DNA of 64,000 nucleotides from Pontibacter qinzhouensis. Its GTDB lineage: Bacteria; Bacteroidota; Bacteroidia; Cytophagales; Hymenobacteraceae. A program made the position numbers and the translations under genes. Of this stretch, positions 1-64,000 are shown piece after piece. The stretch is from assembly GCF_008017455.1 (NCBI RefSeq), contig NZ_VRTY01000023.1, positions 1-64,000 on the forward strand, given 5' to 3'. The notes beneath the pieces are model-generated. The model was given only the letters and a program-made list of their open reading frames with translations, ran no database searches and was not told the origin of the DNA. Every line of letters starts with the position of its first letter. The first letter of the stretch is position 1.

Positions 1-300
1 GGGCTGCGGGTGGGGCTGGCAATTTCTTTCTACACTGCGTTAGTGGCGGCTATGCTTCTGTTTATATTTCTGTACTTTTTTGGGCATGAGCTGGTAAAGG
101 AGTACATAGCCGAGATGCAAACCCTGCTGGAGGCCACCCGAGAAGAAAGCATTAGCCTCTACGGGGAGGAGCTGTACGAGCAGAGCTTTAAGGAACTGGG
201 TTCCATGAGCCTGAGTCGCTTAGCCTCCTTCGATTTTATTGCCCGCTTGCTGGTCGGCTGTCTGTTTTCTGTAGTTGCTGCCGTATTTTTCAGGAAATAA
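1..300 (+). CDS. DUF4199-like membrane protein, C-terminal part
   Basis: The frame is open to the left edge, so the true start lies outside the window; the GTG at position 10 need not be the start. What remains is a hydrophobic segment at the beginning, a charged middle rich in Glu and Lys, and a second hydrophobic segment just before the C-terminal FRK. This is the layout of the C-terminal half of DUF4199 proteins (two membrane helices around an amphipathic stretch). The next gene, 32 bp downstream, is a complete DUF4199 protein, so this is probably a tandem paralogue in the same transcript. Function is unknown for the family. Family assignment is inferred from topology and context. Confidence 0.6.
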   Translation, partial: GLRVGLAISFYTALVAAMLLFIFLYFFGHELVKEYIAEMQTLLEATREESISLYGEELYEQSFKELGSMSLSRLASFDFIARLLVGCLFSVVAAVFFRK

Positions 301-332
301 CTTCATACTTTACGCTATAAATAACCATAACT

Positions 333-851
333 ATGATCGAAAAGCAACCTTCTGTAGCCAGTGTGGCTCTTAAATACGGCCTTGCCGGTGGCGTAATAGC
401 CGTCCTGTATTCAGCCATACTCATGATTTTCGGGCAAAGCACCAACAAGTGGCTCGCATTTCTATCTTACTTTATTTTGGTAGGAGCCATGGTTGTAGCC
501 ATGCAACAGTTTAAAAAGGAAAACCAGGGTTTTATGTCGTATGGGCAGGGTCTTGGTTTGGGCACGCTGGTTGCAACTATCATCGGAGTTTTAAGTGGCG
601 TATTTACAGTTATTTACACAACGTTTGTAGATCCTGACTATATGGCGAACATCATGGATCAGCAGCGCATGGAGTTGGAAGACCGGGGAATGAGCGATGA
701 GCAGATAGATGCAGCCCTGGCCATCGGAGAAAGTATGTCAGGACCTTTTATGACCTTGGTTATGAGTATTTTTGGCTTTGCTTTGATCGGTCTTTTGCTA
801 TCATTGGTTATTTCGGCCATCATGAAAAAAAACAGGCCACAGTTTGAATAA
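333..851 (+). CDS. DUF4199 domain membrane protein
   Basis: A 172-residue integral membrane protein with four hydrophobic segments (about residues 13-33, 38-58, 75-98 and 140-163) and a charged loop at about 105-135. The N-terminus with LKYGLAGG and the motif around FMSYGQGLGLG are typical of DUF4199, a family almost confined to Bacteroidota with no proven role. It sits directly before the GT2 glycosyltransferase: the stop at 849-851 is 4 bp before that gene's ATG at 856, or overlaps a possible TTG start at 844. Co-transcription with the glycosyltransferases is therefore likely, as is often seen in this phylum. Confidence 0.85.
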   Translation: MIEKQPSVASVALKYGLAGGVIAVLYSAILMIFGQSTNKWLAFLSYFILVGAMVVAMQQFKKENQGFMSYGQGLGLGTLVATIIGVLSGVFTVIYTTFVDPDYMANIMDQQRMELEDRGMSDEQIDAALAIGESMSGPFMTLVMSIFGFALIGLLLSLVISAIMKKNRPQFE

Positions 852-855
852 ATAC

Positions 856-1830
856 ATGCAATACGCTTACGATATTTCGGTAGTAGTACCACTTTTTAAT
901 GAAGAAGAGTCGTTGCCGGAACTGGTGCGGTGGATTAAGCGTGTGATGCATGCCCATGGCTATTCTTATGAAGTTATTTTAGTAGACGACGGCAGCACCG
1001 ACCGCTCCTGGGATGTGGTAAACGAGCTAAGCGCCGAAGATAACACCGTGAAGGGCCTCAGCTTTAACCGGAACTACGGCAAATCGGCTGCGCTGAACGA
1101 AGGGTTTAAACGCTGCTCCGGCGAAGTGGTCATAACCATGGATGCCGACCTGCAGGACAGCCCGGAGGAGATACCGGAGCTTTACGACATGATCAAGCAC
1201 CAGAAATTCGACCTGGTGTCGGGCTGGAAGAAAAAGCGCTTCGACCCGGTTTCTAAAACTGTTCCCTCTAAACTGTTTAATGCAGCCACCCGGAAACTGT
1301 CTGGAATAAACCTGCACGACTTTAACTGTGGCCTGAAAGCTTACCGGCAACTTGTGGTGAAGACCATTGAAGTTCATGGCGAGATGCACCGTTACATTCC
1401 GGTTATTGCCAAATGGAACGGGTTTAAAAAGATTGGGGAGAAGGTGGTGCAGCACCAGGAGCGGAAGTATGGCAAAACCAAATTCGGAATAGAGCGCTTT
1501 ATTTTCGGTTTTCTGGATCTGCTTTCCATCTCCTTTGTATCAAGGTTCCGGAAGAGGCCCATGCACTTTTTTGGTACGCTGGGTACTTTCTCCTTTCTAT
1601 TCGGGTTTCTGGTAACGCTTTGGCTTATCCTGCAGAAGGTGTTTCGGTTGTACTCCGATGGGCGCATTCGGGATGTGGTCGATCAGCCGCTTTTCTTTCT
1701 GGCGCTGGTGGCTGTTGTAGTGGGGGTGCAGCTGTTTCTGGCAGGTTTCCTGGCCGAAATGATTACGCTTTCAGCCAAAAACAAAAACGAGTACCTGATA
1801 AAAGAGCGTGTAGGCGTGCTTAAAAAGTAA
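856..1830 (+). CDS. GT2 family polyprenol-phosphate glycosyltransferase (GtrB/DPM1-like)
   Basis: A membrane-anchored family 2 glycosyltransferase that should move a sugar from a nucleotide donor to undecaprenyl phosphate on the cytoplasmic face. The GT-A part contains SVVVPLFNEEE, VDDGSTDRS and the metal-binding DADLQDSPEE motif. Two C-terminal transmembrane helices (about residues 232-258 and 272-300) match the GtrB/ArnC architecture. I chose the ATG at 856; an in-frame TTG at 844 would add four residues and overlap the previous stop codon. The gene is followed after 1 bp by a GT4 glycosyltransferase, which suggests a shared role in a surface glycan or lipid modification. The sugar cannot be told from the sequence. 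Confidence 0.88.
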   Translation: MQYAYDISVVVPLFNEEESLPELVRWIKRVMHAHGYSYEVILVDDGSTDRSWDVVNELSAEDNTVKGLSFNRNYGKSAALNEGFKRCSGEVVITMDADLQDSPEEIPELYDMIKHQKFDLVSGWKKKRFDPVSKTVPSKLFNAATRKLSGINLHDFNCGLKAYRQLVVKTIEVHGEMHRYIPVIAKWNGFKKIGEKVVQHQERKYGKTKFGIERFIFGFLDLLSISFVSRFRKRPMHFFGTLGTFSFLFGFLVTLWLILQKVFRLYSDGRIRDVVDQPLFFLALVAVVVGVQLFLAGFLAEMITLSAKNKNEYLIKERVGVLKK

Positions 1831-1831
1831 T

Positions 1832-2980
1832 ATGGCAAGGCGGGTGGTTATTGTGGGGCCTGCACATCCTTTGCGGGGCGGGGGCATGGCTACTTTTAAC
1901 GAGCGCCTGGCACAGGCATTCCAGCAAGCTGGCGATGAGGTGGAAATCGTGACCTTCAGCCTGCAATATCCTTCTTTTTTGTTTCCCGGCAAGAGCCAGT
2001 TCACCAACGAACCTGCTCCGGAAGGCTTAAGCATTAAGGTGCTTATGAACTCTGTAAACCCGATCAGCTGGCTCAGAACCGGCCATTACATCCGTAGTAA
2101 AAGACCAGATCTGGTTATTTTCCGGTTTTGGTTACCCTTTATGGGACCCTGCTTCGGTACTATCGCCCGGATTATCAGGGGAAACAAACACAGCCGTATA
2201 TTGGCCATTACCGACAATGTGGTGCCGCACGAGAAACGCTTTGGCGATGTGCCGTTTACAAAATATTTCCTGAGTGCCTGCCATGGCTTTGTGTCTTTGT
2301 CGAAGGCGGTGCTGCAGGACCTCCAATTGTTTGAACCTGGCAAACCTTCCATCTACCTGCCACATCCGTTATACGATAATTTCGGGCAACCAGTCTCTAA
2401 AGCAGAAGCCTGTGCAGCGCTCGGGCTAGCGCCTGCTACACCCTATCTTCTTTTCTTCGGATTTATTCGGGCATACAAGGGGCTGGACCTGCTGTTGCGT
2501 GCTATGGCCGAGGAGCCGTTAAGGCAGTTACCGGAGCTGAAACTCATAATAGCCGGAGAGTTTTATGAAGATGCTGCACCCTACCAGGAGCTGATAGCGG
2601 AGCTAGAACTGGAGGAACGGCTGGTACTGCGTACCGATTTTATTCTGAATGCGAAGGTGCGTTATTACTTCTGTGCAGCCGACCTGGTGGTGCAGCCATA
2701 CAAACACGCCACGCAAAGCGGTGTAACCCAGGTTGCCTACCATTTCGATAAACCCATGGTGGTTACCAACGTAGGCGGGCTGGCAGAGCTGGTGCCCGAC
2801 GGTGAGGTAGGGCACGTAGTAGAGCCGGAGCCTACAGCTATCGCTAATGCTATCGCCGAATTTTACGGGCAAAATCAGGGAGAGGCTTTTTCCAGGAATA
2901 TACAGTCTTATAAAGCCCGTTTTAGCTGGAGCAACTTTGTGCAGCAGGTGCACGCACTAGCCGATACCCTACGCACTTAG
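1832..2980 (+). CDS. GT4 family glycosyltransferase
   Basis: A soluble GT-B fold glycosyltransferase of 382 residues. The N-terminal domain opens with VVIVGPAHPLRGGGMATF, the glycine-rich acceptor loop of GT4 enzymes. The C-terminal donor-binding domain carries LLFFGFIRAYKGLDLL, LIIAGEFYE and the conserved region around SGVTQVAYHFDKPMVVTNVGGLAELV. Family members use UDP- or GDP-sugars to build polysaccharides or glycolipids. The start is 1 bp after the stop of the GT2 gene, so the two are translationally close and probably act on the same product. Its closing stop is followed by a dispersed hairpin repeat. Confidence 0.88.
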   Translation: MARRVVIVGPAHPLRGGGMATFNERLAQAFQQAGDEVEIVTFSLQYPSFLFPGKSQFTNEPAPEGLSIKVLMNSVNPISWLRTGHYIRSKRPDLVIFRFWLPFMGPCFGTIARIIRGNKHSRILAITDNVVPHEKRFGDVPFTKYFLSACHGFVSLSKAVLQDLQLFEPGKPSIYLPHPLYDNFGQPVSKAEACAALGLAPATPYLLFFGFIRAYKGLDLLLRAMAEEPLRQLPELKLIIAGEFYEDAAPYQELIAELELEERLVLRTDFILNAKVRYYFCAADLVVQPYKHATQSGVTQVAYHFDKPMVVTNVGGLAELVPDGEVGHVVEPEPTAIANAIAEFYGQNQGEAFSRNIQSYKARFSWSNFVQQVHALADTLRT

Positions 2981-3397
2981 GCGTAACCACTCTTTCTCCC
3001 TTACTTACCCTTGAATCAAAAACAGCCAAAAACCTTCTGAAGGGTATTTTGATTAGCATAATTGGGTTCGGGCCTTCTCAGACTGCACCTTAAATTTCCA
3101 GAATTTCAATGTTGTAGGTCTTCGAGATATAGGAAACAAGTATTAAGATACAGGACGTAAGATTTCTCCTTCTAAAAAAGAGCAAGGACTTCAATGGCAA
3201 AATTTAAGATTTAAAGAGCAGTTTTGAAGCGTGCCGCTGGTAGAGGTGAGGCGTATCTTCGATCGTGGTTAAAAGTTATTTAGCGTTGACTTGAGAAAAT
3301 AAATATTGCAGAGTTTTTATAATATTTTTCTAATTTAATATAGAATTCGAAAGTTAATTTGTTCTTTTGTTTAAACAATAACCTTGCTTTCTGCTAT
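2981..3397. other. intergenic region, 417 bp
   Basis: This spacer holds one DHR copy (3008-3063). The rest has no open frame with coding character. The last 100 bp before the gene at 3398 are AT-rich and probably contain its promoter, but I cannot fix a convincing TTTG/TAnnTTTG pair. Confidence 0.5.
3008..3063 (-). repeat. dispersed hairpin repeat (DHR), reverse copy
   Basis: This copy lies 28 bp after the GT4 stop. Read on the minus strand it starts AATTATGCTAATCAAAAT and ends with TCAAGGGTAA. Its stem strands are ACCCTT and AAGGGT, fully complementary; the extra A-T pair covaries with respect to copies that have a G at this place. Confidence 0.8.
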
Positions 3398-4147
3398 ATG
3401 CGTGTATCCTTAGCTCGTGTGGTATTTCTGCCGTTGGTATTTTTTATACTTGTTGTTATAGCTGCTGTTCAGCCGGTACAGGCACAGGTAGTGCAGCACG
3501 ATACAGCATTTGTAGGGCTTGCTACTACCCAGGCCATTCAGGTTTACCGAAATGCCGTCGAAATTAATGCCCACCTCTACACTGGCGTTGAGTATTTCGA
3601 TTACCGGAAGTTCCTGCGTGAAGGCCATCAGTTCTGGGAGACAGATGAGGTTCGGAAAGGAAACATATTGTATGAAGGTATCTGGTACGAAGACGTGCCC
3701 ATGCTCTACGATATTGTGAAAGACGAGGTAGTGATCAGGTTAGAGAACCGGGCGGTTCATCAGAAGCTCATCTCTGAAAAGATAAAACAATTTGAGCAGA
3801 ACGGACATACGTTTGTGCGCCTTACCACCGATAGCCTCCAAACGTACCGTGCTGGTTTTTACGACTTGCTGATCAATAATCAGGTGCAGGTGCTGGTGCA
3901 CAGGGTCAAAATAATTGAAGAGGTTCCGGAGAATAACCTGATAAAAATGGTGTTCCGACCCGCCGATACTTACCTCATTTTTAAAGAACAACACTACCAG
4001 CAGGTTACAAATAAACGATCGTTCTTCGCTGTTTTTAAAGATCGGAAAAAGGAGCTTCAGAGATATTACCGGACCAACAACCTGAAATTCAGAACCGATA
4101 AAGAAAGAACGATTGTAGCCTTAGCTGCCTTTTACGAAACACTTTAG
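3398..4147 (+). CDS. secreted protein of unknown function upstream of TonB receptor
   Basis: A 249-residue exported protein. I start it at the ATG of 3398, followed by RVSLARVV, because the extension to an in-frame TTG at 3359 would put a polar stretch in front of a clear signal peptide (hydrophobic core FLPLVFFILVVIAAV, cleavage near VQAQ). The mature part is polar, with many aromatic residues and no motif I recognise. It lies 126 bp before a TonB-dependent receptor, in the same direction, and may belong to the same surface system. Periplasmic or outer-membrane-associated location is inferred. Confidence 0.7.
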   Translation: MRVSLARVVFLPLVFFILVVIAAVQPVQAQVVQHDTAFVGLATTQAIQVYRNAVEINAHLYTGVEYFDYRKFLREGHQFWETDEVRKGNILYEGIWYEDVPMLYDIVKDEVVIRLENRAVHQKLISEKIKQFEQNGHTFVRLTTDSLQTYRAGFYDLLINNQVQVLVHRVKIIEEVPENNLIKMVFRPADTYLIFKEQHYQQVTNKRSFFAVFKDRKKELQRYYRTNNLKFRTDKERTIVALAAFYETL

Positions 4148-4161
4148 GTAAGGCCATCGCT

Positions 4162-4218
4162 AATTATTTGAATGAAAATGCCCTTCCGAAGTAAAAATGG
4201 CATTTTGGTGCCAAGGGT
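4162..4218 (+). repeat. dispersed hairpin repeat (DHR), forward copy
   Basis: A complete copy between the secreted-protein gene and the TonB receptor gene. Its stem is CCCTT with AAGGG, and an inner CCGAA can pair with TTTGG. It lies within the presumed transcript of the uptake locus. Confidence 0.85.
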
Positions 4219-4273
4219 AAAACCAGCGTAATGCTGAATGTGCGTAATCGTAACAACTTCCAATACAGGTCTT

Positions 4274-7060
4274 ATGATGCAATTTTACAGGCTGTGCTTT
4301 TTAGTACTGGTCTTTTTCTGGTTCGTTGTTCCGGGAGGGCATGCGCAGACAGGCCATAGCAACCTGGTTAATGGCGATTTCAGGAACAGCAGGTTCGGTG
4401 AGTTTGTAGAGGCCGTAGAGGCCGCAACGGCTTACCATTTTTATTACGACAATGCCGCCCTCGATACCATGGCTGTAAACCTGCAGGTGCAGAACCAACC
4501 CTTGCAGGATGTACTGCAACAGCTGCTCCAGCAACAGGACTCAGCCCTGAAGTTTACCATAACGGCACAACAGGAAGTTTTTATTTCGAGCGGGAGGCCC
4601 TTTCGGGAGAACCTTCCGGCAGATTTCTTTGACCGTACGGCACCAGATCAGGTCGAACCGGCACTTGCGGACGTGCCTTTTCTGGCCGAAGAACAAACCC
4701 GGAAAAAAGCCTCTTCTGACATAAAGCTCTATGAAATAGGGCTGAAATCTGAGAGAACGACCGGAAAAGCAACCTTAGCCGGGCACCTGCGCGATGCCAA
4801 ATCCGGAGAACCGATTATTGGTGCCTCTGTGTATATCGAATCGCCGCTAATCGGCACTACCTCTGACCAATACGGCTACTATGCCCTCACCTTGCCACTA
4901 GGCAAACACGAACTAAAGATTAAAGGCATCGGCATACAAAACTCCCGCCGCCTGCTGCTGCTGCACGCCGATGGCAAACTGGATATTGAGATTCTGGAGG
5001 ATGTGCGGACGCTGAAGGAGGTGCTGGTAGAGGCGGAGAAAGACCGTAACGTTTCGGGGCTGCAGATGGGCCTGGAGCGCCTCGACATCCGGACGATAAA
5101 GCAAGTGCCCACTGCCTTCGGCGAAACCGACATACTGCGTGTTATGCTTACGCTGCCCGGCGTAAAGTCTGTAGGAGAAGGTAGTACCGGCATGAACGTG
5201 CGGGGCGGTTCCACCGACCAGAACCTGATTCTCTTTAACGATGCCACTATTTACAACCCCTCGCACCTGTTCGGCTTTTTCTCAGCTTTTAACCCCGATA
5301 TTATTAAGTCGGTAGAGTTATACAAAAGCGCAGTGCCAGCCAGGTACGGCGGGCGCTTGTCGTCGGTGCTTGAAATTACGACCCGCGATGGCAATAAGAA
5401 ACAACTGGCTGGCTCAGGTGGTATCGGGTTGCTGACCAGCAGGCTTTCGCTGGAAGGCCCAATTGTTAAAAACAAATCATCATTTCTGCTTGCCGGTCGC
5501 ACGACCTACTCTAACTGGTTGCTGCGGGAGTTGCCAAACAAAGACTACAACCAAAGCACCGCCTCCTTTTATGACCTGAATGCCCAGATTACGCATGAGT
5601 TCGACAGCAAAAACACTGTTTACCTGACCGGCTACACCAGCAACGACAAGTTTAAGCTAGGCTCCGATACCCTCTACAGTTTTTCGAACTACAATGCCAG
5701 CGTTAAATGGAAGCACATTTTTCAGAATAAACTCTATAGTGTGCTTACAGGTGCCTACAGCCACTACGATTACACCATCTCCAGCGATCGGAACCCTGTA
5801 AATGCCTCTGAACTCACATTTGGTATAAACCAGGCAAACTTCCAGGCCGATTTTAACTATTTCCCGAGTTCAAAGCACACGATTGATTTTGGCGGAAGTA
5901 CTATTTTATATGATGTTGACGCTGGCAGTTTGCAGCCACTCGGGCCCGAGTCACTTATTATGCCAGACAGGCTGCAACAGGGGCGGGCTTTGGAGAGCGC
6001 ACTCTACATATCGGACCGGTACGATATAAGTCCCCGGCTTTCGGTGTCGGTGGGGCTGCGCTATTCTTTCTTCCAGGCCATGGGGCCGCGGCAGGTGCTG
6101 GTATACGCACCGGGCATACCGAAAACAGAATACACCATACTCGATACCTTGCAATATGGCCGCAGCGATCGGTTTGCTAATTATCAGGGGCCTGAGTATA
6201 GGGTTTCGGCGCGTTTAGGTGTTTCCGATAACTCATCTGTTAAAATCAGCTTTAACAGAATGCGCCAGTACCTGCACATGCTCTCAAACACCACGGCCAT
6301 TTCGCCAACAGATATCTGGAAACTGAGCGACTCCAATATTAAACCACAGGTCGGTGACCAGTTTGCATTGGGTTATTACCAGAATTTCAGGGCGAACACA
6401 GTAGAGTTCTCGGTGGAGGGCTACACCAAAACCATGCGCGATTTCCTGGATTATAAAAGTGCCGCTACGCTCTTTATGAACCACGACATAGAGCGGGATG
6501 TGGTAAATGCCGAAGGCAAAGCCTATGGCGTGGAGGTGATGCTGAGAAAACTGACTGGTAAGTTAAATGGCTGGATAAGTTACACCTACTCCCGTACCCT
6601 GGTGCGTGTTAACAATCCTACTCTTTCGGAGGTTATTAACAACGGCGACTACTATCCCAGCAATTTCGACAAGCCGCATGATCTTACGCTTATCGGAAAC
6701 TACCGCTTTAGCCAGCGCTTCAGTACCTCGCTTAACTTTACGTATAGCACCGGCCGCCCTATAACCTTACCCATTGCCAAGTACTTCGACGAAGGCGGTG
6801 TGCAGCGAATTTTCTACTCCGACCGAAATCAATACCGCGTTCCAGATTTTTACCGGGCAGATGTGGCTCTTAACATAGAAGGCAACCATAAAGTGCAGAA
6901 GCTTGCCCACAGTTCCTGGACCCTGGCTGTGTATAACCTGACTGGCCGCAAGAACCCTTATTCTGTTTATTTCAGGTCGGAGCAGGGTCGCATAAACGGG
7001 TATAAGCTTTCTATTTTCGGGCGGCCTATTCCTACTATTACCTACAATTTCAGATTTTAA
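4274..7060 (+). CDS. TonB-dependent receptor with STN and CarboxypepD_reg domains
   Basis: An outer-membrane active transporter of 928 residues. In order it has a signal peptide (residues 1-25, ending GGHAQ), an STN domain (about 40-100), a CarboxypepD_reg-like beta-sandwich (about 180-260, GHLRDAKSGEPIIGASVYI), a plug (about 280-390, with NVRGGSTDQNLILFNDATIY) and a long barrel ending in an aromatic residue (TYNFRF). STN domains are usually found in receptors that signal to a FecR/ECF sigma pair, but no such genes are nearby. I start at the ATG of 4274 (a second ATG follows directly), since the in-frame ATG at 4238 would precede the signal peptide with 12 polar residues. It is followed after 2 bp by a DUF4249 lipoprotein gene. 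Substrate unknown. Confidence 0.93.
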   Translation: MMQFYRLCFLVLVFFWFVVPGGHAQTGHSNLVNGDFRNSRFGEFVEAVEAATAYHFYYDNAALDTMAVNLQVQNQPLQDVLQQLLQQQDSALKFTITAQQEVFISSGRPFRENLPADFFDRTAPDQVEPALADVPFLAEEQTRKKASSDIKLYEIGLKSERTTGKATLAGHLRDAKSGEPIIGASVYIESPLIGTTSDQYGYYALTLPLGKHELKIKGIGIQNSRRLLLLHADGKLDIEILEDVRTLKEVLVEAEKDRNVSGLQMGLERLDIRTIKQVPTAFGETDILRVMLTLPGVKSVGEGSTGMNVRGGSTDQNLILFNDATIYNPSHLFGFFSAFNPDIIKSVELYKSAVPARYGGRLSSVLEITTRDGNKKQLAGSGGIGLLTSRLSLEGPIVKNKSSFLLAGRTTYSNWLLRELPNKDYNQSTASFYDLNAQITHEFDSKNTVYLTGYTSNDKFKLGSDTLYSFSNYNASVKWKHIFQNKLYSVLTGAYSHYDYTISSDRNPVNASELTFGINQANFQADFNYFPSSKHTIDFGGSTILYDVDAGSLQPLGPESLIMPDRLQQGRALESALYISDRYDISPRLSVSVGLRYSFFQAMGPRQVLVYAPGIPKTEYTILDTLQYGRSDRFANYQGPEYRVSARLGVSDNSSVKISFNRMRQYLHMLSNTTAISPTDIWKLSDSNIKPQVGDQFALGYYQNFRANTVEFSVEGYTKTMRDFLDYKSAATLFMNHDIERDVVNAEGKAYGVEVMLRKLTGKLNGWISYTYSRTLVRVNNPTLSEVINNGDYYPSNFDKPHDLTLIGNYRFSQRFSTSLNFTYSTGRPITLPIAKYFDEGGVQRIFYSDRNQYRVPDFYRADVALNIEGNHKVQKLAHSSWTLAVYNLTGRKNPYSVYFRSEQGRINGYKLSIFGRPIPTITYNFRF

Positions 7061-7062
7061 GG

Positions 7063-8205
7063 ATGATGCGCAGACAATATTCCGCTTATAACTATTTTTT
7101 CTGGCTTCTGCTCTTCTTGTTCCTGAGCAGTTGCGAAGAGCCTTACATGCCCAAAGAGATTGTTGCTCCTAACAGGTTTCTGGTGGTAACCGGTTTTATA
7201 AATACCAATGGCGCCACCCGCATTAATCTGTCCAGAACCCAGAACCTTTCCGATGCCAGTGCTCCACTGGCCGAAACTGGCGCAACCGTTTGGGTAGAAG
7301 GCGAAGGCGGCGGCACCTTTACATTAGAGGAAACAACAGCTGGCACATACGAGCACAGCGGCTTCGATGTAAGTAGCTTCAGGCAATGCAGGCTCCGTAT
7401 TAGGTTACGAAACAAAGAGTATGCGTCGGAGTACATCTCTATTAAACAAACACCTCCTATAGACTCTCTTACCTGGCGAGCAGACGCAACAGGCCTTGAT
7501 ATTTTAGTGAACACCCACGATCCGCAAAACCAGACCCGCTATTACCGGTGGGAGTATGACGACGCCTGGGAGTACCTGTCGCAATTTTATGCCGATCTGG
7601 AATACGTAGATGGTCAGGTAAGAGCCCGGGACCAGAACAGCCCTGAAATTTACAGATGCTTCCAGTTTGGCAAGTCTACAGATATAAAGCTGGGCAACAC
7701 CATAAAGCTAAGCGAAGACCGGGTGCATGAAGCCTTGCTGCTGCGGCTGCCCTCTAACTCGGTAAGGCTAAGGTCGAGGTACAGTATGCTTGTGCGTCAA
7801 TATGCGCTTACGAAAGAAGAGTTTGAATACTACGATATTCTCAAACGTAACACAGAGAACCTTGGCACCCTGTTCGACCCACTGCCATCGCAGCTAACCG
7901 GTAATATCAAAAGCTTATCGGACCCCACCGAAATTGTGATCGGGTATATAGGGGCGCATTCGGTGCAGGAAATGCGGCTTTTTATAAGTGCTCCGGAACT
8001 ACCGGGGCGGTGGCGAAGGCCACCGTCTGGCTGTGTCTTGGATACTATCGGCGTGAGTGAGGTGCCTTTTTTCCTGGATCGTGGCGTTAACTTACCAGTG
8101 GCGGAGTTTGTGGAGTTTGGTAGAGTTTCCGGCTATACCATTGCCGATGCCCCGTGTGTAGATTGTCGTTTTTATGGTACAAATGTAAGGCCGTCTTATT
8201 GGTAA
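7063..8205 (+). CDS. DUF4249 domain lipoprotein
   Basis: A 380-residue exported protein with a signal peptide whose lipobox reads FLSSC (Cys at about residue 24), followed by EEPYMPKEI. The segment FLVVTGFINTNG and the beta-rich region that follows match DUF4249, a Bacteroidota family nearly always encoded next to a TonB-dependent receptor. It probably works as a cell-surface partner of the receptor at 4274, in a manner comparable to SusD with SusC, though it is unrelated in sequence. The gene starts 2 bp after the receptor stop, and its own stop TAA overlaps the next ATG by one base, so the three form a tight operon. Confidence 0.9.
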   Translation: MMRRQYSAYNYFFWLLLFLFLSSCEEPYMPKEIVAPNRFLVVTGFINTNGATRINLSRTQNLSDASAPLAETGATVWVEGEGGGTFTLEETTAGTYEHSGFDVSSFRQCRLRIRLRNKEYASEYISIKQTPPIDSLTWRADATGLDILVNTHDPQNQTRYYRWEYDDAWEYLSQFYADLEYVDGQVRARDQNSPEIYRCFQFGKSTDIKLGNTIKLSEDRVHEALLLRLPSNSVRLRSRYSMLVRQYALTKEEFEYYDILKRNTENLGTLFDPLPSQLTGNIKSLSDPTEIVIGYIGAHSVQEMRLFISAPELPGRWRRPPSGCVLDTIGVSEVPFFLDRGVNLPVAEFVEFGRVSGYTIADAPCVDCRFYGTNVRPSYW

Positions 8206-10655
8206 TGGGCATGGCAAAAGAACAACATCAGGAAAGAGCGAAGATTAAACCGGCTGTAGTGCGTTATCTTGTAAAGCTGACCCTTCTCTGCTGCCTTTGG
8301 GCCGTAGCAGTTTCTGCTGCGGCCCAATCTGGCGGTCTGGCAAGCCTGCTAACTAGTTTTAAGCAGTACAGGCAACAGGCACTTCAGGAAAAAATATTTC
8401 TGCACCTCGACAGGCCCTTTTATACAGCGGGCGAAACCATGTGGTTTAAGCTTTACCAGGTAGATGCTACGCTGCACCGCCCGCACCACATGAGCAAAGT
8501 AGCGTATGTAGAAGTGCTGAACGAGAAGCAGCAACCTGTTCTGCAAGGTAAAATACATGTAGCAGAAGGAATGGGTAAAGGTTCTTTTGTACTGCCGCTT
8601 ACGCTAGATGCAGGGCAGTATGTGGTACGAGCTTACACTAACTGGATGAAAAACTTCAGCCCGGATTTCTATTTTGAGCAGCAGGTAACCATTCTTAACA
8701 CTTATAAAAAGCTTGACCTGAAATCCGAACCGGAGGCACCTGCCTACAGTCTGCAGTTTTTCCCGGAAGGTGGTAATCTGGTGCATGGCTTAGAGAGCAA
8801 AGTTGCTTTTAAGGTTACAGATGCCAAGAGCGGCAAAGGACAGGCAGCAACAGGAGAAATCAGGAACAGGGCAGGGCAGGTGGTACAAACTTTTCAGCCA
8901 GCCAACAAAGGTATCGGTTACTTTACCTTCACCCCCGATCGCACCGAAAAATATACTGCTGTTATAACTATTGCGGACCAACAGGTACTGACGCAGCAAC
9001 TCCCTATGGTGCATGAGCAGGGGTATGTCCTGCAAGTACAGCAAACAGCACCACAAAACCTGAACGTAAGCATCCGGAGCACAGGCCAGCAAGCCGAACA
9101 GGTGTACCTGCTTGGCCACGCACGACAAATGGTTTCGGTAGCAGCCACCGGTACACTGGTGCAGGGCAAAACGCATTTCTCTATCTCTACCGATTCGCTG
9201 GCAGAAGGCATTACACATTTCACACTTTTCAGCAGTAAGAACCAGCCGGTGTGTGAACGGTTGTATTTTAAGCGGCCAACTCAAAAACTGGATATAGAAA
9301 CGGTTGTAGCAAAAGACGCTTTTTCGCAGCGGGAACAGGTAGAACTGCAGTTACAGACCCGATCAGAGGCAGGGAATATGATACCTGCCAACCTGTCGTT
9401 GGCAGTGTATCGCCTCCACGAAGGCCAGGCTGCACCTGTTGCAGATATCAGTTCGTACTTGTGGCTAACATCAGAACTGGCAGGTGAGGTAGAAGATCCG
9501 GGTTATTACCTACACCAACCCGAAGCCACTGCCGATGCAGGCCTCGACAACCTGATGCTGACGCATGGCTGGAGCCGGTTTAAATGGGAAGAAATTCTAG
9601 AAAATGAACCCTTTTCCCACACCTATACACCCGAATATGATGGCCACCTGATCAGGGGAAGGCTAACACATGCAGTTTCAGGTCGGGCTGCACCGGGTAT
9701 AACTACCTTTTTAGCGTCTCCTTCCAAATACATCCGGCTTTACACTTCCGAAAGCGACTCAAACGGGGAGGTGCAGTTCGAGGTAAAGAATTTTCTGGGG
9801 TCAAAGGAGATTGTACTGCAAACCGATTTCAGGAAAGACAGCACCTATCATGTCGAGGTGTTCAATTCTTTTTCTGAAAAATACGCTGCCCGTCCGCTTC
9901 CTGCCTTCTATGTGCCGGAGCCGTGGCAGCCTGCTCTCGCTTTACGGCATCGCGAAGTAGAAGCCCAGCAATTATACTTTGGGGCCTACCGTAACCTGTT
10001 TAGGGCAGCAGGCGCAGATAGCATTGCTTTTTATGGCCAGCCAGACCAGCAGTACTACCTGGACGATTACACACGGTTTAAGGTGATGGAGGAAGTAATG
10101 CGGGAGTATGTGTCTGGCGTTATGGTACGGAAACGCAGAGGCAGTTTCCATTATCTGGTGGTGAACAAACCTTACAAGACCTACTTTAAAAACGATCCGC
10201 TGGTGCTGCTCGATGGAGTGCCTGTTTTCGACATTGACAAAATAATGGCTTTTGATCCACTGGCGATAAAACGATTAGATGTTATAACCGGTACCTTCTT
10301 GCAGGGAAAAAACTTACACGAAGGCGTGGTGAGTTACGCCACCTATAAAGGCGATCTGGCAGGTTTCCCGTTAGATACCCGTGCTTTGCTTTTGGAGTAT
10401 GAAGGATTGCAAAGAGAACGAGAATTTTATGCACCCACCTATATTACTCCCGAACAAAAGCAAAGCCGGTTACCTGATTTCAGAAATCTGCTGTACTGGA
10501 ACCCGGAGATCGAAACCAAAGCAGACGGAAAAGCACAAGTGTCTTATTTTACCTCCGACAGCGCGGGTTCCTATGTGGTGGTGGTGCAGGGCATAACCAG
10601 CAACGGACTTTTTGGAAGCAAAACCATCAGGTTTGAGGTAAAACAGCCGTTGTAA
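8205..10655 (+). CDS. MG2-domain and plug-like periplasmic/outer-membrane protein
   Basis: A large exported protein (816 residues) with a signal anchor around LTLLCCLWAVAVSAAAQ. The region just after it (EKIFLHLDRPFYTAGETMWFK) is the hallmark of the MG2 macroglobulin-like domain of Bacteroidota. A second beta-sandwich region lies around 490-580. Near the C-terminus, PLVLLDGVPVFD followed by IKRLDVITG resembles a TonB plug without a barrel behind it. The start ATG overlaps the stop of the DUF4249 gene (TAATG), showing translational coupling; a second in-frame ATG is six bases further on. It likely completes the receptor complex of the two genes before it. Biochemical role unknown. Confidence 0.85.
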   Translation: MGMAKEQHQERAKIKPAVVRYLVKLTLLCCLWAVAVSAAAQSGGLASLLTSFKQYRQQALQEKIFLHLDRPFYTAGETMWFKLYQVDATLHRPHHMSKVAYVEVLNEKQQPVLQGKIHVAEGMGKGSFVLPLTLDAGQYVVRAYTNWMKNFSPDFYFEQQVTILNTYKKLDLKSEPEAPAYSLQFFPEGGNLVHGLESKVAFKVTDAKSGKGQAATGEIRNRAGQVVQTFQPANKGIGYFTFTPDRTEKYTAVITIADQQVLTQQLPMVHEQGYVLQVQQTAPQNLNVSIRSTGQQAEQVYLLGHARQMVSVAATGTLVQGKTHFSISTDSLAEGITHFTLFSSKNQPVCERLYFKRPTQKLDIETVVAKDAFSQREQVELQLQTRSEAGNMIPANLSLAVYRLHEGQAAPVADISSYLWLTSELAGEVEDPGYYLHQPEATADAGLDNLMLTHGWSRFKWEEILENEPFSHTYTPEYDGHLIRGRLTHAVSGRAAPGITTFLASPSKYIRLYTSESDSNGEVQFEVKNFLGSKEIVLQTDFRKDSTYHVEVFNSFSEKYAARPLPAFYVPEPWQPALALRHREVEAQQLYFGAYRNLFRAAGADSIAFYGQPDQQYYLDDYTRFKVMEEVMREYVSGVMVRKRRGSFHYLVVNKPYKTYFKNDPLVLLDGVPVFDIDKIMAFDPLAIKRLDVITGTFLQGKNLHEGVVSYATYKGDLAGFPLDTRALLLEYEGLQREREFYAPTYITPEQKQSRLPDFRNLLYWNPEIETKADGKAQVSYFTSDSAGSYVVVVQGITSNGLFGSKTIRFEVKQPL

Positions 10656-10765
10656 GTTAAAAAATAATAAGCACGCACTTCCTGCTTTTGTACTTGCAGA
10701 TTAAACTGAGAAACCCGCTGCATCTGTTGGTAAGCGAGGTGCAACGAGTTTTTAAAGTTATCAGG

Positions 10766-10821
10766 GCCTTGAACCTTTTTGACCAAAATGGCTTCTGAAG
10801 GCTATTTTCATTTAAATAATT
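10766..10821 (-). repeat. dispersed hairpin repeat (DHR), reverse copy
   Basis: A complete copy between two convergent genes. Read on the minus strand, its stem is GCCTT with AAGGC. Both strands of the stem have changed relative to the usual CCCTT/AAGGG, so pairing is kept. Confidence 0.85.
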
Positions 10822-10870
10822 GGTTTCAGGAGCGAAAGAACTTAGCGCTCCTAAGACCAATTTATACAAA

Positions 10871-10912
10871 AAAATGGTGGTAGCGTGCCTGATGTACAGC
10901 TACCACCATTTT
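10871..10912. terminator. bidirectional intrinsic terminator
   Basis: A perfect 14-bp inverted repeat (AAAATGGTGGTAGC and its complement) around a 14-base loop, with A- and T-runs at both ends. It lies between the convergent MG2 gene and cupin gene and can serve both. Confidence 0.9.
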
Positions 10913-10934
10913 TCAATTCCAGTTTAACAAAGCA

Positions 10935-11438
10935 CTACCGGCCGAAGTCGTCTTGCACCCGTACAATGTCATCTTCATCAGAAGGCAGTTCTACATCGGT
11001 GTGTTGCCAGATTTCTGCTAAAATGCCCCAGCCTTTTAAACCAACCAGACGATGACGCTCGCCCTGATTTAAAGTGATCAGCTCACCAGGGTTCAGGGTT
11101 CTAACGTCACCTTCTTCGTCGGTGTCGCTGGTTACTACGCCAACTGTTCCTTTAACTACTTTCCAGATTTCGGCACGGCGGTGGTGGTACTGCCACGACA
11201 AACGTTTCTCTGGCGCTACCACCAATATTTTAGGGCTCAGTTTACCCGAAATGCGCAGGCTGTCAACAGACAGACCATCGAAGTAGGTATCGGCAAATTG
11301 CTGTGCCTGTTCTTCATTAATCACAAAAAAACCACCCCAGGGGCGGGTCGGGTCTTGCTTGTCGATGGTAAACCCTTGCTCGGTGAGCTGTTGCTCTATT
11401 TCTTTAAAAATGGATAGCTTCTCAGTTTCTAATGTCAT
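10935..11438 (-). CDS. cupin protein, type II phosphomannose isomerase-like
   Basis: A 167-residue cytoplasmic protein. Residues about 65-145 form a cupin: LSWQYHHRRAEIWKVVKGTVGV is cupin motif 1 with its metal-binding His residues and Glu, and NPGELITLNQGERHRL is motif 2. These motifs are shared with the C-terminal isomerase domain of bifunctional ManC (type II phosphomannose isomerase), where HRRAEHW is typical; here it reads HRRAEIW. The protein has no nucleotidyltransferase part. An isomerase acting on mannose 6-phosphate is the common annotation for such stand-alone cupins, but substrate is not proven. It is transcribed alone and ends at the terminator at 10871. Confidence 0.75.
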   Translation of the reverse strand: MTLETEKLSIFKEIEQQLTEQGFTIDKQDPTRPWGGFFVINEEQAQQFADTYFDGLSVDSLRISGKLSPKILVVAPEKRLSWQYHHRRAEIWKVVKGTVGVVTSDTDEEGDVRTLNPGELITLNQGERHRLVGLKGWGILAEIWQHTDVELPSDEDDIVRVQDDFGR

Positions 11439-11677
11439 TGTATTTTCAGTTTAGTAAATACTGGTTTTTGCCTACTCGAAATAGGCATTTTTAGGTGCAG
11501 CAATATAGCTATATTTTAGAAATGTAAGGAGGGTAAGGGCGTGGAATGAGCAAAGCAAGTAGGTAATCGGGCTGCAAAGGTGTATATTCGTTAGGGTGAT
11601 AACGTGCAGGAGGCAGTATATGTGCAAAGAAGGATAACAATTCTGAGTCTACTGATAACGCAACTAACCACGTAATT

Positions 11678-12298
11678 ATGCGTCCTAAAATCTCCTTATG
11701 GCTTGCGATAGTTGTTTGGTTTGCAGTAATAACGCAGTTCTGCCTAATGCTCGAAAACAGAACGGCCTCTACTGCCGAGACTATTATCCGGTTCTTCAGC
11801 TTTTTCACGATTCTTACCAATTCACTGGCAGCGATTTATTTTACGGTTCAGGCAGTTAAACCGAAGCTATTACACAAGGCAGGTGCTCTTACGGCCTTAA
11901 CCGTTTATATTACCATTGTGGGTGCTGTATACCAGTTGTTGCTGCGGCATATATGGGAGCCTACCGGGTTACAGAGGCTCGTAGATGAGTTGCTGCACAC
12001 CATTAACCCGTTGCTGGTGATTGGGTATTGGTATGTTTACGAAAAAGCAGGAGAGCTCAGGTTTAAACAGATCGGCCTCTGGCTGCTGTACCCTATGGCA
12101 TACCTGATCTTTATTCTGGTAAGAGGTTCCTTCTCAAACTTTTATCCTTATCCTTTTATACATGTGGCAGAAATAGAAATAAGACAGGCCTTAACCAACA
12201 GCTTTATGCTGTTGCTGGTGTTTATAGTCACAGCAGCTGTATTTATTTTTGTAGGCCAGCGTACTAGCCGTAAACACTTGTGGAGGGAAGGTTTTTAA
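11678..12298 (+). CDS. Pr6Pr family membrane protein
   Basis: A 206-residue membrane protein with about six helices. The run RFFSFFTILTNSLAAIYF and the segment LHTINPLLVIGYWYVYEKAG (with HTINP) fit the Pr6Pr/FAR-17a-like family of bacterial membrane proteins, which has no established biochemical role. The N-terminal WLAIVVWFAVITQFCL is the first helix. The gene stands alone, divergent from the cupin gene, with a 239-bp promoter region before it in which I see no repeat. Confidence 0.75.
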   Translation: MRPKISLWLAIVVWFAVITQFCLMLENRTASTAETIIRFFSFFTILTNSLAAIYFTVQAVKPKLLHKAGALTALTVYITIVGAVYQLLLRHIWEPTGLQRLVDELLHTINPLLVIGYWYVYEKAGELRFKQIGLWLLYPMAYLIFILVRGSFSNFYPYPFIHVAEIEIRQALTNSFMLLLVFIVTAAVFIFVGQRTSRKHLWREGF

Positions 12299-12460
12299 GA
12301 GCACTATCTGGTTTTAAAACACTTTTTAAAATTTTGTCACTAAATAATTCTATTAAGGTTAATAATTGAATAAAATATTTTATATTGTTTTACTCTATAA
12401 TATAATTGAAAATTGCTGGCTGGTACAACTGGCACCTCCATCTATCATACAACATCGGCT

Positions 12461-13018
12461 ATGAAGACAATTTTAACCTCTATAGTTCTGCTCACCTTAC
12501 TTGTAGCTCCTTCTGCTGTTAAAGCCCAGGAAGCCGATAGCAATATAAAACGTAATACTGTTTATGTAGAACTTCTAGGAAATGGTGGCTTTTACTCCCT
12601 TAATTTTGATCGGATTTTAGTAAACAGAGAAAACTGGAAAATAGCCGGGCGGGTAGGCGTTACGTACTTTAACCATTTCGATAACTACAGCTCTCAAGTT
12701 GCTGGAGTTCCATTAGAACTATCTTACCTGCGAGGTAAAGGTAACCATTACTTTGAAGCGGGTTTAGGTCTTAATCCGGTTTACAGATCGCGGTATAACT
12801 TTAACAAAGAACTCGGTAAACAGCATGAGTTAAATATTTGGGCCAATGCCAGGCTAGGCTATAGGTATCAGAAGAGAGAAGGTGGTGTATTTTATAGGAT
12901 TGCCTATACACCTATACTTAGTAAAACCATATTTTCTAAAAATGAGTCTCATCCGTCATCCACTAGTTGGGCGATGCCTGTTTGGTTTGGTCTGAGCATT
13001 GGTAAGACATTGCAATAA
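12461..13018 (+). CDS. secreted beta-rich protein, probable small outer-membrane protein
   Basis: A 185-residue exported protein. The start is the ATG at 12461, directly followed by KTILTSIVLLTLLVAPSAVKAQ, a clean signal peptide with cleavage after AQ; the longer frame from a TTG at 12413 is unlikely. The mature part has alternating aromatic and polar residues (for example YVELLGNGGFYSLNFDRI, with repeated YRY and YF pairs), which suggests a small beta-barrel. I do not recognise a named family. The 160 bp before it are strongly AT-rich. It ends just before a terminator shared with purB. Confidence 0.65.
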   Translation: MKTILTSIVLLTLLVAPSAVKAQEADSNIKRNTVYVELLGNGGFYSLNFDRILVNRENWKIAGRVGVTYFNHFDNYSSQVAGVPLELSYLRGKGNHYFEAGLGLNPVYRSRYNFNKELGKQHELNIWANARLGYRYQKREGGVFYRIAYTPILSKTIFSKNESHPSSTSWAMPVWFGLSIGKTLQ

Positions 13019-13030
13019 CAGAAGGAGGCT

Positions 13031-13063
13031 AATTATTCTAATGAAATCAGCCTTCCAAAGCCT
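13031..13063 (+). repeat. dispersed hairpin repeat (DHR), left half only
   Basis: The left end AATTATTCTAATGAAAT plus GCCTTCCAAAGCC is present, but the right strand of the hairpin is missing; the terminator at 13071 begins where it should be. A truncated copy. Confidence 0.7.
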
Positions 13064-13070
13064 TTTGAGG

Positions 13071-13112
13071 CACTGAAGCCTCCAGGGTATAACATTCCTG
13101 GAGGCTTCAGTG
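13071..13112. terminator. bidirectional terminator between convergent genes
   Basis: A perfect 16-bp stem (CACTGAAGCCTCCAGG and complement) with a 10-base loop, followed by TTTT on the plus strand. It serves purB and possibly the gene ending at 13018. Confidence 0.9.
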
Positions 13113-13115
13113 CTT

Positions 13116-14468
13116 TTAAATTAAACCTACTCCGGTGTAGGAATATGGTGTAATTTGCTTCAGTTCGGCCTTTACCTCATCGCTCACCTCCAGTGTTTCT
13201 ATAAAGCTGCTGATGGTTTGTTCTGTTATTTTTTCGTTTTTACGGGTCAGGGCTTTCAGGGCTTCGTATGGTTGTGGGTAGCCTTCGCGGCGCAACACCG
13301 TTTGAATGCCTTCTGCTACTACAGCCCAATTGTCTTCCAGGTGCTGCTTCAGGGCGGCTTCGTTCAGTTCTAACTTGCCGATGCCTTTCTCCAACGATTT
13401 TATAGCTATAAGTAAATGTGCCAGTGGCACACCCACATTACGCAGCACCGTAGAATCGGTGAGGTCGCGCTGCAGCCTCGAAATTGGGAGCTTAGCCGAC
13501 AGGTGCTCCAGCAGCGCATTGGCAATGCCTAAGTTCCCTTCGGCATTTTCAAAATCTATTGGGTTTACTTTGTGCGGCATGGCAGAAGAACCTACTTCGC
13601 CGGCCTTAATCTTCTGCTTAAAATAGCCCATCGACACATATTGCCACACATCGCGTGCGAAATCCAGCAGAATAGTGTTCAGGCGTTTGAGACCATCGAA
13701 GTAAGCAGCCAGGTTGTCGTAGTGCTCGATCTGGGTGGTGTATTGGCTGCGGCGCAGGCCCAGAACCTGCTGCACAAACCGGTTGCCGAACTCAGGCCAG
13801 TTAGTGCCGGGGTAAGCAACATGATGGGCATTAAAGTTACCGGTAGCCCCACCAAACTTTGCCGAAAATGGCACCTGGCGCAGCAGGTCCAGCTGCCGCT
13901 CCATGCGTTCGGCAAACACCATTATCTCTTTGCCAAGGCGGGTAGGGGAGGCAGGTTGCCCGTGCGTGTGTGCCAGCATAGGTATGTCTTTCCATTGCTG
14001 CGCCAACTCCACCAGCTTCTGGTGCAAGCCTTGGTAAGCAGGGCTGATCACACGCTCATCAGCCTCCTTTAGCGTCATCGGGATGGCCGTGTTGTTAACA
14101 TCCTGCGAGGTAAGCCCGAAATGTATAAACTCTTTCTGCTCGCCTAAACCCAGAGCATCAAACTTATCTTTTAAAAAATACTCAACAGCCTTAACGTCGT
14201 GGTTCGTGACTTTCTCAGTCTCCTTAATTGTTAAGGCATCCTGCTCTGTAAATTGCTCATAAATAGCCCGAAGCTTCGGGAAGATGGCAGGAGAGATACC
14301 CTGCAGCGAAGGAAGCTGCTGCTCACAGAGCGCAATAAAATACTCCACTTCTACCAGAACTCGATAGCGTATCAGGCCAAACTCAGAAAAATAGCCGGCG
14401 AGTTCAGTGGTAAGTCTGCGGTAACGGCCGTCAACCGGCGATATAGCGGTAAGTGTGGTTAAGTTCAT
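13116..14468 (-). CDS. purB: adenylosuccinate lyase
   Basis: A homotetrameric cytosolic enzyme of purine synthesis. It removes fumarate from SAICAR and from adenylosuccinate. The 450-residue length is normal for the bacterial family. Near residues 288-303 it carries the lyase signature GSSAMPHKVNPIDFEN with the flexible catalytic loop serine; the substrate-binding HFGLTSQD (about residue 117) and HTHGQPASPTRLG regions are also seen. The start ATG follows an AT-rich region with no gene for 460 bp. The gene is single and ends at a strong terminator. The purF homologue at 44604 belongs to the same pathway but lies far away. Confidence 0.97.
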   Translation of the reverse strand: MNLTTLTAISPVDGRYRRLTTELAGYFSEFGLIRYRVLVEVEYFIALCEQQLPSLQGISPAIFPKLRAIYEQFTEQDALTIKETEKVTNHDVKAVEYFLKDKFDALGLGEQKEFIHFGLTSQDVNNTAIPMTLKEADERVISPAYQGLHQKLVELAQQWKDIPMLAHTHGQPASPTRLGKEIMVFAERMERQLDLLRQVPFSAKFGGATGNFNAHHVAYPGTNWPEFGNRFVQQVLGLRRSQYTTQIEHYDNLAAYFDGLKRLNTILLDFARDVWQYVSMGYFKQKIKAGEVGSSAMPHKVNPIDFENAEGNLGIANALLEHLSAKLPISRLQRDLTDSTVLRNVGVPLAHLLIAIKSLEKGIGKLELNEAALKQHLEDNWAVVAEGIQTVLRREGYPQPYEALKALTRKNEKITEQTISSFIETLEVSDEVKAELKQITPYSYTGVGLI

Positions 14469-14931
14469 GCAAAAATGGTCTTTGACTCAAATATAAGCAT
14501 GATTCATATACGAAGGAAAAAAAACATAGCACAGCTATATGCGTACGTCAGCGGGCAGCAAGACGATGTGCAGCAGAAGGAGGTAAAGGTTAACACCTAA
14601 ACCAGCAAAATCTACAGCAGATAAGTGTGCAACAGAACAGCCTGATACCCTGCTCGCTGCAAAATGGCAGGTTTACAAAACTTGTACACATCAAATCCAG
14701 GCTTCTGCCGTATGTAGAGGAGATTATAGCAAAGAACTTATATTTGTGCCTGCCATACTGCCAGGGCTTGTATATTGCAGCTTGCTTTAGTATTATGGTT
14801 AGTGGCAAAAGCAACTGAGTATGCTGCATAGTGGTAGGCAGTCTAATGAATAGAAGACCATTTTAGGAAGAAATTAAAACGTATTATCTACATAATTTAT
14901 TTCGTCGAGAAATAATTTGAACCCTTGAATT
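14469..14931. other. intergenic region, 463 bp, nothing recognised
   Basis: This is the promoter region of the divergent purB and of the glycosyltransferase gene. Two frames of 63 and 79 codons overlap on opposite strands here, but neither has coding character or a plausible start context. I see no repeat and no RNA gene. Confidence 0.5.
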
Positions 14932-16917
14932 TTGGACCCTCGTTTAAAAAAAAGAATTTTATGGGGTGCTGGTGGTATACTGGCCCTCTTTTTTGTTCTG
15001 ATTATTGCGCTGCTTATTTTTAGAGGTAAGCTTCTGGAATATTCTATTGCCCGCGTTACCCAGAAAGTAGAGCGCCGTTACCCGGTAGACTTTACCATTG
15101 GCAAAGCTGAATTTACAGATTTGCGCTCTGTGGTGCTGAGCAACATCACACTGGTGCCACACGGCCGCGATACACTATTTACCACCGACTCGGTGAGAGC
15201 TTCGGTTAGCCTGCGGTCAATTTTTAAAGGACGAATCGTGTTCAGGCGGCTGGAGGTAGCCAATGGCTACATTACTGCCCGCCGCGACTCTACAGGCAAC
15301 AACTTTTCATTTCTTTTGAAAAGAGACGAGAGCTTGCCAGCCGATACCTCAGAAAAAACTACCCGAAATTACGGTAGGCTACTCAATAACCTCATCGAAA
15401 CTGCCTTCGACAACGTGCCGGACCAGGTGTTTTTCCGGAACCTGAACGTATCCTATGTATCGACAAATCGCACCATAGATGTACGAATGCCTTACCTGAC
15501 CATAGATGATGGCGAAATAGATTCGCAGGTTTCTATTCAGGTAGACACACTCCGCAACAACATGCGCGTACACGGAGCCATAAACCCCAGATCTTATGTT
15601 ATTTCAGCCAGCTTGTTTGCTTTCGATGAAAGAGGAATTAAGGTGCCGTACGTGAAGTCAAAATTTGGGGGCGAAATTTCCTTCGATACGCTCTATGTGA
15701 GCCTCACCGATAAAACGTTTAAGCGCGATATACTGACCGTGAAAGGTGCCGCCATGGTAAACGACCTGTTTGTGAACCACGAAAGGCTGGCTACAGAAGA
15801 CATACATGTAAACGAAGCCGCTATCGATTATTCTGTTAGTATCGGCCCGAACCTGTATGTGATTGATAGCCTGACAGAGGTGCGGGTAAATAAAGTAAAA
15901 GCCAATGTTTTTGCCTCGTATAACAAAGGTGAGCCCAACATTATCGATCTGAAAGTAAAAACAAAAGATGTGCCGGCCAACGACTTTTTCGAATCGTTGC
16001 CGACTGGTTTGTTCGAAAACCTGGAAGGAATAAAGGCAGAAGGCTTGTTGAAATATAAAATGAGCTTCCATCTGAACATGGACAGCGTAGAGGCTGTGCG
16101 GTTCGACTCTGACCTGGATGCCTCCAAGAACTTTAAAATTGTAGAATACGGCAGCACCAATCTCGAAAAAATTAACGGCTCTTTTTCACATACGGTTTAT
16201 GAATATGGCAAACCTGTCAGAACATTTACCGTTGGCCCGGCCAATAACTTTTATACGCCCATCGATCAGATTAGCCCGTATTTGCGCAATGCCATTTTAA
16301 CTGCCGAAGATGCCTACTTCTACAGGCACAAAGGGTTTCATGAAGAGGCTTTCCGGCAGGCTATTGCCAAAAATATCCAGGAGCGCGACTTTAAGCGCGG
16401 AGGGAGCACCATCTCCATGCAGCTCGTTAAAAATGTGTTTCTGACGAGGCAGAAAACAGTTACCCGCAAAGTGGAAGAAGCCATAATTGTTTGGCTCCTA
16501 GAGAACCAGCGCCTTGTGTCGAAGCACAGAATGTTTGAAGTATACTTAAATATAATAGAATGGGGCCCCGAGATTTATGGTGCTAAAGATGCCTCCAGGT
16601 TCTATTTTGGAAAGCAACCTTCCGAACTCACACTGGCCGAAGCTATTTTTCTTACCAGTATTATTCCGAGCCCAAAGCGGTACCGCTCCTCTTTCGATAG
16701 TGCCGGCAACCTGCGAAGTTATAAAGCAGGCTATTACCGTTTAATTGGCGGGCATATGGCACGACGAGGTTTAATAAGTCAGGAAGAGTACGATAACCTG
16801 TACCCGAACGTGCGGCTAAGCGGACGGGCAAGAGACATTATCGTGACTGCTCCGGATACCACTGAAGAAGACCCACGCGATTTTGAGCTCGAAACCATAG
16901 ACATGCTTGGGTTTTAA
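14932..16917 (+). CDS. biosynthetic peptidoglycan transglycosylase (GT51) with AsmA-like N-terminal region
   Basis: An inner-membrane protein of 661 residues. A single N-terminal helix (about 9-29) is followed by a long beta-rich region (about 45-420) resembling AsmA/DUF748 periplasmic repeats. The C-terminal part (about 430-630) is a GT51 domain: ILTAEDAYFYRHKGF holds the first catalytic Glu near residue 458, then GGSTISMQLVKN, RKVEEAIIV and NIIEWGPEIYGA. No transpeptidase domain follows, so it is a monofunctional polymerase that would extend glycan strands from lipid II. Translation appears to begin at a TTG, since a stop codon lies two codons upstream and no ATG is in frame nearby. It is monocistronic. 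Confidence 0.85.
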   Translation: MDPRLKKRILWGAGGILALFFVLIIALLIFRGKLLEYSIARVTQKVERRYPVDFTIGKAEFTDLRSVVLSNITLVPHGRDTLFTTDSVRASVSLRSIFKGRIVFRRLEVANGYITARRDSTGNNFSFLLKRDESLPADTSEKTTRNYGRLLNNLIETAFDNVPDQVFFRNLNVSYVSTNRTIDVRMPYLTIDDGEIDSQVSIQVDTLRNNMRVHGAINPRSYVISASLFAFDERGIKVPYVKSKFGGEISFDTLYVSLTDKTFKRDILTVKGAAMVNDLFVNHERLATEDIHVNEAAIDYSVSIGPNLYVIDSLTEVRVNKVKANVFASYNKGEPNIIDLKVKTKDVPANDFFESLPTGLFENLEGIKAEGLLKYKMSFHLNMDSVEAVRFDSDLDASKNFKIVEYGSTNLEKINGSFSHTVYEYGKPVRTFTVGPANNFYTPIDQISPYLRNAILTAEDAYFYRHKGFHEEAFRQAIAKNIQERDFKRGGSTISMQLVKNVFLTRQKTVTRKVEEAIIVWLLENQRLVSKHRMFEVYLNIIEWGPEIYGAKDASRFYFGKQPSELTLAEAIFLTSIIPSPKRYRSSFDSAGNLRSYKAGYYRLIGGHMARRGLISQEEYDNLYPNVRLSGRARDIIVTAPDTTEEDPRDFELETIDMLGF

Positions 16918-16939
16918 GTAGGCACTATAAAGTAATAAG

Positions 16940-16979
16940 AAGCGACTTTTGTAACATGTTTACAAAGGCCGCTTTTTTC
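16940..16979 (+). terminator. intrinsic terminator
   Basis: The stem pairs AAGCG with CGCTT, and the inner TTTGTAA pairs with TTACAAA, with one mismatch between them. A run of six T follows. It lies 23 bp after the glycosyltransferase stop. Confidence 0.75.
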
Positions 16980-17110
16980 GTTTAGCCAAGGGTTGCTTTG
17001 TAAAAATGGGCTTTCATTTATTCTCTGAATTTCTTCTATACAACCATTACATATTACTTATTTTTGACATGGCGCAAACATAGCGTCAGGAAGTTAAACA
17101 AACATTACCT

Positions 17111-18172
17111 ATGCAAAAAGAAAAGGCAGAACACGAAGCACAGAAAGCAGTTGGGTTAGTACCACGTGTAGGCGCTTTGGCAGCCAGGGTAGGCTTAGAT
17201 TGGTTTTTGCTGGCCCTGTTGGCCATGATTGGTTTGGCTTACCTGTGGCCCGAGTTTGGCATAGACCGAGAACCAGTTTCTTTAGGAGATGTGGCGGGGT
17301 ATGGTGTTTCGCTTATCTTTTTCTTCTATGGGTTGCGGCTGAGCTTAGAGAAACTGAAGGCTGGCCTTAGTAGCTGGCGTTTGCATATGGTGGTGCAGCT
17401 TAGTACTTTTCTGCTTTTCCCCTTGCTGGTGCTGCCCCTGCACAGTTTTTTTGAAGGTACAGAGTATGAACTGCTTTGGCTGGGTTCTTTTTATGTGGCA
17501 GCACTTCCTTCTACGGTGTCATCGGCTGTGGTGATGGTAGCCATAGCAGGCGGCAACATGCCAGCGGCCATTTTCAACGCCAGTATTTCGAGCATTTTAG
17601 GCATTTTTATTACACCGCTCTGGATGGGCTTGTTTCTGTCGGCAAGCAACACCGCTGATTTTGAGATGGGAGATGTGCTTGGCAAGCTGGTACTGCAGGT
17701 GCTGGTGCCTGTTATTTTAGGTATTTTGCTGAATAGCCGCTGGGGAAGTTTCGCTGAAAAACACAAAAAAAAGCTGCGTTACTTCGACCAGATCATTATC
17801 CTTACTATTGTCTACACCTCCTTCTGCGAATCGTTTGAACGCGATATGTTCAGTGCCTTTGGCTGGCAGGATATCTTGTTGTTGAGCATCGCCATGCTCC
17901 TGCTGTTTTTCCTGGCCTTTCTGTTAATTAACCTCCTGAGCCGCCTCTTTGGCTTTAAACGCGAAGACAGAATTACAGCTATTTTCTGCGGCTCCAAAAA
18001 GTCGCTGGTGCACGGCACCGTTATGTCGAAAGTGCTTTTCCCAGATGCCAACATGGTCGGCATCATACTGTTGCCGATAATGGTGTACCACGCGCTGCAG
18101 TTGCTAGTTTCGAGTATGATGGCACAACGAATGGGTAGGGCGGAAGTTAGAGAGTTAGAGAGTGGCTCCTAA
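17111..18172 (+). CDS. SBF-like (bile acid:sodium symporter family, SLC10A7-like) transporter
   Basis: An inner-membrane protein of 353 residues with about ten helices and a polar N-terminal tail. The pattern FFFYGLRLSLEKLKAG near residue 75, the helix-breaking PSTVSSAVVMVAIAGGNMPAAIFNA (about 135-160) and GSKKSLVHGTVMSKV (about 296-310) are typical of the SBF_like family, which is related to bile acid:sodium symporters and to human SLC10A7. The substrate in bacteria is unknown. The gene is monocistronic; a DHR copy begins at the very next base after its stop codon, and a strong terminator follows. Confidence 0.87.
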   Translation: MQKEKAEHEAQKAVGLVPRVGALAARVGLDWFLLALLAMIGLAYLWPEFGIDREPVSLGDVAGYGVSLIFFFYGLRLSLEKLKAGLSSWRLHMVVQLSTFLLFPLLVLPLHSFFEGTEYELLWLGSFYVAALPSTVSSAVVMVAIAGGNMPAAIFNASISSILGIFITPLWMGLFLSASNTADFEMGDVLGKLVLQVLVPVILGILLNSRWGSFAEKHKKKLRYFDQIIILTIVYTSFCESFERDMFSAFGWQDILLLSIAMLLLFFLAFLLINLLSRLFGFKREDRITAIFCGSKKSLVHGTVMSKVLFPDANMVGIILLPIMVYHALQLLVSSMMAQRMGRAEVRELESGS

Positions 18173-18228
18173 CCCTTGACTTAAAAACTTTGAAATAGCT
18201 TTGGAAGGGCATTTTGATTAGAATAATT
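18173..18228 (-). repeat. dispersed hairpin repeat (DHR), reverse copy abutting a stop codon
   Basis: A complete copy that begins immediately after the TAA of the transporter gene. Read on the minus strand, it starts AATTATTCTAATCAAAATG and has the CCCTT/AAGGG stem. Confidence 0.88.
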
Positions 18229-18268
18229 CGACTCTCCTTAAGCTGATTTTCTGCTGTGGCTAAAAAGC

Positions 18269-18298
18269 AAAAGCGCGGGCAGATTTGCCCGCGCTTTT
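18269..18298. terminator. strong bidirectional terminator
   Basis: A perfect 12-bp stem, AAAAGCGCGGGC and complement, around the loop AGATTT. It serves the transporter gene and may also stop the DUF3817 gene from the other side. Confidence 0.92.
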
Positions 18299-18400
18299 AA
18301 AAGTACCTCTATAAAGTATAGTCTTCACTTAAAAAAACTGAATGTTTAGACTAAATACAATTCCTGCAGGTTGAGTCTTACATATATTGTCAGAAAGGGA

Positions 18401-18739
18401 CTAAGCAACTTTCTTTACCGCCTCCCTATTAAGGGCTTGCTCTTCCTCTTTCAGTTTGCCATCTATCAGGAAAGGCCCGAAAGGGAATAATGAAGCCAGA
18501 AGTGAGATAACGATCTTTTTGAAAGACCAATTATGCTCCATGGCAGCCTGCATGACAGCTCCTATGTAAAGCACGAACAGCAAGCCGTGTGCCCAGCCGG
18601 TGTATTTAACAGCCTCCGGAATACCAGCCATATATTTTAGTGGCATGGCAATGCCCAGCAACAGCAGAAACGAAAGACCTTCCAGAATGCCCACTGCACG
18701 CAGGCGACCAATTGGCGTGTTCGAAAAATTGTTTTTCAT
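18401..18739 (-). CDS. DUF3817 small membrane protein
   Basis: A 112-residue integral membrane protein with three hydrophobic segments (about 15-35, 46-66 and 75-92). The opening GRLRAVGILEGLSFLLLLGIAMPLK and the motif GWAHGLLFVLYI are characteristic of DUF3817 (YdzA-like), a family of small bacterial membrane proteins of unknown role. The C-terminus is charged and cytosolic in prediction. The gene is alone on the minus strand between two terminated regions. Confidence 0.85.
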   Translation of the reverse strand: MKNNFSNTPIGRLRAVGILEGLSFLLLLGIAMPLKYMAGIPEAVKYTGWAHGLLFVLYIGAVMQAAMEHNWSFKKIVISLLASLFPFGPFLIDGKLKEEEQALNREAVKKVA

Positions 18740-19052
18740 TATTGAAGTGAAATTAAGTAGCTATAGAACATGGACAATCTCAATCCCGAAACTGTTCCCG
18801 CTTAGTAGTATTTACTTTAGACTTAGCCAGATTCCATGGGAGTTTCAGGAGTTGTAAAGGTAAGCCATCAGGGCATACTTCCCAAACCTCGGTATTGCTG
18901 TTCTGATGTTAGATTCCTAAATAGTGGAGGAAACAAACTGAAAAACAATTTATCAATCAGCAACAGACAATCAGCAATTATTCTAATGAAAATGGCCTTC
19001 TGAAGCTAAAATCCTGTTTTTGTGCCAAGGGTTAAACAAAGCATACTCCAAA
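18740..19052. other. intergenic region with one DHR copy
   Basis: The region between the DUF3817 start and the aromatic operon terminator. It holds the DHR copy at 18976 and otherwise no recognisable element. Confidence 0.5.
18976..19032 (+). repeat. dispersed hairpin repeat (DHR), forward copy
   Basis: A complete copy starting AATTATTCTAATGAAAATG and ending GCCAAGGGTT. The stem is CCTT with AAGG. Confidence 0.88.
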
Positions 19053-19091
19053 AAAAAGCGAAGCACCTTTCCAGAAGATGCTTCGCTTTTT
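19053..19091 (-). terminator. terminator of the pheA operon
   Basis: A perfect 13-bp stem, AAAAAGCGAAGCA and complement, around a 13-base loop. On the minus strand it is followed by a T-run, 34 bp after the DAHPS/CM stop codon. Confidence 0.9.
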
Positions 19092-19124
19092 AAATAGAAC
19101 CAGGCTAAGCCTAAAAAGGATTTA

Positions 19125-20246
19125 CTAAGAAAGCGACTCTGCTTTAGATTTAGTAGTGTTCGTTGCCAGAATCTCATTCTGAACACCCATAGAGTGCTGG
19201 TGAATGGCATCGAAAATAGCTCTTACAAAACTCTCTTCCAGACCTGTTTCGCTGGCTACACGCATTCTGTTTTCTACCATCTGGTTCCAGCGGTCTGCCT
19301 GAAAAATATCGAGTTTATTGGCTTTCTTGTACTCCCCAATTCGCTTAGAAACGTCTGAACGAAGGAACAGCACATTAATCAGGTCTGTGTCCAGCTTGTC
19401 GATGAGGTTACGCAGTTCCTGCAATTGCTCCGGGCTGGCGACGTGCTCCGTGTCTAGGTCGAGCGAGGTGAGCAGCGTATCGAGGCCGGCTGGTGTTACT
19501 TGCTGGGAGGCATCACTCCAGGCAACGTCCGGGTTGTTGTGTGTTTCGATCATCAGACCATCTACACCTAAGTGCAGGGCCTGCTGGCTTACTGTCTGCA
19601 GCAAATCACGACGACCAGCTACGTGGCTCGGGTCGCAAAGCAACGGCACACCTGGCAGCAAAGCTTTAATTTGTTTAATAGTTTCCCATTTCGGGTGGTT
19701 GCGGTAAGGCTTGTTGTTTGGCGTAGAGAAACCTCTGTGAATCAGGCCAAGGTCGGTAATACCTGCCTGGTTCAGGCGCTCCAGCGCACCCACCCACAGC
19801 TGAATATCAGGGTTCACCGGGTTTTTAACCATCACCGGAATATCAACACCACGCAGTGCATCAGCAATTTCCTGAACTGAGAAAGGGTTTACTGTGGTGC
19901 GGGCACCTATCCAAAGAATATCCACACCATATTTAAGAGATTCTTCTACGTGGTTGGCATTCGCTACCTCGCAGGTAGTTAACAGACCCGTTTCCTGCTT
20001 CACAGTATTAAGCCACTCCAGACCAACTGTGCCGATACCTTCGAACATACCAGGGCGCGTACGAGGTTTCCAGATACCTGCTCTGAAAACAGATACTCGG
20101 TGATCTTTCTTTAACTCACGCGCAGTCTGGAGCATTTGCTCTTCGCTTTCTGCGCTGCACGGACCAGCGATAACCGTTGGCAGTGGGCCTCCATTTAAAA
20201 TCTTGGTCTTAGTTGCTAGCTGAAGGTTTGGATTGTTTGAACTCAT
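19125..20246 (-). CDS. bifunctional 3-deoxy-7-phosphoheptulonate synthase / chorismate mutase
   Basis: This cytosolic enzyme joins the first shikimate step (PEP plus erythrose 4-phosphate to DAHP) with conversion of chorismate to prephenate. Residues about 20-265 are a type I-beta DAHP synthase: VIAGPCSAES, FRAGIWKPRTRPG, VKNPVNPD, GLIHRGFS, and CDPSHVAGRR. Residues about 275-360 are an AroQ-type chorismate mutase (ELRNLIDKLDTDLINVL, then LRSDVSKRIGEYK). This fusion, with the mutase at the C-terminus, is common in Bacteroidota. It is the last gene of a three-gene operon, starting 2 bp after the aminotransferase. A close paralogue lies at 22819, whose leader may be regulated separately. Confidence 0.93.
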   Translation of the reverse strand: MSSNNPNLQLATKTKILNGGPLPTVIAGPCSAESEEQMLQTARELKKDHRVSVFRAGIWKPRTRPGMFEGIGTVGLEWLNTVKQETGLLTTCEVANANHVEESLKYGVDILWIGARTTVNPFSVQEIADALRGVDIPVMVKNPVNPDIQLWVGALERLNQAGITDLGLIHRGFSTPNNKPYRNHPKWETIKQIKALLPGVPLLCDPSHVAGRRDLLQTVSQQALHLGVDGLMIETHNNPDVAWSDASQQVTPAGLDTLLTSLDLDTEHVASPEQLQELRNLIDKLDTDLINVLFLRSDVSKRIGEYKKANKLDIFQADRWNQMVENRMRVASETGLEESFVRAIFDAIHQHSMGVQNEILATNTTKSKAESLS

Positions 20247-20248
20247 GG

Positions 20249-21424
20249 TTAATTTAAAATTATGGTGTGTTGTTTTATTCTTTTAATTGATTCTTCTAAT
20301 TGAGCTACCGGAACGCACAGCGATACACGTAAGTAGCGGTCTCCCTGGCTTCCGAAAATTTTACCCGGTGTCAGAAATACGCCTGCCTGGTACAGTATAT
20401 CGTCCAGAAAAGCTTCTACGTCGGGTATGGAGTCGGGCACTCTGGCCCATACAAACATGCCAACTGTAGCAGGGTTGTAGGTGCAGTCCAGCATGTCGAG
20501 TAGCTGGTGCGCTACCTGCTTGCGTTCGGCATACACCTCGTTTCGTTCTGCATGCCACTCATCAGAGTTCCGAAGTGCCTCAATGGCCGCATGCTGTACT
20601 GCCTGGAACATACCTGAATCGATGTTGCTTTTCACTGTCAGGATCGTATCGAGGTAATCTTTACGGCCCAGGATCATGCCTACGCGCCAGCCTGCCATGT
20701 TGTGCGACTTGCTCAAAGAGTTAAGTTCGAGGCAGCAATCGAGGGCGTTTGGTTGCCTTAACAAACTGATTGGCGGTGTATTAGGTAAAACCAAACTGTA
20801 TGGGTTATCGTTCACCAGCAGAAACTTATGTTTGCGTGCAAGGGCTACAAGCTGTGCAAAGGTATCGGCGGTAGCCTCTGCGCCGGTAGGCATGTGCGGG
20901 TAGTTCAGCCACATCAGTTTTACCCCCTGGCTTGCATGCTGCTCCAGTTCCTCCATGTCGGGCAGCCAGTTATTTTCGGCGGTCAGGTTATAGAAAACAG
21001 GCTCGGCACCAACCATACGGGCGGTGGTGGCATAGGCAGGATAACCTGGGTTGGGCACCAGCACTTTATCGCCTGGGTTCAGGAATGCCATGGTAATATG
21101 AAACACACCTTCCTTCGATCCCATCAGGGGCAACACCTCTGTATCCGCATCGAGTTGCACCTGGTAGGTGCTGCTGTACCAGTCGGCCATGGCTTTGCGA
21201 AGCGTTGGCAGCGAGCGGTATGGCTGGTACCCATGGCCCGAGGCCTGGGCAGCCGAAGCTGTAAGTGCAGCAGTGGTAGCTTCGGAGGGAGGGAGGTCCG
21301 GGCTTCCGATACCCAGGTTTATCACCTGCTTCCCTTGCGCATTCAGGGCAGCTACCTCAGCCAGCTTTTTGGCAAAGTAATACTCCTGAATCTGGGCCAG
21401 TCTATCGGCCTTAGGTATAATCAT
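20249..21424 (-). CDS. class I/II aminotransferase, probably aromatic amino acid type
   Basis: A PLP-dependent cytosolic aminotransferase of 391 residues. The PLP lysine is in SLSKSHNMAGWRVG (about residue 235), and the N-terminal INLGIGSPDLPPS, GSKEGVFHI and LVPNPGYPAY are fold-type I marks. Because it lies between prephenate dehydratase and DAHPS/CM, separated by 4 and 2 bp, it most likely performs the last transamination of phenylpyruvate (and hydroxyphenylpyruvate) to Phe and Tyr, or transaminates prephenate. Similar sequences are often labelled as LL-diaminopimelate or aspartate aminotransferases, so substrate rests on context. Expression should be controlled by the upstream attenuator. 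Confidence 0.88.
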   Translation of the reverse strand: MIIPKADRLAQIQEYYFAKKLAEVAALNAQGKQVINLGIGSPDLPPSEATTAALTASAAQASGHGYQPYRSLPTLRKAMADWYSSTYQVQLDADTEVLPLMGSKEGVFHITMAFLNPGDKVLVPNPGYPAYATTARMVGAEPVFYNLTAENNWLPDMEELEQHASQGVKLMWLNYPHMPTGAEATADTFAQLVALARKHKFLLVNDNPYSLVLPNTPPISLLRQPNALDCCLELNSLSKSHNMAGWRVGMILGRKDYLDTILTVKSNIDSGMFQAVQHAAIEALRNSDEWHAERNEVYAERKQVAHQLLDMLDCTYNPATVGMFVWARVPDSIPDVEAFLDDILYQAGVFLTPGKIFGSQGDRYLRVSLCVPVAQLEESIKRIKQHTIILN

Positions 21425-21428
21425 GGTT

Positions 21429-22322
21429 TTATGAGTTAACAGAAGTGGATAGTTCGCCTTCGCGGCACTCTTCTAATTGCTGTGGCGTCAGGGCCTTTTG
21501 GTACAGCCCGAGCAGTTGCAGGTCTTCCACCATCGGCTTTAGTTCTTCTATGGCATGCAGCAGCCTGTAGTAATCGTCACACTCCAGGTCTATAGCTACG
21601 TTGTGGCTCGTGTTACCTGCCGGTGCCGGAATAGATTGGATGAGCGGAATATTGATATCTTCGGTATACAGTTTATTGATCACAGCTCCGAGCCAGCTGC
21701 CCACATGCGGAATCTGTACGATAAGCGAGGCCTTGTTGGCTGTTGGCTTAGGTGCTTGTGCCTGTGGTTGGCTCGATAGCACCAGGAAGCGGGTATAGTT
21801 GTCTTTTCGGTCGGCAACGTGCTCCTGCAGCATCTCCATGCCATACAGTTCTGCGGCCTGGCTACTGGCAATGGCGGCTACACCTTTCAGACCTTTAGCG
21901 CTGATTTCGCGGGCGCTGTCGGCGGTGTCCTGGCGTTCTTCGGTAGGCAGGTGGTGCTGGCGCAGAAAAAGCCCGCACTGCAACAGCGCCACCGGATGCG
22001 AAATAACGGTTTTAATGTCTTCCAGCCGCTGGCCTGGCAATGCCATCAGGTTCTGATCTATCGGCAGCCACAGCTCCCCGATAATCTGGAAGTGCTGGTA
22101 CTCCTGCAGCAAGGTGTAGTTCGTCAGGATGCTGCCCGCCAGTGCATTCTGAATGGCCATTACGCCGTAAGTTGCTTCGCCCAGGTGCAGTTGCTCACAC
22201 AGCTGATCAAACGAACTGCAGGGCAGAATCTCTGCCTTTTCAGGTGCGAAATACTTACGGGCTGCTGTATCGTGGAAAGAGGCAGCGCCACCCTGAATTG
22301 CGATTTTAATTTCTGTTGCCAT
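21429..22322 (-). CDS. pheA: prephenate dehydratase
   Basis: This cytosolic enzyme turns prephenate into phenylpyruvate. The protein has 297 residues: a dehydratase domain (about 5-185; IAIQGGAASFHDTAA, YGVMAIQNALAGS, and NYTRFLVLS with the catalytic TRF) and a C-terminal ACT domain (about 203-272). The ACT domain has the glycine-rich GSWLGAVINKL loop, but where Phe-binding ACT domains read ESRP this one reads QSIP, so feedback inhibition by Phe may be weak or different. No chorismate mutase is fused; that activity is in the third gene. It is the first structural gene of the operon, 15 bp after a terminator hairpin that forms part of an attenuator. Confidence 0.93.
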   Translation of the reverse strand: MATEIKIAIQGGAASFHDTAARKYFAPEKAEILPCSSFDQLCEQLHLGEATYGVMAIQNALAGSILTNYTLLQEYQHFQIIGELWLPIDQNLMALPGQRLEDIKTVISHPVALLQCGLFLRQHHLPTEERQDTADSAREISAKGLKGVAAIASSQAAELYGMEMLQEHVADRKDNYTRFLVLSSQPQAQAPKPTANKASLIVQIPHVGSWLGAVINKLYTEDINIPLIQSIPAPAGNTSHNVAIDLECDDYYRLLHAIEELKPMVEDLQLLGLYQKALTPQQLEECREGELSTSVNS

Positions 22323-22337
22323 AGTATATTTAAACGA

Positions 22338-22362
22338 AAAGCCCCGCTTGCGGCGGGGCTTT
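22338..22362 (-). terminator. attenuator terminator before pheA
   Basis: In the RNA, AAAGCCCCGC pairs with GCGGGGCTTT around a five-base loop, followed by a U-rich run (UUUUCGUUU). It lies in the 5' leader, 15 bp upstream of the pheA start, so it must be bypassed for expression. Its 5' strand contains AGCCCC, which is complementary to GGGGCT at 22409-22414, giving the competing antiterminator. Confidence 0.9.
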
Positions 22363-22413
22363 CAAGATTTTGCTGTATGTTTTATAAACGCAATAGCATT
22401 ACCTCCGGAGCCC

Positions 22414-22467
22414 CTAGTGGGTACCAAAAAAGTAAAAGCTAAAGTAAAATGCGTTGCTTAAAATCAT
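22414..22467 (-). CDS. Phe/Tyr leader peptide of the pheA operon
   Basis: A 17-codon frame reading MILSNAFYFSFYFFGTH then TAG. Eight consecutive codons (TTT TAC TTT AGC TTT TAC TTT TTT) hold five Phe and two Tyr. This is the classical design of a regulatory leader peptide: the ribosome stalls when charged tRNA-Phe or tRNA-Tyr is scarce. The last base of the TAG is the first base of GGGGCT, the antiterminator strand, so a ribosome that reaches the stop would cover it and allow the terminator at 22338 to form, while a ribosome stalled upstream would leave it free. Strand, order and spacing (leader, antiterminator, terminator, pheA) all fit. The function is inferred, but coincidence is very unlikely. 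Confidence 0.9.
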   Translation of the reverse strand: MILSNAFYFSFYFFGTH

Positions 22468-22513
22468 GTTTTTATTATTATGCTGTAATATTAAGGAAAC
22501 TCTTAATAACCGT

Positions 22514-22543
22514 CAAACTTTTTTGCGAAATTTTTTTTCCAAA
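22514..22543 (-). promoter_or_regulatory. probable promoter of the pheA leader
   Basis: On the minus strand TTTG (22540-22543) is followed after 18 bases by AAAGTTTG (22514-22521), close to the Bacteroidota consensus TTTG...TAnnTTTG with one mismatch. Transcription would start near 22507, about 40 bases before the leader peptide. Confidence 0.55.
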
Positions 22544-22762
22544 TCTTTTTAACGAAGAATTCAAAGGTATTTAATTTCTTGTTTAATGAGGTTATTGCCC
22601 ATGCAGCCTGGTACTACATATAACTTTTCTATATAAGCTAGAACACTGGTTGGGAGGAGGAGGTTCAAAAAATGGCTGCTTAACTAAAAAAAACTTTCGA
22701 AGCTGCTGCTCGCCCTTACTTCCTGCTGCTGATATAGGCAATTCTACTTCGGGGTTAATTAC

Positions 22763-22796
22763 AAAGCGAGCCGGCTTTACATCACCGGCTCGCTTT
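22763..22796 (-). terminator. terminator of the second DAHPS/CM gene
   Basis: A perfect 12-bp stem, AAAGCGAGCCGG and complement, around a 10-base loop, 22 bp after the stop codon at 22819. The 220 bp between it and the pheA promoter show no gene. Confidence 0.88.
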
Positions 22797-22818
22797 ATCG
22801 TTAGTTACAAATTCAGTA

Positions 22819-23916
22819 TCAGGAGCCCATATCGGCGTACAGGTGAGTTTGTGCATACTGTTTGCGCACCTCCTGAAAGACTGTTTTTACAAAGTCTTTG
22901 TTTATGCCGAACGAGTTAGCCTGCTTCAGCAGTTTCTCCAGCACGTCGTCCCAGGCTTGTTGTCTGTCTAAGCTGCATTCGTCGGCTTTTAAATCTCCGA
23001 TCTGGGCAGAAACCAACGAACGGCGCGCCATCAGGTCGAGGAGCTGGTCGTCGAGGTGCTCAATTTCTTTGCGCAGTTCTTCCATCATCACACCTTTTCG
23101 GGTTATATCTTCATCGGTATGGTTCAACTTCAGCGATTGCAGGAGCATGTCTAACTCCTGCGGCATAAGCTGCTGTTGCGCATCGCTCAGGGCCATTACC
23201 GGGTTGTGGTGCGATTCAACCATTAAGCCATCGTAACCCAGGTCGAGTGCACGCTGGCTAACCGGTCGTAACAGGCTTCTGCGGCCCGCTATGTGGCTGG
23301 CATCGCAGTAAACTGGCAGGTCCGGCAGCATGTTCTTCAGTTCTACCACATGGTCCCACTTCGGGTGGTTGCGGTAAGGTGCATTGTCTATGGTAGAGAA
23401 ACCTCTGTGTATAACCCCCAGGTCGGTTATGCCATTCTGGTCGAAACGCTCCAAAGCACCCAGCCACAGCATAAGTTCGGGGCTAACCGGGTTTTTTACG
23501 AGTACCGGCACAGAGGCACCTTTAAGCGAATCTGCTATTTCCTGCACCATAAAAGAGTTAACGGTGGTGTGGGCTCCAATTATCAGAATATCTACTCCCT
23601 GTTTCATAGCTTCGGCTACATGGCTGGTGTTGGCTACCTCGCAGGCGGTACGTAAACCGGTTTCCTGCTTTACGGTGCGCAGCCACTCGAGGCCAATACT
23701 GCCAACACCCTGGAAACTACCCGGACGGGTACGCGGTTTCCAGATGCCAGCCCTGAAAATAGTAACACCCTGCAGCTTTTTCAGCCCCTGGGCTGTTAGC
23801 AGCATTTGTTCCTCGTTCTCAGCACTGCAAGGGCCGGCGATTACAACAGGGCTCGACGTTTTGGCCAAGGTGCTGGTTTCTTTGGCCAGGTGCAAGCTAG
23901 GTGTGGAAGTTCTCAT
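22819..23916 (-). CDS. second bifunctional DAHP synthase / chorismate mutase
   Basis: A 365-residue paralogue of the enzyme at 19125, with the same domain order. The synthase part shows VIAGPCSAENEEQM, FRAGIWKPRTRPG, LVKNPVSPE, GVIHRGFST and CDASHIAGRR; the mutase part shows ELRKEIEHLDDQLLDLMARRSLVSAQIG. Identity to the paralogue is high through the synthase and lower in the mutase, which suggests different regulation or division of labour. It is a single-gene unit with its own promoter, attenuator-like leader and terminator. The CDASH motif differs from CDPSH in the paralogue. Two such enzymes within 5 kb suggest isoenzymes answering to different end products; which ones cannot be read from the sequence. 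Confidence 0.92.
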   Translation of the reverse strand: MRTSTPSLHLAKETSTLAKTSSPVVIAGPCSAENEEQMLLTAQGLKKLQGVTIFRAGIWKPRTRPGSFQGVGSIGLEWLRTVKQETGLRTACEVANTSHVAEAMKQGVDILIIGAHTTVNSFMVQEIADSLKGASVPVLVKNPVSPELMLWLGALERFDQNGITDLGVIHRGFSTIDNAPYRNHPKWDHVVELKNMLPDLPVYCDASHIAGRRSLLRPVSQRALDLGYDGLMVESHHNPVMALSDAQQQLMPQELDMLLQSLKLNHTDEDITRKGVMMEELRKEIEHLDDQLLDLMARRSLVSAQIGDLKADECSLDRQQAWDDVLEKLLKQANSFGINKDFVKTVFQEVRKQYAQTHLYADMGS

Positions 23917-23962
23917 AATTTACTTTTTTAATCTATTAAGTAAGTTTTGTCAAAAATAAGAA

Positions 23963-23983
23963 AGCCCCGCTTGGGGCGGGGCT
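23963..23983 (-). terminator. attenuator-like terminator before the second DAHPS/CM gene
   Basis: In the RNA, AGCCCCGC pairs with GCGGGGCT around a five-base loop, followed by UUCUUAUUUUU. It lies 46 bp upstream of the start codon, so it sits in the leader, not after a gene. The AGCCCC strand can also pair with GGGGCT at 24031-24036. Sequence and layout closely parallel the pheA attenuator. Confidence 0.8.
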
Positions 23984-24028
23984 CTTCTGGTTTATCTTTC
24001 CATTACTATTAACGCAAAGCTTCTGCCA

Positions 24029-24091
24029 TTAGCCCCTTATACAGGTGCAAATAGATTTCAGATTTTGGGCTTGTACGCAGACTAATAACAT
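24029..24091 (-). CDS. possible leader ORF of the second DAHPS/CM gene
   Basis: A 20-codon frame starting MLLVCVQAQNLK and ending CIRG then TAA. Its stop codon overlaps the GGGGCT antiterminator strand, exactly the geometry of the pheA leader. It has no Phe, Tyr or Trp; instead three Cys codons occur. A different frame over the same bases has two Tyr codons but no normal start. So the architecture supports attenuation, while the signal sensed is unclear and this ORF may not be the one translated. Confidence 0.4.
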   Translation of the reverse strand: MLLVCVQAQNLKSICTCIRG

Positions 24092-24140
24092 GGTTCTTTC
24101 TTTTTAGGATGTGTAAATGTAATCTTAATTATTTAAATAC

Positions 24141-24173
24141 CAAACGTTTTTTAATTAAAATATTGTCAACAAA
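24141..24173 (-). promoter_or_regulatory. probable promoter of the second DAHPS/CM leader
   Basis: On the minus strand TTTG (24170-24173) is followed after 21 bases by AACGTTTG (24141-24148), one mismatch from TAnnTTTG. The implied start near 24134 gives a leader of about 215 bases. Confidence 0.45.
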
Positions 24174-24309
24174 AACAATTTATTATTGTGAAAACTAATA
24201 TAACTTCTAAATTTTAATTCTAAATATGCAACGTTATGCTGTTGTTGCTATTGATTTGGTTATTTTAGTAATTCTGTTTTAAATACTTAGCTATTAACGC
24301 TTTACCCTG

Positions 24310-25257
24310 TTATACCAGGTCAGGTGGCGGCGGCAGCGAAGAGTCTTTTTTGGGGTACAGCAGCGAGGCTACAACAGATATTGTCAGTATAGCTCCAACT
24401 ACCAGTAGGGCATAGCGCATGTCTATTTCAATAATATCGCTCAGGAGAAGTTTGGCCCCAATAAATACTAATATTAAGGAAAGCCCATAATGGAGGTAGT
24501 GGAACAGTTGCATTATGCCGGCTAGTGCAAAATACAGCGCCCTTAGCCCGAGCAGCGCAAACACGTTGGAGGTGTACACAATAAATGGATCTTTTGAGAT
24601 CGCCAGAATAGCCGGAATAGAGTCTGCTGCAAACACCACATCGGTGCTTTCTACCATTATCAGCACCAGAAACAAGGGCGTGGCATACATTTTACCATCT
24701 ATTTTCACAAAAAACTTACCACCTTCAGCTTTTTTGGTAAACCGAAGTTTCTGGGTTATCCACACAATAAGCGAGTTCTGCTCGGGGCGCAGCTCGTTGT
24801 CTTCGTGGCTGAAGGCCATTTTTATTCCGGTGTATACCAGAAAAGCTCCCAGAATATAAATGATGAAGTGGAACTTAGCTATAAGGGCTACGCCTATTAC
24901 AATAAAAAGCGCCCGAAGCACCAGTGCTCCTATAATGCCCCAGAACAAGATTTTGTGCTGGTACATGAGGGGCACCTTAAAGTAGTTGAATATCAGGATG
25001 AAGACAAACAGGTTGTCGACACTCAGCGATTTCTCGATGAGGTAAGCCGTCAGGAACTCAAGGGCGGGAGCAGGGCCTTTCCAGAAATAAATAATACCGT
25101 TAAAACACAGTGAGAGCACCACCCAGAACAAACTCCAGAGCAGCGCCTCTTTTATTTTTACCTCGTGCGCCTTTCTGTGAAACACGAACAGGTCGAGCCC
25201 CAGCAGCAACAGCACAAACGCATTAAACAGAATCCAAAAGACAATAGAATTATCCAT
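24310..25257 (-). CDS. TerC family membrane protein
   Basis: An inner-membrane protein of 315 residues with about nine helices. EFLTAYLIEKSLSVDNLFVFILIFNYF (with the acidic EKSLSVDN motif) and MVESTDVVFAADSIPAILAI are the paired signatures of the TerC/Alx family, whose members export manganese or support metal loading of secreted proteins. The C-terminus is proline-rich (SSLPPPPDLV). I choose the ATG at 25257; a TTG two codons upstream is also in frame. The gene is alone. No yybP-ykoY-type manganese riboswitch was seen in the 130 bp before it. Confidence 0.92.
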   Translation of the reverse strand: MDNSIVFWILFNAFVLLLLGLDLFVFHRKAHEVKIKEALLWSLFWVVLSLCFNGIIYFWKGPAPALEFLTAYLIEKSLSVDNLFVFILIFNYFKVPLMYQHKILFWGIIGALVLRALFIVIGVALIAKFHFIIYILGAFLVYTGIKMAFSHEDNELRPEQNSLIVWITQKLRFTKKAEGGKFFVKIDGKMYATPLFLVLIMVESTDVVFAADSIPAILAISKDPFIVYTSNVFALLGLRALYFALAGIMQLFHYLHYGLSLILVFIGAKLLLSDIIEIDMRYALLVVGAILTISVVASLLYPKKDSSLPPPPDLV

Positions 25258-25390
25258 AATCAAGCCTGATGACTTATTTTTTTAAATGCCAAAGGTAAAG
25301 ATACCTGAATAATTATTGCCCATACACAGGAATAGCTGATAAAATTTAAGCTGTCTTTTGTTGTGTTACTTTAGCAGGAGAAAATTTAAT

Positions 25391-26125
25391 TTAATAGCGG
25401 TCGAAGTGACGGAAGAAGCTCCTGATTTTCATTTTTAGCACCCCCAGCACCGCCTCCTTAAATATCCCTTTCGACATTTTAGACTCGCCTTTGGTACGGT
25501 CGGTAAAGATGATGGACACCTCTTTTATTCTGAAGCCATATTTATAAGCTAGGAACTTCATCTCGATCTGGAATGCATAGCCTACAAACCGAATCTTGTT
25601 GAGCTGAATGGTTTCCAGTACTTTGCGGCGGTAACACTTAAATCCTGCCGTAGTGTCGGCTATGGGCATGCCGGTAATTAAGCGCACATAAGAACTGGCA
25701 AAGTATGACATCAGCACCCGGCTCATGGGCCAGTTAATAACATTTACGCCCTGGCTGTAGCGGCTGCCAATAGCTACATCGTAGCCCTCTTTGGCACAGG
25801 CGGCGTAAAGACGTACGAGGTCTTTGGGGTTATGCGAAAAATCGGCATCCATTTCAAAAATGTATTCATAGCCATGACGCAACGCATATTTAAAACCGTG
25901 AATATAGGCGGTGCCGAGCCCAAGCTTGCCTTGTCGGGTCTCCAGGTGCAGCCGCTCCGGGTACTCCTGCTGTAATGCCCGCACAATGGCTGCGGTGCCG
26001 TCCGGAGAGTCGTCGTCTATAATAAGCAACTCAAACGGGTGGCTCAGTGACATCACCTTCCTGACCATCGCCTCGATGTTCTCTTTCTCGTTATAGGTTG
26101 GGATTATCACCAGAGAATCTTTCAT
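25391..26125 (-). CDS. polyprenol monophosphomannose synthase (DPM1-like GT2)
   Basis: A 244-residue family 2 glycosyltransferase that transfers mannose (or glucose) from GDP/UDP-sugar to a polyprenyl phosphate. VIIPTYNEKENIEAMV, IDDDSPDGT and MDADFSHNPKDL (metal-binding DAD) are the DPM1 signatures. A short hydrophobic section near residue 140-158 may contact the membrane, but unlike the enzyme at 856 there are no C-terminal helices. Dolichyl-phosphate-mannose-like donors feed periplasmic glycosyltransferases, including protein O-mannosylation seen in Bacteroidota. The gene is monocistronic; the region before it carries two DHR copies. Confidence 0.92.
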   Translation of the reverse strand: MKDSLVIIPTYNEKENIEAMVRKVMSLSHPFELLIIDDDSPDGTAAIVRALQQEYPERLHLETRQGKLGLGTAYIHGFKYALRHGYEYIFEMDADFSHNPKDLVRLYAACAKEGYDVAIGSRYSQGVNVINWPMSRVLMSYFASSYVRLITGMPIADTTAGFKCYRRKVLETIQLNKIRFVGYAFQIEMKFLAYKYGFRIKEVSIIFTDRTKGESKMSKGIFKEAVLGVLKMKIRSFFRHFDRY

Positions 26126-26291
26126 GGCTCAAATATAGAGCTAATTAACTATTAGGTGCCAGCGCTCCAGCCATTTTTATTCAATAAAAGGCCGTATTCC
26201 GGTAGCAGAGGCACTATAGGCTCAGTATCACGCCTGATCTCCCTATTCTCCTTCCTACTGTAAACCCACCACAACAACTTGTGCCACCAGA

Positions 26292-26346
26292 CCCTTGACT
26301 CTTTTTTGTCAGAAAAGCTTTTGGAGGCGTTTTTTATTTGAATAAT
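26292..26346 (-). repeat. dispersed hairpin repeat (DHR), diverged reverse copy
   Basis: Recognised by CCCTTGACTC at one end and ATTTGAATAAT at the other. The inner stem strand reads CGCCTCC and no longer pairs well, so this copy has decayed. Confidence 0.72.
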
Positions 26347-26430
26347 CTGGAAGAGGAGATGGTTACAGCACCAGCCTTAGTAGCCTAGGGTTGTTGCTTC
26401 TTAAGATTGCTGTACTAAATTCAGCCTGTC

Positions 26431-26489
26431 AATTATTCTAATGAAATGGCCCTTCCGAAGAATTTTATACAATTTAAAGCCAAGGCCTT
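26431..26489 (+). repeat. dispersed hairpin repeat (DHR), forward copy
   Basis: Starts AATTATTCTAATGAAATGG and ends GCCAAGGCCTT. The stem is CCTT/AAGG with a mismatch next to it. Confidence 0.85.
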
Positions 26490-26563
26490 AGACTGAAGGA
26501 CCAATTAAGATGACAGGCTTTGCTAAAGAAAGCCTAATTTTAGAGCTGAAATAAAGGAAGTGT

Positions 26564-27097
26564 ATGCAAAAACAAAAATGTGTATTTCTGGACCGCGATG
26601 GCGTGCTGAACCGCGAGATGGGCGATTACACCTATATACTGGATGCCTTTGAGGTGCTGCCGGGAGTTCCGGAAGCTTTACAGCTGCTCAAAAAGCAAGG
26701 CTATTTACTTATTGTTATCACCAACCAGGCTGGTATTGCCAAAGGCCTCTACAGCCGCAACGAAGTTCTGGCGTGCCACCAGAAACTACAGGAACATTGC
26801 CAACTCCAGCTAGATGCCATTTACTTTGCGCCCGGTCACCACACTATTTCAGAGTCGCTTTCGCGGAAACCGGATAGCCTGATGCTGGAGCGTGCCATGG
26901 CAAAGTACAATATTGATCCGGAGTTATCGTGGATGGTGGGCGACACACCCCGCGACATGGTAGCAGGTGCAAAAGCAGGAGTAAAAACTATTCTGGTGGG
27001 GGAGCACCATCCGGAACAGGCACACCCGCTTCAGGCTAAAGACTTGTTAGGAGCCGCCAACATCATTTTGGAGAGCACAAAAAAACCGGCCCAATAA
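26564..27097 (+). CDS. HAD-IIIA hydrolase, GmhB-like phosphatase
   Basis: A 177-residue cytosolic phosphatase of the HAD superfamily. FLDRDGVLN has the two catalytic Asp residues (10 and 12), VITNQAGIAKG is motif II, and MVGDTPRDMVAGAKAG is motif IV. The overall match is to histidinol-phosphatase/GmhB enzymes, which dephosphorylate D-glycero-D-manno-heptose 1,7-bisphosphate. GmhB normally has a zinc knuckle of three Cys and one His before the RKP motif; here the corresponding stretch (about residues 87-103, ending LSRKP) keeps two His but no Cys. So either the metal site has been lost or the substrate differs. The stop codon lies inside the loop of a terminator. Confidence 0.83.
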   Translation: MQKQKCVFLDRDGVLNREMGDYTYILDAFEVLPGVPEALQLLKKQGYLLIVITNQAGIAKGLYSRNEVLACHQKLQEHCQLQLDAIYFAPGHHTISESLSRKPDSLMLERAMAKYNIDPELSWMVGDTPRDMVAGAKAGVKTILVGEHHPEQAHPLQAKDLLGAANIILESTKKPAQ

Positions 27098-27105
27098 GCC
27101 GGTTT
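27083..27105. terminator. terminator overlapping the end of the HAD phosphatase gene
   Basis: An eight-bp stem, AAACCGGC and complement, around a seven-base loop that contains the TAA stop codon. T-rich bases follow on the plus strand. On the minus strand A-rich bases also become a T-run, so it may also end the small lipoprotein gene. Confidence 0.8.
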
Positions 27106-27138
27106 CTTCTATATCGTGCAGTTTATCTGGTTAACAGA

Positions 27139-27309
27139 TTAACTGTTGGAGCCATCCGTTGCTGACGCTGAGGCAGACACAGACACTGTAATAGTTTCAG
27201 GGGCTGTGTTTAAATCTGGCTCTACGCTGCTATAAGCAGGGCAATATGTTTTGCAGGAAGCCATACCCAGGGCCAGGCATAAAGTGCCGTAAAGTACTAA
27301 TTTTCTCAT
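27139..27309 (-). CDS. small lipoprotein, 56 residues
   Basis: A short frame starting ATG AGA AAA. It has the typical tripartite signal peptide with a lipobox (LGMASC, Cys at residue 19), then KTYCPAYSSVEPDL and a Ser/Thr/Ala-rich tail ending DGSNS. Short Bacteroidota lipoproteins with a CPAY motif a few residues after the lipid-bearing Cys are common, without known function. It lies between the HAD phosphatase and arginine decarboxylase genes, on the minus strand, and is followed by the hairpin at 27083. I am fairly confident that it is real because lipobox, stop codon and terminator all agree. Confidence 0.75.
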   Translation of the reverse strand: MRKLVLYGTLCLALGMASCKTYCPAYSSVEPDLNTAPETITVSVSASASATDGSNS

Positions 27310-27396
27310 TTCAAATAAAGTTTAAAGACAAAGGCGTTTTCAAAAATAAGCTTTTTCCCTGCAAAAACAAAACTAATACAATTTTAAGACAAGGTA

Positions 27397-28791
27397 TTAC
27401 ACCTCATAACCTAAAATCTTCATCATAGCCTCGCTAGTCTGCTCCGGTGCAAACTGCCAGTCTACCAGTTCCCCGTTCTCGTCGCGATCGATAATCACGT
27501 GCTGAGGTGCTGGAATAAGGCAATGCTTTATGCCGCCGTAACCGCTAAGCGACTCCTGGTAAGCACCTGTATGAAAGAAGCCGATATAAAGCGGCTGGTC
27601 TTTCGGTATTTTCGGTAAAAACACCTGAAACGAGTGCATTTCGGAGTTGTAATAGTCCTGGCTATCGCAGGTAATTCCGCCTAATTGAATCTTACGGTAT
27701 TCTTTGTCCCAATGATTCACGGAGAGCAAAGGCCAACGCTGGTTCAGAGCCCAGGCATCGGGCAGGTTAGTAATGAAAGAACCGTCTATCATATACCATA
27801 ACTCTTTGTCGTTCTGTAGTTTATGGTCTAAAATAGAGTAGATGGTAGCACCACTTTCGCCTACGGTAAAGATGCCAAATTCTGTAAAAATGTTTGGTTC
27901 TTCTACATTTTCTTCTTTACAGATACGCTTAATGGTGCGGAGAATCTCCTCGATCATGTAGCGGTAATTGTAATCTGCCTGAATAGAGGTTTTAATCGGG
28001 AAGCCACCGCCAATATCGATAGTGTCGAGTTCAGGGCATACCTTTTTAAGCTCGCAGTATTTGTGCACAAAGCGGCTAAGCTCCGACCAGTAATACGAGG
28101 TATCTTTAATGCCGGTGTTAATAAAGTAATGCAGCATTTTGAGCTCAAACTTCGGGTCGTCTTTTATCTTGGTTTCGTAGAGCTCAATTACATCGTTGTA
28201 GCGTATGCCCAGGCGCGAGGTGTAGAACTCAAACTTCGGTTCTTCATCAGAGGCCAGGCGCATGCCAACTTTGCACTTCTCCGTTACGTGCTCCTTGTAG
28301 TACTCAATCTCATCGAGGTTGTCGAGTATAGGCATGCAGTTTTTAAAACCCTCGTTAATAAGCTCCGACAGCCAGTGTTTGTAACGCTCCCGCTTAAAGC
28401 CGTTGCATACTATATAAGTGTCTTTCGAGATCTTGCCTTTATTATAAAGTGCCCGTACAATCTGCATGTCGTAGCCCGAAGAAGTCTCGATATGGATGTC
28501 GTTCTTCAGCGCCTCGTCGAGCACAAAAGAAAAGTGCGACGATTTGGTGCAATAGCAGTACGTGTAGCTCCCTTTGTAATCGAGTTTCTCCATCGATTCC
28601 TTAAACAGGAGTTTCGCCTTCTGAATCTGAGAACTTATTTTGGGTAAGTAGGTTAATTTTAAAGGAGTGCCGTATTTGTTGATGATATCCATAAGCGGAA
28701 TACCGTTGAAATATAGCTCGTTGTTCTCTACTTTAAATTCATCTGTCGGAAAATCAAACGTTTGATGAATAAGGTCGGTATATTTATCCAT
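27397..28791 (-). CDS. arginine decarboxylase (alanine-racemase fold, type III PLP)
   Basis: A cytosolic 464-residue enzyme of the ornithine/diaminopimelate/arginine decarboxylase fold. The likely PLP lysine is Lys83 in YTYCYCTKSSH; DTIDIGGGFP is the phosphate-binding loop, and GGITCDSQDYYN is the conserved Cys-Asp region of the other subunit's active site. Bacteroidota enzymes of this subfamily are annotated as arginine decarboxylases, giving agmatine for polyamine synthesis. The length is shorter than E. coli SpeA (about 650). It is divergent from an arginase-family gene (81 bp between them), so arginine or agmatine metabolism is a shared theme, with argS also near. Confidence 0.85.
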   Translation of the reverse strand: MDKYTDLIHQTFDFPTDEFKVENNELYFNGIPLMDIINKYGTPLKLTYLPKISSQIQKAKLLFKESMEKLDYKGSYTYCYCTKSSHFSFVLDEALKNDIHIETSSGYDMQIVRALYNKGKISKDTYIVCNGFKRERYKHWLSELINEGFKNCMPILDNLDEIEYYKEHVTEKCKVGMRLASDEEPKFEFYTSRLGIRYNDVIELYETKIKDDPKFELKMLHYFINTGIKDTSYYWSELSRFVHKYCELKKVCPELDTIDIGGGFPIKTSIQADYNYRYMIEEILRTIKRICKEENVEEPNIFTEFGIFTVGESGATIYSILDHKLQNDKELWYMIDGSFITNLPDAWALNQRWPLLSVNHWDKEYRKIQLGGITCDSQDYYNSEMHSFQVFLPKIPKDQPLYIGFFHTGAYQESLSGYGGIKHCLIPAPQHVIIDRDENGELVDWQFAPEQTSEAMMKILGYEV

Positions 28792-28872
28792 TGAAGGTTG
28801 TTAAGGGTCTTTGTGAAAACATGCAATATTCTCTGTATTTTACAACCTTTGCAAAAACTTTGTTCAAATTAA

Positions 28873-29847
28873 ATGAAAAAAGTAAAGCTAATTGAAGTAA
28901 GATCGGAACTGGGGGCCGGTACAAGGGGCGCAGGCATGGGCATAGATGCCCTGAAAGTAGCGTGCCTCGACAAAGCGTCTGATTATTTTAAGCGCTTTAA
29001 TTCTATTGCCGTACCCGATCTTAACTACACGCTTTTCGATAAAGACTATTTCCCAACGGCCCACCACATCGATAGTATTCTGGCAGTACTCAAAAGTGTG
29101 AGCAACACGGTGTCGCAAACGCTGGAGTTCGGCATGTTCCCGCTCGTGCTGGCCGGCGACCACAGCAATGCAGCCGGTACCATTGCCGGCATCAAAAAAA
29201 CATACCCCGACAAGACTTTGGGCGTAGTCTGGATAGATGCACATGCTGATATACACTCGCCCTACACCACTCCCTCCGGCAACGTGCACGGCATGGCCAT
29301 GGCCATTGCCCTGAACGAAGACAACCCCGACTGCCGTAAAAACGACCCGGCTCCCGAAACTATCTTTTTCTGGGAGTCGCTGAAGCGGGTAGGCATAGAC
29401 GGGCCGAAGCTAAAGCCGGAGCACCTGGTGTATATTGTTGTCCGCGATACCGAAGGAGAAGAAAACTACCTCATCCGGAAACTGGGCATTAAAGCTGTTA
29501 GCTACAAAGAAGTAAGAGTTAAAGGCGTGAAAAAAGTAGCGAAGGAGACACTGGCGCATCTGAAGGACTGCGACCTTATTTATGTATCGTTTGATGTGGA
29601 CAGCCTCGACTCGAAGTTTTCGAAAGGAACCGGCACCCCCGTAGAAGTGGGGCTAACGGTAGAGGAGGCAAAAGACCTTTGCTGCGAACTGGTGCACGAC
29701 CCCCGCGTGTGCTGTTACGAGATGGTAGAAATTAACCCGACACTCGACACTGAAAACACGATGGCCGAAAACGCCTTCGAGATTCTGGAGTCTACCACCA
29801 AAGCCATTCTGGATAGGGAATCGAAGAGTGAACCGAAATTATTCTAA
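28873..29847 (+). CDS. arginase-family ureohydrolase
   Basis: A 324-residue binuclear manganese hydrolase. Metal ligands are visible as GDHS (His97), DAHAD (122-126) and SFDVDSLD (about 239). The stretch SGNVHG (135-140) is the arginase-type loop that holds the amino acid part of the substrate, which agmatinases lack. However, the Asn of the arginase DIN motif is His here (DAHADIHSP), so substrate preference between arginine and agmatine is open. It faces the arginine decarboxylase gene from a shared divergent promoter region. Its last codons (TTA TTC TAA) are part of a DHR repeat left end, so the repeat supplies the stop codon. Confidence 0.87.
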   Translation: MKKVKLIEVRSELGAGTRGAGMGIDALKVACLDKASDYFKRFNSIAVPDLNYTLFDKDYFPTAHHIDSILAVLKSVSNTVSQTLEFGMFPLVLAGDHSNAAGTIAGIKKTYPDKTLGVVWIDAHADIHSPYTTPSGNVHGMAMAIALNEDNPDCRKNDPAPETIFFWESLKRVGIDGPKLKPEHLVYIVVRDTEGEENYLIRKLGIKAVSYKEVRVKGVKKVAKETLAHLKDCDLIYVSFDVDSLDSKFSKGTGTPVEVGLTVEEAKDLCCELVHDPRVCCYEMVEINPTLDTENTMAENAFEILESTTKAILDRESKSEPKLF

Positions 29848-29858
29848 TGAAAATGGCC
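29837..29858 (+). repeat. dispersed hairpin repeat (DHR), left end overlapping a stop codon
   Basis: AATTATTCTAATGAAAATG followed by GCC. The TAA inside is the stop codon of the arginase-family gene. The right half is replaced by a piece of another repeat family starting at 29865. Confidence 0.75.
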
Positions 29859-29864
29859 ATAGCT

Positions 29865-29905
29865 GAAGGATCTTGCCCATAAGATCCCAAAGGGATGACA
29901 AAGGT
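29865..29905 (-). repeat. partial copy of the 240-bp repeat family (head end)
   Basis: Read on the minus strand it gives TTTGTCATCCC, then GGATCTTATGGGCAAGATCC. This parallels the first 40 bases of the longer repeats at 50086 and 53359. The latter part is a palindrome, GGATCTT around a short loop with AAGATCC. Confidence 0.65.
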
Positions 29906-29950
29906 GGAAAAGTAAAGGAGCATTATTACAATCGACCACCAGCAGATAGC

Positions 29951-30009
29951 AATTATTCTAATGATTTTGCCCTTCTAAAGCTTTTTTCTGCTGAAAGAGG
30001 TCAAGGGTC
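29951..30009 (+). repeat. dispersed hairpin repeat (DHR), forward copy
   Basis: A complete copy 77 bp upstream of argS, with stem CCCTT/AAGGG. It lies within a conceptual N-terminal extension of argS, which I reject for this reason. Confidence 0.87.
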
Positions 30010-30085
30010 TGTTATATATTTTAACAGCCTTTCCAGAATAAGCGCTAAATTTGCAGCTTCAGCCGAAAAGAGACACATTACGTTC

Positions 30086-31876
30086 ATGCAATTACAATAC
30101 ACCATCAGCCAACGAATCAGTGAGGCGCTTCAGGCGCTGTTCCAGGTGTCCGTTGATGCTTCCCAGATCAGTTTACAGCCGACCCGCAAAGAATTTGCCG
30201 GCACCTATACCTTCGTTACCTTCCCCTACACCAGAACTGTTGGCAAAGGGCCGGAGCAGATAGGAGAGGCCCTGGGCGCTTACCTGAAAGAAAATGCTGC
30301 CGAAATTAAAAACTTCAATGTGGTAAAAGGCTTCCTGAACCTGGAGATACAGGACGAGGTGTGGCTGCAGCTCCTGCGCGATATTATGCAGAACGCTGAT
30401 TTTGGCAGAGCAGCTGCTTCCGGTAAAAACGTGATGGTAGAGTACTCATCGCCTAACACAAACAAACCGCTGCACCTGGGCCACCTGCGTAACAACTTCC
30501 TGGGCTACTCGGTGTCTGAAATCCTGAAAGCTAACGGGCATCAGGTGCTAAAGGCAAACCTCGTGAACGACCGAGGCATCCACATCTGCAAATCGATGCT
30601 GGCGTACCAGTATTTTGGAAACGGCGAAACACCTGAAAGCAGCGGCCTGAAAGGCGACCACCTGGTTGGTAAATATTACGTGCAGTTCGACAAAGCGTAT
30701 AAAGAGCAGATAGATGCACTGGTGGCAGAAGGAGTAGACAAAGAAGAAGCCAAGAAAAAAGCTCCGCTCATGCTGGAGGCGCAAGCCATGCTGCATAAAT
30801 GGGAGCAGGGCGATGAAGAAACCGTTGCCCTCTGGAAAAAAATGAACAATTGGGTGTATGCCGGTTTCGATGAGACTTACCGCAACATCGGCGTTGATTT
30901 TGATAAATATTATTATGAGTCTGGTACCTACACGCTTGGCAAAGAGCGGGTAGAAGAAGGGCTGCAAAAAGAAGTATTCTTTAAAAAAGAAGATGGCTCT
31001 GTGTGGGTAGATCTCACCGACGACGGACTGGACCAGAAGCTCTTGCTTCGCTCCGACGGCACCTCGGTGTACATTACCCAGGATCTGGGAACAGCCGAGC
31101 TTAAATACAACGATTTCCCGTATGATCAGTCGCTGTACGTAGTAGCCGATGAGCAGAACTACCATTTCCAGGTGCTGAAATCGGTGTTGAAGAAGCTTGG
31201 CAAACAGTATGCAGAAGGTATTTACCACCTCTCTTATGGCATGGTCGATCTGCCATCCGGTAAAATGAAATCGCGGGAAGGAACTGTGGTTGATGCCGAT
31301 GAGCTGGTAGCCGAAATGGTGGATACAGCGCGTCAGCAAACCGAGGAACTGGGCAAGATAGAAGGCTTTACGCCGGAGGAGGCGCAGCAGTTGTACCACA
31401 CACTGGCCATGGGTGCACTCAAGTACTTCCTCCTGAAAGTAGACCCCAAAAAACGCATGCTGTTCAATCCGCAGGAATCTATAGACTTTAGAGGGCACAC
31501 AGGTCCGTTTATACAATACACGCATGCGCGCATCTCAGCCATTCTGCGCAAAGCAGCCGACATGGGCATAGGAGTAGACGCCACTTCGTTTAGCAACCTT
31601 ACACAACTGCACGAAACTGAGCAGGAGGTAGTTACACTGCTGGTGAACTACCCTGATGTGGTAAAAGAGGCAGGAAATTTATATGCTCCTTCTATTATAG
31701 CGCAGTATGCTTATGACCTGGCAAAGGCCTACAACCGGTTCTACCAGGAAATTTCGATCTTTAACGAAACCGATGAACAGGCGCGTAGCTTCCGCATCGC
31801 CTTGTCGGCCATGGTAGCCCGTTTTGTACGCGAAAGCATGAGTTTGCTAGGCATTGAGGTGCCGGAGCGTATGTAA
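30086..31876 (+). CDS. argS: arginyl-tRNA synthetase
   Basis: A class I aminoacyl-tRNA synthetase of 596 residues that charges tRNA-Arg in the cytosol. The N-terminal Add-1 domain (about 1-110) binds the tRNA D-loop; HLGH at residues 130-133 is the HIGH motif, and KMKSREG at 393-399 is the KMSKS-like loop. The C-terminal DALR anticodon-binding domain ends ESMSLLGIEVPERM. I choose the ATG at 30086, which gives the normal family length. The frame is open upstream to 29873, but that part runs through a DHR repeat and has no coding character. It is monocistronic. Confidence 0.96.
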   Translation: MQLQYTISQRISEALQALFQVSVDASQISLQPTRKEFAGTYTFVTFPYTRTVGKGPEQIGEALGAYLKENAAEIKNFNVVKGFLNLEIQDEVWLQLLRDIMQNADFGRAAASGKNVMVEYSSPNTNKPLHLGHLRNNFLGYSVSEILKANGHQVLKANLVNDRGIHICKSMLAYQYFGNGETPESSGLKGDHLVGKYYVQFDKAYKEQIDALVAEGVDKEEAKKKAPLMLEAQAMLHKWEQGDEETVALWKKMNNWVYAGFDETYRNIGVDFDKYYYESGTYTLGKERVEEGLQKEVFFKKEDGSVWVDLTDDGLDQKLLLRSDGTSVYITQDLGTAELKYNDFPYDQSLYVVADEQNYHFQVLKSVLKKLGKQYAEGIYHLSYGMVDLPSGKMKSREGTVVDADELVAEMVDTARQQTEELGKIEGFTPEEAQQLYHTLAMGALKYFLLKVDPKKRMLFNPQESIDFRGHTGPFIQYTHARISAILRKAADMGIGVDATSFSNLTQLHETEQEVVTLLVNYPDVVKEAGNLYAPSIIAQYAYDLAKAYNRFYQEISIFNETDEQARSFRIALSAMVARFVRESMSLLGIEVPERM

Positions 31877-31979
31877 CTGCAAAAAGCCTTGCACTACATT
31901 GGGCATCTGCCTGTATAAAGTTTCGTAAACAATTTTCTACCATACTGGTTTCAGGTACACAGTTAACATCAAGTCAAAA

Positions 31980-32576
31980 ATGAAAAAGGCATTATTCTCT
32001 ATTGCATTGCTGGCAGCCGTTGTTTTTGGCTTTGCCTGTACACCATCTACTAAAGGAGCAGAAAACAAGAAAAACATGGAAACAACAGCACAGACAGAAG
32101 CTCAGAAGCAGGAAGGCTTCTATGGCTTCAGCATGAGCACCTTAGACGGGAAAGAAATTGACTTCTCGCAGTACAAAGGCAAAAAGGTAATGTTGGTGAA
32201 TACAGCCTCTGAGTGCGGCTTCACTAAGCAGTACGCCGACCTGCAGCAACTGCACGAGCAGCACGGCCAGGAAGTGGTTATTTTAGGTTTCCCGGCTAAC
32301 AATTTTGGCGGTCAGGAGCCAGGTTCTAACGAAGAAATTGCCTCTTTCTGCCAGAAAAATTATGGCGTTAATTTCCAGATGTTCGAGAAAATATCGGTAG
32401 TAGGCGATGATCAGCACCCACTCTACACCTGGCTCGAGCAGAACTCCCCGAACAATGACAAGCCAACCTGGAACTTCTGCAAATACCTGGTAGATGAGAA
32501 TGGTAAGGTTGTAGCTTTTTACCCATCTAAAGTAAAACCAACAGACGAGGTAGTGCTCGCCGCCATCAAGAAATAA
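31980..32576 (+). CDS. glutathione peroxidase-like lipoprotein
   Basis: A thiol peroxidase of 198 residues that reduces peroxides, in bacteria usually with thioredoxin. The catalytic Cys79 lies in NTASECGFT, with partners Gln112 (FPANNFGGQEP) and Trp164 (KPTWNF), a complete Cys-type triad. An N-terminal signal with lipobox FGFAC (Cys20) followed by a 25-residue linker shows that it is exported and lipid-anchored, unlike the cytosolic BtuE-type enzymes. A second conserved Cys in ASFCQKNYG is the likely resolving residue. It is a single gene. Confidence 0.92.
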   Translation: MKKALFSIALLAAVVFGFACTPSTKGAENKKNMETTAQTEAQKQEGFYGFSMSTLDGKEIDFSQYKGKKVMLVNTASECGFTKQYADLQQLHEQHGQEVVILGFPANNFGGQEPGSNEEIASFCQKNYGVNFQMFEKISVVGDDQHPLYTWLEQNSPNNDKPTWNFCKYLVDENGKVVAFYPSKVKPTDEVVLAAIKK

Positions 32577-32882
32577 GGCACCAGATGCAAGGCTTTTTCA
32601 AGAAAGGAAGTATACTTTAGAAGTTGGAGTTAGAAATTTTTGAATTTTGAATGAGAGGATGAATGATTGAGAGAATGGATGAAGAGTTCTTTCTAACTCT
32701 AAACTCTTAACTTGCAACTCTTAACTCTTAACTCTACTAAAGGGCCCTTGACTATAATTAGGTTTAAATATGTTGGAAGGCCTATTTCATTAGAATAATT
32801 TGGAAAAAGCAGGACCTTAATTCTCAGAATGCTTAGATTTGGTTCTTCATTCGCCTGCAGTTTCAAATTCTTAAATATTTAC
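32577..32882. other. intergenic region with simple-sequence arms and a DHR copy
   Basis: 306 bp. Positions 32618-32740 hold low-complexity sequence: GAGTTAGAA on one side and several copies of AACTCTTAACT on the other, which are loosely complementary, around a purine-rich GAATGA/GGATGA stretch. Then a reverse DHR copy follows (32745). Confidence 0.55.
32745..32800 (-). repeat. dispersed hairpin repeat (DHR), reverse copy
   Basis: A complete copy from CCCTTGACT to TTAGAATAATT, 83 bp before menA. Its stem is CCTT/AAGG. Confidence 0.86.
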
Positions 32883-33821
32883 ATGTTGGATACTTCAACA
32901 CAACAAACCAACCCGAATCCAGGCCTCTTAAGTGCCTGGATTTCGGCTTTTAGGCCCCGCACATTGCCGCTGGCCCTGTCGTGCATCGGGATGGGCGGCT
33001 TTATGGCAGCCGCAAACGGTGTGTTCGATAGCACTGTTATAGCACTTTGCGTACTCACCACGCTGTTTCTGCAAATTCTCTCGAACCTCGCCAACGACTA
33101 CGGCGACTCCAAGCACGGTGCAGACAGCATACACCGCGAAGGGCCGAAGCGGGCGGTGCAGGCGGGGCACATTACTGCCGAACATATGAAAAAGGGCATG
33201 ATCGTATTTAGCCTGCTCTCGCTGCTATCGGGTTTGCTGCTGCTCTGGGTGGCTTTTGGAACAGAAGGACTGCTGCTCGCGCTGCTGTTCCTGGTGCTGG
33301 GCCTGGCTGCCATTTGGGCTGCTATTAACTACACCGCCGGTGATAAACCCTATGGTTATGCCGGCCTCGGCGATATTTCGGTTTTCATTTTCTTCGGATT
33401 GGTGGGCGTATTGGGTACTTACTTTCTGCAGGCGCTGGAGTTCAATCCGCTGGTGCTGCTGCCTGCTTTTATTTGTGGCTTCTTCTCCACAGCCGTGCTC
33501 AACGTCAACAACATCCGCGATATCCACTCCGATAAACTGGCTGGCAAGTATTCTATTCCCGTTCGCCTCGGGCCGAAGCGCGCCCGCATTTACCATATAT
33601 TATTACTGGCAGGTGGTGTAGTAAGTGCAGTGGTGTATGTGGCGCTGAACTTTTACTCTGCCTGGCAGTTTCTGTTCGTGCTGGCCCTGCCACTGGTTAT
33701 CATCAACGGCAGAAATGTGTGGCAAAAGCAGACTTCTGCAGAACTGGACCCTTACCTCAAGCAAATGGCGATGACGACACTGGCGTTTGTGTTGCTGTTT
33801 GGAATAGGGCAGGTGGTGTAG
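32883..33821 (+). CDS. menA: 1,4-dihydroxy-2-naphthoate polyprenyltransferase
   Basis: An integral membrane prenyltransferase of the UbiA superfamily, which joins dihydroxynaphthoate with a polyprenyl diphosphate to give demethylmenaquinone. The protein has 312 residues and about eight helices. ISAFRPRTLPLALSCIGMGG opens helix 1; NLANDYGDSKHGAD is the first Asp-rich motif and NNIRDIHSDKLAGK the second, both for magnesium diphosphate. I start at the ATG of 32883; the frame extends to 32829 without sense. Menaquinone is the quinone expected for the NADH dehydrogenase encoded 700 bp downstream, so the neighbourhood is functionally coherent, although the genes are not one operon. Confidence 0.93.
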   Translation: MLDTSTQQTNPNPGLLSAWISAFRPRTLPLALSCIGMGGFMAAANGVFDSTVIALCVLTTLFLQILSNLANDYGDSKHGADSIHREGPKRAVQAGHITAEHMKKGMIVFSLLSLLSGLLLLWVAFGTEGLLLALLFLVLGLAAIWAAINYTAGDKPYGYAGLGDISVFIFFGLVGVLGTYFLQALEFNPLVLLPAFICGFFSTAVLNVNNIRDIHSDKLAGKYSIPVRLGPKRARIYHILLLAGGVVSAVVYVALNFYSAWQFLFVLALPLVIINGRNVWQKQTSAELDPYLKQMAMTTLAFVLLFGIGQVV

Positions 33822-33884
33822 TGGGGGAGGTCTATGTTGGAATGAAAATTCTTGCAAAAAGCTAATGAAGAAAATCAAGCGACA

Positions 33885-34334
33885 ATGGAAGGTAACCTAT
33901 TTGAGTATTTAGATAGTATTCTGCACGAAGAATGTTTCCAGAAGAGGGGTAAAAAGATCTGGTTTAGAAAAACAGATAGTACGATTCTGATTTGTGAAGC
34001 ACAAGTGTCACGATACTCAAACGCATTTTACCTGAACTTTGGTATTGTTTTCCCAGAACTTGTGAATGGCAATAAAATGCCAAAGTTAAGCATCGATAAT
34101 TGGCACGTAAGGGGGAGATTCGAAGAAATAATTAAAGATAGAAAGTTTATAGGTTCATTTCCTTTCGAGATATCAACAAAAGATCAGGTGCAACTTAAAG
34201 ATTATCTTAAGGAGAACATCAAAAGTTGTGTTGTTCCTTTTCTGCTTAAGTACTCGTCTGTAGAAATGGTGAAAAGAGAAATAGCTGAAAATGTTTTTGA
34301 CTACGGCAGAATGCTTACTTCAAATCAAGTATAA
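33885..34334 (+). CDS. DUF4304 domain protein
   Basis: A small cytosolic protein of 149 residues. The pattern FQKRGKKIWFRKTDSTILICEAQVSR and the following YLNFGIVF resemble DUF4304, whose members occur singly and near polymorphic toxin loci, without a proven role. Codon use is visibly more AT-rich than in menA and nuoH on either side, suggesting recent arrival. I start at the ATG of 33885 (EGNLFEYLD follows); an in-frame TTG at 33852 is possible. No toxin-like partner gene is nearby. Confidence 0.65.
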   Translation: MEGNLFEYLDSILHEECFQKRGKKIWFRKTDSTILICEAQVSRYSNAFYLNFGIVFPELVNGNKMPKLSIDNWHVRGRFEEIIKDRKFIGSFPFEISTKDQVQLKDYLKENIKSCVVPFLLKYSSVEMVKREIAENVFDYGRMLTSNQV

Positions 34335-34414
34335 TATGCATTCTTCATCCGACAGTGTAGAAGAATTTTTCAAGGCTCTTTGCCAAAGGTCCACCCAACT
34401 CCATCGCTCCCTCA

Positions 34415-34472
34415 AATTATTCTAATCAAAATTGCCTTCCAAAGCAAAAAGCTGCCTCCGCATGTCAAGGCA
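34415..34472 (+). repeat. dispersed hairpin repeat (DHR), forward copy with extended stem
   Basis: This copy has TTGCCTT on the left and AAGGCAA on the right, a seven-bp perfect stem. Three positions differ from the common CCCTT/AAGGG form on both sides, so pairing is conserved. It lies 75 bp before nuoH. Confidence 0.88.
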
Positions 34473-34547
34473 ATTGCACCTCAAAGAATTAGCACATTAG
34501 CACATTACAAACTACCTTTGCTTCTATAACCAAACCTGAATTCCGTC

Positions 34548-35657
34548 ATGGCCTTACTTGCTTTTGTGATCACCATTTCGCTGATGCTCGTGGTAGTAAT
34601 CGTGGTGGTGTATGCCGAGCGGAAGGTGGCGGCCTTTATGCAGGACCGCCTCGGTCCCACAGAAGCAGGGCCTTACGGCACGCTGCAGCCTCTGCTCGAT
34701 GTGCTCAAGCTGCTGCAGAAAGAAGACATTATTCCGGCTGCCGCCGATAAGAAACTGTTTGCTGTAGCGCCTATCCTCATTTTTGCAGCTGTTTTTGCTG
34801 GTTTTGCTGTTATTCCGTTGTCGCCTACGCTGGTGCCGGCTGGTGTTGGTATTGGCGTATTTTATTTGTTGGCTATTATCTCTTTGGATGTCATCGGGCT
34901 GCTGATGGCAGGCTGGGGCTCCAATAACAAATACGCCATGTTGGGTGCCATGCGCTCGGTTGCCCAGATCGTGTCATACGAAATTCCGGCTGGTCTGGCG
35001 CTGCTGTCGGTGGTCATGATCTGCCAGTCGCTCGATTTTCAGGAGATCAGTTACCAGCAGGGCGTGCTGATGAACGCTTTTCCGGGGCTGGAGCAGGAGC
35101 AGAACTGGTTGTTTGGCATACGATCCTTGGGCTTCGAAACCACCACCGTAGGCGGCCTCACAACCTGGAATATTTTTAGGGCGCCAGTGTTGCTGGTGGC
35201 TTTTATTGTTTATTTTATCGCCTCGCTGGCAGAGTGTAACCGGGCACCCTTCGATATTCCGGAGGCAGAGTCGGAGCTGGTGGCAGGTTTTCACGTGGAA
35301 TATTCAGGGTTCCGGTTCGCTACGTTCTTTCTGGCCGAATATGCCATGATGGTGTTGGTATGCCTGGTAGCAGTCATATTGTTCTTAGGTAGCTGGAACA
35401 CGCCCTTGCCCAACATTGGCCCGATTGCCCTGGCCAACTGGACAACCGGAGCACCCGGAGGCATAGCCAGTGTAGTCTGGGGAGGCTTCTGGCTGATCTC
35501 GAAAACGCTGGTGCTGCTGTTTGTGCAGCTCTGGGCCCGCTGGACTTACCCGCGCCTGCGCGTAGACCAGCTTATGCACCTTTGCTGGAAAGTACTCACG
35601 CCTATATCCATTGGCCTGGTGCTGCTGGCAGGTTTGTGGCGCTTACTGATGATTTAG
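34548..35657 (+). CDS. nuoH: NADH-quinone oxidoreductase subunit H
   Basis: A membrane subunit of complex I at the junction between quinone site and proton-pumping arm. It has 369 residues and about eight helices. [24 protein letters not shown] is the first conserved cytosolic loop, [26 protein letters not shown] the second, and [28 protein letters not shown] the acidic quinone-site loop. It is the first nuo gene here. nuoA-G, including the NADH-oxidising module, are not in the window, so the locus is either split or the complex takes electrons from another donor. Confidence 0.97.
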
Positions 35658-35820
35658 TTAAGTTAGAAACTTATAAAGTAGTAAATAGGTAGAAAGTTGT
35701 TTCGTAAAAGGTATAAACGCGTAAAAGATCAAACTAACGCCAGACCTGAACTAAACCTTCAAATAATACCTACACCTTCTAACTTTCTAACCCATTAACT
35801 CTTTAACTTTTTAACTCAAC
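35658..35820. repeat. low-complexity inverted repeat in nuoH-nuoI spacer
   Basis: The left arm (35658-35699, based on AGTTAGAAACTTATAAAG) and the right arm (about 35775-35820, based on CTTTCTAACCCATTAACTC) are imperfectly complementary over about 42 bases, with a 75-base centre. It fills the whole spacer between two genes that should be co-transcribed. Confidence 0.55.
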
Positions 35821-35822
35821 AG

Positions 35823-36425
35823 ATGTCTGTAGTAAAACATAAAGTTGGTTTTCGGGATGTGGTGAAGTCGCTGGTGAGTGGGGCTCGCCTGACGCTGCAC
35901 CACTTTCTGCATGCCGACAAACGCCGCAAGCCTGTCTACATCAGCGATGAATCTTACTTTGAGCAAAAGGAGGGGCTGGTAACGCTTACTTACCCTTACG
36001 AAGCATTGCCAGTGCCTGATAAAGGCCGCTACCGCCTGCACAACGAAATAGACGATTGTATTGTATGCGACCTTTGTGCCAAAGTCTGCCCCGTTAATTG
36101 CATCACCATCGAGTCTGTGAAAGCTACGGAAGATATCGGCGTAACCTCAGATGGTACTAAAAAGCGCCTGTACGCCCCAACGTTCGACATAGACATGGCC
36201 AAATGCTGCTACTGTGGCCTCTGCACTACCGTGTGCCCCACCGACTGCCTCACCATGACACCGGTATATGATTTCCCGGAGGTCGACATCAAGAACATGG
36301 TCTACCACTTCACCGACCTCAGCCCGGAGCAGGCACAGGAGAAAAAGCAACTCCTGGAGAAGCAACAGGAGGAAATGGCAGCCGCAAAAGCAGCAGCACT
36401 GGCTGCCCGGAAGCAGCAGGGGTGA
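35823..36425 (+). CDS. nuoI: NADH-quinone oxidoreductase subunit I
   Basis: A ferredoxin-like subunit of complex I with two 4Fe-4S clusters (N6a and N6b) that carry electrons toward the quinone. The ligands are plain: CIVCDLCAKVCP at about 79-90 and CCYCGLCTTVCP at about 128-139. The N-terminal helix (SLVSGARLTLHHFL) anchors it to the membrane. A 45-residue C-terminal tail rich in Glu, Lys, Gln and Ala (coiled-coil-like) is longer than in E. coli. It is preceded and followed by spacers of about 165 bp that contain inverted repeats, although nuo genes are usually packed tightly. Confidence 0.95.
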   Translation: MSVVKHKVGFRDVVKSLVSGARLTLHHFLHADKRRKPVYISDESYFEQKEGLVTLTYPYEALPVPDKGRYRLHNEIDDCIVCDLCAKVCPVNCITIESVKATEDIGVTSDGTKKRLYAPTFDIDMAKCCYCGLCTTVCPTDCLTMTPVYDFPEVDIKNMVYHFTDLSPEQAQEKKQLLEKQQEEMAAAKAAALAARKQQG

Positions 36426-36428
36426 AAT

Positions 36429-36581
36429 AAGACACAAGATTTCAGACACAAGACGCAGGACTTTTTCCTGATGTTAAGTGAGTATATTTTCAGCTATTCA
36501 GAATTTATTAATTTGGTTCTAACGCATAAGTCTGATGGGCGTTAACGAGAAGAAAATCTTGTGTCCTGATACTTGTGTCTT
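36429..36581. repeat. inverted repeat in nuoI-nuoJ spacer
   Basis: Two 26-base arms (36429-36454 and 36556-36581) are complementary at about 22 positions. Each arm contains two copies of ACACAAGA or its complement. The centre is about 100 bases long. The arms sit directly at the ends of the spacer. Confidence 0.75.
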
Positions 36582-36592
36582 AAAAAAAACCC

Positions 36593-37108
36593 ATGCTTTT
36601 TTACCTCTTCGCCGCACTGGCCACCATTTCCGGAGCATACATGGTGCTGACGCGCAACCTGCTCTATGCCGCTTTTGCGCTGCTGCTCACGCTGCTGAGC
36701 ATAGCCGGTATTTTTGTGATGCTGTTCGCCGATTTTGTAGCAGTTGTTCAGCTGATGGTTTACGTGGGCGGGGTGCTGGTGCTTATTTTGTTTGGTATCA
36801 TGCTCAGTACCCGCGTGAAAGATAAATCGGTGATGTCGCAGAATGTGAACAAAAGCTGGGGCTCCATGGTGGCAGGAGTCGTATTAGTTGGCCTTTGCTA
36901 CACTATTCTGCAAACAGATTATGCCACACTGCCATGGATAGAGGCTGCCAGTACCGATGTGTTAGGTGAGCAGAAAAGTACGGTGCAGGCCATAGGCGTT
37001 AAACTCATGACAGATGTGGTGTTGCCTTTCGAAATAGCCTCCCTGCTGCTCCTGATCGCCTTGATGGGCTCGGCCTATATCGCTACTGATAAACAGACAA
37101 AACTGTAA
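36593..37108 (+). CDS. nuoJ: NADH-quinone oxidoreductase subunit J
   Basis: A complex I membrane subunit with five helices in 171 residues. It starts MLFYLFAALATISGAYMV and contains the conserved LLTLLSIAGIFVMLFADFVAVVQLMVYVGGVLVLILFGIML, the third helix with its pi-bulge that links quinone reduction to the proton channels. The last helix is EIASLLLLIALMGSAYIA. The gene ends 5 bp before nuoK. Confidence 0.96.
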   Translation: MLFYLFAALATISGAYMVLTRNLLYAAFALLLTLLSIAGIFVMLFADFVAVVQLMVYVGGVLVLILFGIMLSTRVKDKSVMSQNVNKSWGSMVAGVVLVGLCYTILQTDYATLPWIEAASTDVLGEQKSTVQAIGVKLMTDVVLPFEIASLLLLIALMGSAYIATDKQTKL

Positions 37109-37113
37109 GACGA

Positions 37114-37422
37114 ATGGACAGAATACCTTTAGAGCACCTGCTGCTGTTGGGAGCAGTTCTTTTTAGCCTTGGCTTATGGGCGGTTCTTACCAAGCGGCAT
37201 GCGGTGGTAGTGCTCATGGGCATCGAACTCATTTTTAATGCGGCCAACCTGAACCTCGTCGCTTTTAGCCGCTACGACCCGCAGCTGATGCAAGGGCAGC
37301 TCTTCGCACTTTTTGTTATGGTAATAGCAGCCGCAGAGTCTGCTGTAGCACTGGCAATAGTGCTGCGGGTGTACCAGCATTTTAAAACGGCTAACCTGAA
37401 CCAGATTGTAGGGGAGGAGTAA
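37114..37422 (+). CDS. nuoK: NADH-quinone oxidoreductase subunit K
   Basis: A small complex I proton-channel subunit of 102 residues with three helices. VVVLMGIELIFNAANLNLVAF contains the conserved membrane Glu (GIEL), and VMVIAAAESAVALAIVLRVYQ the second (AAAESA), both needed for proton movement. The length is standard. In most bacteria nuoL follows directly; here a 1.5-kb stretch with an unrelated lipoprotein gene comes in between. Confidence 0.97.
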   Translation: MDRIPLEHLLLLGAVLFSLGLWAVLTKRHAVVVLMGIELIFNAANLNLVAFSRYDPQLMQGQLFALFVMVIAAAESAVALAIVLRVYQHFKTANLNQIVGEE

Positions 37423-37481
37423 TTGCTTTCTATTTGGCGTGGCAGAAGCGCTTTATTGCTTTGTTTATCACATTCACTTAT

Positions 37482-38576
37482 ATGCTTACTTATTTCAGGT
37501 TCAGAACCCATTGGCTTAGTTTCTCTATCATTTATATTTTTATTTTTTTGTTTTCTTGTCAATCTACAGTTACTGAAGCACAGGAAATTGATCCTGTATA
37601 TGGGGAACCTCTAGATGAATTGTATAAAACAAGAAAAGTAAAAGAGGTATTTATAGAACGAGACCAGTATTATAATGGACAGTTATTGTATCAGAGATAT
37701 CTTTTTCAATATTTCTTGATTGATGAGAATGGGTATAAAATCAGGCGTGAAAATTCTCATAACAACAGAATTAGCAATAGATTAGATATGGAATATGATG
37801 CAAAAGGGCATTTACTTGCCTCAACCTATTTCCAGGCAGCATCAGGAAAGGAGACAGCAGAAACGGATAGGAAGAATATTGTTTGGGTGCAGGCAACTCA
37901 GAACCGTTATGCCGCCCCAGGAAGGGAGAACGGCGGAGAATTTCGTTGGGATGCTATAAATAAAAAGTGGAATCAGATTTCGAAAATAAAAACTTGGGTG
38001 CAGAACGACACCACTTATACCGAGACACGCACCTCTTATTCTAACTCGTTTGAGCTAACTGAGGTTAGTCGTGATTTTCTGCTCGGAAAAGATAAGAATA
38101 TACTGAGGCACGATTATATTAGCTTTTCACCAAAAGGGATGAGTGAAGCAAATTACTATTATACCAAGCTTGAAGACGAGAGAGTAGTGGAGTCTGGAAA
38201 GGTGGATTTTGAGATGGAGGTACTGACATTTCTTGAGCGGCATCCGGAGTACCAAAGGTTGTTATTTTCTAAAAATGGATTTAAACCAGTAGTAGATAAA
38301 GTGGCCCGGCAATCGGAAGGTACTTTAAAGCCGAATAGCACCTTTACATATAATGGCGCTGGTTTGCTGGTCGAAAAAAAGGAGTACAGTGAGCGAACAA
38401 TTTATCAGCGGGATGCAAAGGGACGTGCTATTACTGAACGGTCAGAACATGAGGGAAGCGCTGGGAGATTGATTACATACTACTATAATGAATCTGGTTT
38501 GGTTGAGAAGGAGGTGAGAACCTATAGCAATGGTGCACCGGAAGAGACAAGGTTTTACCGTTATAGCTTTTATTGA
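37482..38576 (+). CDS. lipoprotein with YD/RHS-like repeats, inserted between nuoK and nuoL
   Basis: A 364-residue exported protein. I start at the ATG of 37482, which gives a signal peptide with lipobox LFSC (IIYIFIFLFSCQS); a longer frame begins at a TTG at 37434, close to the nuoK stop. The mature protein has repeated beta-hairpin units such as MEYDAKGHLLASTYF, YNGAGLLVEKKEY and YYYNESGLVEKEVRTY, resembling YD repeats of RHS-like surface proteins and MORN-like Bacteroidota lipoproteins. Its bases are more AT-rich than the nuo genes on both sides. It has no evident link to complex I and looks like an insertion into the operon. Confidence 0.75.
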   Translation: MLTYFRFRTHWLSFSIIYIFIFLFSCQSTVTEAQEIDPVYGEPLDELYKTRKVKEVFIERDQYYNGQLLYQRYLFQYFLIDENGYKIRRENSHNNRISNRLDMEYDAKGHLLASTYFQAASGKETAETDRKNIVWVQATQNRYAAPGRENGGEFRWDAINKKWNQISKIKTWVQNDTTYTETRTSYSNSFELTEVSRDFLLGKDKNILRHDYISFSPKGMSEANYYYTKLEDERVVESGKVDFEMEVLTFLERHPEYQRLLFSKNGFKPVVDKVARQSEGTLKPNSTFTYNGAGLLVEKKEYSERTIYQRDAKGRAITERSEHEGSAGRLITYYYNESGLVEKEVRTYSNGAPEETRFYRYSFY

Positions 38577-38916
38577 TTAATTGAGCTGTCAGAGTTATCA
38601 ATCCAGATTATTCTAATGAAAAACCCCTTCCAAAGCATTTTAACAACATTTTGGTTCAAGGGTAGAAATGGTTTTTAAACTAAGCCAACGTGGAAGGGCA
38701 TGAGAGCAGGTAACTCACTTTCCATTCTTCTTAGTTGAACTTTGCTCCATACTATTTCTGCCAGACATAATTCTTCTCTCCTTCGGCATAACATTTTAAA
38801 ATTGTGTTATTAAAAGCGCAATATCCTTAACTTTGCCCCCTCGTTACAGGCTAAGGAGGTGCTTATCCTCTTTTTACGCTGTACTAGAGCTAGAACCTAA
38901 ATTGTTGAACTAGAAC
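38577..38916. other. intergenic region before nuoL, with DHR copy
   Basis: 340 bp with a DHR copy at 38606 and otherwise no gene. The last 150 bp might contain a secondary promoter for nuoL-N, which would be needed if the insertion interrupts transcription; I cannot identify it with confidence. Confidence 0.5.
38606..38662 (+). repeat. dispersed hairpin repeat (DHR), forward copy
   Basis: This copy shows the best hairpin: outer CCCTT/AAGGG, inner CCAAA with TTTGG. It starts 29 bp after the lipoprotein stop codon. Confidence 0.87.
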
Positions 38917-41103
38917 TTGGAGCTTTCCGCGCTTATTGAGCCCCTGGCTGGCACACCCGAAACAAAGCTTGCGCTGGCAGTGCTTCTGCTGCCTCTTTTT
39001 GCTTTCCTGAGCCTGTTCTTCTTTGGCAAGCGACTTCCCCGCCAGGGCGATTGGCTGGGTATTGCGCTCACTGTTTTAGCCTTTGGCGCATCGGTTTGGC
39101 TGTTTTCTGCCACCTGGAACCATACCTCCTTTCACAGCCGCACCGTCTGGTTCAGCCTTCCTGCACTAAGTGCCTCGGTTACAAATTTCACAGCCGGAAT
39201 TCTATTAGATAACCTCACGGTGCTGATGCTGGTTATAGTCACCTTTATTTCCACACTGGTACAACTTTTCTCGGTGGGCTATATGCACGGCGATGCGGGC
39301 TACAGCCGCTACTATGCCTTTCTGGGCCTGTTCACCTTCAGTATGCTAGGCATTGTACTTGTCGATAACCTGCTGCTGCTGTTTATGTTCTGGGAGCTGG
39401 TAGGCTTCTCGTCGTACCTGCTCATCGGTTTCTGGTTCGATCGGCCTGCGGCTGTGGCAGCCAATAAAAAAGCGTTCCTGGTAAACCGCGTTGGTGATAT
39501 TGGGCTGCTGCTGGGGCTGTTCTTTTTCTACACCTGCTTCCGCACCTTCGACCTGGAGGCGCTGCGCACTTTGGTAAACGAAGGCAGCTGGATCGGTGGC
39601 AGTTTCCTGGTGTCGTTTCAGCTGCACGGCCAGCCCTGGGACCTGGAGCTAGCACCACTGTGGCTGACCTTGGCCGGTTTAGGTTTGTTTATGGGTTGTG
39701 TGGGTAAGTCGGCGCAGTTTCCGCTGCAGGTCTGGCTCCCCGATGCCATGCAAGGTCCTACGCCTGTTTCCTCGCTTATACACGCGGCTACCATGGTGGC
39801 GGCAGGCGTTTACCTGCTGGCCAGGTGCTATGCCTTTTTTACGGTAGATGCGCTTACGGTTATCGCTATTGTTGGTGCCATTACGGCCCTGCTTGGTGCT
39901 GTTGCTGCTCTTACACAAAACGATATCAAAGCTGTGCTGGCATTCTCTACTATTTCGCAGCTCGGTTACATGGTAATGGGCATGGGAACGGGCGCACACG
40001 ATGCCTCGCTTTTTCACCTGACCACGCATGCATTTTTTAAGGCAGCGCTTTTCCTGAACGCTGGTATTATTATACATGCCATGCACCGGGGGCTGCACCA
40101 CTCGCACCAGCCGGAGCACATCGATCCGCAGGATATCCGGAACATGGGCGGCCTGCGAAAAGCGATGCCGTTTACTTTCTTTACCTATGCCCTGGCAGCT
40201 GCCGCTCTGGTTGGCTTACCGCTATTTTCAGGCTTTTTATCGAAAGACGCGATTTTGGCAGGAAGTTGGGCCTGGGCGCAAACCATGAGTGCTAACGGCA
40301 ATGCACTTTATTTCCTGGTGCCGGCTATAGGTTTTGCCGTGGTGTTGCTTACAGCTTATTACATGGGCCGCCACCTGTGGCTCCTGTTCTTTGGGGAGTT
40401 CCGGCTGCCATTCGATATAAAATCGCTGCGTTTTTCTGCTGGCAGGGAGGTGGAGCTGGTTATGCTGGTACCGGTGCTGCTGCTGGCGGTGCTGTCGCTG
40501 GGGGTGTTCTTTTCGCTTAATCCGTTAGATTTTGCCGGAAGCTGGCTGCTGCAGGGCCTGAACCTAGGCTTGCTGGCTGCAGATGCCAGGCCGCTGGCAG
40601 ATGGTTTGCTGCAGGCTGTGGCGGAGCAGGACAAAGCCAACCATGTGGCGCATGTGCTCTTTGCCGTGTTGGCTGTGGCCCTTGGCGTGTCGGGGGTAGG
40701 GTATGCCATCATTAAGTACCGAAATAAGACAAAGGAGATGCTGTTGCAAGAGCAACCGCAGAGTGCTCTGGGCAGACTCTCTTACAACCACTTTTACCTC
40801 GACCAGTTGTACAACAGTGCTTTTGTAAAGCCAACGCTTTTGCTTGCGCGCAGCCTGTACCGCACCGATAAGCGTGTAATTGATTACCTGCTGAACAATG
40901 GCAGTATTATATTGGTGGTGCTGGCCAAAACAGTTGCCTGGTTCGACAGGTTGGTGGTAGACGGGTTGGTGTGGCTGGTAGGGGCACTGTCGCGGTTTGC
41001 TGGCAGATTTGGCCGTAACCTGCAGAACGGGAAGGTGCAATCGTATTTTGCCTACTCTCTTTTAGGATTTATTTTGATAATACTATACATAGTCCTGAAA
41101 TGA
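38917..41103 (+). CDS. nuoL: NADH-quinone oxidoreductase subunit L
   Basis: The distal antiporter-like proton-pump subunit of complex I, 728 residues with about 16 helices. LFMFWELVGFSSYLLIGFWFDRP has the conserved channel Glu, LPDAMQGPTPVSSLIHAATMVAAGVYL the lysine-region helix pair, and a C-terminal amphipathic lateral helix and anchor can be seen (PTLLLARSLYRTDKRVIDYLL, last hydrophobic run YSLLGFILIILYI). It is about 100 residues longer than E. coli NuoL. The start appears to be a TTG (TTG GAG CTT TCC), since no ATG is available upstream of the first helix. Confidence 0.95.
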   Translation: MELSALIEPLAGTPETKLALAVLLLPLFAFLSLFFFGKRLPRQGDWLGIALTVLAFGASVWLFSATWNHTSFHSRTVWFSLPALSASVTNFTAGILLDNLTVLMLVIVTFISTLVQLFSVGYMHGDAGYSRYYAFLGLFTFSMLGIVLVDNLLLLFMFWELVGFSSYLLIGFWFDRPAAVAANKKAFLVNRVGDIGLLLGLFFFYTCFRTFDLEALRTLVNEGSWIGGSFLVSFQLHGQPWDLELAPLWLTLAGLGLFMGCVGKSAQFPLQVWLPDAMQGPTPVSSLIHAATMVAAGVYLLARCYAFFTVDALTVIAIVGAITALLGAVAALTQNDIKAVLAFSTISQLGYMVMGMGTGAHDASLFHLTTHAFFKAALFLNAGIIIHAMHRGLHHSHQPEHIDPQDIRNMGGLRKAMPFTFFTYALAAAALVGLPLFSGFLSKDAILAGSWAWAQTMSANGNALYFLVPAIGFAVVLLTAYYMGRHLWLLFFGEFRLPFDIKSLRFSAGREVELVMLVPVLLLAVLSLGVFFSLNPLDFAGSWLLQGLNLGLLAADARPLADGLLQAVAEQDKANHVAHVLFAVLAVALGVSGVGYAIIKYRNKTKEMLLQEQPQSALGRLSYNHFYLDQLYNSAFVKPTLLLARSLYRTDKRVIDYLLNNGSIILVVLAKTVAWFDRLVVDGLVWLVGALSRFAGRFGRNLQNGKVQSYFAYSLLGFILIILYIVLK

Positions 41104-41176
41104 TAGTTAATTTTGCGGCTTGAAAAGTAGAGTGTTTCGCATAAGGTGTAGCTATAGCAAGCGATTGCCTGGCAAG

Positions 41177-41232
41177 CCCTGAGAGGCAAAAGACGATTTT
41201 TTCTTTGGAAGGCCATTTTTATTAGAATAATT
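41177..41232 (-). repeat. dispersed hairpin repeat (DHR), reverse copy inside nuoL-nuoM spacer
   Basis: From CCCTGAGAGG to TTAGAATAATT. The outer stem strand is damaged (CCCTGA instead of CCCTTGA). It lies between two genes of one operon. Confidence 0.78.
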
Positions 41233-41332
41233 GAAGCTGGTTCTAAAAATCAGTGAGTTTATAAGTTAACAGATGTTTGGCTTCTGCCCCGGCAATTAAG
41301 CCTTTTTACATAATCAACTATTCACCAACTGG

Positions 41333-43075
41333 ATGAGTCTGATCTTAAGTAGCTTAGTTTTTACTCCTCTTCTGGCGGCGCTGGTCGTGTTGGTTATGCC
41401 AGGGCGCCTTCAAAAGCCGATAAAGGTAGTGGCGCTGCTGGGTGCACTTCTGCAAATGGGGTTGGCAGTATGGCTTTACACTCGGTTCGATGGGAGCGCC
41501 TTCGCCAACGGGCAAACAGGTTACCAGTTCGTAGAAAAACTTCGCTGGATTACTTTTTCGCTTGGTAACCTGGGAAATTTCCAGATCGAATATTTTTTGG
41601 GTGTAGATGGCATTAGCGTGAGTATGGTGCTCCTGACTGGCCTTGTGGGCGTAATTGGCGTTATTTCCTCCTGGACGATCAAAAAGAACATAAAAGGCTA
41701 TTTTCTGCTCTACCTTCTGCTGCTCACCAGTGTAATGGGTTGCTTTTTGGCCCTCGATTTCTTTCTGTTTTACCTCTTCTTCGAGTTTATGCTGCTGCCT
41801 ATGTACTTCCTGATCGGGATCTGGGGCGGACCAAAACGCGAATATGCGGCCATCAAATTCTTTATCTATACACTGGTTGGCTCCCTTTTCATACTAATCG
41901 TGATGATTGGGCTGTATACCTCTGTTATAGATCCGCAGGCTACAGCCTGGCAACTGAAGCTGGTGCAGGATGGTATGCCAGCCGGAACCGAAATTATATT
42001 ACAGGTGCAGCAGATGCTGCAGGACAATGCCATACATGCCACCGACATGGTGCGTACGTTCAGTATTCCGGCCATGATGGAGGCAGACAATTTTGTTCCC
42101 GACAGCCTGTTGCATACACTCTCCGGCCATCAGCTCTGGAACCTGCCGCTGCGCTTCATCGCCTTTCTGCTGCTCTTTGCCGGGTTTGCCATTAAGGTGC
42201 CTTTGGTGCCGGTGCATACCTGGCTACCCGATGCGCACGTAGAAGCTCCTACACCCATATCGGTTTTGCTGGCTGCTATTCTGCTGAAAGTGGGAGGTTA
42301 CGGACTTATCCGGATTGTATATCCTGTTTTTCCGGATGGAGCCGCTTATTTCTCGGTGCTGATAGGTGGTTTGGGTGTATTCTCTATTATCTATGGTGCG
42401 CTTTGTGCGCTGGCCATGAACGACCTGAAAAAGCTAATCGCCTATTCGTCGGTCTCGCATATGGGCTTTGTGCTGCTGGGGCTGGCCTCGCTTACTACAG
42501 AAGGTGTGAACGGTGCTATTTACATGATGTTCAGCCATGGCCTGATCTCGGCCATGCTCTTTTTGGTAGTTGGCGTAATTTACGATCGAGTGCATAACCG
42601 CATGATTCAGAATTTCAGAGGATTAGCTAATAAAATGCCGGCTTACACAACCTTTGTAGTAATAGCTTTCTTTGCCTCGTTGGGTTTACCTGGGTTTTCG
42701 GGTTTCATAGCGGAACTGCTGGTGCTGGTAGGTGGCTTTAGTGCCTCTGATGCAACAGGTATGCTGCCTCGCTGGCTTACGGTAGTAGCCGTTTTTGGTC
42801 TGTTACTGGCTGCCGCTTATTACTTGTGGGCCTTGCAACGCATGTTTTTCGGCAAGTTCTGGCTTTTCCCGGACCTGCGCGAAAAAGCTGTTATTACAGA
42901 CCTTAATGCCAGAGAGTACCTGATGCTGGTGCCGCTGGCGCTGCTGGCGCTGCTGTTCGGTATTTTTCCGCACCTGCTTTTAGATAAAGTGGGTATAGCG
43001 GTAGCCGGGTTTACAGAGTTGGTACTGCAGAACGGGCAGGACCAGCTAAGTCTTATTTTGTCATCCATTTTTTAA
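41333..43075 (+). CDS. nuoM: NADH-quinone oxidoreductase subunit M
   Basis: An antiporter-like proton-pump subunit of complex I, 580 residues with about 14 helices. It includes FFLFYLFFEFMLLPMYFLIGIWGG with the key Glu, VHTWLPDAHVEAPTPISVLLAAILLKVGGYG, and MNDLKKLIAYSSVSHMGFVLLG. An extra 50-residue polar stretch near residues 205-265 (QMLQDNAIHATDMVRTF) is larger than in E. coli but usual in Bacteroidota. The ATG start is followed by SLILSSLVFTPLLAALVV. It is 6 bp before nuoN. Confidence 0.96.
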   Translation: MSLILSSLVFTPLLAALVVLVMPGRLQKPIKVVALLGALLQMGLAVWLYTRFDGSAFANGQTGYQFVEKLRWITFSLGNLGNFQIEYFLGVDGISVSMVLLTGLVGVIGVISSWTIKKNIKGYFLLYLLLLTSVMGCFLALDFFLFYLFFEFMLLPMYFLIGIWGGPKREYAAIKFFIYTLVGSLFILIVMIGLYTSVIDPQATAWQLKLVQDGMPAGTEIILQVQQMLQDNAIHATDMVRTFSIPAMMEADNFVPDSLLHTLSGHQLWNLPLRFIAFLLLFAGFAIKVPLVPVHTWLPDAHVEAPTPISVLLAAILLKVGGYGLIRIVYPVFPDGAAYFSVLIGGLGVFSIIYGALCALAMNDLKKLIAYSSVSHMGFVLLGLASLTTEGVNGAIYMMFSHGLISAMLFLVVGVIYDRVHNRMIQNFRGLANKMPAYTTFVVIAFFASLGLPGFSGFIAELLVLVGGFSASDATGMLPRWLTVVAVFGLLLAAAYYLWALQRMFFGKFWLFPDLREKAVITDLNAREYLMLVPLALLALLFGIFPHLLLDKVGIAVAGFTELVLQNGQDQLSLILSSIF

Positions 43076-43081
43076 TTTTAC

Positions 43082-44596
43082 GTGAACGAGCAGGGAGCTT
43101 TCTTAACCCAGTCTATTAACGCTATCCTGGAGGGGGCCGGCTCTTTGCTGCCCGAGCTCATGCTGGCGTTTTTTTTCCTGCTGCTCGTTACCCTTGATCT
43201 TTTCAGGTCGCAGGCTATTAAAAAGCTGCTGCCCTGGCTTGCTCTCACCGCCTTCTTTGCCACCTTGCTTATTCAGATACTGGGTGGCTACACCTCCGAA
43301 AGTGTGCAGTTTTTAAACCTGCTCCGGTCTGATGGGCTGGCGCGTTATGCCGGCATTCTTTTTAGTGCAGCCGGCATTTTCACGATTCTGCTTTCGCTGC
43401 AGAACAAGCAACTGGAGGAGCGGCAACAGGGGCAGGGCGAATATTACGCTTTTCTGCTTATGCTGGTGCTGGGGCTAAACCTGATGGCTAAGTCCATCAA
43501 CCTGCTCATGGTGTTTCTGGCCATCGAAACGGTTTCTATTGCCTCCTACATCCTTACCCTCACCCTCAAAGAAAAAGGCCGTGCTATAGAAGCTGGCCTT
43601 AAATATATTTTGTATGGGGCACTGTCGGCGGGTATTATGCTGTATGGCATGTCGTTTTTTTACGGCCTCACCGGCTCGCTCAACTATACCAGCGGCGATT
43701 TTTGGTTTAGCTTGCTGCAGGCCAGCCCTTTGATGGTAACCGTAGCCGCTATTTTGGTTTTTGCCGGTTTCTTCTTCAAGATTTCTGCAGCACCCTTTCA
43801 TTTCTGGACTCCTGATGTATACCAGGGCGCGCCCATGCCTGTTGTCGCCTTATTTTCTACCGGGCCTAAAATGGCAGGTATAGTGGTTATTTTACGGTTT
43901 GTGGCTGCTTTTTCAGATCCTGCCAACGCCACAGCCTTTGCCGATGTGCAGCTGTTTCTGGGTATTGCCGCGCTGGCGACCTTATTTATTGGTAATTTTA
44001 CGGCTATCTGGCAGCAAACGGCACGCAGACTTATGGCCTATTCCTCCATTTCGCATGCAGGCTTTTTACTGGCTGGCTTACTGGCCTTTGGTACAAGCTA
44101 TACCACCAGCATTCTGTTTTACCTTACCGTGCTGCTCTTCATGAACTTTGGGGTTTTCCTGTTTATGCAAGTGGCCGAAGACCATTTCCGTATAAAGCGC
44201 CTTGCAGATTTTGCGGGTTTCGGTAGAGCCTATCCTTATGTCGGGGTTATGGCGCTGCTGTTTTTTCTGTCGCTCACAGGTTTGCCGCCTCTGGCTGGTT
44301 TTATGGGGAAACTGCTTGTTTTCTCTAACCTCTGGGAAGCGTATGGTCTGAGCCAGGATAAGATGTTGCTGGCTTTGCTGGTGGTCGGAATTTTGCTAAC
44401 CGGTGTGGCCTTATTCTATTATATCAAGATACCTTTTTACCTTTTCTTCAAAGGGAATTATACAGACAAAAATTTAGTTATTTCACTGTCGGATAAGTTG
44501 CTGCTGGCTCTCTTTGCTATGCCACTGCTGGTCTTCTTTTTTAAGCCTGACCTGCTACTAACCTGGATTGAGAAACTGTTAACAACGGTACGTTAA
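43082..44596 (+). CDS. nuoN: NADH-quinone oxidoreductase subunit N
   Basis: The third antiporter-like subunit of complex I, 504 residues with about 14 helices. LLMVFLAIETVSIASYILTLTLKEKGRAIEAGLKYILYGALSAG includes the conserved Glu and Lys; FHFWTPDVYQGAPMPVVALFSTGPKMAG is the family signature. The start is a GTG at 43082, six bases after nuoM. Its stop is only 7 bp before the purF-like gene, so the last nuo genes and the purine gene may share a transcript. Confidence 0.96.
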   Translation: MNEQGAFLTQSINAILEGAGSLLPELMLAFFFLLLVTLDLFRSQAIKKLLPWLALTAFFATLLIQILGGYTSESVQFLNLLRSDGLARYAGILFSAAGIFTILLSLQNKQLEERQQGQGEYYAFLLMLVLGLNLMAKSINLLMVFLAIETVSIASYILTLTLKEKGRAIEAGLKYILYGALSAGIMLYGMSFFYGLTGSLNYTSGDFWFSLLQASPLMVTVAAILVFAGFFFKISAAPFHFWTPDVYQGAPMPVVALFSTGPKMAGIVVILRFVAAFSDPANATAFADVQLFLGIAALATLFIGNFTAIWQQTARRLMAYSSISHAGFLLAGLLAFGTSYTTSILFYLTVLLFMNFGVFLFMQVAEDHFRIKRLADFAGFGRAYPYVGVMALLFFLSLTGLPPLAGFMGKLLVFSNLWEAYGLSQDKMLLALLVVGILLTGVALFYYIKIPFYLFFKGNYTDKNLVISLSDKLLLALFAMPLLVFFFKPDLLLTWIEKLLTTVR

Positions 44597-44603
44597 AGAT
44601 TAT

Positions 44604-46496
44604 ATGAGCGATTCTATTAAGCACGAGTGTGGTATTGCCCTAATCAGGCTCAGAAAACCAATTGAATACTACGCGGAAAAGTATGGTACTCCCATGTACG
44701 GCATCAATAAGCTGTACCTGCTCATGCAAAAGCAGCACAACCGCGGACAAGATGGAGCCGGAGTTGCCAGTATTAAAATAAACGCAATGCCTGGTATTGA
44801 GTATATCAGTCGTTTCCGTTCTGTAAAAACCCGGGCCATCGATAATATCTTTAAAAAGATAGGGCAGGAGTACTCGGAATTGGAGGAAAAACAACCTGAC
44901 CGGGTAAAAGATGTAAGCTGGGTTTGGGAGAATATGCCATTCTTGGGAGATGTGTACCTGGGCCACCTGCGCTATGGTACGCACGGCATTAACAGTGTAG
45001 ACAACTGCCACCCAATGGTGCGCGAAAACAACTGGCGCAGCCGCAGCCTGGCGGTAGCCGGTAACTTTAATATGACCAACGTAGATGAGCAGTTTCAGAA
45101 GCTCATTGATCTTGGCCAGCACCCGAAACACAAATCAGACACGATTACGGTACTGGAAAAGATAGGCCACTTCCTGGATGAGGAGAACCAGCGCCAGTTT
45201 GATTTGCATAAAGCAAAAGACCATACGAACCAGGAAATTACGCAACTCATAGAGCAACACCTCGATATGCAGCGGGTGCTCAAGCGTTCTTGCCGCGATT
45301 TTGATGGTGGCTATGCCATGGCTGGCTTAACTGGTTACGGAGCTTCTTTTGTGGTCCGCGATCCGCATGGCATTCGTCCTGCGTATTATTACATGGACGA
45401 TGAAATTGTAGTGGTAGCCTCTGAAAAACCGGCTATTAAAACTGCCTTCGATATTGAGTACAGCGAGATAAAAGAAATTACGCCTGGTTCCGCCCTCATC
45501 ATTGATAAGTCAGGAGAGGTTGGCCTGAAGGAGATTCTGCCGCAAAAAGAAAAGACTTCCTGTAGCTTTGAGCGCATCTATTTCTCCAGAGGCAACGATC
45601 CTGAGATTTATACAGAGCGCAAGAACATGGGTAAGTTCCTTTGCCCTCAGATTCTGGAGGCCATTAACTACGACCTCAAAAACACGGTTTTCTCTTACAT
45701 TCCGAACACTGCCGAAACCTCCTGGATCGGTATGATGAAAGGTATTGAGACCTACCTGCGCGACTACCGCAAAAAAGCCATTCTGGACCAGAAACTAACA
45801 GAGGAGCAACTCGACGAGATTCTGCAGTTTAAACCTCGAGCCGAAAAGCTGGTTATTAAAGATGCCAAGCTTCGTACTTTCATCAGCGATAACGATAGCC
45901 GCGATGACCTGGTAACGCACGTTTACGACACAACGTACGAAGTCGTAAAAAAAGGAATAGATACCATTGTAGTGCTCGATGACTCAATTGTGCGCGGTAC
46001 GACTTTGGAAAAAAGCATCATCAGGATGCTTGACAAACTGGAGCCAAAGAAAATTATTATCGTTTCCTGTGCTCCACAAATCCGTTACCCCGATTGTTAT
46101 GGTATCGACATGTCGCGCATGAAAGAGTTTGTGGCTTTCAGGGCAGTGCTGGAACTGGTGAAAGAATCTGGTGTGGATAGAGTACGCGAGGTTTATGACA
46201 AATGTGTGGCCGCAGCCGGTACGCCTGCCTTTAGTAAAATTAACTTTGTGCAGGAACTGTATGAGCCTTTCACGGCAGACCAGATTTCAGCAAAAGTGTC
46301 TGAGATTGTGAGAGCAACTGAGGTGAAAGCAGAAGTGCAGGTTATTTACCAGACAATTGAAGATCTGCACCAGGCCTGCCCCAACCATACCGGCGACTGG
46401 TACTTTACTGGTAACTACCCAACACCAGGCGGTATTAAAGTTGTGAACAGAGCCTTTATGAACTTTGTGGAAAACAAAGGCGGAAGGGCTTATTGA
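44604..46496 (+). CDS. purF: amidophosphoribosyltransferase
   Basis: A two-domain cytosolic enzyme that starts purine synthesis by making 5-phosphoribosylamine from PRPP and glutamine. The N-terminal glutaminase would use Cys9 (MSDSIKHECGIAL) as nucleophile after removal of an eight-residue propeptide, as in Bacillus PurF. QKQHNRGQDGAG and HLRYGTHG are glutaminase motifs. The PRPP loop VVLDDSIVRGTT is near residue 455. At 630 residues it is about 130 longer than E. coli PurF because of insertions, the usual size of a Bacteroidota subtype. Lacking other pur genes nearby, it sits right behind nuoN. Confidence 0.9.
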   Translation: MSDSIKHECGIALIRLRKPIEYYAEKYGTPMYGINKLYLLMQKQHNRGQDGAGVASIKINAMPGIEYISRFRSVKTRAIDNIFKKIGQEYSELEEKQPDRVKDVSWVWENMPFLGDVYLGHLRYGTHGINSVDNCHPMVRENNWRSRSLAVAGNFNMTNVDEQFQKLIDLGQHPKHKSDTITVLEKIGHFLDEENQRQFDLHKAKDHTNQEITQLIEQHLDMQRVLKRSCRDFDGGYAMAGLTGYGASFVVRDPHGIRPAYYYMDDEIVVVASEKPAIKTAFDIEYSEIKEITPGSALIIDKSGEVGLKEILPQKEKTSCSFERIYFSRGNDPEIYTERKNMGKFLCPQILEAINYDLKNTVFSYIPNTAETSWIGMMKGIETYLRDYRKKAILDQKLTEEQLDEILQFKPRAEKLVIKDAKLRTFISDNDSRDDLVTHVYDTTYEVVKKGIDTIVVLDDSIVRGTTLEKSIIRMLDKLEPKKIIIVSCAPQIRYPDCYGIDMSRMKEFVAFRAVLELVKESGVDRVREVYDKCVAAAGTPAFSKINFVQELYEPFTADQISAKVSEIVRATEVKAEVQVIYQTIEDLHQACPNHTGDWYFTGNYPTPGGIKVVNRAFMNFVENKGGRAY

Positions 46497-46572
46497 TTTA
46501 GTTTTGAATGAGTGATTGAGTGGATGAGTGAGTTTATCTCATAGTTTACTAACATCATTTCTATAGTATAAG

Positions 46573-46607
46573 AGAGGGTGCTCGTAAGAGGGCCCTCTTT
46601 TTTTATG
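46573..46607 (+). terminator. terminator of purF
   Basis: AGAGGG pairs with CCCTCT, followed by a run of seven T. It lies 77 bp after the stop codon. Confidence 0.75.
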
Positions 46608-46671
46608 TAACTAAGTACATACAAGGAAGTTTTGCCGGAACGGTTAGACTTTATTCCTTACCAAGAATTTA

Positions 46672-46729
46672 AATTATTCTAATAGAAATAGCCTCCAAAA
46701 GGTTTTTCATCAGAATTTTGCCAAGGGTC
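46672..46729 (+). repeat. dispersed hairpin repeat (DHR), forward copy
   Basis: Starts AATTATTCTAATAGAAATA and ends GCCAAGGGTC. The left stem strand reads GCCTCC, so the stem is weakened. Confidence 0.82.
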
Positions 46730-46857
46730 TACCCGACATATTTTACTTGCATACACTTAGTTATGACACCACCTTCTTCTGCCGCAAGTTACGGCTGCGC
46801 ATAAATACGCGGCATGAGAGGAGGCGTGGGAAAGTGTGGAGAATTCTACCTCTAAAT

Positions 46858-46901
46858 AAAAAGCGAGAGGGCAGCCTGTGATAGGTGCCCTCTCGCTTTT
46901 T
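46858..46901. terminator. strong terminator of the Fe-S operon
   Basis: A 16-bp stem, AAAAAGCGAGAGGGCA and complement, around a 12-base loop, with T-runs in both directions. It ends the minus-strand Fe-S genes. Confidence 0.92.
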
Positions 46902-46922
46902 ATTGTTTGTAACCTAATTGCG

Positions 46923-47249
46923 CTACACAGAAAAACTATCGCCGCAGCCGCAGGTGCGGGTAGCGTTGGGGTTGTTGAAGTAGAAACCTTTACCGTTCAG
47001 ACCGTCAGAGAAATCGAGTTCTGTGCCGGCCAGGTAAAGGAAGCTTTTCATGTCAACCACAACTTTTACGCCTTTATCTTCAAACTCCTGGTCCATGGGT
47101 TTTACCTCATCATCAAAATCGAGGTTATAGGAGAGGCCGGAGCAGCCGCCGCCTGCCACAGAAGCGCGCAAGCGGAAGGTGTCGTCTAACTGAGCGTCCT
47201 GCTTCAGCTTAACAACTTTCTCTTTTGCTTTATCTGATACTGTTATCAT
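46923..47249 (-). CDS. HesB/IscA/ErpA-type iron-sulfur carrier
   Basis: A 108-residue A-type carrier protein that receives Fe-S clusters from the IscU scaffold and passes them to target enzymes. The three conserved cysteines are Cys36 (GGGCSGLSY), Cys100 and Cys102 (CGCGDSF). Sequence does not separate IscA from ErpA safely. It is the last gene of the operon iscS-iscU-unknown-A-type carrier, 12 bp after the unknown gene. Confidence 0.93.
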
Positions 47250-47261
47250 ACTGTTTATCGT

Positions 47262-47669
47262 CTAAGAGACTGGGTTGAGCACGATGCTGAAAACAGTGAT
47301 CGTGTTCATGTCTCGGCCAAAATATAGTTTATCTAGGGCTTCGTACATGTGGCGGGCTCTAAAGTAAGAGGTGTTCAACTCTTTATCGTTGCGGGCCATC
47401 CACTGTATGGTGTACGAGCTTTCCTGGTCGCGGTAACGCTGCACGTACCCCAGCATTTTACGCAAGGTATCTAAGCGGTCGTAACCTTCTTCGGAGTGGA
47501 GCAGGAACGACTGGCTGTGGCGCGGGTTTACCGTAATAAGGTCTAATCGGGTCTTATTGTCGATTTGCCTGAATTCAAAAAGCAGATTGCCACCACTCAT
47601 TCCTAAGTGGTTTTCAATCTGCTTCTGAAGGCGCACGCTCTCTAGATGTACATCCGTTGTTGACTCCAT
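47262..47669 (-). CDS. unknown protein within the Fe-S operon
   Basis: A 135-residue, probably cytosolic protein with no signal peptide, no membrane helix and no Cys. It begins MESTTDVHLESVRLQKQIEN (amphipathic helix) and continues with alternating beta strands and helices (LLFEFRQIDNKTRLDLITVN; YTIQWMARNDKELNTSYF), many Arg and Tyr, and ends FSIVLNPVS. I do not recognise it. Its position, 17 bp after iscU and 12 bp before the A-type carrier, suggests a role linked with Fe-S assembly, but that is context only. The absence of cysteines argues against direct cluster binding. Confidence 0.75.
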   Translation of the reverse strand: MESTTDVHLESVRLQKQIENHLGMSGGNLLFEFRQIDNKTRLDLITVNPRHSQSFLLHSEEGYDRLDTLRKMLGYVQRYRDQESSYTIQWMARNDKELNTSYFRARHMYEALDKLYFGRDMNTITVFSIVLNPVS

Positions 47670-47686
47670 CTGTGAGTCCTGTGCCG

Positions 47687-48100
47687 TTAGTGATGTGAAC
47701 TAGCCAGTTCTAGCGCTGGTAATCCATTTTTTACTCGGTAATCGTTGATCGCAGACTTAATGGCATCTTCGGCCAGAACAGAGCAGTGAATTTTTACAGG
47801 CGGTAAAGCCAGTTCTTCCACAATGTCCATGTTGTCGATGGCAAGCGCCTCGTCTACTGTTTTTCCTTTCAGCCATTCTGTAGCCAAAGAAGAAGAAGCG
47901 ATAGCAGAACCACAACCGAAAGTTTTAAACTTTGCGTCTGTAATCACCTGGTTCTCGTCTACCTCAATCTGAAGACGCATTACGTCGCCACACTCTGGAG
48001 CACCTACTAAACCGGTTCCAACGTTTGTTTTTGCTTTGTCCAGCGTGCCTACGTTACGTGGGTTGCTGTAATGATCGATTACTTTATCTGAATAAGCCAT
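47687..48100 (-). CDS. iscU: Fe-S cluster assembly scaffold IscU
   Basis: The scaffold on which sulfur from IscS and iron are joined into 2Fe-2S clusters. It has 137 residues with all three ligand cysteines: Cys37 (APECGDVM, with Asp39), Cys63 (KTFGCGSAIASSS) and Cys106 (KIHCSVLAEDA). The HscA-recognition LPPVK motif is present at about 99-103. The gene follows iscS after a 161-bp spacer filled with AT-rich inverted repeats, which is unusual for this operon. Confidence 0.96.
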   Translation of the reverse strand: MAYSDKVIDHYSNPRNVGTLDKAKTNVGTGLVGAPECGDVMRLQIEVDENQVITDAKFKTFGCGSAIASSSLATEWLKGKTVDEALAIDNMDIVEELALPPVKIHCSVLAEDAIKSAINDYRVKNGLPALELASSHH

Positions 48101-48111
48101 AGCTTTTGTTT

Positions 48112-48256
48112 AATTAAAAATTATAAATTCAAAATTAGAAATTAATCTAAGTTACTTCGTCAAATTAAAAATTAGAAATTCAAAATTAGGTTTTATCTAT
48201 CAACGTTAGTTGTTCAAAATCCCCAAACCATAATTTCTAATTTTTAATTTTGAATT
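48112..48256. repeat. AT-rich direct and inverted repeats in iscS-iscU spacer
   Basis: Two direct copies of a 27-base unit (48112-48138 and 48162-48188) are followed by an inverted copy. AAATTAAAAATTAGAAATT at 48162-48180 is exactly complementary to 48232-48250, so the mRNA between iscS and iscU can form a 19-bp hairpin. Confidence 0.85.
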
Positions 48257-48261
48257 AAATC

Positions 48262-49476
48262 TTAGTGTTCTGCCCACTCAATAGAGTTCAGGTCGATGCC
48301 TTCTTTAAACATTTCCCACAGCGGCGACATTTCGCGAAGTTTCGAAACTGCTTCTTTTACGTGGTTGATGGCATAATCTACTTCTTCGTCGGTGGTGAAG
48401 CGGCTCAGGCCGAAACGCAGCGAAGAATGTGCCAGGTCGTCACTAAGTCCTAATGCCTTTAATACGTAAGATGGCTCCAATGAGGCTGAAGTACAGGCAG
48501 ATCCGGAAGAAACGGCCAGGTCTTTTACACCCATCATCAGGCCTTCGCCTTCTACATATTTAAAGGAGATGTTGCTTACGTGCGGCAAACGGTGCTCACG
48601 CGATCCGTTTACATAAGACTCCTCAATGGTGAGCAACTCTTTTTCCAGGCGATTGCGCATGGCAGAGATACGTGCTGTGTCAGACTCCATCTCCTGTTTT
48701 GCAAGCTCGCAGGCTTTGCCTAAACCAACAATGCCAGGCACGTTGAGGGTACCGGAACGCATGCCGCGCTCGTGGCCACCACCGTCCATCTGGGCAGTTA
48801 CTTTAACGCGTGGGTTTTTACGACGTACATACATCGCACCTACGCCCTTAGGACCATACATTTTGTGCGCAGAGAAAGCCATGATGTCGATGCCATCTGC
48901 TTCCACATCTACCGGTATTTTGCCTACAGCCTGGGTACCATCTGTAAAGAAAAGAACACCATGTTTTTTGGCAATTCTGGAGATTTCACGAACCGGCTGA
49001 ATTACACCGACTTCGTTGTTGGCGTACATCAGGGAAATAAGGATCGTCTTGTCTGTAATAGCTGCTTCCAGCTCCTGCAGGTCGATCAGGCCTTCTTCGT
49101 TTACATGAAGGTATGTAACCTTTCCGCCCAGCTTTTCGATATGCTTGCAGGTATCGAGCACGGCTTTGTGCTCGGTAGTAGCCGTAATAATATGGTTGCC
49201 TTTAGAGGCATACATCTCGAACACCCCTTTTATAGCCAGGTTGTCGGATTCTGTAGCACCAGAGGTAAAAATAATTTCTTTTGGAGAGCAGTTGATAAGT
49301 GATGCAATTTGCTCACGGGCATAATCAACGGCTTCTTCTGCCTGCCAGCCAAAAGCATGGTTACGGGAGGCTGCGTTTCCGAACATTTTGGTCATGTACG
49401 GCAGCATGGCATCCAGCACACGCGGATCTAGCGGTGTAGTGGCGTTATTATCAAGGTATATAGGTAGTGTTAGCAT
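48262..49476 (-). CDS. iscS: cysteine desulfurase IscS
   Basis: A PLP-dependent homodimer of 404 residues that removes sulfur from cysteine to give enzyme-bound persulfide. PLP is bound by Lys205 in [11 protein letters not shown], and the persulfide Cys is Cys328 in [14 protein letters not shown], on the long mobile loop that marks the IscS group (not SufS). N-terminal [21 protein letters not shown] is typical. It is the first gene of the Fe-S operon. No iscR or hscA/B genes are present here. Confidence 0.96.
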
Positions 49477-49592
49477 AGCACTGATTTTGTTCTTTTTATG
49501 TAACTGCTAAAATAACAGCGGAAAGAAAATATTAGTTTTAGATTTAGGGCAAATTTAGTAAAAAAAGGATAATAAGACTAATTCCATTTAAA

Positions 49593-50003
49593 ATGAAGAA
49601 TCTGGAGCACATCGGTATAGCTGTCAGTAATTTTAGTGAGGCTAATAAATTATACAGCAAGCTGCTTGGCGCAGAACCTTATAAAACAGAGTCTGTAGAA
49701 TCTGAGGGCGTAAACACGTCTTTTTTTAAGGTAGGAGAGGCCAAGATAGAACTGCTGGAAGCAACCTCCCCCGATAGTGCCATCGCAAAATTTATTCAAA
49801 AAAAGGGTGAAGGTATTCATCATATTGCCTTTGAGGTAAAAGATATTGTGGCGGAGATGGCGCGCCTGAAGCAGGAAGGTTTTGTACTGCTGAACGAGCT
49901 CCCTAAAAAAGGAGCCGACAATAAGCTGGTCTGCTTTGTGCACCCTAAAAGTGCCAATGGTGTGTTGGTGGAATTAACGCAGGAGATAAAAGGGGAGGAG
50001 TAG
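49593..50003 (+). CDS. mce: methylmalonyl-CoA epimerase
   Basis: A metal-dependent enzyme of the vicinal oxygen chelate fold that interconverts (R)- and (S)-methylmalonyl-CoA, linking propionyl-CoA and succinyl-CoA. It has 136 residues and two beta-alpha-beta-beta-beta modules. NLEHIGIAVSNF supplies the first His, GIHHIAFEVKDI the second, and the C-terminal NGVLVELTQE the Glu ligand. The length matches the family. It is monocistronic, divergent from iscS. Confidence 0.93.
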   Translation: MKNLEHIGIAVSNFSEANKLYSKLLGAEPYKTESVESEGVNTSFFKVGEAKIELLEATSPDSAIAKFIQKKGEGIHHIAFEVKDIVAEMARLKQEGFVLLNELPKKGADNKLVCFVHPKSANGVLVELTQEIKGEE

Positions 50004-50085
50004 CTTTTACGCTTAATCAGGTTATTTTTAAGTATAGGGTGCTTCTTAGCAGCAACTTTTCACCCGATTCATTTTAACCTCACCC

Positions 50086-50313
50086 ACTTTTGTCATCCTG
50101 CCAGAATCTTGTGGGCGAGAGGCATCAGCAAAGGCCACTGGCTTTATGGTCTAAGTTCGCATAATAGCTTTTACTGCTGTGACAGCTAGTGAAGCTGTTT
50201 CATAGCTGAGGTCTTTGTTCTTTTTATCTTGATACAAAAAGAACCAAAAAAATCAAGACAATTTTGAACTCGCTGAACGCTCAGACAAAAAATTGTCATT
50301 GGGTGCACCTGGC
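50086..50313 (+). repeat. 240-bp dispersed repeat, copy 1
   Basis: Begins TTTTGTCATCCTG, continues with a TCTTGTGGGC stretch and CTAAGTTCGCATA, then a core hairpin (GTTCTTTTT with AAAAAGAAC), then CTCGCTGAACGCTCAGACA and GTGCACCTGGC. It matches 53359-53600 along its whole length in the same orientation. Confidence 0.85.
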
Positions 50314-50498
50314 AGAGGTCTTCCCTCTGTAGCTGCCTGCAGCAGTACAGTACTAAAAAATAGGAAGCTACCATTCCATCATGCCCTTCCGAAAGGAATT
50401 GAGATCGCTTAATAGACCTCGCAGCGTGCGCAGCTCCTGCGAGCGTCTCCTGAAATAGCCTCTCCATATTATCTGGTTTTGATTTTAGCTTAATTCTC

Positions 50499-50556
50499 AA
50501 TTCCTCTAATAAAAACAGCCTTCCAGAGGTATACTTACATAATTTGGCTAAGGCCC
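50499..50556 (+). repeat. dispersed hairpin repeat (DHR), diverged forward copy
   Basis: Starts AATTCCTCTAATAAAAA. The stem is GCCTT with AAGGC, another covarying pair. Confidence 0.75.
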
Positions 50557-50563
50557 TTATACG

Positions 50564-50705
50564 TTCGCTAGTGCGAGCTTGTAGCTCGTACTTCCTTTTC
50601 AATTATTTATCGGCTTGAGTGATACCAAATTATTAAAAGTTCATTCTTTACATTCTTTAGTTAAAAGAAACAAGGTACGAACTACAAGCTCGCACCAGCG
50701 ATGAG
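50564..50705. repeat. REP-like palindrome pair (BIME-like)
   Basis: Each end has a 21-base palindrome (50571-50591 and 50675-50695), with stem GTGCGAGCT and AGCTCGTAC around TGT. The two palindromes are in opposite orientation within longer 36-base inverted arms, about 80 bases apart. This matches bacterial interspersed mosaic elements built from REP sequences, which are moved by RAYT transposases. None is encoded here. Confidence 0.75.
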
Positions 50706-50795
50706 AAAAAAACATTTTCTCTGTCATCTATTTAATACCTACCCAAAGCAACCATTTAAAAATTAAACTATTTTCAATCAACAACTAACAACTCA

Positions 50796-50852
50796 AATTA
50801 TTCTAATGAAAATGCCCTTCCAGAGCTAAACTGGCTTAAAATTGCCAAGGCT
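50796..50852 (+). repeat. dispersed hairpin repeat (DHR), forward copy
   Basis: Starts AATTATTCTAATGAAAATG and ends GCCAAGGCTT. It is paired with the reverse copy at 50887, 34 bp away. Confidence 0.88.
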
Positions 50853-50886
50853 TTATTATCTGAAACTCATTCTTATCAGGCTTAGA

Positions 50887-50942
50887 CCCTTGACTCAAAA
50901 TAGCTGATTTACCTTCCGAAGGCCAATTTCATTAGAATAATT
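50887..50942 (-). repeat. dispersed hairpin repeat (DHR), reverse copy
   Basis: From CCCTTGACTC to TTAGAATAATT, ending 14 bp before the stop codon of the minus-strand receptor gene. With the copy at 50796 it forms a large inverted repeat that might act as terminator for the receptor gene. Confidence 0.88.
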
Positions 50943-50955
50943 TGCAATTGCCTCA

Positions 50956-53283
50956 TTAAAACTCCAGCCTGTAACTCGCAAACGGAATCAGGGTGAGCTG
51001 GTATTTCTTTACCAGTTCCTTTTTGTTGGTGTCGTAGTAGGTGTAGGCCAGGTTTTTCTGGTTGGTGGTGTTCTGAAGGTCAAGGGAGATGGTGCGGGTA
51101 TAGCCCTGCTTGTTTTTACGGAAGCTGATGCGGGTGTCGAGGCGGAAGTAGTCGGGCATTTTTTCGCTGAAAGCAAGGCTCTCCTGGTACACGGTTCTAC
51201 CTGCTGCCTCAGAGCGGGCCACATCGATAGGCGTTTGCCGCAGTCCTCCCAGCCACAGCACGCGGGCATTTATGTTGAAGCTTCTGGCTGCATCGCGTTT
51301 TTGTTTCTGGCCAAACTCTTTACCGGTGGTGAGGGTAAAGGTGTAGTTGCCGTTAAATTGCGTGTCGCGCCAGGTGTTGTCGAGGTTCTGGTAAAGCGAG
51401 TTGTACACACTGCCAGTTGCCAGCGCATAAAAGCCTCTCTCCAGTAACCGCTCCGCCGATACCTCCACGCCATAGTTCCGGCCTTTGCCCTGGTTCACCA
51501 GCTGATCCGGCACAAAAAACTCCAGCTGGTTCAGAGAGCTGTAGGTAGAGGCGCTGTTGCTACTGATGGGCACGTTATACAGCTCCTGCCAGTACAAAGC
51601 CGTTTTAAACAGATACTGGTCTTTAAAAGCTGTGTTCTGCTCCAGCGTGTAGTGGTCTGCCTTCAGAAAATCGAGGTTCCGGTTGCTGGCTAAAGTCAGC
51701 GACTGGAAACTCGGCAATTGGCTGTGCCGGCCATAGGCGAAGCTGATGTTCTGGTCCTGGCGGTAGCTCCATTTAAGCGATGCGCGTGGCTCTAGCGAAG
51801 AAATATTGTTGAAGGAGAAGGTACTGTAATGCAGCCCGTAGTTTAGCGTGAGCGCCTGCGACAGAAAGTAAAAGCCGTTCAGGTAAGGCTGCAGCAACAG
51901 TCCACTTATGTTGCCTTCGTTATAGTTAAGGATGATCCCGCTAATGTCGGCTGGCCGTTCGTAGCTACGGTTGCTGAAGTAAATGTGGTTAGCCGTAATA
52001 CCCGGCTGAAACAAATGCCTGCCTGTACGGAGGCTGCCGTAGGTATGAAAGGAGTGCCGTTGGGTATTTATCTGATCGAACTCAATTTCCTGTTTTGCAA
52101 AATCACTGAAAAGATATTCACCAGTTCTGCCGGTTGTTAAACCCGACAGCGCATAAGCCGACCTGATGGAGAAGCTGGGGGAGAGCTTAATTTGGTGCGT
52201 GATGCCCAGCGCGCCCATATCGTTATAAAAGTCGATGTCGTTGCGGTCTTTCTGGTAAATCCATTGGGTGGTGTCGCGTTGTGCCTCGAAGCGGGTAATG
52301 CTTTTACCGCCCATCCCGAAAATAGTAAAGTCACCGGCCCTTTTAGTCGGCAGCGATACATTAAAAGACAAATCCTGAAAATTTATTTCTTCGTCGCCAA
52401 GCGGTACGCCCATAGCACCCAGCAAACCGATGGTGGAGTAGCGGTAGTTCACCAGGTACGAGCCTTCGTAGCCTTTGGCAATGGGGCCTTCAGTGGCCAG
52501 GTCTATGCCAATCAGGCTGAGTTGAAAGGTATGTTCGCGCTTCTGGTTGTTGCCCTTCCGGAGGCGCATGTCGAACACGCCGCTAAGTGCATTGCCATAA
52601 CCCGCCGGAAAAGCGCCATTCAGGAACCGCGAGTTGGCGAGCAGCTGCGTGCTGAGAATATTAACGCCACCTCCGTTCTGAGTGGGCCTGTCGGAGGCTG
52701 TGCCGGCATTGGTCAGGTGGTTCGGGTTTACAATGTCGAGGCCCTCCAGGCGCCAGAGCAGGTTGTTGGGGCTGTTGCCGCGCACGCTGATGTGGTTTGC
52801 CTGGTCGTTTGCCGTAACTACTCCCGGAAAAGAGGCAGCCAAACGAGCCGGATCATAAAAAGTGGCAGCATACCGCTGTGTCTGCTCCATGGTAATGGTG
52901 CGGGAGTTTATTTCCTGCAGCTCTATTTGCTCACCGGTGCTTACTGTTAGCTCCGGCAGTTGGCGGGCCGTTTCTTCCATCCTGATGTCCAGCACAGTTT
53001 CTTTCCCGGCAATGTGCAGCACCTGCACCGTCATGTTCTGGTAGCCGAGGTACGAGATCTGCAGCGTGTGCCGACCAACCGGAACCTCGGGCAGCAGGAA
53101 CTGACCAGCAGCATTGGTGGTAGTGCCCTGCGGCGATGGCAACGAAATAACCGTAACCGTGGCAGCAGGCAGGGGAGAGGCCGATAGCTGTTCCCGCACC
53201 GTACCTCTAATAGTTTGGGTCGGCTGGGCCAGTAGCTGTAACGACACTAAAAGAAACGTAACAATGAGTAATATTTTCTGCAT
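50956..53283 (-). CDS. TonB-dependent receptor with CarboxypepD_reg domain
   Basis: An outer-membrane receptor of 775 residues. A signal peptide (residues 1-19, ending LLAQ) is followed by a CarboxypepD_reg-like domain (about 22-105, TIRGTVREQLSASPLPAATVTV), a plug (about 115-235, with ISVRGNSPNNLLWRLEGLDIVNP) and a barrel ending IPFASYRLEF with C-terminal Phe. It lacks the STN domain of the receptor at 4274. The substrate is unknown and no SusD-like or DUF4249 partner is nearby. The gene stands alone in a segment bounded by 240-bp direct repeats. Confidence 0.93.
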   Translation of the reverse strand: MQKILLIVTFLLVSLQLLAQPTQTIRGTVREQLSASPLPAATVTVISLPSPQGTTTNAAGQFLLPEVPVGRHTLQISYLGYQNMTVQVLHIAGKETVLDIRMEETARQLPELTVSTGEQIELQEINSRTITMEQTQRYAATFYDPARLAASFPGVVTANDQANHISVRGNSPNNLLWRLEGLDIVNPNHLTNAGTASDRPTQNGGGVNILSTQLLANSRFLNGAFPAGYGNALSGVFDMRLRKGNNQKREHTFQLSLIGIDLATEGPIAKGYEGSYLVNYRYSTIGLLGAMGVPLGDEEINFQDLSFNVSLPTKRAGDFTIFGMGGKSITRFEAQRDTTQWIYQKDRNDIDFYNDMGALGITHQIKLSPSFSIRSAYALSGLTTGRTGEYLFSDFAKQEIEFDQINTQRHSFHTYGSLRTGRHLFQPGITANHIYFSNRSYERPADISGIILNYNEGNISGLLLQPYLNGFYFLSQALTLNYGLHYSTFSFNNISSLEPRASLKWSYRQDQNISFAYGRHSQLPSFQSLTLASNRNLDFLKADHYTLEQNTAFKDQYLFKTALYWQELYNVPISSNSASTYSSLNQLEFFVPDQLVNQGKGRNYGVEVSAERLLERGFYALATGSVYNSLYQNLDNTWRDTQFNGNYTFTLTTGKEFGQKQKRDAARSFNINARVLWLGGLRQTPIDVARSEAAGRTVYQESLAFSEKMPDYFRLDTRISFRKNKQGYTRTISLDLQNTTNQKNLAYTYYDTNKKELVKKYQLTLIPFASYRLEF

Positions 53284-53358
53284 ATAATAAATTCGTAAAA
53301 GCCTGTTTCTGGTAATTTAAGTTGTGCGGTAGCAACTAGTTTTTTATTTCTACTGCTC

Positions 53359-53600
53359 CACTTTTTGTCATCCTGGAAGGATCTTGTGGGCAAGAGCCAT
53401 TAGCAAACGCTATTAGCTTTTTAGTCTAAGTTCGCATAGCTGCTGCTAAGGTGTTAGCTGTAGCTATGTGTTGCATAGCCCAAGTTCTTGTTCTTTTTGT
53501 CTTGCTTCAAAAAGAACCAAAAAAATCAAAATCGAAGGCCTCTTCCCCCACTCGCTGAACGCTCAGACAGTTTATTTTCAAGCTGTGCACCTGGCTGCCT
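53359..53600 (+). repeat. 240-bp dispersed repeat, copy 2
   Basis: Same order of blocks as the copy at 50086: TTTTTGTCATCCTGG, GGATCTTGTGGGCAAGAG, GTCTAAGTTCGCATA, the hairpin GTTCTTTTT/AAAAAGAAC, and CTCGCTGAACGCTCAGACA followed by GTGCACCTGGC. It forms a direct repeat with that copy around the TonB receptor gene. Confidence 0.85.
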
Positions 53601-53666
53601 TTTCTGCTCTGTTGTGCCCTGTCGCAATACTTTGTGTATGACTACTATCACGTAACACATAATACC

Positions 53667-53724
53667 AATTTTTCTAATGAAAACATCCTTCCAAAGCTTT
53701 ATAGTTAAAATTGCCTCAAGGGTC
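53667..53724 (+). repeat. dispersed hairpin repeat (DHR), forward copy
   Basis: Starts AATTTTTCTAATGAAAACA and ends CTCAAGGGTC. The stem is TCCTT with AAGGG, including a G-T pair. Confidence 0.82.
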
Positions 53725-53791
53725 AGGATTACATAGTTAACTGCTTCTAACTTGAACTTGATGATTAAGGTGCTTTCGCAGATCTTTTGGC

Positions 53792-54403
53792 TTACGAAAT
53801 AAGGGTAGTACTTTGCGCAATTTTACCGCCTTTGGCTATTAAGTCGGCTTTTGCTTTTTCGAAGCCTTCCGGTGAGATAGGGCGGCAGGCATCTTCAACC
53901 AAAATCGTTCGGAAACCTTCTTGCAGAGCATCTTTGGCCGTGAAATACACACAGTAATCGCCGGCGAGTCCAGCCACATACACCTCCTGCACCTCTTTGC
54001 CTCGCAGGTAATCGGTGAGGCCGGTGCTTTTTAAGTGGCCATTGTCGTAAAAGCCGCTGTAGCTGTCTACGCCGGGAACCATGCCCTTCCGGAAAATAGC
54101 CTCCACCTGCTGCTGCTGCAGTGCTTCCGAAAATTCGGCTCCTGCAGTGCCCTGTACACAATGGTCGGGCCATAGCACCTGCTCCAGCCCCTGTAGCTTT
54201 ATCAGGTCGAACACCTTTTTGGCGGGGTGCTGCGAAGCGAAGCTTTTGTGGTTGGGCGGGTGCCAGTCTTGCGTTGCCACCACGAGGTCGAAGTGCTGCT
54301 GCAACTGGTTGACAATGGGAATTATCTCATCTCCTGCGGGAACTGCCAGGGCTCCACCCGGTAAGAAATCGTTTTGGATATCTATTAAAATAAGGGCTTT
54401 CAT
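53792..54403 (-). CDS. pncA: bifunctional nicotinamidase/pyrazinamidase
   Basis: A cytosolic hydrolase of 203 residues that turns nicotinamide into nicotinate for NAD salvage. The catalytic triad is visible: Asp8 (LIDIQNDF), Lys105 (IFRKGM) and Cys150 (GLAGDYCVYF). The metal site comprises Asp46, His48 and His52 in TQDWHPPNHKSF with His80 in WPDHCVQGT. I start at the ATG of 54403, directly before KALILIDIQ; the 20 residues upstream in the frame have no match to the family. It is transcribed in the same direction as the receptor gene at 54505, about 100 bp downstream of it. Confidence 0.95.
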   Translation of the reverse strand: MKALILIDIQNDFLPGGALAVPAGDEIIPIVNQLQQHFDLVVATQDWHPPNHKSFASQHPAKKVFDLIKLQGLEQVLWPDHCVQGTAGAEFSEALQQQQVEAIFRKGMVPGVDSYSGFYDNGHLKSTGLTDYLRGKEVQEVYVAGLAGDYCVYFTAKDALQEGFRTILVEDACRPISPEGFEKAKADLIAKGGKIAQSTTLIS

Positions 54404-54504
54404 GTTTGCTGTTTCGTGGTGCTGGCGCAACAGGCAGTTTGCCTTACGCCTCCAGAAAAGCAAAAATAAACAATGGTGCCTATTGTGCCAGCACCTGCAC
54501 CATT

Positions 54505-56955
54505 TTAATTACCTCCCGATTTCTGTTCACCGCCTCCGGATTGGTCGTCGTTGCTGATGCCTCTTTTTTTGCGGGCAATATCGCCTTTCAGCTTACCAAA
54601 CCGGTAGTTAAACGAAATATTGAAACGGCGCATATAGAAATAACTCTCCGACATCTGGTAAAAAGCAGGATCGTTAATTTCAGAGAACCAGCGCCTGTTT
54701 TTCTGAAACGGACTGGAGATGGAGCCGGTGATGGTGGCCTTATTGTCTTTCAGGAACTGCTTGCTCAACGAGAAACTATGGTAGGCGTACCCACCCGATC
54801 TGCCCTGTAGCATTACCCTGGGCGAGTTCAAACCAAAGTTACCGCTCAGTCGCCAGTTCTTCTCAAACATGTAGCTCGCGTTGCTGTAGAAGTTAGCTGT
54901 TAAGCCCGAGTTTCTGATCAGGTTTCCGGCCAGCATGCTTTCCAGTTGCACATAGTTCAGGGTCCCGTTCAGGTTCATGCTCAACTTCTTAAAGAAGGTG
55001 GAGTTGCCGCTCAGGTAAAGCCCGGTGGTGCTGTTCTGGCCGATATTGCCAAAGGTGGTGCGGGTAATCCTGTCGTCGCCTAAAGTAGTGTACTGCTGAA
55101 TGGAGCTGTTGGTGAAGGTGTGGCTCAGGCTGGCATTAATGGAGGAGCCTTTTACAAAGGTATTATAGGCTAAAGTAAATACATTGCTGGTGGCAGGGAG
55201 CAGGTACGGGTTCCCAAAGCTTATGTTCGTAGAATCTATTACATTGATGTATGGGTTGATGTACCAAAGGCTTGGCCGCTGGATGCGCTGTGTGTACGAG
55301 AGTTTAACCGAGGCCATTCCTTTTAATTTACGCGAAAGCGTAACGTTCGGAATCAGGTTGAAATAATCCTGCTCGGCAAAGGTGCCGGAGGTCTCGAAGT
55401 TGGCCGCAACTTTTGTTTGTTCCAGGCGCGCTCCCAGTTTTAAGCCCCAACTGTCTTTGCGGAGGCTCACAGAGGTATAGGCCGCATAAATATCCTGGCT
55501 ATACTCAAAGCTGTTGCTAAGTGCCGGCACCTCCTCAAAAAAGCCGCTTTCCTGCCTGATGCGGTAATAGTAGTCGCTGCTGTTGTCTCTCAGGATGGCT
55601 TTTATGCCGAGTTCCACTGTCTGTTTCTTAATTGGGTGCACATAATCGGCCTGCATTGTTTGCTCCCTCGCTTTACCATCGTTTTCGGTGGTGCTGAAAG
55701 AGCTGGTATAGTTCTGAAGTGCCTGGTTGTCGATATCAGCTAAATTACCGTCGCGGCTCGTGTTCAATTTATACGAAAGAGTAAGCAGCTGCTCTTTGTG
55801 GCGCTTAAAGGTGTGTTGATAATCAAGGCCTAAGTCGCTCCCGCTCCAATTATACTGGCTGTTAATATTCCGGGAGTAGGCCTGTTCCAGTTGCCCCAGG
55901 CTGCTGCGCCAGTCCACATCCAGAAAAGAGAAGTTACTGCCATTGCTCATGTTTGTACTGAAGCTGGCTGTAAGCAGGTTGAGGGTATCCGGCTCGTAAC
56001 TCAACTCGGTACTCAGGTACTGAAAGGTGCCTTCATTCTGGGTGGTACCTATTTGCTCCAGTTCTGCCAGCGATGCTTCGCGGCGCAGCATATAGCTTCT
56101 GTTGGTCGGGTTGCTGTAGTAATTGTTTCCGTAATAAGCCGAAAGGCCGAACTTATTATGCTTCGCCGTTAAGTACCCTCCGGCATTGGCATTCTGCGGA
56201 CTGCCCAGGCTGCCATTCAGGGAGCCATTGTAGCCGTTAATGCTTTTTTTGTGCGTAATAATATTAATGATGCCTCCTACACCTTCTGCCTCGTACTTGG
56301 CTGGCGGATTGGTAATTACTTCTATACTCTTAATGGAGTTGGCAGGCATGCTCTTGAAAACATCTTTGGGGTTGCGCACAAACAGTGAGGAGTTCTTGCC
56401 GTTTACCAGCACTCTGTAGCTGCTACTGCCATTCAGCTGGATGTTGTCTTCGGCATCTACCGTGAGTAGAGGTACTTTACGCAGCATATCGAGGGCCGTC
56501 ATGGTTTGGTTCTCCGGGTCGGCCTCCACATTATAAGTCAGTTTATCGATGTCCTGTACAATCAGCAGCTTTTCGGCAGTTACCTGTACCTCCTTCAGCT
56601 GGTTTGCCGATGAACTTATAAAGAGTTTCCCAAGATCTATTTTCTGATGCGCCTCTGTTAGCTCGGCCAGTGGAACCAGCTTATTCTTGAAACCAACCGA
56701 CGTTAACAGAATTTCATACTTGCCAAACGCCAGGCCTGTAAACTCGAATGCGCCATTATCGCCGGAGAAGGTGCTTTTTAACGGCTGCTCCTTGCCCTGC
56801 TCCCGTAACAGCACCGTTACATATGGCTGTGCTGATAAGGTGGCAGAATCCTGAACTATACCTTTAACGGTACCATTGGCAGCCGTAGGTGCTTGCGCTG
56901 CCAGTTTAAAAGAAAAGTAAAGGCATAGCAATGCCAGGAGTACTGCGTGTTTCAT
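54505..56955 (-). CDS. outer-membrane beta-barrel receptor (OMP_b-brl_3 type) with CarboxypepD_reg domain
   Basis: An 816-residue outer-membrane protein related to TonB-dependent receptors. A signal peptide (LLALLCLYFSFKLAAQ) is followed by a CarboxypepD_reg-like domain (about 25-110, GTVKGIVQDSATLSAQPYVTVLL), a plug-like region (about 120-235, SYRVLVNGKNSSLFVRNPKDVFKS and SIEVITNPPAKYEAEGVGGIINI) and a barrel in the style of PF14905. The C-terminus goes on for about 25 residues after the last strand (FGKLKGDIARKKRGISNDDQ), a basic and Gly-rich tail seen in this subgroup. Substrate unknown. Monocistronic, with a long AT-rich upstream region. Confidence 0.9.
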   Translation of the reverse strand: MKHAVLLALLCLYFSFKLAAQAPTAANGTVKGIVQDSATLSAQPYVTVLLREQGKEQPLKSTFSGDNGAFEFTGLAFGKYEILLTSVGFKNKLVPLAELTEAHQKIDLGKLFISSSANQLKEVQVTAEKLLIVQDIDKLTYNVEADPENQTMTALDMLRKVPLLTVDAEDNIQLNGSSSYRVLVNGKNSSLFVRNPKDVFKSMPANSIKSIEVITNPPAKYEAEGVGGIINIITHKKSINGYNGSLNGSLGSPQNANAGGYLTAKHNKFGLSAYYGNNYYSNPTNRSYMLRREASLAELEQIGTTQNEGTFQYLSTELSYEPDTLNLLTASFSTNMSNGSNFSFLDVDWRSSLGQLEQAYSRNINSQYNWSGSDLGLDYQHTFKRHKEQLLTLSYKLNTSRDGNLADIDNQALQNYTSSFSTTENDGKAREQTMQADYVHPIKKQTVELGIKAILRDNSSDYYYRIRQESGFFEEVPALSNSFEYSQDIYAAYTSVSLRKDSWGLKLGARLEQTKVAANFETSGTFAEQDYFNLIPNVTLSRKLKGMASVKLSYTQRIQRPSLWYINPYINVIDSTNISFGNPYLLPATSNVFTLAYNTFVKGSSINASLSHTFTNSSIQQYTTLGDDRITRTTFGNIGQNSTTGLYLSGNSTFFKKLSMNLNGTLNYVQLESMLAGNLIRNSGLTANFYSNASYMFEKNWRLSGNFGLNSPRVMLQGRSGGYAYHSFSLSKQFLKDNKATITGSISSPFQKNRRWFSEINDPAFYQMSESYFYMRRFNISFNYRFGKLKGDIARKKRGISNDDQSGGGEQKSGGN

Positions 56956-57634
56956 AGCCGGGTTATTAAAGGTAATTCGATAATATGGTACTTAAAGCAG
57001 ATATAAGCTTCAGCTTTTGCGCTGCAGTTAAAGCTGGCTTCACACTCTTTTACCACATGATGCTGCTAGGAGGCTTGTGAAAAGTTTTGCCAAAACCCCT
57101 CCTACGGACCTTTCGCTTACTAAAACAGAAGGTAAATCATGCTAATAGGTATAAAAATAGTACTGGTAAATGGCCGCTAAGAGGCGGCAGCAAGAGGTAG
57201 TTTATTAAATAAGTCAAGGCATTTCGTTCAGGCGTGGGGGAAACAGAAATGGAGCATCAGGCATCATTATATCTTATAAAGTCCTAAAAATATATAATTT
57301 CTTTGAGTAAATGTTTAAACTATTATAAAAATTTGTTAAATAATTATTAAATCTATTAAATAGCCTCTTTTAAAATTTTCTTCGAACTAATGTTGATTTA
57401 GTGCTAGTAGAACTTTAGTATGAGAAGCAACATGAATTAATATATTAGTGATTAGGAGATTAAAACAAACATTCATTAGTGTTGTTGAGATAAAAGCTTG
57501 CCTTAATTCAGAAAAATGTGCTTGTATTATTTTGTGGAGTAAGAAATAATAAAAGGACAGGCACCTCCGATGCACCTTCAGCTGCTTACTGCCACCTTCA
57601 CCTCATAAGGAATAGTAGCAGAAGACTTAGCTCG

Positions 57635-57690
57635 AATTATTTAAATAAAAAAGCCCTTCCAAAGCCATAAAGCATGAAAAGGGTCAAGGG
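57635..57690 (+). repeat. dispersed hairpin repeat (DHR), forward copy
   Basis: Starts AATTATTTAAATAAAAAAG and ends GGTCAAGGG. The stem is CCCTT/AAGGG. Confidence 0.83.
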
Positions 57691-57705
57691 TAGGGGAGAA
57701 AAAGA

Positions 57706-57733
57706 AAGAGCCGCTCTGGTAGAAGCGGCTCTT
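57706..57733 (-). terminator. terminator of the DEAD-box helicase gene
   Basis: A perfect 10-bp stem, AAGAGCCGCT and complement, with an eight-base loop. On the minus strand a T-rich run follows, 7 bp after the stop codon. Confidence 0.9.
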
Positions 57734-57739
57734 GGTGTA

Positions 57740-59194
57740 TTAGTTGTTGCTTTGCGGTAGTGGTGGCGTACCTTGTGGTTTGGCTTCGCCAGATGGCTTC
57801 CGGTTGCGATTTTTGTTCCTGTTTCGGTTACGATTCGGATTTTCTCCGGCTGCCTGACCTTCAGTCCGTGGTAGGCGGTCGGATGGGGTGTGCGTAGCAG
57901 TTTTGGCAGCTGGCTTCGGATCACCGGCTTTGTGCGGAGGCCTGCCCCCTGACCTGGCTGGCTTACCAGACCGGCTGTTGTTGCGGTTGCCACCACCCTG
58001 GCCACCTCTGCCATTTTTGCTGCCGTGCTTGTTATCGAAGCGGCGGGTGGGGTCAAAGGCTGGACCTTCGCCGAGTGCTTCTGGTAAAGGCAGCTTTGGT
58101 AGCTCACGCTCTATCAGTTGCTCCACCTTGCGCACGCGGTACATATCATTTTCGTTCACGAAGGTAATGGCCATACCGGTAGAGGCTGCACGTGCTGTAC
58201 GACCTACACGGTGCACATAATCTTCGGCATCCTGGGGCATGTCAAAGTTAATAACATGGCTCAGACTGTCAATATCAATGCCTCTCGATAAGATATCGGT
58301 TGCCACAATAATGCGCAGTTGGCGGTTCTTAAAGCTTTGCAGCACTTTCTCACGCTCGTCCTGCTCCAGGTCCGACTGGATACCAGCCGCCTCAAAGCCC
58401 ATTTTCTGGATAGAGCGAACGATCTGGTTTACGTTTGATTTCCGGGAAGTGAATACAATCATGCTGTGCACTTCGAGGTCGTTGAGCAGGTGCTCCAGCA
58501 AAGGCAGTTTCTGGTTGTCGTAGGTTAAGTACAGGCGCTGGTCTATGCCTTCGGCTGGCTTCGAAATGGCCAGGTTAATTTCTGATGGGTTCTGGAGTAT
58601 CTGCTTCGACAAATCCCGGATTTTACGTGGCATAGTAGCCGAAAAGAGCAGTGTCTGGCGCTTTACAGGCAATTGGCGCACGATCTTCAGGATGTCATCC
58701 ATAAAACCCATGTCCATCATTTTGTCTGCTTCGTCGAGTACCAGGTACTCCAGCTGGTCGAGGCGCACGTAACCCATGGCCATATGCGACATCAGGCGAC
58801 CAGGCGTGGCAATAATAATATCGGCGCCGCTGGTGAGGGCTCTTTTCTGCTGCTCCCACTCATCGCCTTTGTTGCCGCCATAAATAGCAATGGAGCTAAC
58901 GGGGGCAAAGTAGCCGAGGCCTTCTACCTGCTCGTCTATCTGCTTGGCCAACTCGCGGGTAGGCACCAGAATAAGGGTGCTGGTATAAGGGTAGTTCGCA
59001 TGCGAAATTCTATCAATAAGAGGCAGCAGGTACGCTGCCGTTTTGCCGGTACCTGTCTGGGCGCAGGCAATCATGTCTTTGCCCTCTATAATAAGAGGTA
59101 TAGCCTGCTGCTGCACAGGAGTAGGGTTGTTATACCCCATCGATTCAATACCTGTTAGTACGTCGTCGTGTAAGTTAAAAGAACGGAAGTCCAA
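57740..59194 (-). CDS. DEAD-box ATP-dependent RNA helicase
   Basis: A cytosolic RNA-unwinding protein of 484 residues. RecA domain 1 shows the Q motif (PTPVQQQAIP), Walker A (AQTGTGKT, residues 45-52), PTRELA, DEAD (154-157) and SAT; RecA domain 2 shows VATDILSRGIDID and HRVGRTARA. After about residue 380 comes a low-complexity, basic tail rich in Asn, Arg, Gly and Lys, typical of RhlE-type helicases from Bacteroidota and likely to bind RNA. The start is a TTG (TTG GAC TTC CGT). Such proteins act in cold adaptation, ribosome assembly or RNA decay. It is single and well terminated. Confidence 0.93.
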   Translation of the reverse strand: MDFRSFNLHDDVLTGIESMGYNNPTPVQQQAIPLIIEGKDMIACAQTGTGKTAAYLLPLIDRISHANYPYTSTLILVPTRELAKQIDEQVEGLGYFAPVSSIAIYGGNKGDEWEQQKRALTSGADIIIATPGRLMSHMAMGYVRLDQLEYLVLDEADKMMDMGFMDDILKIVRQLPVKRQTLLFSATMPRKIRDLSKQILQNPSEINLAISKPAEGIDQRLYLTYDNQKLPLLEHLLNDLEVHSMIVFTSRKSNVNQIVRSIQKMGFEAAGIQSDLEQDEREKVLQSFKNRQLRIIVATDILSRGIDIDSLSHVINFDMPQDAEDYVHRVGRTARAASTGMAITFVNENDMYRVRKVEQLIERELPKLPLPEALGEGPAFDPTRRFDNKHGSKNGRGGQGGGNRNNSRSGKPARSGGRPPHKAGDPKPAAKTATHTPSDRLPRTEGQAAGENPNRNRNRNKNRNRKPSGEAKPQGTPPLPQSNN

Positions 59195-59706
59195 AATATA
59201 AATAAATTTAATGATCTGATCTCGTGCTGCATCTGCAGCAGGTTATTGGAATGTAAATATACGAAAATTACTTTACGGTTTTCGTGACCCGGCAAAAGCA
59301 CCTGAACACAAGCTTATTTATTGGTTACTGGGCCTGCACAATCTGGTAAAAACTGTTTTGTTCTCTGTTTCCCGGGCAGCATGTTGTGCCTACGTAAACT
59401 AGGAAAGTGCCTTCTTATTTACAATAAGCAAATTTAGCAGCATATAGTTGCAGCCAGTGAGTATAAAACTAGATGCACGAGGTAGTATGCCCGTTCAAAT
59501 ACAATTTAAATGGAAGTCGCCGGAGCTTATTTATAGGGCCTGAAGTGGCTATAATATTAAATATCTGTTTTTTATATATAAATTTTTTTATATGCTTGTT
59601 CGAAAAATTCAATTGTGTTGTAACATCTTCTGCTATGGGGGCGTAAAGTGTATCATTGTTGGCAAGTGCAGCAGTATGCCATCATTTACTTTTATTACAT
59701 AAAGCC

Positions 59707-59793
59707 ATGAAAAAAATTATACTTGAATCACCGAATTTATCGTTATTGATAGGCGTTAACATTATAAACGCGATCTTCTTTTTTGTACTATAA
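59707..59793 (+). CDS. possible 28-residue hydrophobic peptide
   Basis: ATG AAA AAA ATT ATA CTT... encodes MKKIILESPNLSLLIGVNI and then INAIFFFVL before TAA. The C-terminal 16 residues are strongly hydrophobic, giving one short membrane helix. A strong intrinsic terminator begins 29 bp after the stop, and 73 bp separate this terminator from yebC. It may be a small membrane protein, a toxin-like peptide or a leader peptide; the sequence cannot decide. The link between ORF and terminator is what makes it more than chance. Confidence 0.45.
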   Translation: MKKIILESPNLSLLIGVNIINAIFFFVL

Positions 59794-59821
59794 CCCTCAG
59801 TTAAACATATAAAGGCTTATT

Positions 59822-59857
59822 AAGGCAGTTGTGCAGGTCGCACAGCTGCCTTTTTTT
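59822..59857 (+). terminator. intrinsic terminator upstream of yebC
   Basis: A 13-bp stem, AAGGCAGTTGTGC with GCACAGCTGCCTT (one G-T pair), around a five-base loop, followed by seven T. It implies that a transcript ends here before yebC begins. Confidence 0.92.
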
Positions 59858-59929
59858 ATGCCCTTACCTGAAAAATGTTTATTTCGTTTTTCGTACAGAT
59901 TTTCCACCTGAAACAAAAGAAGTGCATTT

Positions 59930-60679
59930 ATGTCAGGACATAGTAAATGGTCGAAGATAAAACGTCAGAAAGGAGCTACAGACGCTAAGCGCTCCAAAAT
60001 TTTTACCAGGCTGATAAAAGAAATTACCGTAGCCGTAAAAGAGGGCGGGCCTGACCCGGCTGGCAACCCCCGCCTGCGCCTAGCGATACAGACGAGCAAG
60101 GCCGCCAACATGCCCAAAGACAATATAGAGCGCGCCATAAAAAAAGGAGAAGGCACAGAAGGGCAGTATACTGAAGTGAGTTACGAAGGATATGCCTCTA
60201 ACGGAGTGGCCGTGTTTGTAGAGTGCTTAACCGATAATATTAACCGCACGGTGCAGAACGTACGCACCATCTTCAATAGGAACAACGGCAGCCTGGGTAC
60301 CAACGGTTCCCTCGAATTTATTTTTGATAGAAAAGGTGTGTTTGTGATCCGAAAAGGGGAGGAGCCGCTAGAGGAGGACGACCTGACGCTGGAACTGATC
60401 GATGCCGGTGCCGATGAGGTGATTTTTGAGGAGGAATATATTACGGTGTATTGCGCCATGGAAGACTTCGGCTCGTTGCAAAAGAAGGTGGAAGAGCTGC
60501 ACCTGGAGCTCGAAACGGCAGAGCTGGAGCGCATACCCCACACCACTGTAACGGTGCACGACCTGGAGGCGCTCCGAAAAATACTCAAATTTATAAATGC
60601 CCTGGAAGACGATGACGACGTGCAGAAAATGTACCACAACCTGGAGCTGAATGAGGAGCTGATAGAGCAGCTAGGCTGA
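59930..60679 (+). CDS. YebC/PmpR family protein
   Basis: A 249-residue cytosolic protein of the YebC/TACO1 family. It opens MSGHSKWSKIKRQKGATDAKR, the nearly invariant family start, followed by three domains; YEGYASNGVAVFVECLTDNINRT and TNGSLEFIFDRKGVF are conserved blocks. Members were described as transcriptional regulators and more recently as translation factors that relieve ribosome stalling on proline runs. It is monocistronic here. The terminator 73 bp upstream belongs to a separate short transcript or to a leader. Confidence 0.95.
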   Translation: MSGHSKWSKIKRQKGATDAKRSKIFTRLIKEITVAVKEGGPDPAGNPRLRLAIQTSKAANMPKDNIERAIKKGEGTEGQYTEVSYEGYASNGVAVFVECLTDNINRTVQNVRTIFNRNNGSLGTNGSLEFIFDRKGVFVIRKGEEPLEEDDLTLELIDAGADEVIFEEEYITVYCAMEDFGSLQKKVEELHLELETAELERIPHTTVTVHDLEALRKILKFINALEDDDDVQKMYHNLELNEELIEQLG

Positions 60680-60754
60680 TAGCCCGGTGCTGCCTTGAAT
60701 GGTTTGAGAAGTACCTGCAACTGCTCGTTAACAGCCTGTAAGAAAGATAGTTTG

Positions 60755-60811
60755 CCCTTGACCCATTTTGGTGCTATACCCCTTCAGAAGACCTTTTTCA
60801 TTAGAATAATT
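60755..60811 (-). repeat. dispersed hairpin repeat (DHR), reverse copy
   Basis: From CCCTTGACCC to TTAGAATAATT. The inner stem strand reads GTCTTC, so pairing is partly lost. Confidence 0.84.
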
Positions 60812-60965
60812 TGCCCAAAGCCGCAAATGGCCAACGGTTAGAAACCAGCGATGCAATGGGCTTACTTGGTGCTGCTGCTACTGCTGGAGATAAGGATTTG
60901 CAATAACCATTTCCATAATATATCGGTAAAAACAGTATTCTTCAATCGGGTTACATCAGAAAAAT

Positions 60966-61640
60966 ATGGAAGTAGACAGATTAGGTGATATAATAAATGG
61001 CTTGGAACAGAAGTCAATTACCAAACAAGCCATATATCGAAATACAAAACAAACATTTGATCGGCTAAAGCTGATTTCGGTAGATGTGGTAGAGGAGCTG
61101 ACGGAACGAATTACCAGGCAAAATGCTGAAGTTGTAATTGAATATAAAGAGATTAGTGCGCATGAGTTTCATATTAAATTTTCTGGCGATCTGCTCGTGT
61201 TTGTGATGCACTCCAACATCATTACCTTTCCCGACGATTATGAGATCATGCGGAATAAGTATGTGGATAAAGACTTCAGGCGCAGGTTTTTTGGGCATAT
61301 TATGGCCTATAACTTTATGGCCGACACACTAAAATATAACAGGCTCGATGACCCCGGCTACCTGATCGGGAGGATGCTGGTCAACATCGAGAATCATTTT
61401 ATGATAGAGGGTGTGAAGCAGATGGACCTGTCGTATGACCATATTGCAAAAAACCGAATTACAGACAAAGTGCTCCGTATAATTGTGGAAAGCGCCATTA
61501 TTGCCTCTATCAACAACGACCTGATGGGCCAGCCAGTAAGCGACATCGAGAAAATTACCTATAAACATAAACTGGAGAACCTGCACCTGTCGCGCACGAG
61601 CAAAGTCGGATTTATAATGAACCATGAACTAACGCATTAA
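60966..61640 (+). CDS. conserved-looking cytosolic protein of unknown function
   Basis: A 224-residue protein without signal peptide or membrane helix. It is rich in charged residues and isoleucine, starting MEVDRLGDIINGLEQKSI. The central part has a likely beta-sheet (VVIEYKEISAHEFHIKFSGD, LLVFVMHSNIITFPDD) followed by helices (RRRFFGHIMAYNFMADTLKY). It ends SKVGFIMNHELTH. I do not recognise a family. Codon use is like that of neighbouring genes, so it appears native. It is alone, between a DHR copy and a short tandem repeat. Confidence 0.7.
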   Translation: MEVDRLGDIINGLEQKSITKQAIYRNTKQTFDRLKLISVDVVEELTERITRQNAEVVIEYKEISAHEFHIKFSGDLLVFVMHSNIITFPDDYEIMRNKYVDKDFRRRFFGHIMAYNFMADTLKYNRLDDPGYLIGRMLVNIENHFMIEGVKQMDLSYDHIAKNRITDKVLRIIVESAIIASINNDLMGQPVSDIEKITYKHKLENLHLSRTSKVGFIMNHELTH

Positions 61641-61654
61641 TGCAATTTTGGGGA

Positions 61655-61710
61655 TTTGATGATTTGAATTTGATGATTTGAATTTGATGATTTGAATTTG
61701 ATGATTTGAA
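61655..61710. repeat. tandem repeat, four units of 14 bp
   Basis: Four exact copies of TTTGATGATTTGAA, 15 bp after the stop codon of the unknown gene. Perfect identity suggests slippage and possible length variation between strains. Confidence 0.95.
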
Positions 61711-61798
61711 GATGATAATAAACGTCGCTTCAATCGGTATTGAACTGCAGGTGTGTAAGTTTTTCAATGATTTTTGCTTCAAATTCTGCTAAAACGAG

Positions 61799-61851
61799 CC
61801 GGCAGGTAAAGGCAGTGCAGCACAATGAGTGCCTCTGCCTTTACCTGCCGG
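61799..61851. terminator. bidirectional terminator
   Basis: A perfect 16-bp stem, CCGGCAGGTAAAGGCA and complement, around a 21-base loop that itself can pair (GTGC). It lies between the convergent unknown gene and the ABC-F gene. Confidence 0.9.
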
Positions 61852-61877
61852 TTTAACTTGTTAAGAGTGCTAAGGAG

Positions 61878-63761
61878 TTATACTAGCTCCGACAGCTCCA
61901 GCCATCGGAATTCTTTTTCCTCCAGCTGCTCGTTTATTTTCTCCAACTCGGTGGCCCAGCTGCTCAGTTGTTCGTGGTCGGTGGTGGAGCCGCCATTCAT
62001 CAGGCCTATTATTTCCGTTTTGCGGGCTTCGAGGTTCGCTATTTCTTTCTCCAGCTTCTCGTACTCTTTTTTCTCATTAAAAGTAGCCTTGCGCTTGTCG
62101 GGGGCAGGAGCCTGTGCTTTAACAGGTTCTGCAGGTGCGGCCACAGGCGCTGGTTTTGGTGCTGGTTCCTGGGTCTCCTGGTCTTTTAGCCACTCGCGGT
62201 AATCGGTGTAGTTGCCCGGGAAGTTCCTGATCTGGCCTTCGCCCTCAAACACGAACAGGTGCTCCACCAGTCTATCCATAAAATAACGGTCGTGCGACAC
62301 AATTAGCATGCAGCCTCCAAAGTTCAGCAGAAAGTCTTCCAGAATATTGAGCGTGATAATGTCGAGGTCATTGGTCGGCTCATCCAGAATCAGGAAGTTC
62401 GGGTTCTGGATGAGCACGCGCAAGAGCTGGAGTCGCCGTTTTTCGCCACCGCTCAGCTTGCTTACAAACGTATACTGCTGGGGCGGAGCGAACTGGAAGT
62501 GCTGCAGAAACTGACTGGCAGTTATGACCTCGCCATTTGCCATTTCCACTACTTCTGCAATGTCTTTTACAATATCTATTACGCGCTGGTCTTCTTTAAA
62601 CGTAAGCTCGTTTTGGGTGTAGTAACCGAAAACAGTTGTCTGGCCGGCATCTATGGTGCCGCTGTCGGGTAACAGTTTGCCCGTGAGCATGTTCAGGAAC
62701 GTAGATTTGCCGGCACCGTTGGGGCCAACCACGCCAATACGGTCTTTCTTCTTAAAAACATAAGAAAACTCGTCTACAATTACTTTGTCGCCAAAACTTT
62801 TCGAGATGTGGTCTACCTCTATAATCTTGCCGCCCTGGCGCGTGGTCTTTACCGAAAGCTCCAGTTGCGGGCCCGCTACTTTTTTGGCAGCTTTCTCTTT
62901 AAGTTCTTCAAAGGCATCAACGCGGTATTTCGCTTTTGTTCCACGTGCTTTTGGCTGCCGGCGAATCCAGTCGAGTTCTTTGCGCATCAGGTTGCGGGCC
63001 TTTTCGGTTTCGGCTGCGGAAGCCTCCTCACGTTCGGCTTTTTTCTCTACAAAATAGCTGTAGTTGCCTTTGTAGCTGTAGAGGCTGCCACCATCGAGTT
63101 CTGCCACTTCGTTTGCCACTTTGTCCAGAAAGTAGCGGTCGTGGGTTACCATCAGCAGGGTAGTGTTTTGGGTAGAGAGCAGGTTCTCGAGCCACTCAAT
63201 GGTGTCGAGGTCGAGGTGGTTGGTTGGTTCGTCGAGTATAAGCAGGTCGGGCTCCTCTATAAGTACGCGCGCCATGGCTACGCGCTTGCGTTGCCCACCC
63301 GAAAGCGACTTAATATATTGGTCGAGGTTGTTGATGCCTAGTTTCGACAGAATCTGCTTTACCCGCACTTCAAAATCCCAGGCCTGGAGCTCGTCCATAC
63401 TCTCCATTAGCTTTTGCATGGTGTTGGCGCTAGTGTCGGGGTTGGCAATAGCTGCTTCGTAGTCTCTTATCACATCGAGTACATCGCTCTGCCCCGAAAA
63501 TATGGATTGCTGCACCGTTAGCTCCTCGTTAAACTCAGGGTTCTGGCCCAGGTAACTTACGGTTATGCCTTTGCGGGTGCTCACGTTGCCCTCATCAGGA
63601 GGTAGTTTGCCTGCCAAAATGTTAAGCAAAGTGGTTTTGCCCGAGCCATTTACGCCTACCAGGGCAATGCGCTGGCCCTGGTTTATGCCAAAGTTCTGAT
63701 TTTTGAACAACCAGCGGTCGCCAAAGCTTTTAGAGAGGTTTTCTGCAGATAAATAATTCAT
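61878..63761 (-). CDS. ABC-F family ATPase (Uup/EttA-like)
   Basis: A cytosolic protein of 627 residues with two ABC domains and no membrane part. Walker A motifs are GVNGSGKTT (36-44) and GPNGAGKST; signature motifs are LSGGQRKRVAMARVL and LSGGEKRRLQLLRVL; both Walker B motifs read LLILDEPTNHLD and FLILDEPTNDLD. A linker with basic helices (about 240-300) fits the ribosomal tRNA-interaction motif. The C-terminal 100 residues contain a Pro/Ala-rich hinge and a coiled coil (KKEYEKLEKEIANLEARK), as in Uup. Such proteins act on the ribosome; some give antibiotic resistance, but this one looks like the housekeeping type. Confidence 0.93.
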   Translation of the reverse strand: MNYLSAENLSKSFGDRWLFKNQNFGINQGQRIALVGVNGSGKTTLLNILAGKLPPDEGNVSTRKGITVSYLGQNPEFNEELTVQQSIFSGQSDVLDVIRDYEAAIANPDTSANTMQKLMESMDELQAWDFEVRVKQILSKLGINNLDQYIKSLSGGQRKRVAMARVLIEEPDLLILDEPTNHLDLDTIEWLENLLSTQNTTLLMVTHDRYFLDKVANEVAELDGGSLYSYKGNYSYFVEKKAEREEASAAETEKARNLMRKELDWIRRQPKARGTKAKYRVDAFEELKEKAAKKVAGPQLELSVKTTRQGGKIIEVDHISKSFGDKVIVDEFSYVFKKKDRIGVVGPNGAGKSTFLNMLTGKLLPDSGTIDAGQTTVFGYYTQNELTFKEDQRVIDIVKDIAEVVEMANGEVITASQFLQHFQFAPPQQYTFVSKLSGGEKRRLQLLRVLIQNPNFLILDEPTNDLDIITLNILEDFLLNFGGCMLIVSHDRYFMDRLVEHLFVFEGEGQIRNFPGNYTDYREWLKDQETQEPAPKPAPVAAPAEPVKAQAPAPDKRKATFNEKKEYEKLEKEIANLEARKTEIIGLMNGGSTTDHEQLSSWATELEKINEQLEEKEFRWLELSELV

Positions 63762-63803
63762 GTTGCAAATTTACGTATTTCTGTGGTTAGGGGCCTATAA
63801 ATT

Positions 63804-63836
63804 AAAAGCAGGCTGATGCTACATCAGCCTGCTTTT
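63804..63836. terminator. strong bidirectional terminator
   Basis: A perfect 15-bp stem, AAAAGCAGGCTGATG and complement, with the three-base loop CTA. It separates the ABC-F gene from the next minus-strand gene, which ends 25 bp further right. Confidence 0.92.
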
Positions 63837-63860
63837 ATTTTATAGGATCTGTTACAACGA

Positions 63861-64000
63861 CTATCTTAGTGGGTCGTCGTGCACATTATGGGAGCGGAAT
63901 GCCCTGCTTGGCACCCGGTGAGTTGTTAACGATGCTAAAATAGAGAACACACCAAATATGACGTGCGGTGTGTACACATGGTCTGCAAAACCAAATAACC
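63861..64000 (-). CDS. C-terminal end of a membrane protein (partial)
   Basis: On the minus strand a frame enters from the right edge and ends with a TAG at 63861-63863. The visible 45 residues contain HVIFGVFSILASLTTHRVP (a short hydrophobic stretch) and end RSHNVHDDPLR. The terminator placed 25 bp after the stop supports a real gene end. The family cannot be named from this piece. Confidence 0.5.
   Translation of the reverse strand, partial: LFGFADHVYTPHVIFGVFSILASLTTHRVPSRAFRSHNVHDDPLR

Follow-up and report, generated by a model that had tools for sequence, protein, structure and literature searches.

What controls transcription of the aromatic amino-acid biosynthesis genes that begin with prephenate dehydratase (pheA) at this locus, and does the short region ahead of them read the supply of Phe and Tyr? 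The window analyzed, a stretch of 64 kb, carries pheA on the minus strand; genes for an aminotransferase and then for a DAHP synthase-chorismate mutase follow it, and a paralog of the latter lies upstream of the unit. The nearest named relative of the protein is from Pontibacter beigongshangensis (90% identity in the best segment), and since this is the closest named relative we take our genus group g1 to be Pontibacter. An earlier note had proposed a complete Phe/Tyr leader attenuator with all parts in the right order and on the right strand. This proposal holds, and every element named in it sits, base for base, where it was placed (Table 1). Its term 'translational attenuation' is the wrong one, because what is attenuated in such an element is transcription.

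Table 1. Features of the pheA attenuator, its gene neighborhood and the sister attenuator, in window coordinates.
Feature	Position	Strand	Details
Second -7-like element	22562-22569	-	TACCTTTG; from sequence
Candidate promoter	22514..22543	-	TTTG-N18-AAAGTTTG; TTTG 22543-22540, AAAGTTTG 22521-22514; from sequence
Leader ORF	22414..22467	-	MILSNAFYFSFYFFGTH, then stop; ATG 22467, stop TAG 22416-22414; kept in relatives
Outer sequestering stem (predicted), 5' strand	22450..22459	-	AAGCAACGCA; two overlapping registers
AGC (Ser) codon breaking the aromatic run	22438..22440	-	predicted sequestering-stem partner GCT 22395-22397
GG..CCC, 5' arm of predicted local hairpin	22419..22425	-	would hold the antiterminator strand
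Antiterminator strand GGGGCT	22409..22414	-	first base 14 nt past first base of last aromatic codon
Outer sequestering stem (predicted), 3' strand	22387..22393	-	TTGCGTT
AGCCCC	22355..22360	-	terminator 5' arm and antiterminator partner
Intrinsic terminator	22337..22362	-	AAAGCCCCGCCGCAAGCGGGGCTTTT; 15 bp before pheA
Prephenate dehydratase (pheA)	21429..22322	-	ATG 22322; PF00800, E 4.3e-55
Class I/II aminotransferase	20249..21424	-	second gene after attenuator; PF00155
DAHP synthase-chorismate mutase	19125..20246	-	third gene; PF00793 and PF01817
Terminator-like hairpin behind upstream DAHP synthase gene	22764..22795	-	8 G-C pairs, weak T tail; -473..-442 from pheA start
Paralogous DAHP synthase-chorismate mutase	22819..23916	-	upstream of pheA unit; PF00793 and PF01817
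Sister attenuator	23952..24092	-	leader 24091-24029, MLLVCVQAQNLKSICTCIRG, then stop; GGGGCT 24036-24031; terminator about 23958-23985

Codons 7-14 of the leader (TTT TAC TTT AGC TTT TAC TTT TTT) are aromatic in seven of eight positions, and an intrinsic terminator precedes the first structural gene; the element thus has both the cognate-codon leader ORF and the terminator that mark a classical attenuator. We read it as a classical ribosome-mediated attenuator of transcription, responsive to Phe and Tyr, with a probability of roughly 0.93. From its parts we infer that the leader is translated, that the ribosome stalls within it and that the stall affects transcription. A ribosome would translate the leader as RNA polymerase transcribes it. 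With charged Phe- and Tyr-tRNA in ample supply, the ribosome would clear the aromatic run and get to the stop codon, where it would cover GGGGCT; the terminator would then form and transcription would stop before pheA. Were either charged tRNA scarce, the ribosome would halt within the run, its leading edge just short of GGGGCT. Because the stalled ribosome would block the GG..CCC strand predicted to hold GGGGCT, the latter would be free to pair with AGCCCC, the terminator could not form, and read-through would allow prephenate dehydratase, the aminotransferase and DAHP synthase-chorismate mutase to be made.

The aromatic run cannot serve as proof by its rarity. The pattern (TWY)3-NNN-(TWY)3 occurs 61 times in the genome, with some 20 of these inside a single TAT repeat, and the reversed control occurs 52 times. 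The abundance of such runs lends something to the idea that a chance aromatic ORF lies beside the ordinary terminator of an upstream transcript; this idea is opposed by the terminator-like hairpin that the upstream gene has of its own, and by the presence of the element, with preferred geometry and specific pairing, in 113 genomes, and we regard it as extremely improbable. The combination of leader run and terminator, unlike the run alone, is rare: when the window was scanned for leaders whose run, drawn from a single amino-acid group, precedes a terminator, the pheA leader was the sole match among 39 terminator-like hairpins examined, in a scan that is by design blind to leaders lacking a run, such as the sister element described below. 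Folding of 22323-22507 (185 nt), a check suggested in the earlier note, gave z = -2.98, with the native RNA more stable than 199 of 200 shuffles and equaled by one.

The earlier note also predicted that the aromatic run, the complementary strands and the terminator would be conserved, and the upstream DNA of relatives, as well as an alignment of 40 attenuators, bears this out. PF00800 was found in 34/50 genomes of the genus, 118/150 of the family, 107/148 of the order, 31/119 of the class and 102/118 of the phylum, these draws being overlapping. Among genomes with a match, upstream DNA was taken for 92 out of 118 in the family, 73 out of 97 in the remainder of the order and 26 out of 27 in the remainder of the class; of 77 in the remainder of the phylum, the 28 with the best scores were used. 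Calling an attenuator required five or more aromatic residues within eight in the leader, and a terminator 25-110 nt past the run. All 92 family genomes had both parts, as did 4/73 from the order outside the family and 17/26 from the class outside the order; no aromatic leader was found among the 28 best-scoring genomes from the rest of the phylum, and the Weeksellaceae contig L029 had no attenuator. In f15 and f2 aromatic ORFs occur without a terminator and were left out of the count. The totals are 113 genomes and 151 attenuators, or 152 counting one duplicate assembly. A gene tree for which genes of the fetched loci had to be 220-330 residues long placed 17 of the 26 order rows lacking an attenuator, together with two others, in one separate clade of 19 rows, none of which has it. 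Conservation of the element in relatives removes the remaining doubt that it is real.

Within the pheA leaders the aromatic identity is kept while Phe and Tyr swap, and the runs vary between genus groups; in 15 distinct rows the run has a pS of 0.44 and a pN of 0.15. Promoter motifs were present in under half of the 113 regions upstream of the leaders: TTTG-N16-22-WANNTTTG in 25 (0.4 in shuffles, 9 reversed) and TTG-N17-23-TANNTTKG in 46 (1.1 in shuffles, 4 reversed).

The pairing between antiterminator and terminator is specific to each attenuator. Across 75 representatives, the antiterminator region and the terminator arm of the same attenuator formed duplexes with a mean energy of -15.81 kcal/mol; when terminators were exchanged among them the mean was -12.26 (sd 0.30), and none of 2000 permutations went below -13.34. 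By this permutation test a strand that competes for the terminator 5' arm is present. The own terminator was not always the best partner (median rank 9 of 75), and many terminators are alike. The cores vary by lineage while their complementarity stays, as in CGGGGCT/AGCCCCG, GTCGAG/CTCGAC, AGAACGAGT/ACTCGTTCT, CCGGGATTT/AAGTCCCGG and GGAGGCGGGA/TCCCGCCTCC. The parts of the element, their order, their conservation and the specificity of their pairing are matters of observation.

To the 40-row alignment, made up of single-leader attenuators, group g1 contributes 25 rows and g20 contributes 15. GGGGCTC is invariant in all 40, and a terminator hairpin is predicted with core pairs unchanged in 38-40 of the 40. 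The antiterminator helix shows no covariation in these rows, because its pairs never vary. In most rows GGGGCTC forms leader codons; in L047, L053 and L035 it is read in another frame, with one base less before it, and only in the window and in G041 (row L041) does it follow or overlap the stop codon. Since frame and stop position change over an invariant GGGGCTC, it is the RNA and not the peptide that is kept there.

The position of the core relative to the run is also constrained. The distance from the first base of the last aromatic codon to the start of the core is 12-14 nt in 101/152 attenuators, including all 26 g1 singles (duplicate included; 13 nt in 20) and all 15 of g20 (13 nt in 14), and 8-18 nt in 130/152, compared with 31/152 when spacers were shuffled. 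The leading edge of a ribosome halted on the last aromatic codon would fall at about the core start. Exceptions cluster in the first leaders of serial attenuator pairs, where the distance is 19 nt in 7/9 cases of g1, 3/3 of g18 and 6/26 of g19.

In the earlier note, the overlap of antiterminator and stop codon was seen as a distinct switch worked by the terminating ribosome. The alignment, the stop positions and the ribosome coverage lead us to reject a special mechanism of this kind. The stop codon lies downstream of the core in 98 of the 152 attenuators, begins upstream of it in 50 and lies inside it in only 4. A ribosome extends up to 12 nt beyond the stop codon, according to passages of a published study (PMC4833913). 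If the terminating ribosome is assumed to reach from 18 nt behind the stop codon to 12 nt ahead of it, the core is wholly covered in 110 of 151 attenuators, covered in part in 27 and uncovered in 14, so that it is at least partly covered in 137/151; in 13/151 it lies behind the ribosome. The overlap is a local detail, one of several ways in which the core comes under the terminating ribosome.

The predicted consensus fold of the 40 rows has an outer stem between the leader start and TTGCGTT, an inner AGC/GCT pairing, for which g20 has GGT with ACT, and a local hairpin in which GG..CCC holds GGG.CT of the antiterminator. The five pairs of the local hairpin are standard in 40/40 rows, one of them always G-U. 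Two-sided changes occur at two pairs, columns 17:84 (G-C in 16 rows, A-U in 14) and 36:77, within AGC/GCT (C-G in 25, U-A in 14), and may represent few events because the rows are related. For the outer stem, in both registers, more cells are paired, and more are changed on both sides, than in any shuffle or slide; the counts of changed pairs and of pair types are not above controls, and one slide has a higher covariation score. Such a sequestering stem would explain why a single Ser or Gly codon breaks the aromatic run.

We also folded the RNA at the decision point with the ribosome in different positions. With a stalled ribosome the predicted core-terminator pairing had a mean of 0.96 and exceeded 0.5 in 148/151 attenuators (0.99 in the window); with the ribosome at the stop codon it was 0.01, above 0.5 in 2/151 (0.00 in the window), a value that is in part a product of the method, which omits from the folding any RNA behind the ribosome. 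With no ribosome the mean was 0.69, above 0.5 in 110/151 (0.35 in the window), so the ribosome-free RNA is not clearly 'off' in these predictions. The notion that only the last aromatic codons matter is not supported, as a stall three codons earlier gives the same folding result.

A comparison with Rfam bears on whether a T-box or other metabolite-binding RNA might work the same terminator, with the leader ORF incidental. Such devices also have a terminator directly before the gene. No Rfam family reached its gathering score anywhere in the window, the 21 Rfam matches that 22300-22560 gives at E values of up to 10 do not include T-box, and the leader ORF persists through Phe/Tyr swaps, all of which leaves this explanation with almost no probability. 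The Phe_leader family (RF01859) matches the pheA leader at 22465-22332 on the right strand, spanning the whole model and beginning 2 bases into the leader ORF, at 30.1 bits and E 0.0023, below the gathering score of 55; the unrelated family RsmY, on the other strand, has a lower E value, 0.0016.

A second element of this layout lies before the paralogous DAHP synthase gene. The covariance model of the 40 pheA attenuators (R1) matches it with 47.0 bits (E 1.8e-9); its fold has z -2.80, and it ends 36 nt before the gene. R1 has nine matches with E <=0.01 in the genome, including C165:1516-1629 (E 4.5e-5), and the weak matches beyond the pheA and sister attenuators may be plain terminators. A model of 21 sister elements also matches the pheA attenuators of g1, g20 and g17, and it finds the element in 50/50 genomes of the genus, including 16 (G003, G004, G016 and G040 among them) that lack a prephenate dehydratase match yet keep the DAHP synthase attenuator. 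In G004, one of these, a decayed pheA-type attenuator with stops within its run (L304, G004:C5:253387-253531) lies behind the DAHP synthase attenuator region. Close to the expected start, each of the 50 elements has an ORF of 20-28 codons, and in 49 the next gene has a short motif taken as a check for DAHP synthase, G061 being off by one residue (the Pfam assignment is that of the window's gene).

The sister leaders lack an aromatic run: in 49/50 no stretch of eight codons has more than three aromatic residues. Most share the motifs [TAK]NS (31/50) and [KLM]V[PLQH] (45/50); six of 50, the window among them, are of an N(L/Q)KSI or NKSI type. In 32 rows that align gap-free, the window's subgroup being excluded, Ser12 is kept in 30 rows by four TCN codons, Val15 in 32/32 by four GTN codons and Thr10 in 25 by several ACN codons, and pN/pS is 0.88 for codons 2-7, 0.52 for codons 8-16 and 0.74 for codons 17-22. 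The plain reading of these patterns is that selection acts on the sister peptide; a bolder reading makes it a candidate arrest peptide. Its antiterminator pairs are 89.6% standard, which is not above shuffles (383/500 as high). We suggest, tentatively and at somewhat less than even odds, that the switches of the two adjacent aromatic-pathway units descend from a shared ancestor and use one RNA chassis with two sensing modes: pheA would read Phe and Tyr codons, and the DAHP synthase leader, with [TAK]-N-S-x-[KLM]-V-P under selection in most of the genus and an N-L-K-S-I type in this species' subgroup, would act through nascent-chain arrest in response to some small molecule from the aromatic pathway.

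The sister element raises the same question for pheA itself, namely whether its leader works as an arrest peptide, sensing free Phe or Tyr inside the ribosome tunnel, and not as a codon run that senses tRNA charging. The shared RNA layout, together with a non-aromatic leader conserved at the amino-acid level in the 32 sister rows, gives this some ground, but Phe and Tyr swap in the pheA leaders, the runs differ between genus groups, and past the run the frame changes over GGGGCTC indicate that RNA is kept rather than peptide. We therefore consider it very unlikely and retain the Phe/Tyr codon-reading attenuator as our interpretation.

The window has a single attenuator before pheA and is not a tandem case; in 38 of the 92 family genomes (for example L016, L072 and L123), two aromatic leaders, each with a terminator, stand in series. 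Serial pairs occur in 3/3 genomes of g18, 26/32 of g19 and 9/34 of g1, and row G139, counted as single, has two terminators. On a gene tree with 30 of the 38 serial genomes, explaining this state takes four changes, for example two gains and two losses, and four are also required when only well-supported branches are considered; serial pairs thus likely have at least two origins. In g19 the first leader ends in Tyr in 26/26 pairs and the second also does in 15/26, and in the nine g1 pairs both leaders end Y-F-F, so that an arrangement of one Tyr sensor and one Phe sensor is no more than a possibility.

The genus appears to use such switches elsewhere, as suggested by a WWWHV leader with terminator before trpE in 6/6 genus genomes examined (this genome and five others). 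Here, the trpE leader MNQNLHTAWWWHVGKNIVDSPAMNPIK and the terminator after it lie about 205 to 121 nt upstream of a PF04715 match (L286, G000:C188), and a leader with HHHFHH lies about 348 to 249 nt upstream of a PF01634 match (hisG; L281, G000:C188). A His-rich leader precedes hisG in 6/6 of these genomes, in which the scan found no terminator between leader and gene. Because trpE and hisG also have cognate leaders, attenuation is probably a general habit here.

Taken together, our data indicate that classical leader-peptide attenuation is a widespread control of aromatic amino-acid synthesis in the surrounding class, where regulation is little studied. About 150 natural variants provide a measurable rule, that the antiterminator tends to begin where the stalled ribosome would end, and the serial pairs and the non-aromatic sister leader are testable cases of switches multiplying and perhaps changing their signal. 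The kind of element is already known, while its pheA member is new: our literature search, which covered open-access papers, found no description of the present pheA attenuator and no report of a serial Phe/Tyr pair. Lopatovskaya et al. 2010, cited in PMC4833913, may contain predictions for Bacteroidota.

The E. coli pheA attenuator is a classical leader-peptide attenuator before prephenate dehydratase. The window resembles it and RF01859 in its leader rich in cognate codons, its mutually exclusive antiterminator and terminator, and the prephenate dehydratase gene downstream; it differs in mixing Phe and Tyr codons in the run, in the aminotransferase and DAHP synthase-chorismate mutase genes that follow, and in the Ser or Gly codon within the run that joins a predicted sequestering stem. 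Beyond E. coli, passages of Naville and Gautheret 2010 state that before their Firmicutes case no leader-peptide system was known outside Proteobacteria and Actinobacteria (PMC2965389), and passages on a B. thetaiotaomicron map mention short ORFs reminiscent of leader peptides (PMC7366714). The case is not a first for Bacteroidota, of which the earlier note knew little: a transcriptome of Flavobacterium psychrophilum, from the same phylum, gives strong clues for the same kind of attenuation before amino-acid biosynthesis operons, in passages that, unlike the present analysis, name no operons and compare no relatives (PMC9723704). The sister attenuator is like TnaC, as described in passages of two papers, in that transcription attenuation is tied to a conserved leader peptide and not to a run of codons (PMC8429421, PMC3902921); TnaC controls a breakdown operon, unlike the sister attenuator, and no sequence likeness is claimed. 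Finally, the serial relatives are like Salmonella mgtCBR, in which two leader ORFs, each within an attenuator, precede one operon; passages of that study term these tandem attenuators for different signals a singular example, and its pair answers ATP and proline, whereas both leaders of the relatives' pairs are rich in Phe and Tyr (PMC3641672).
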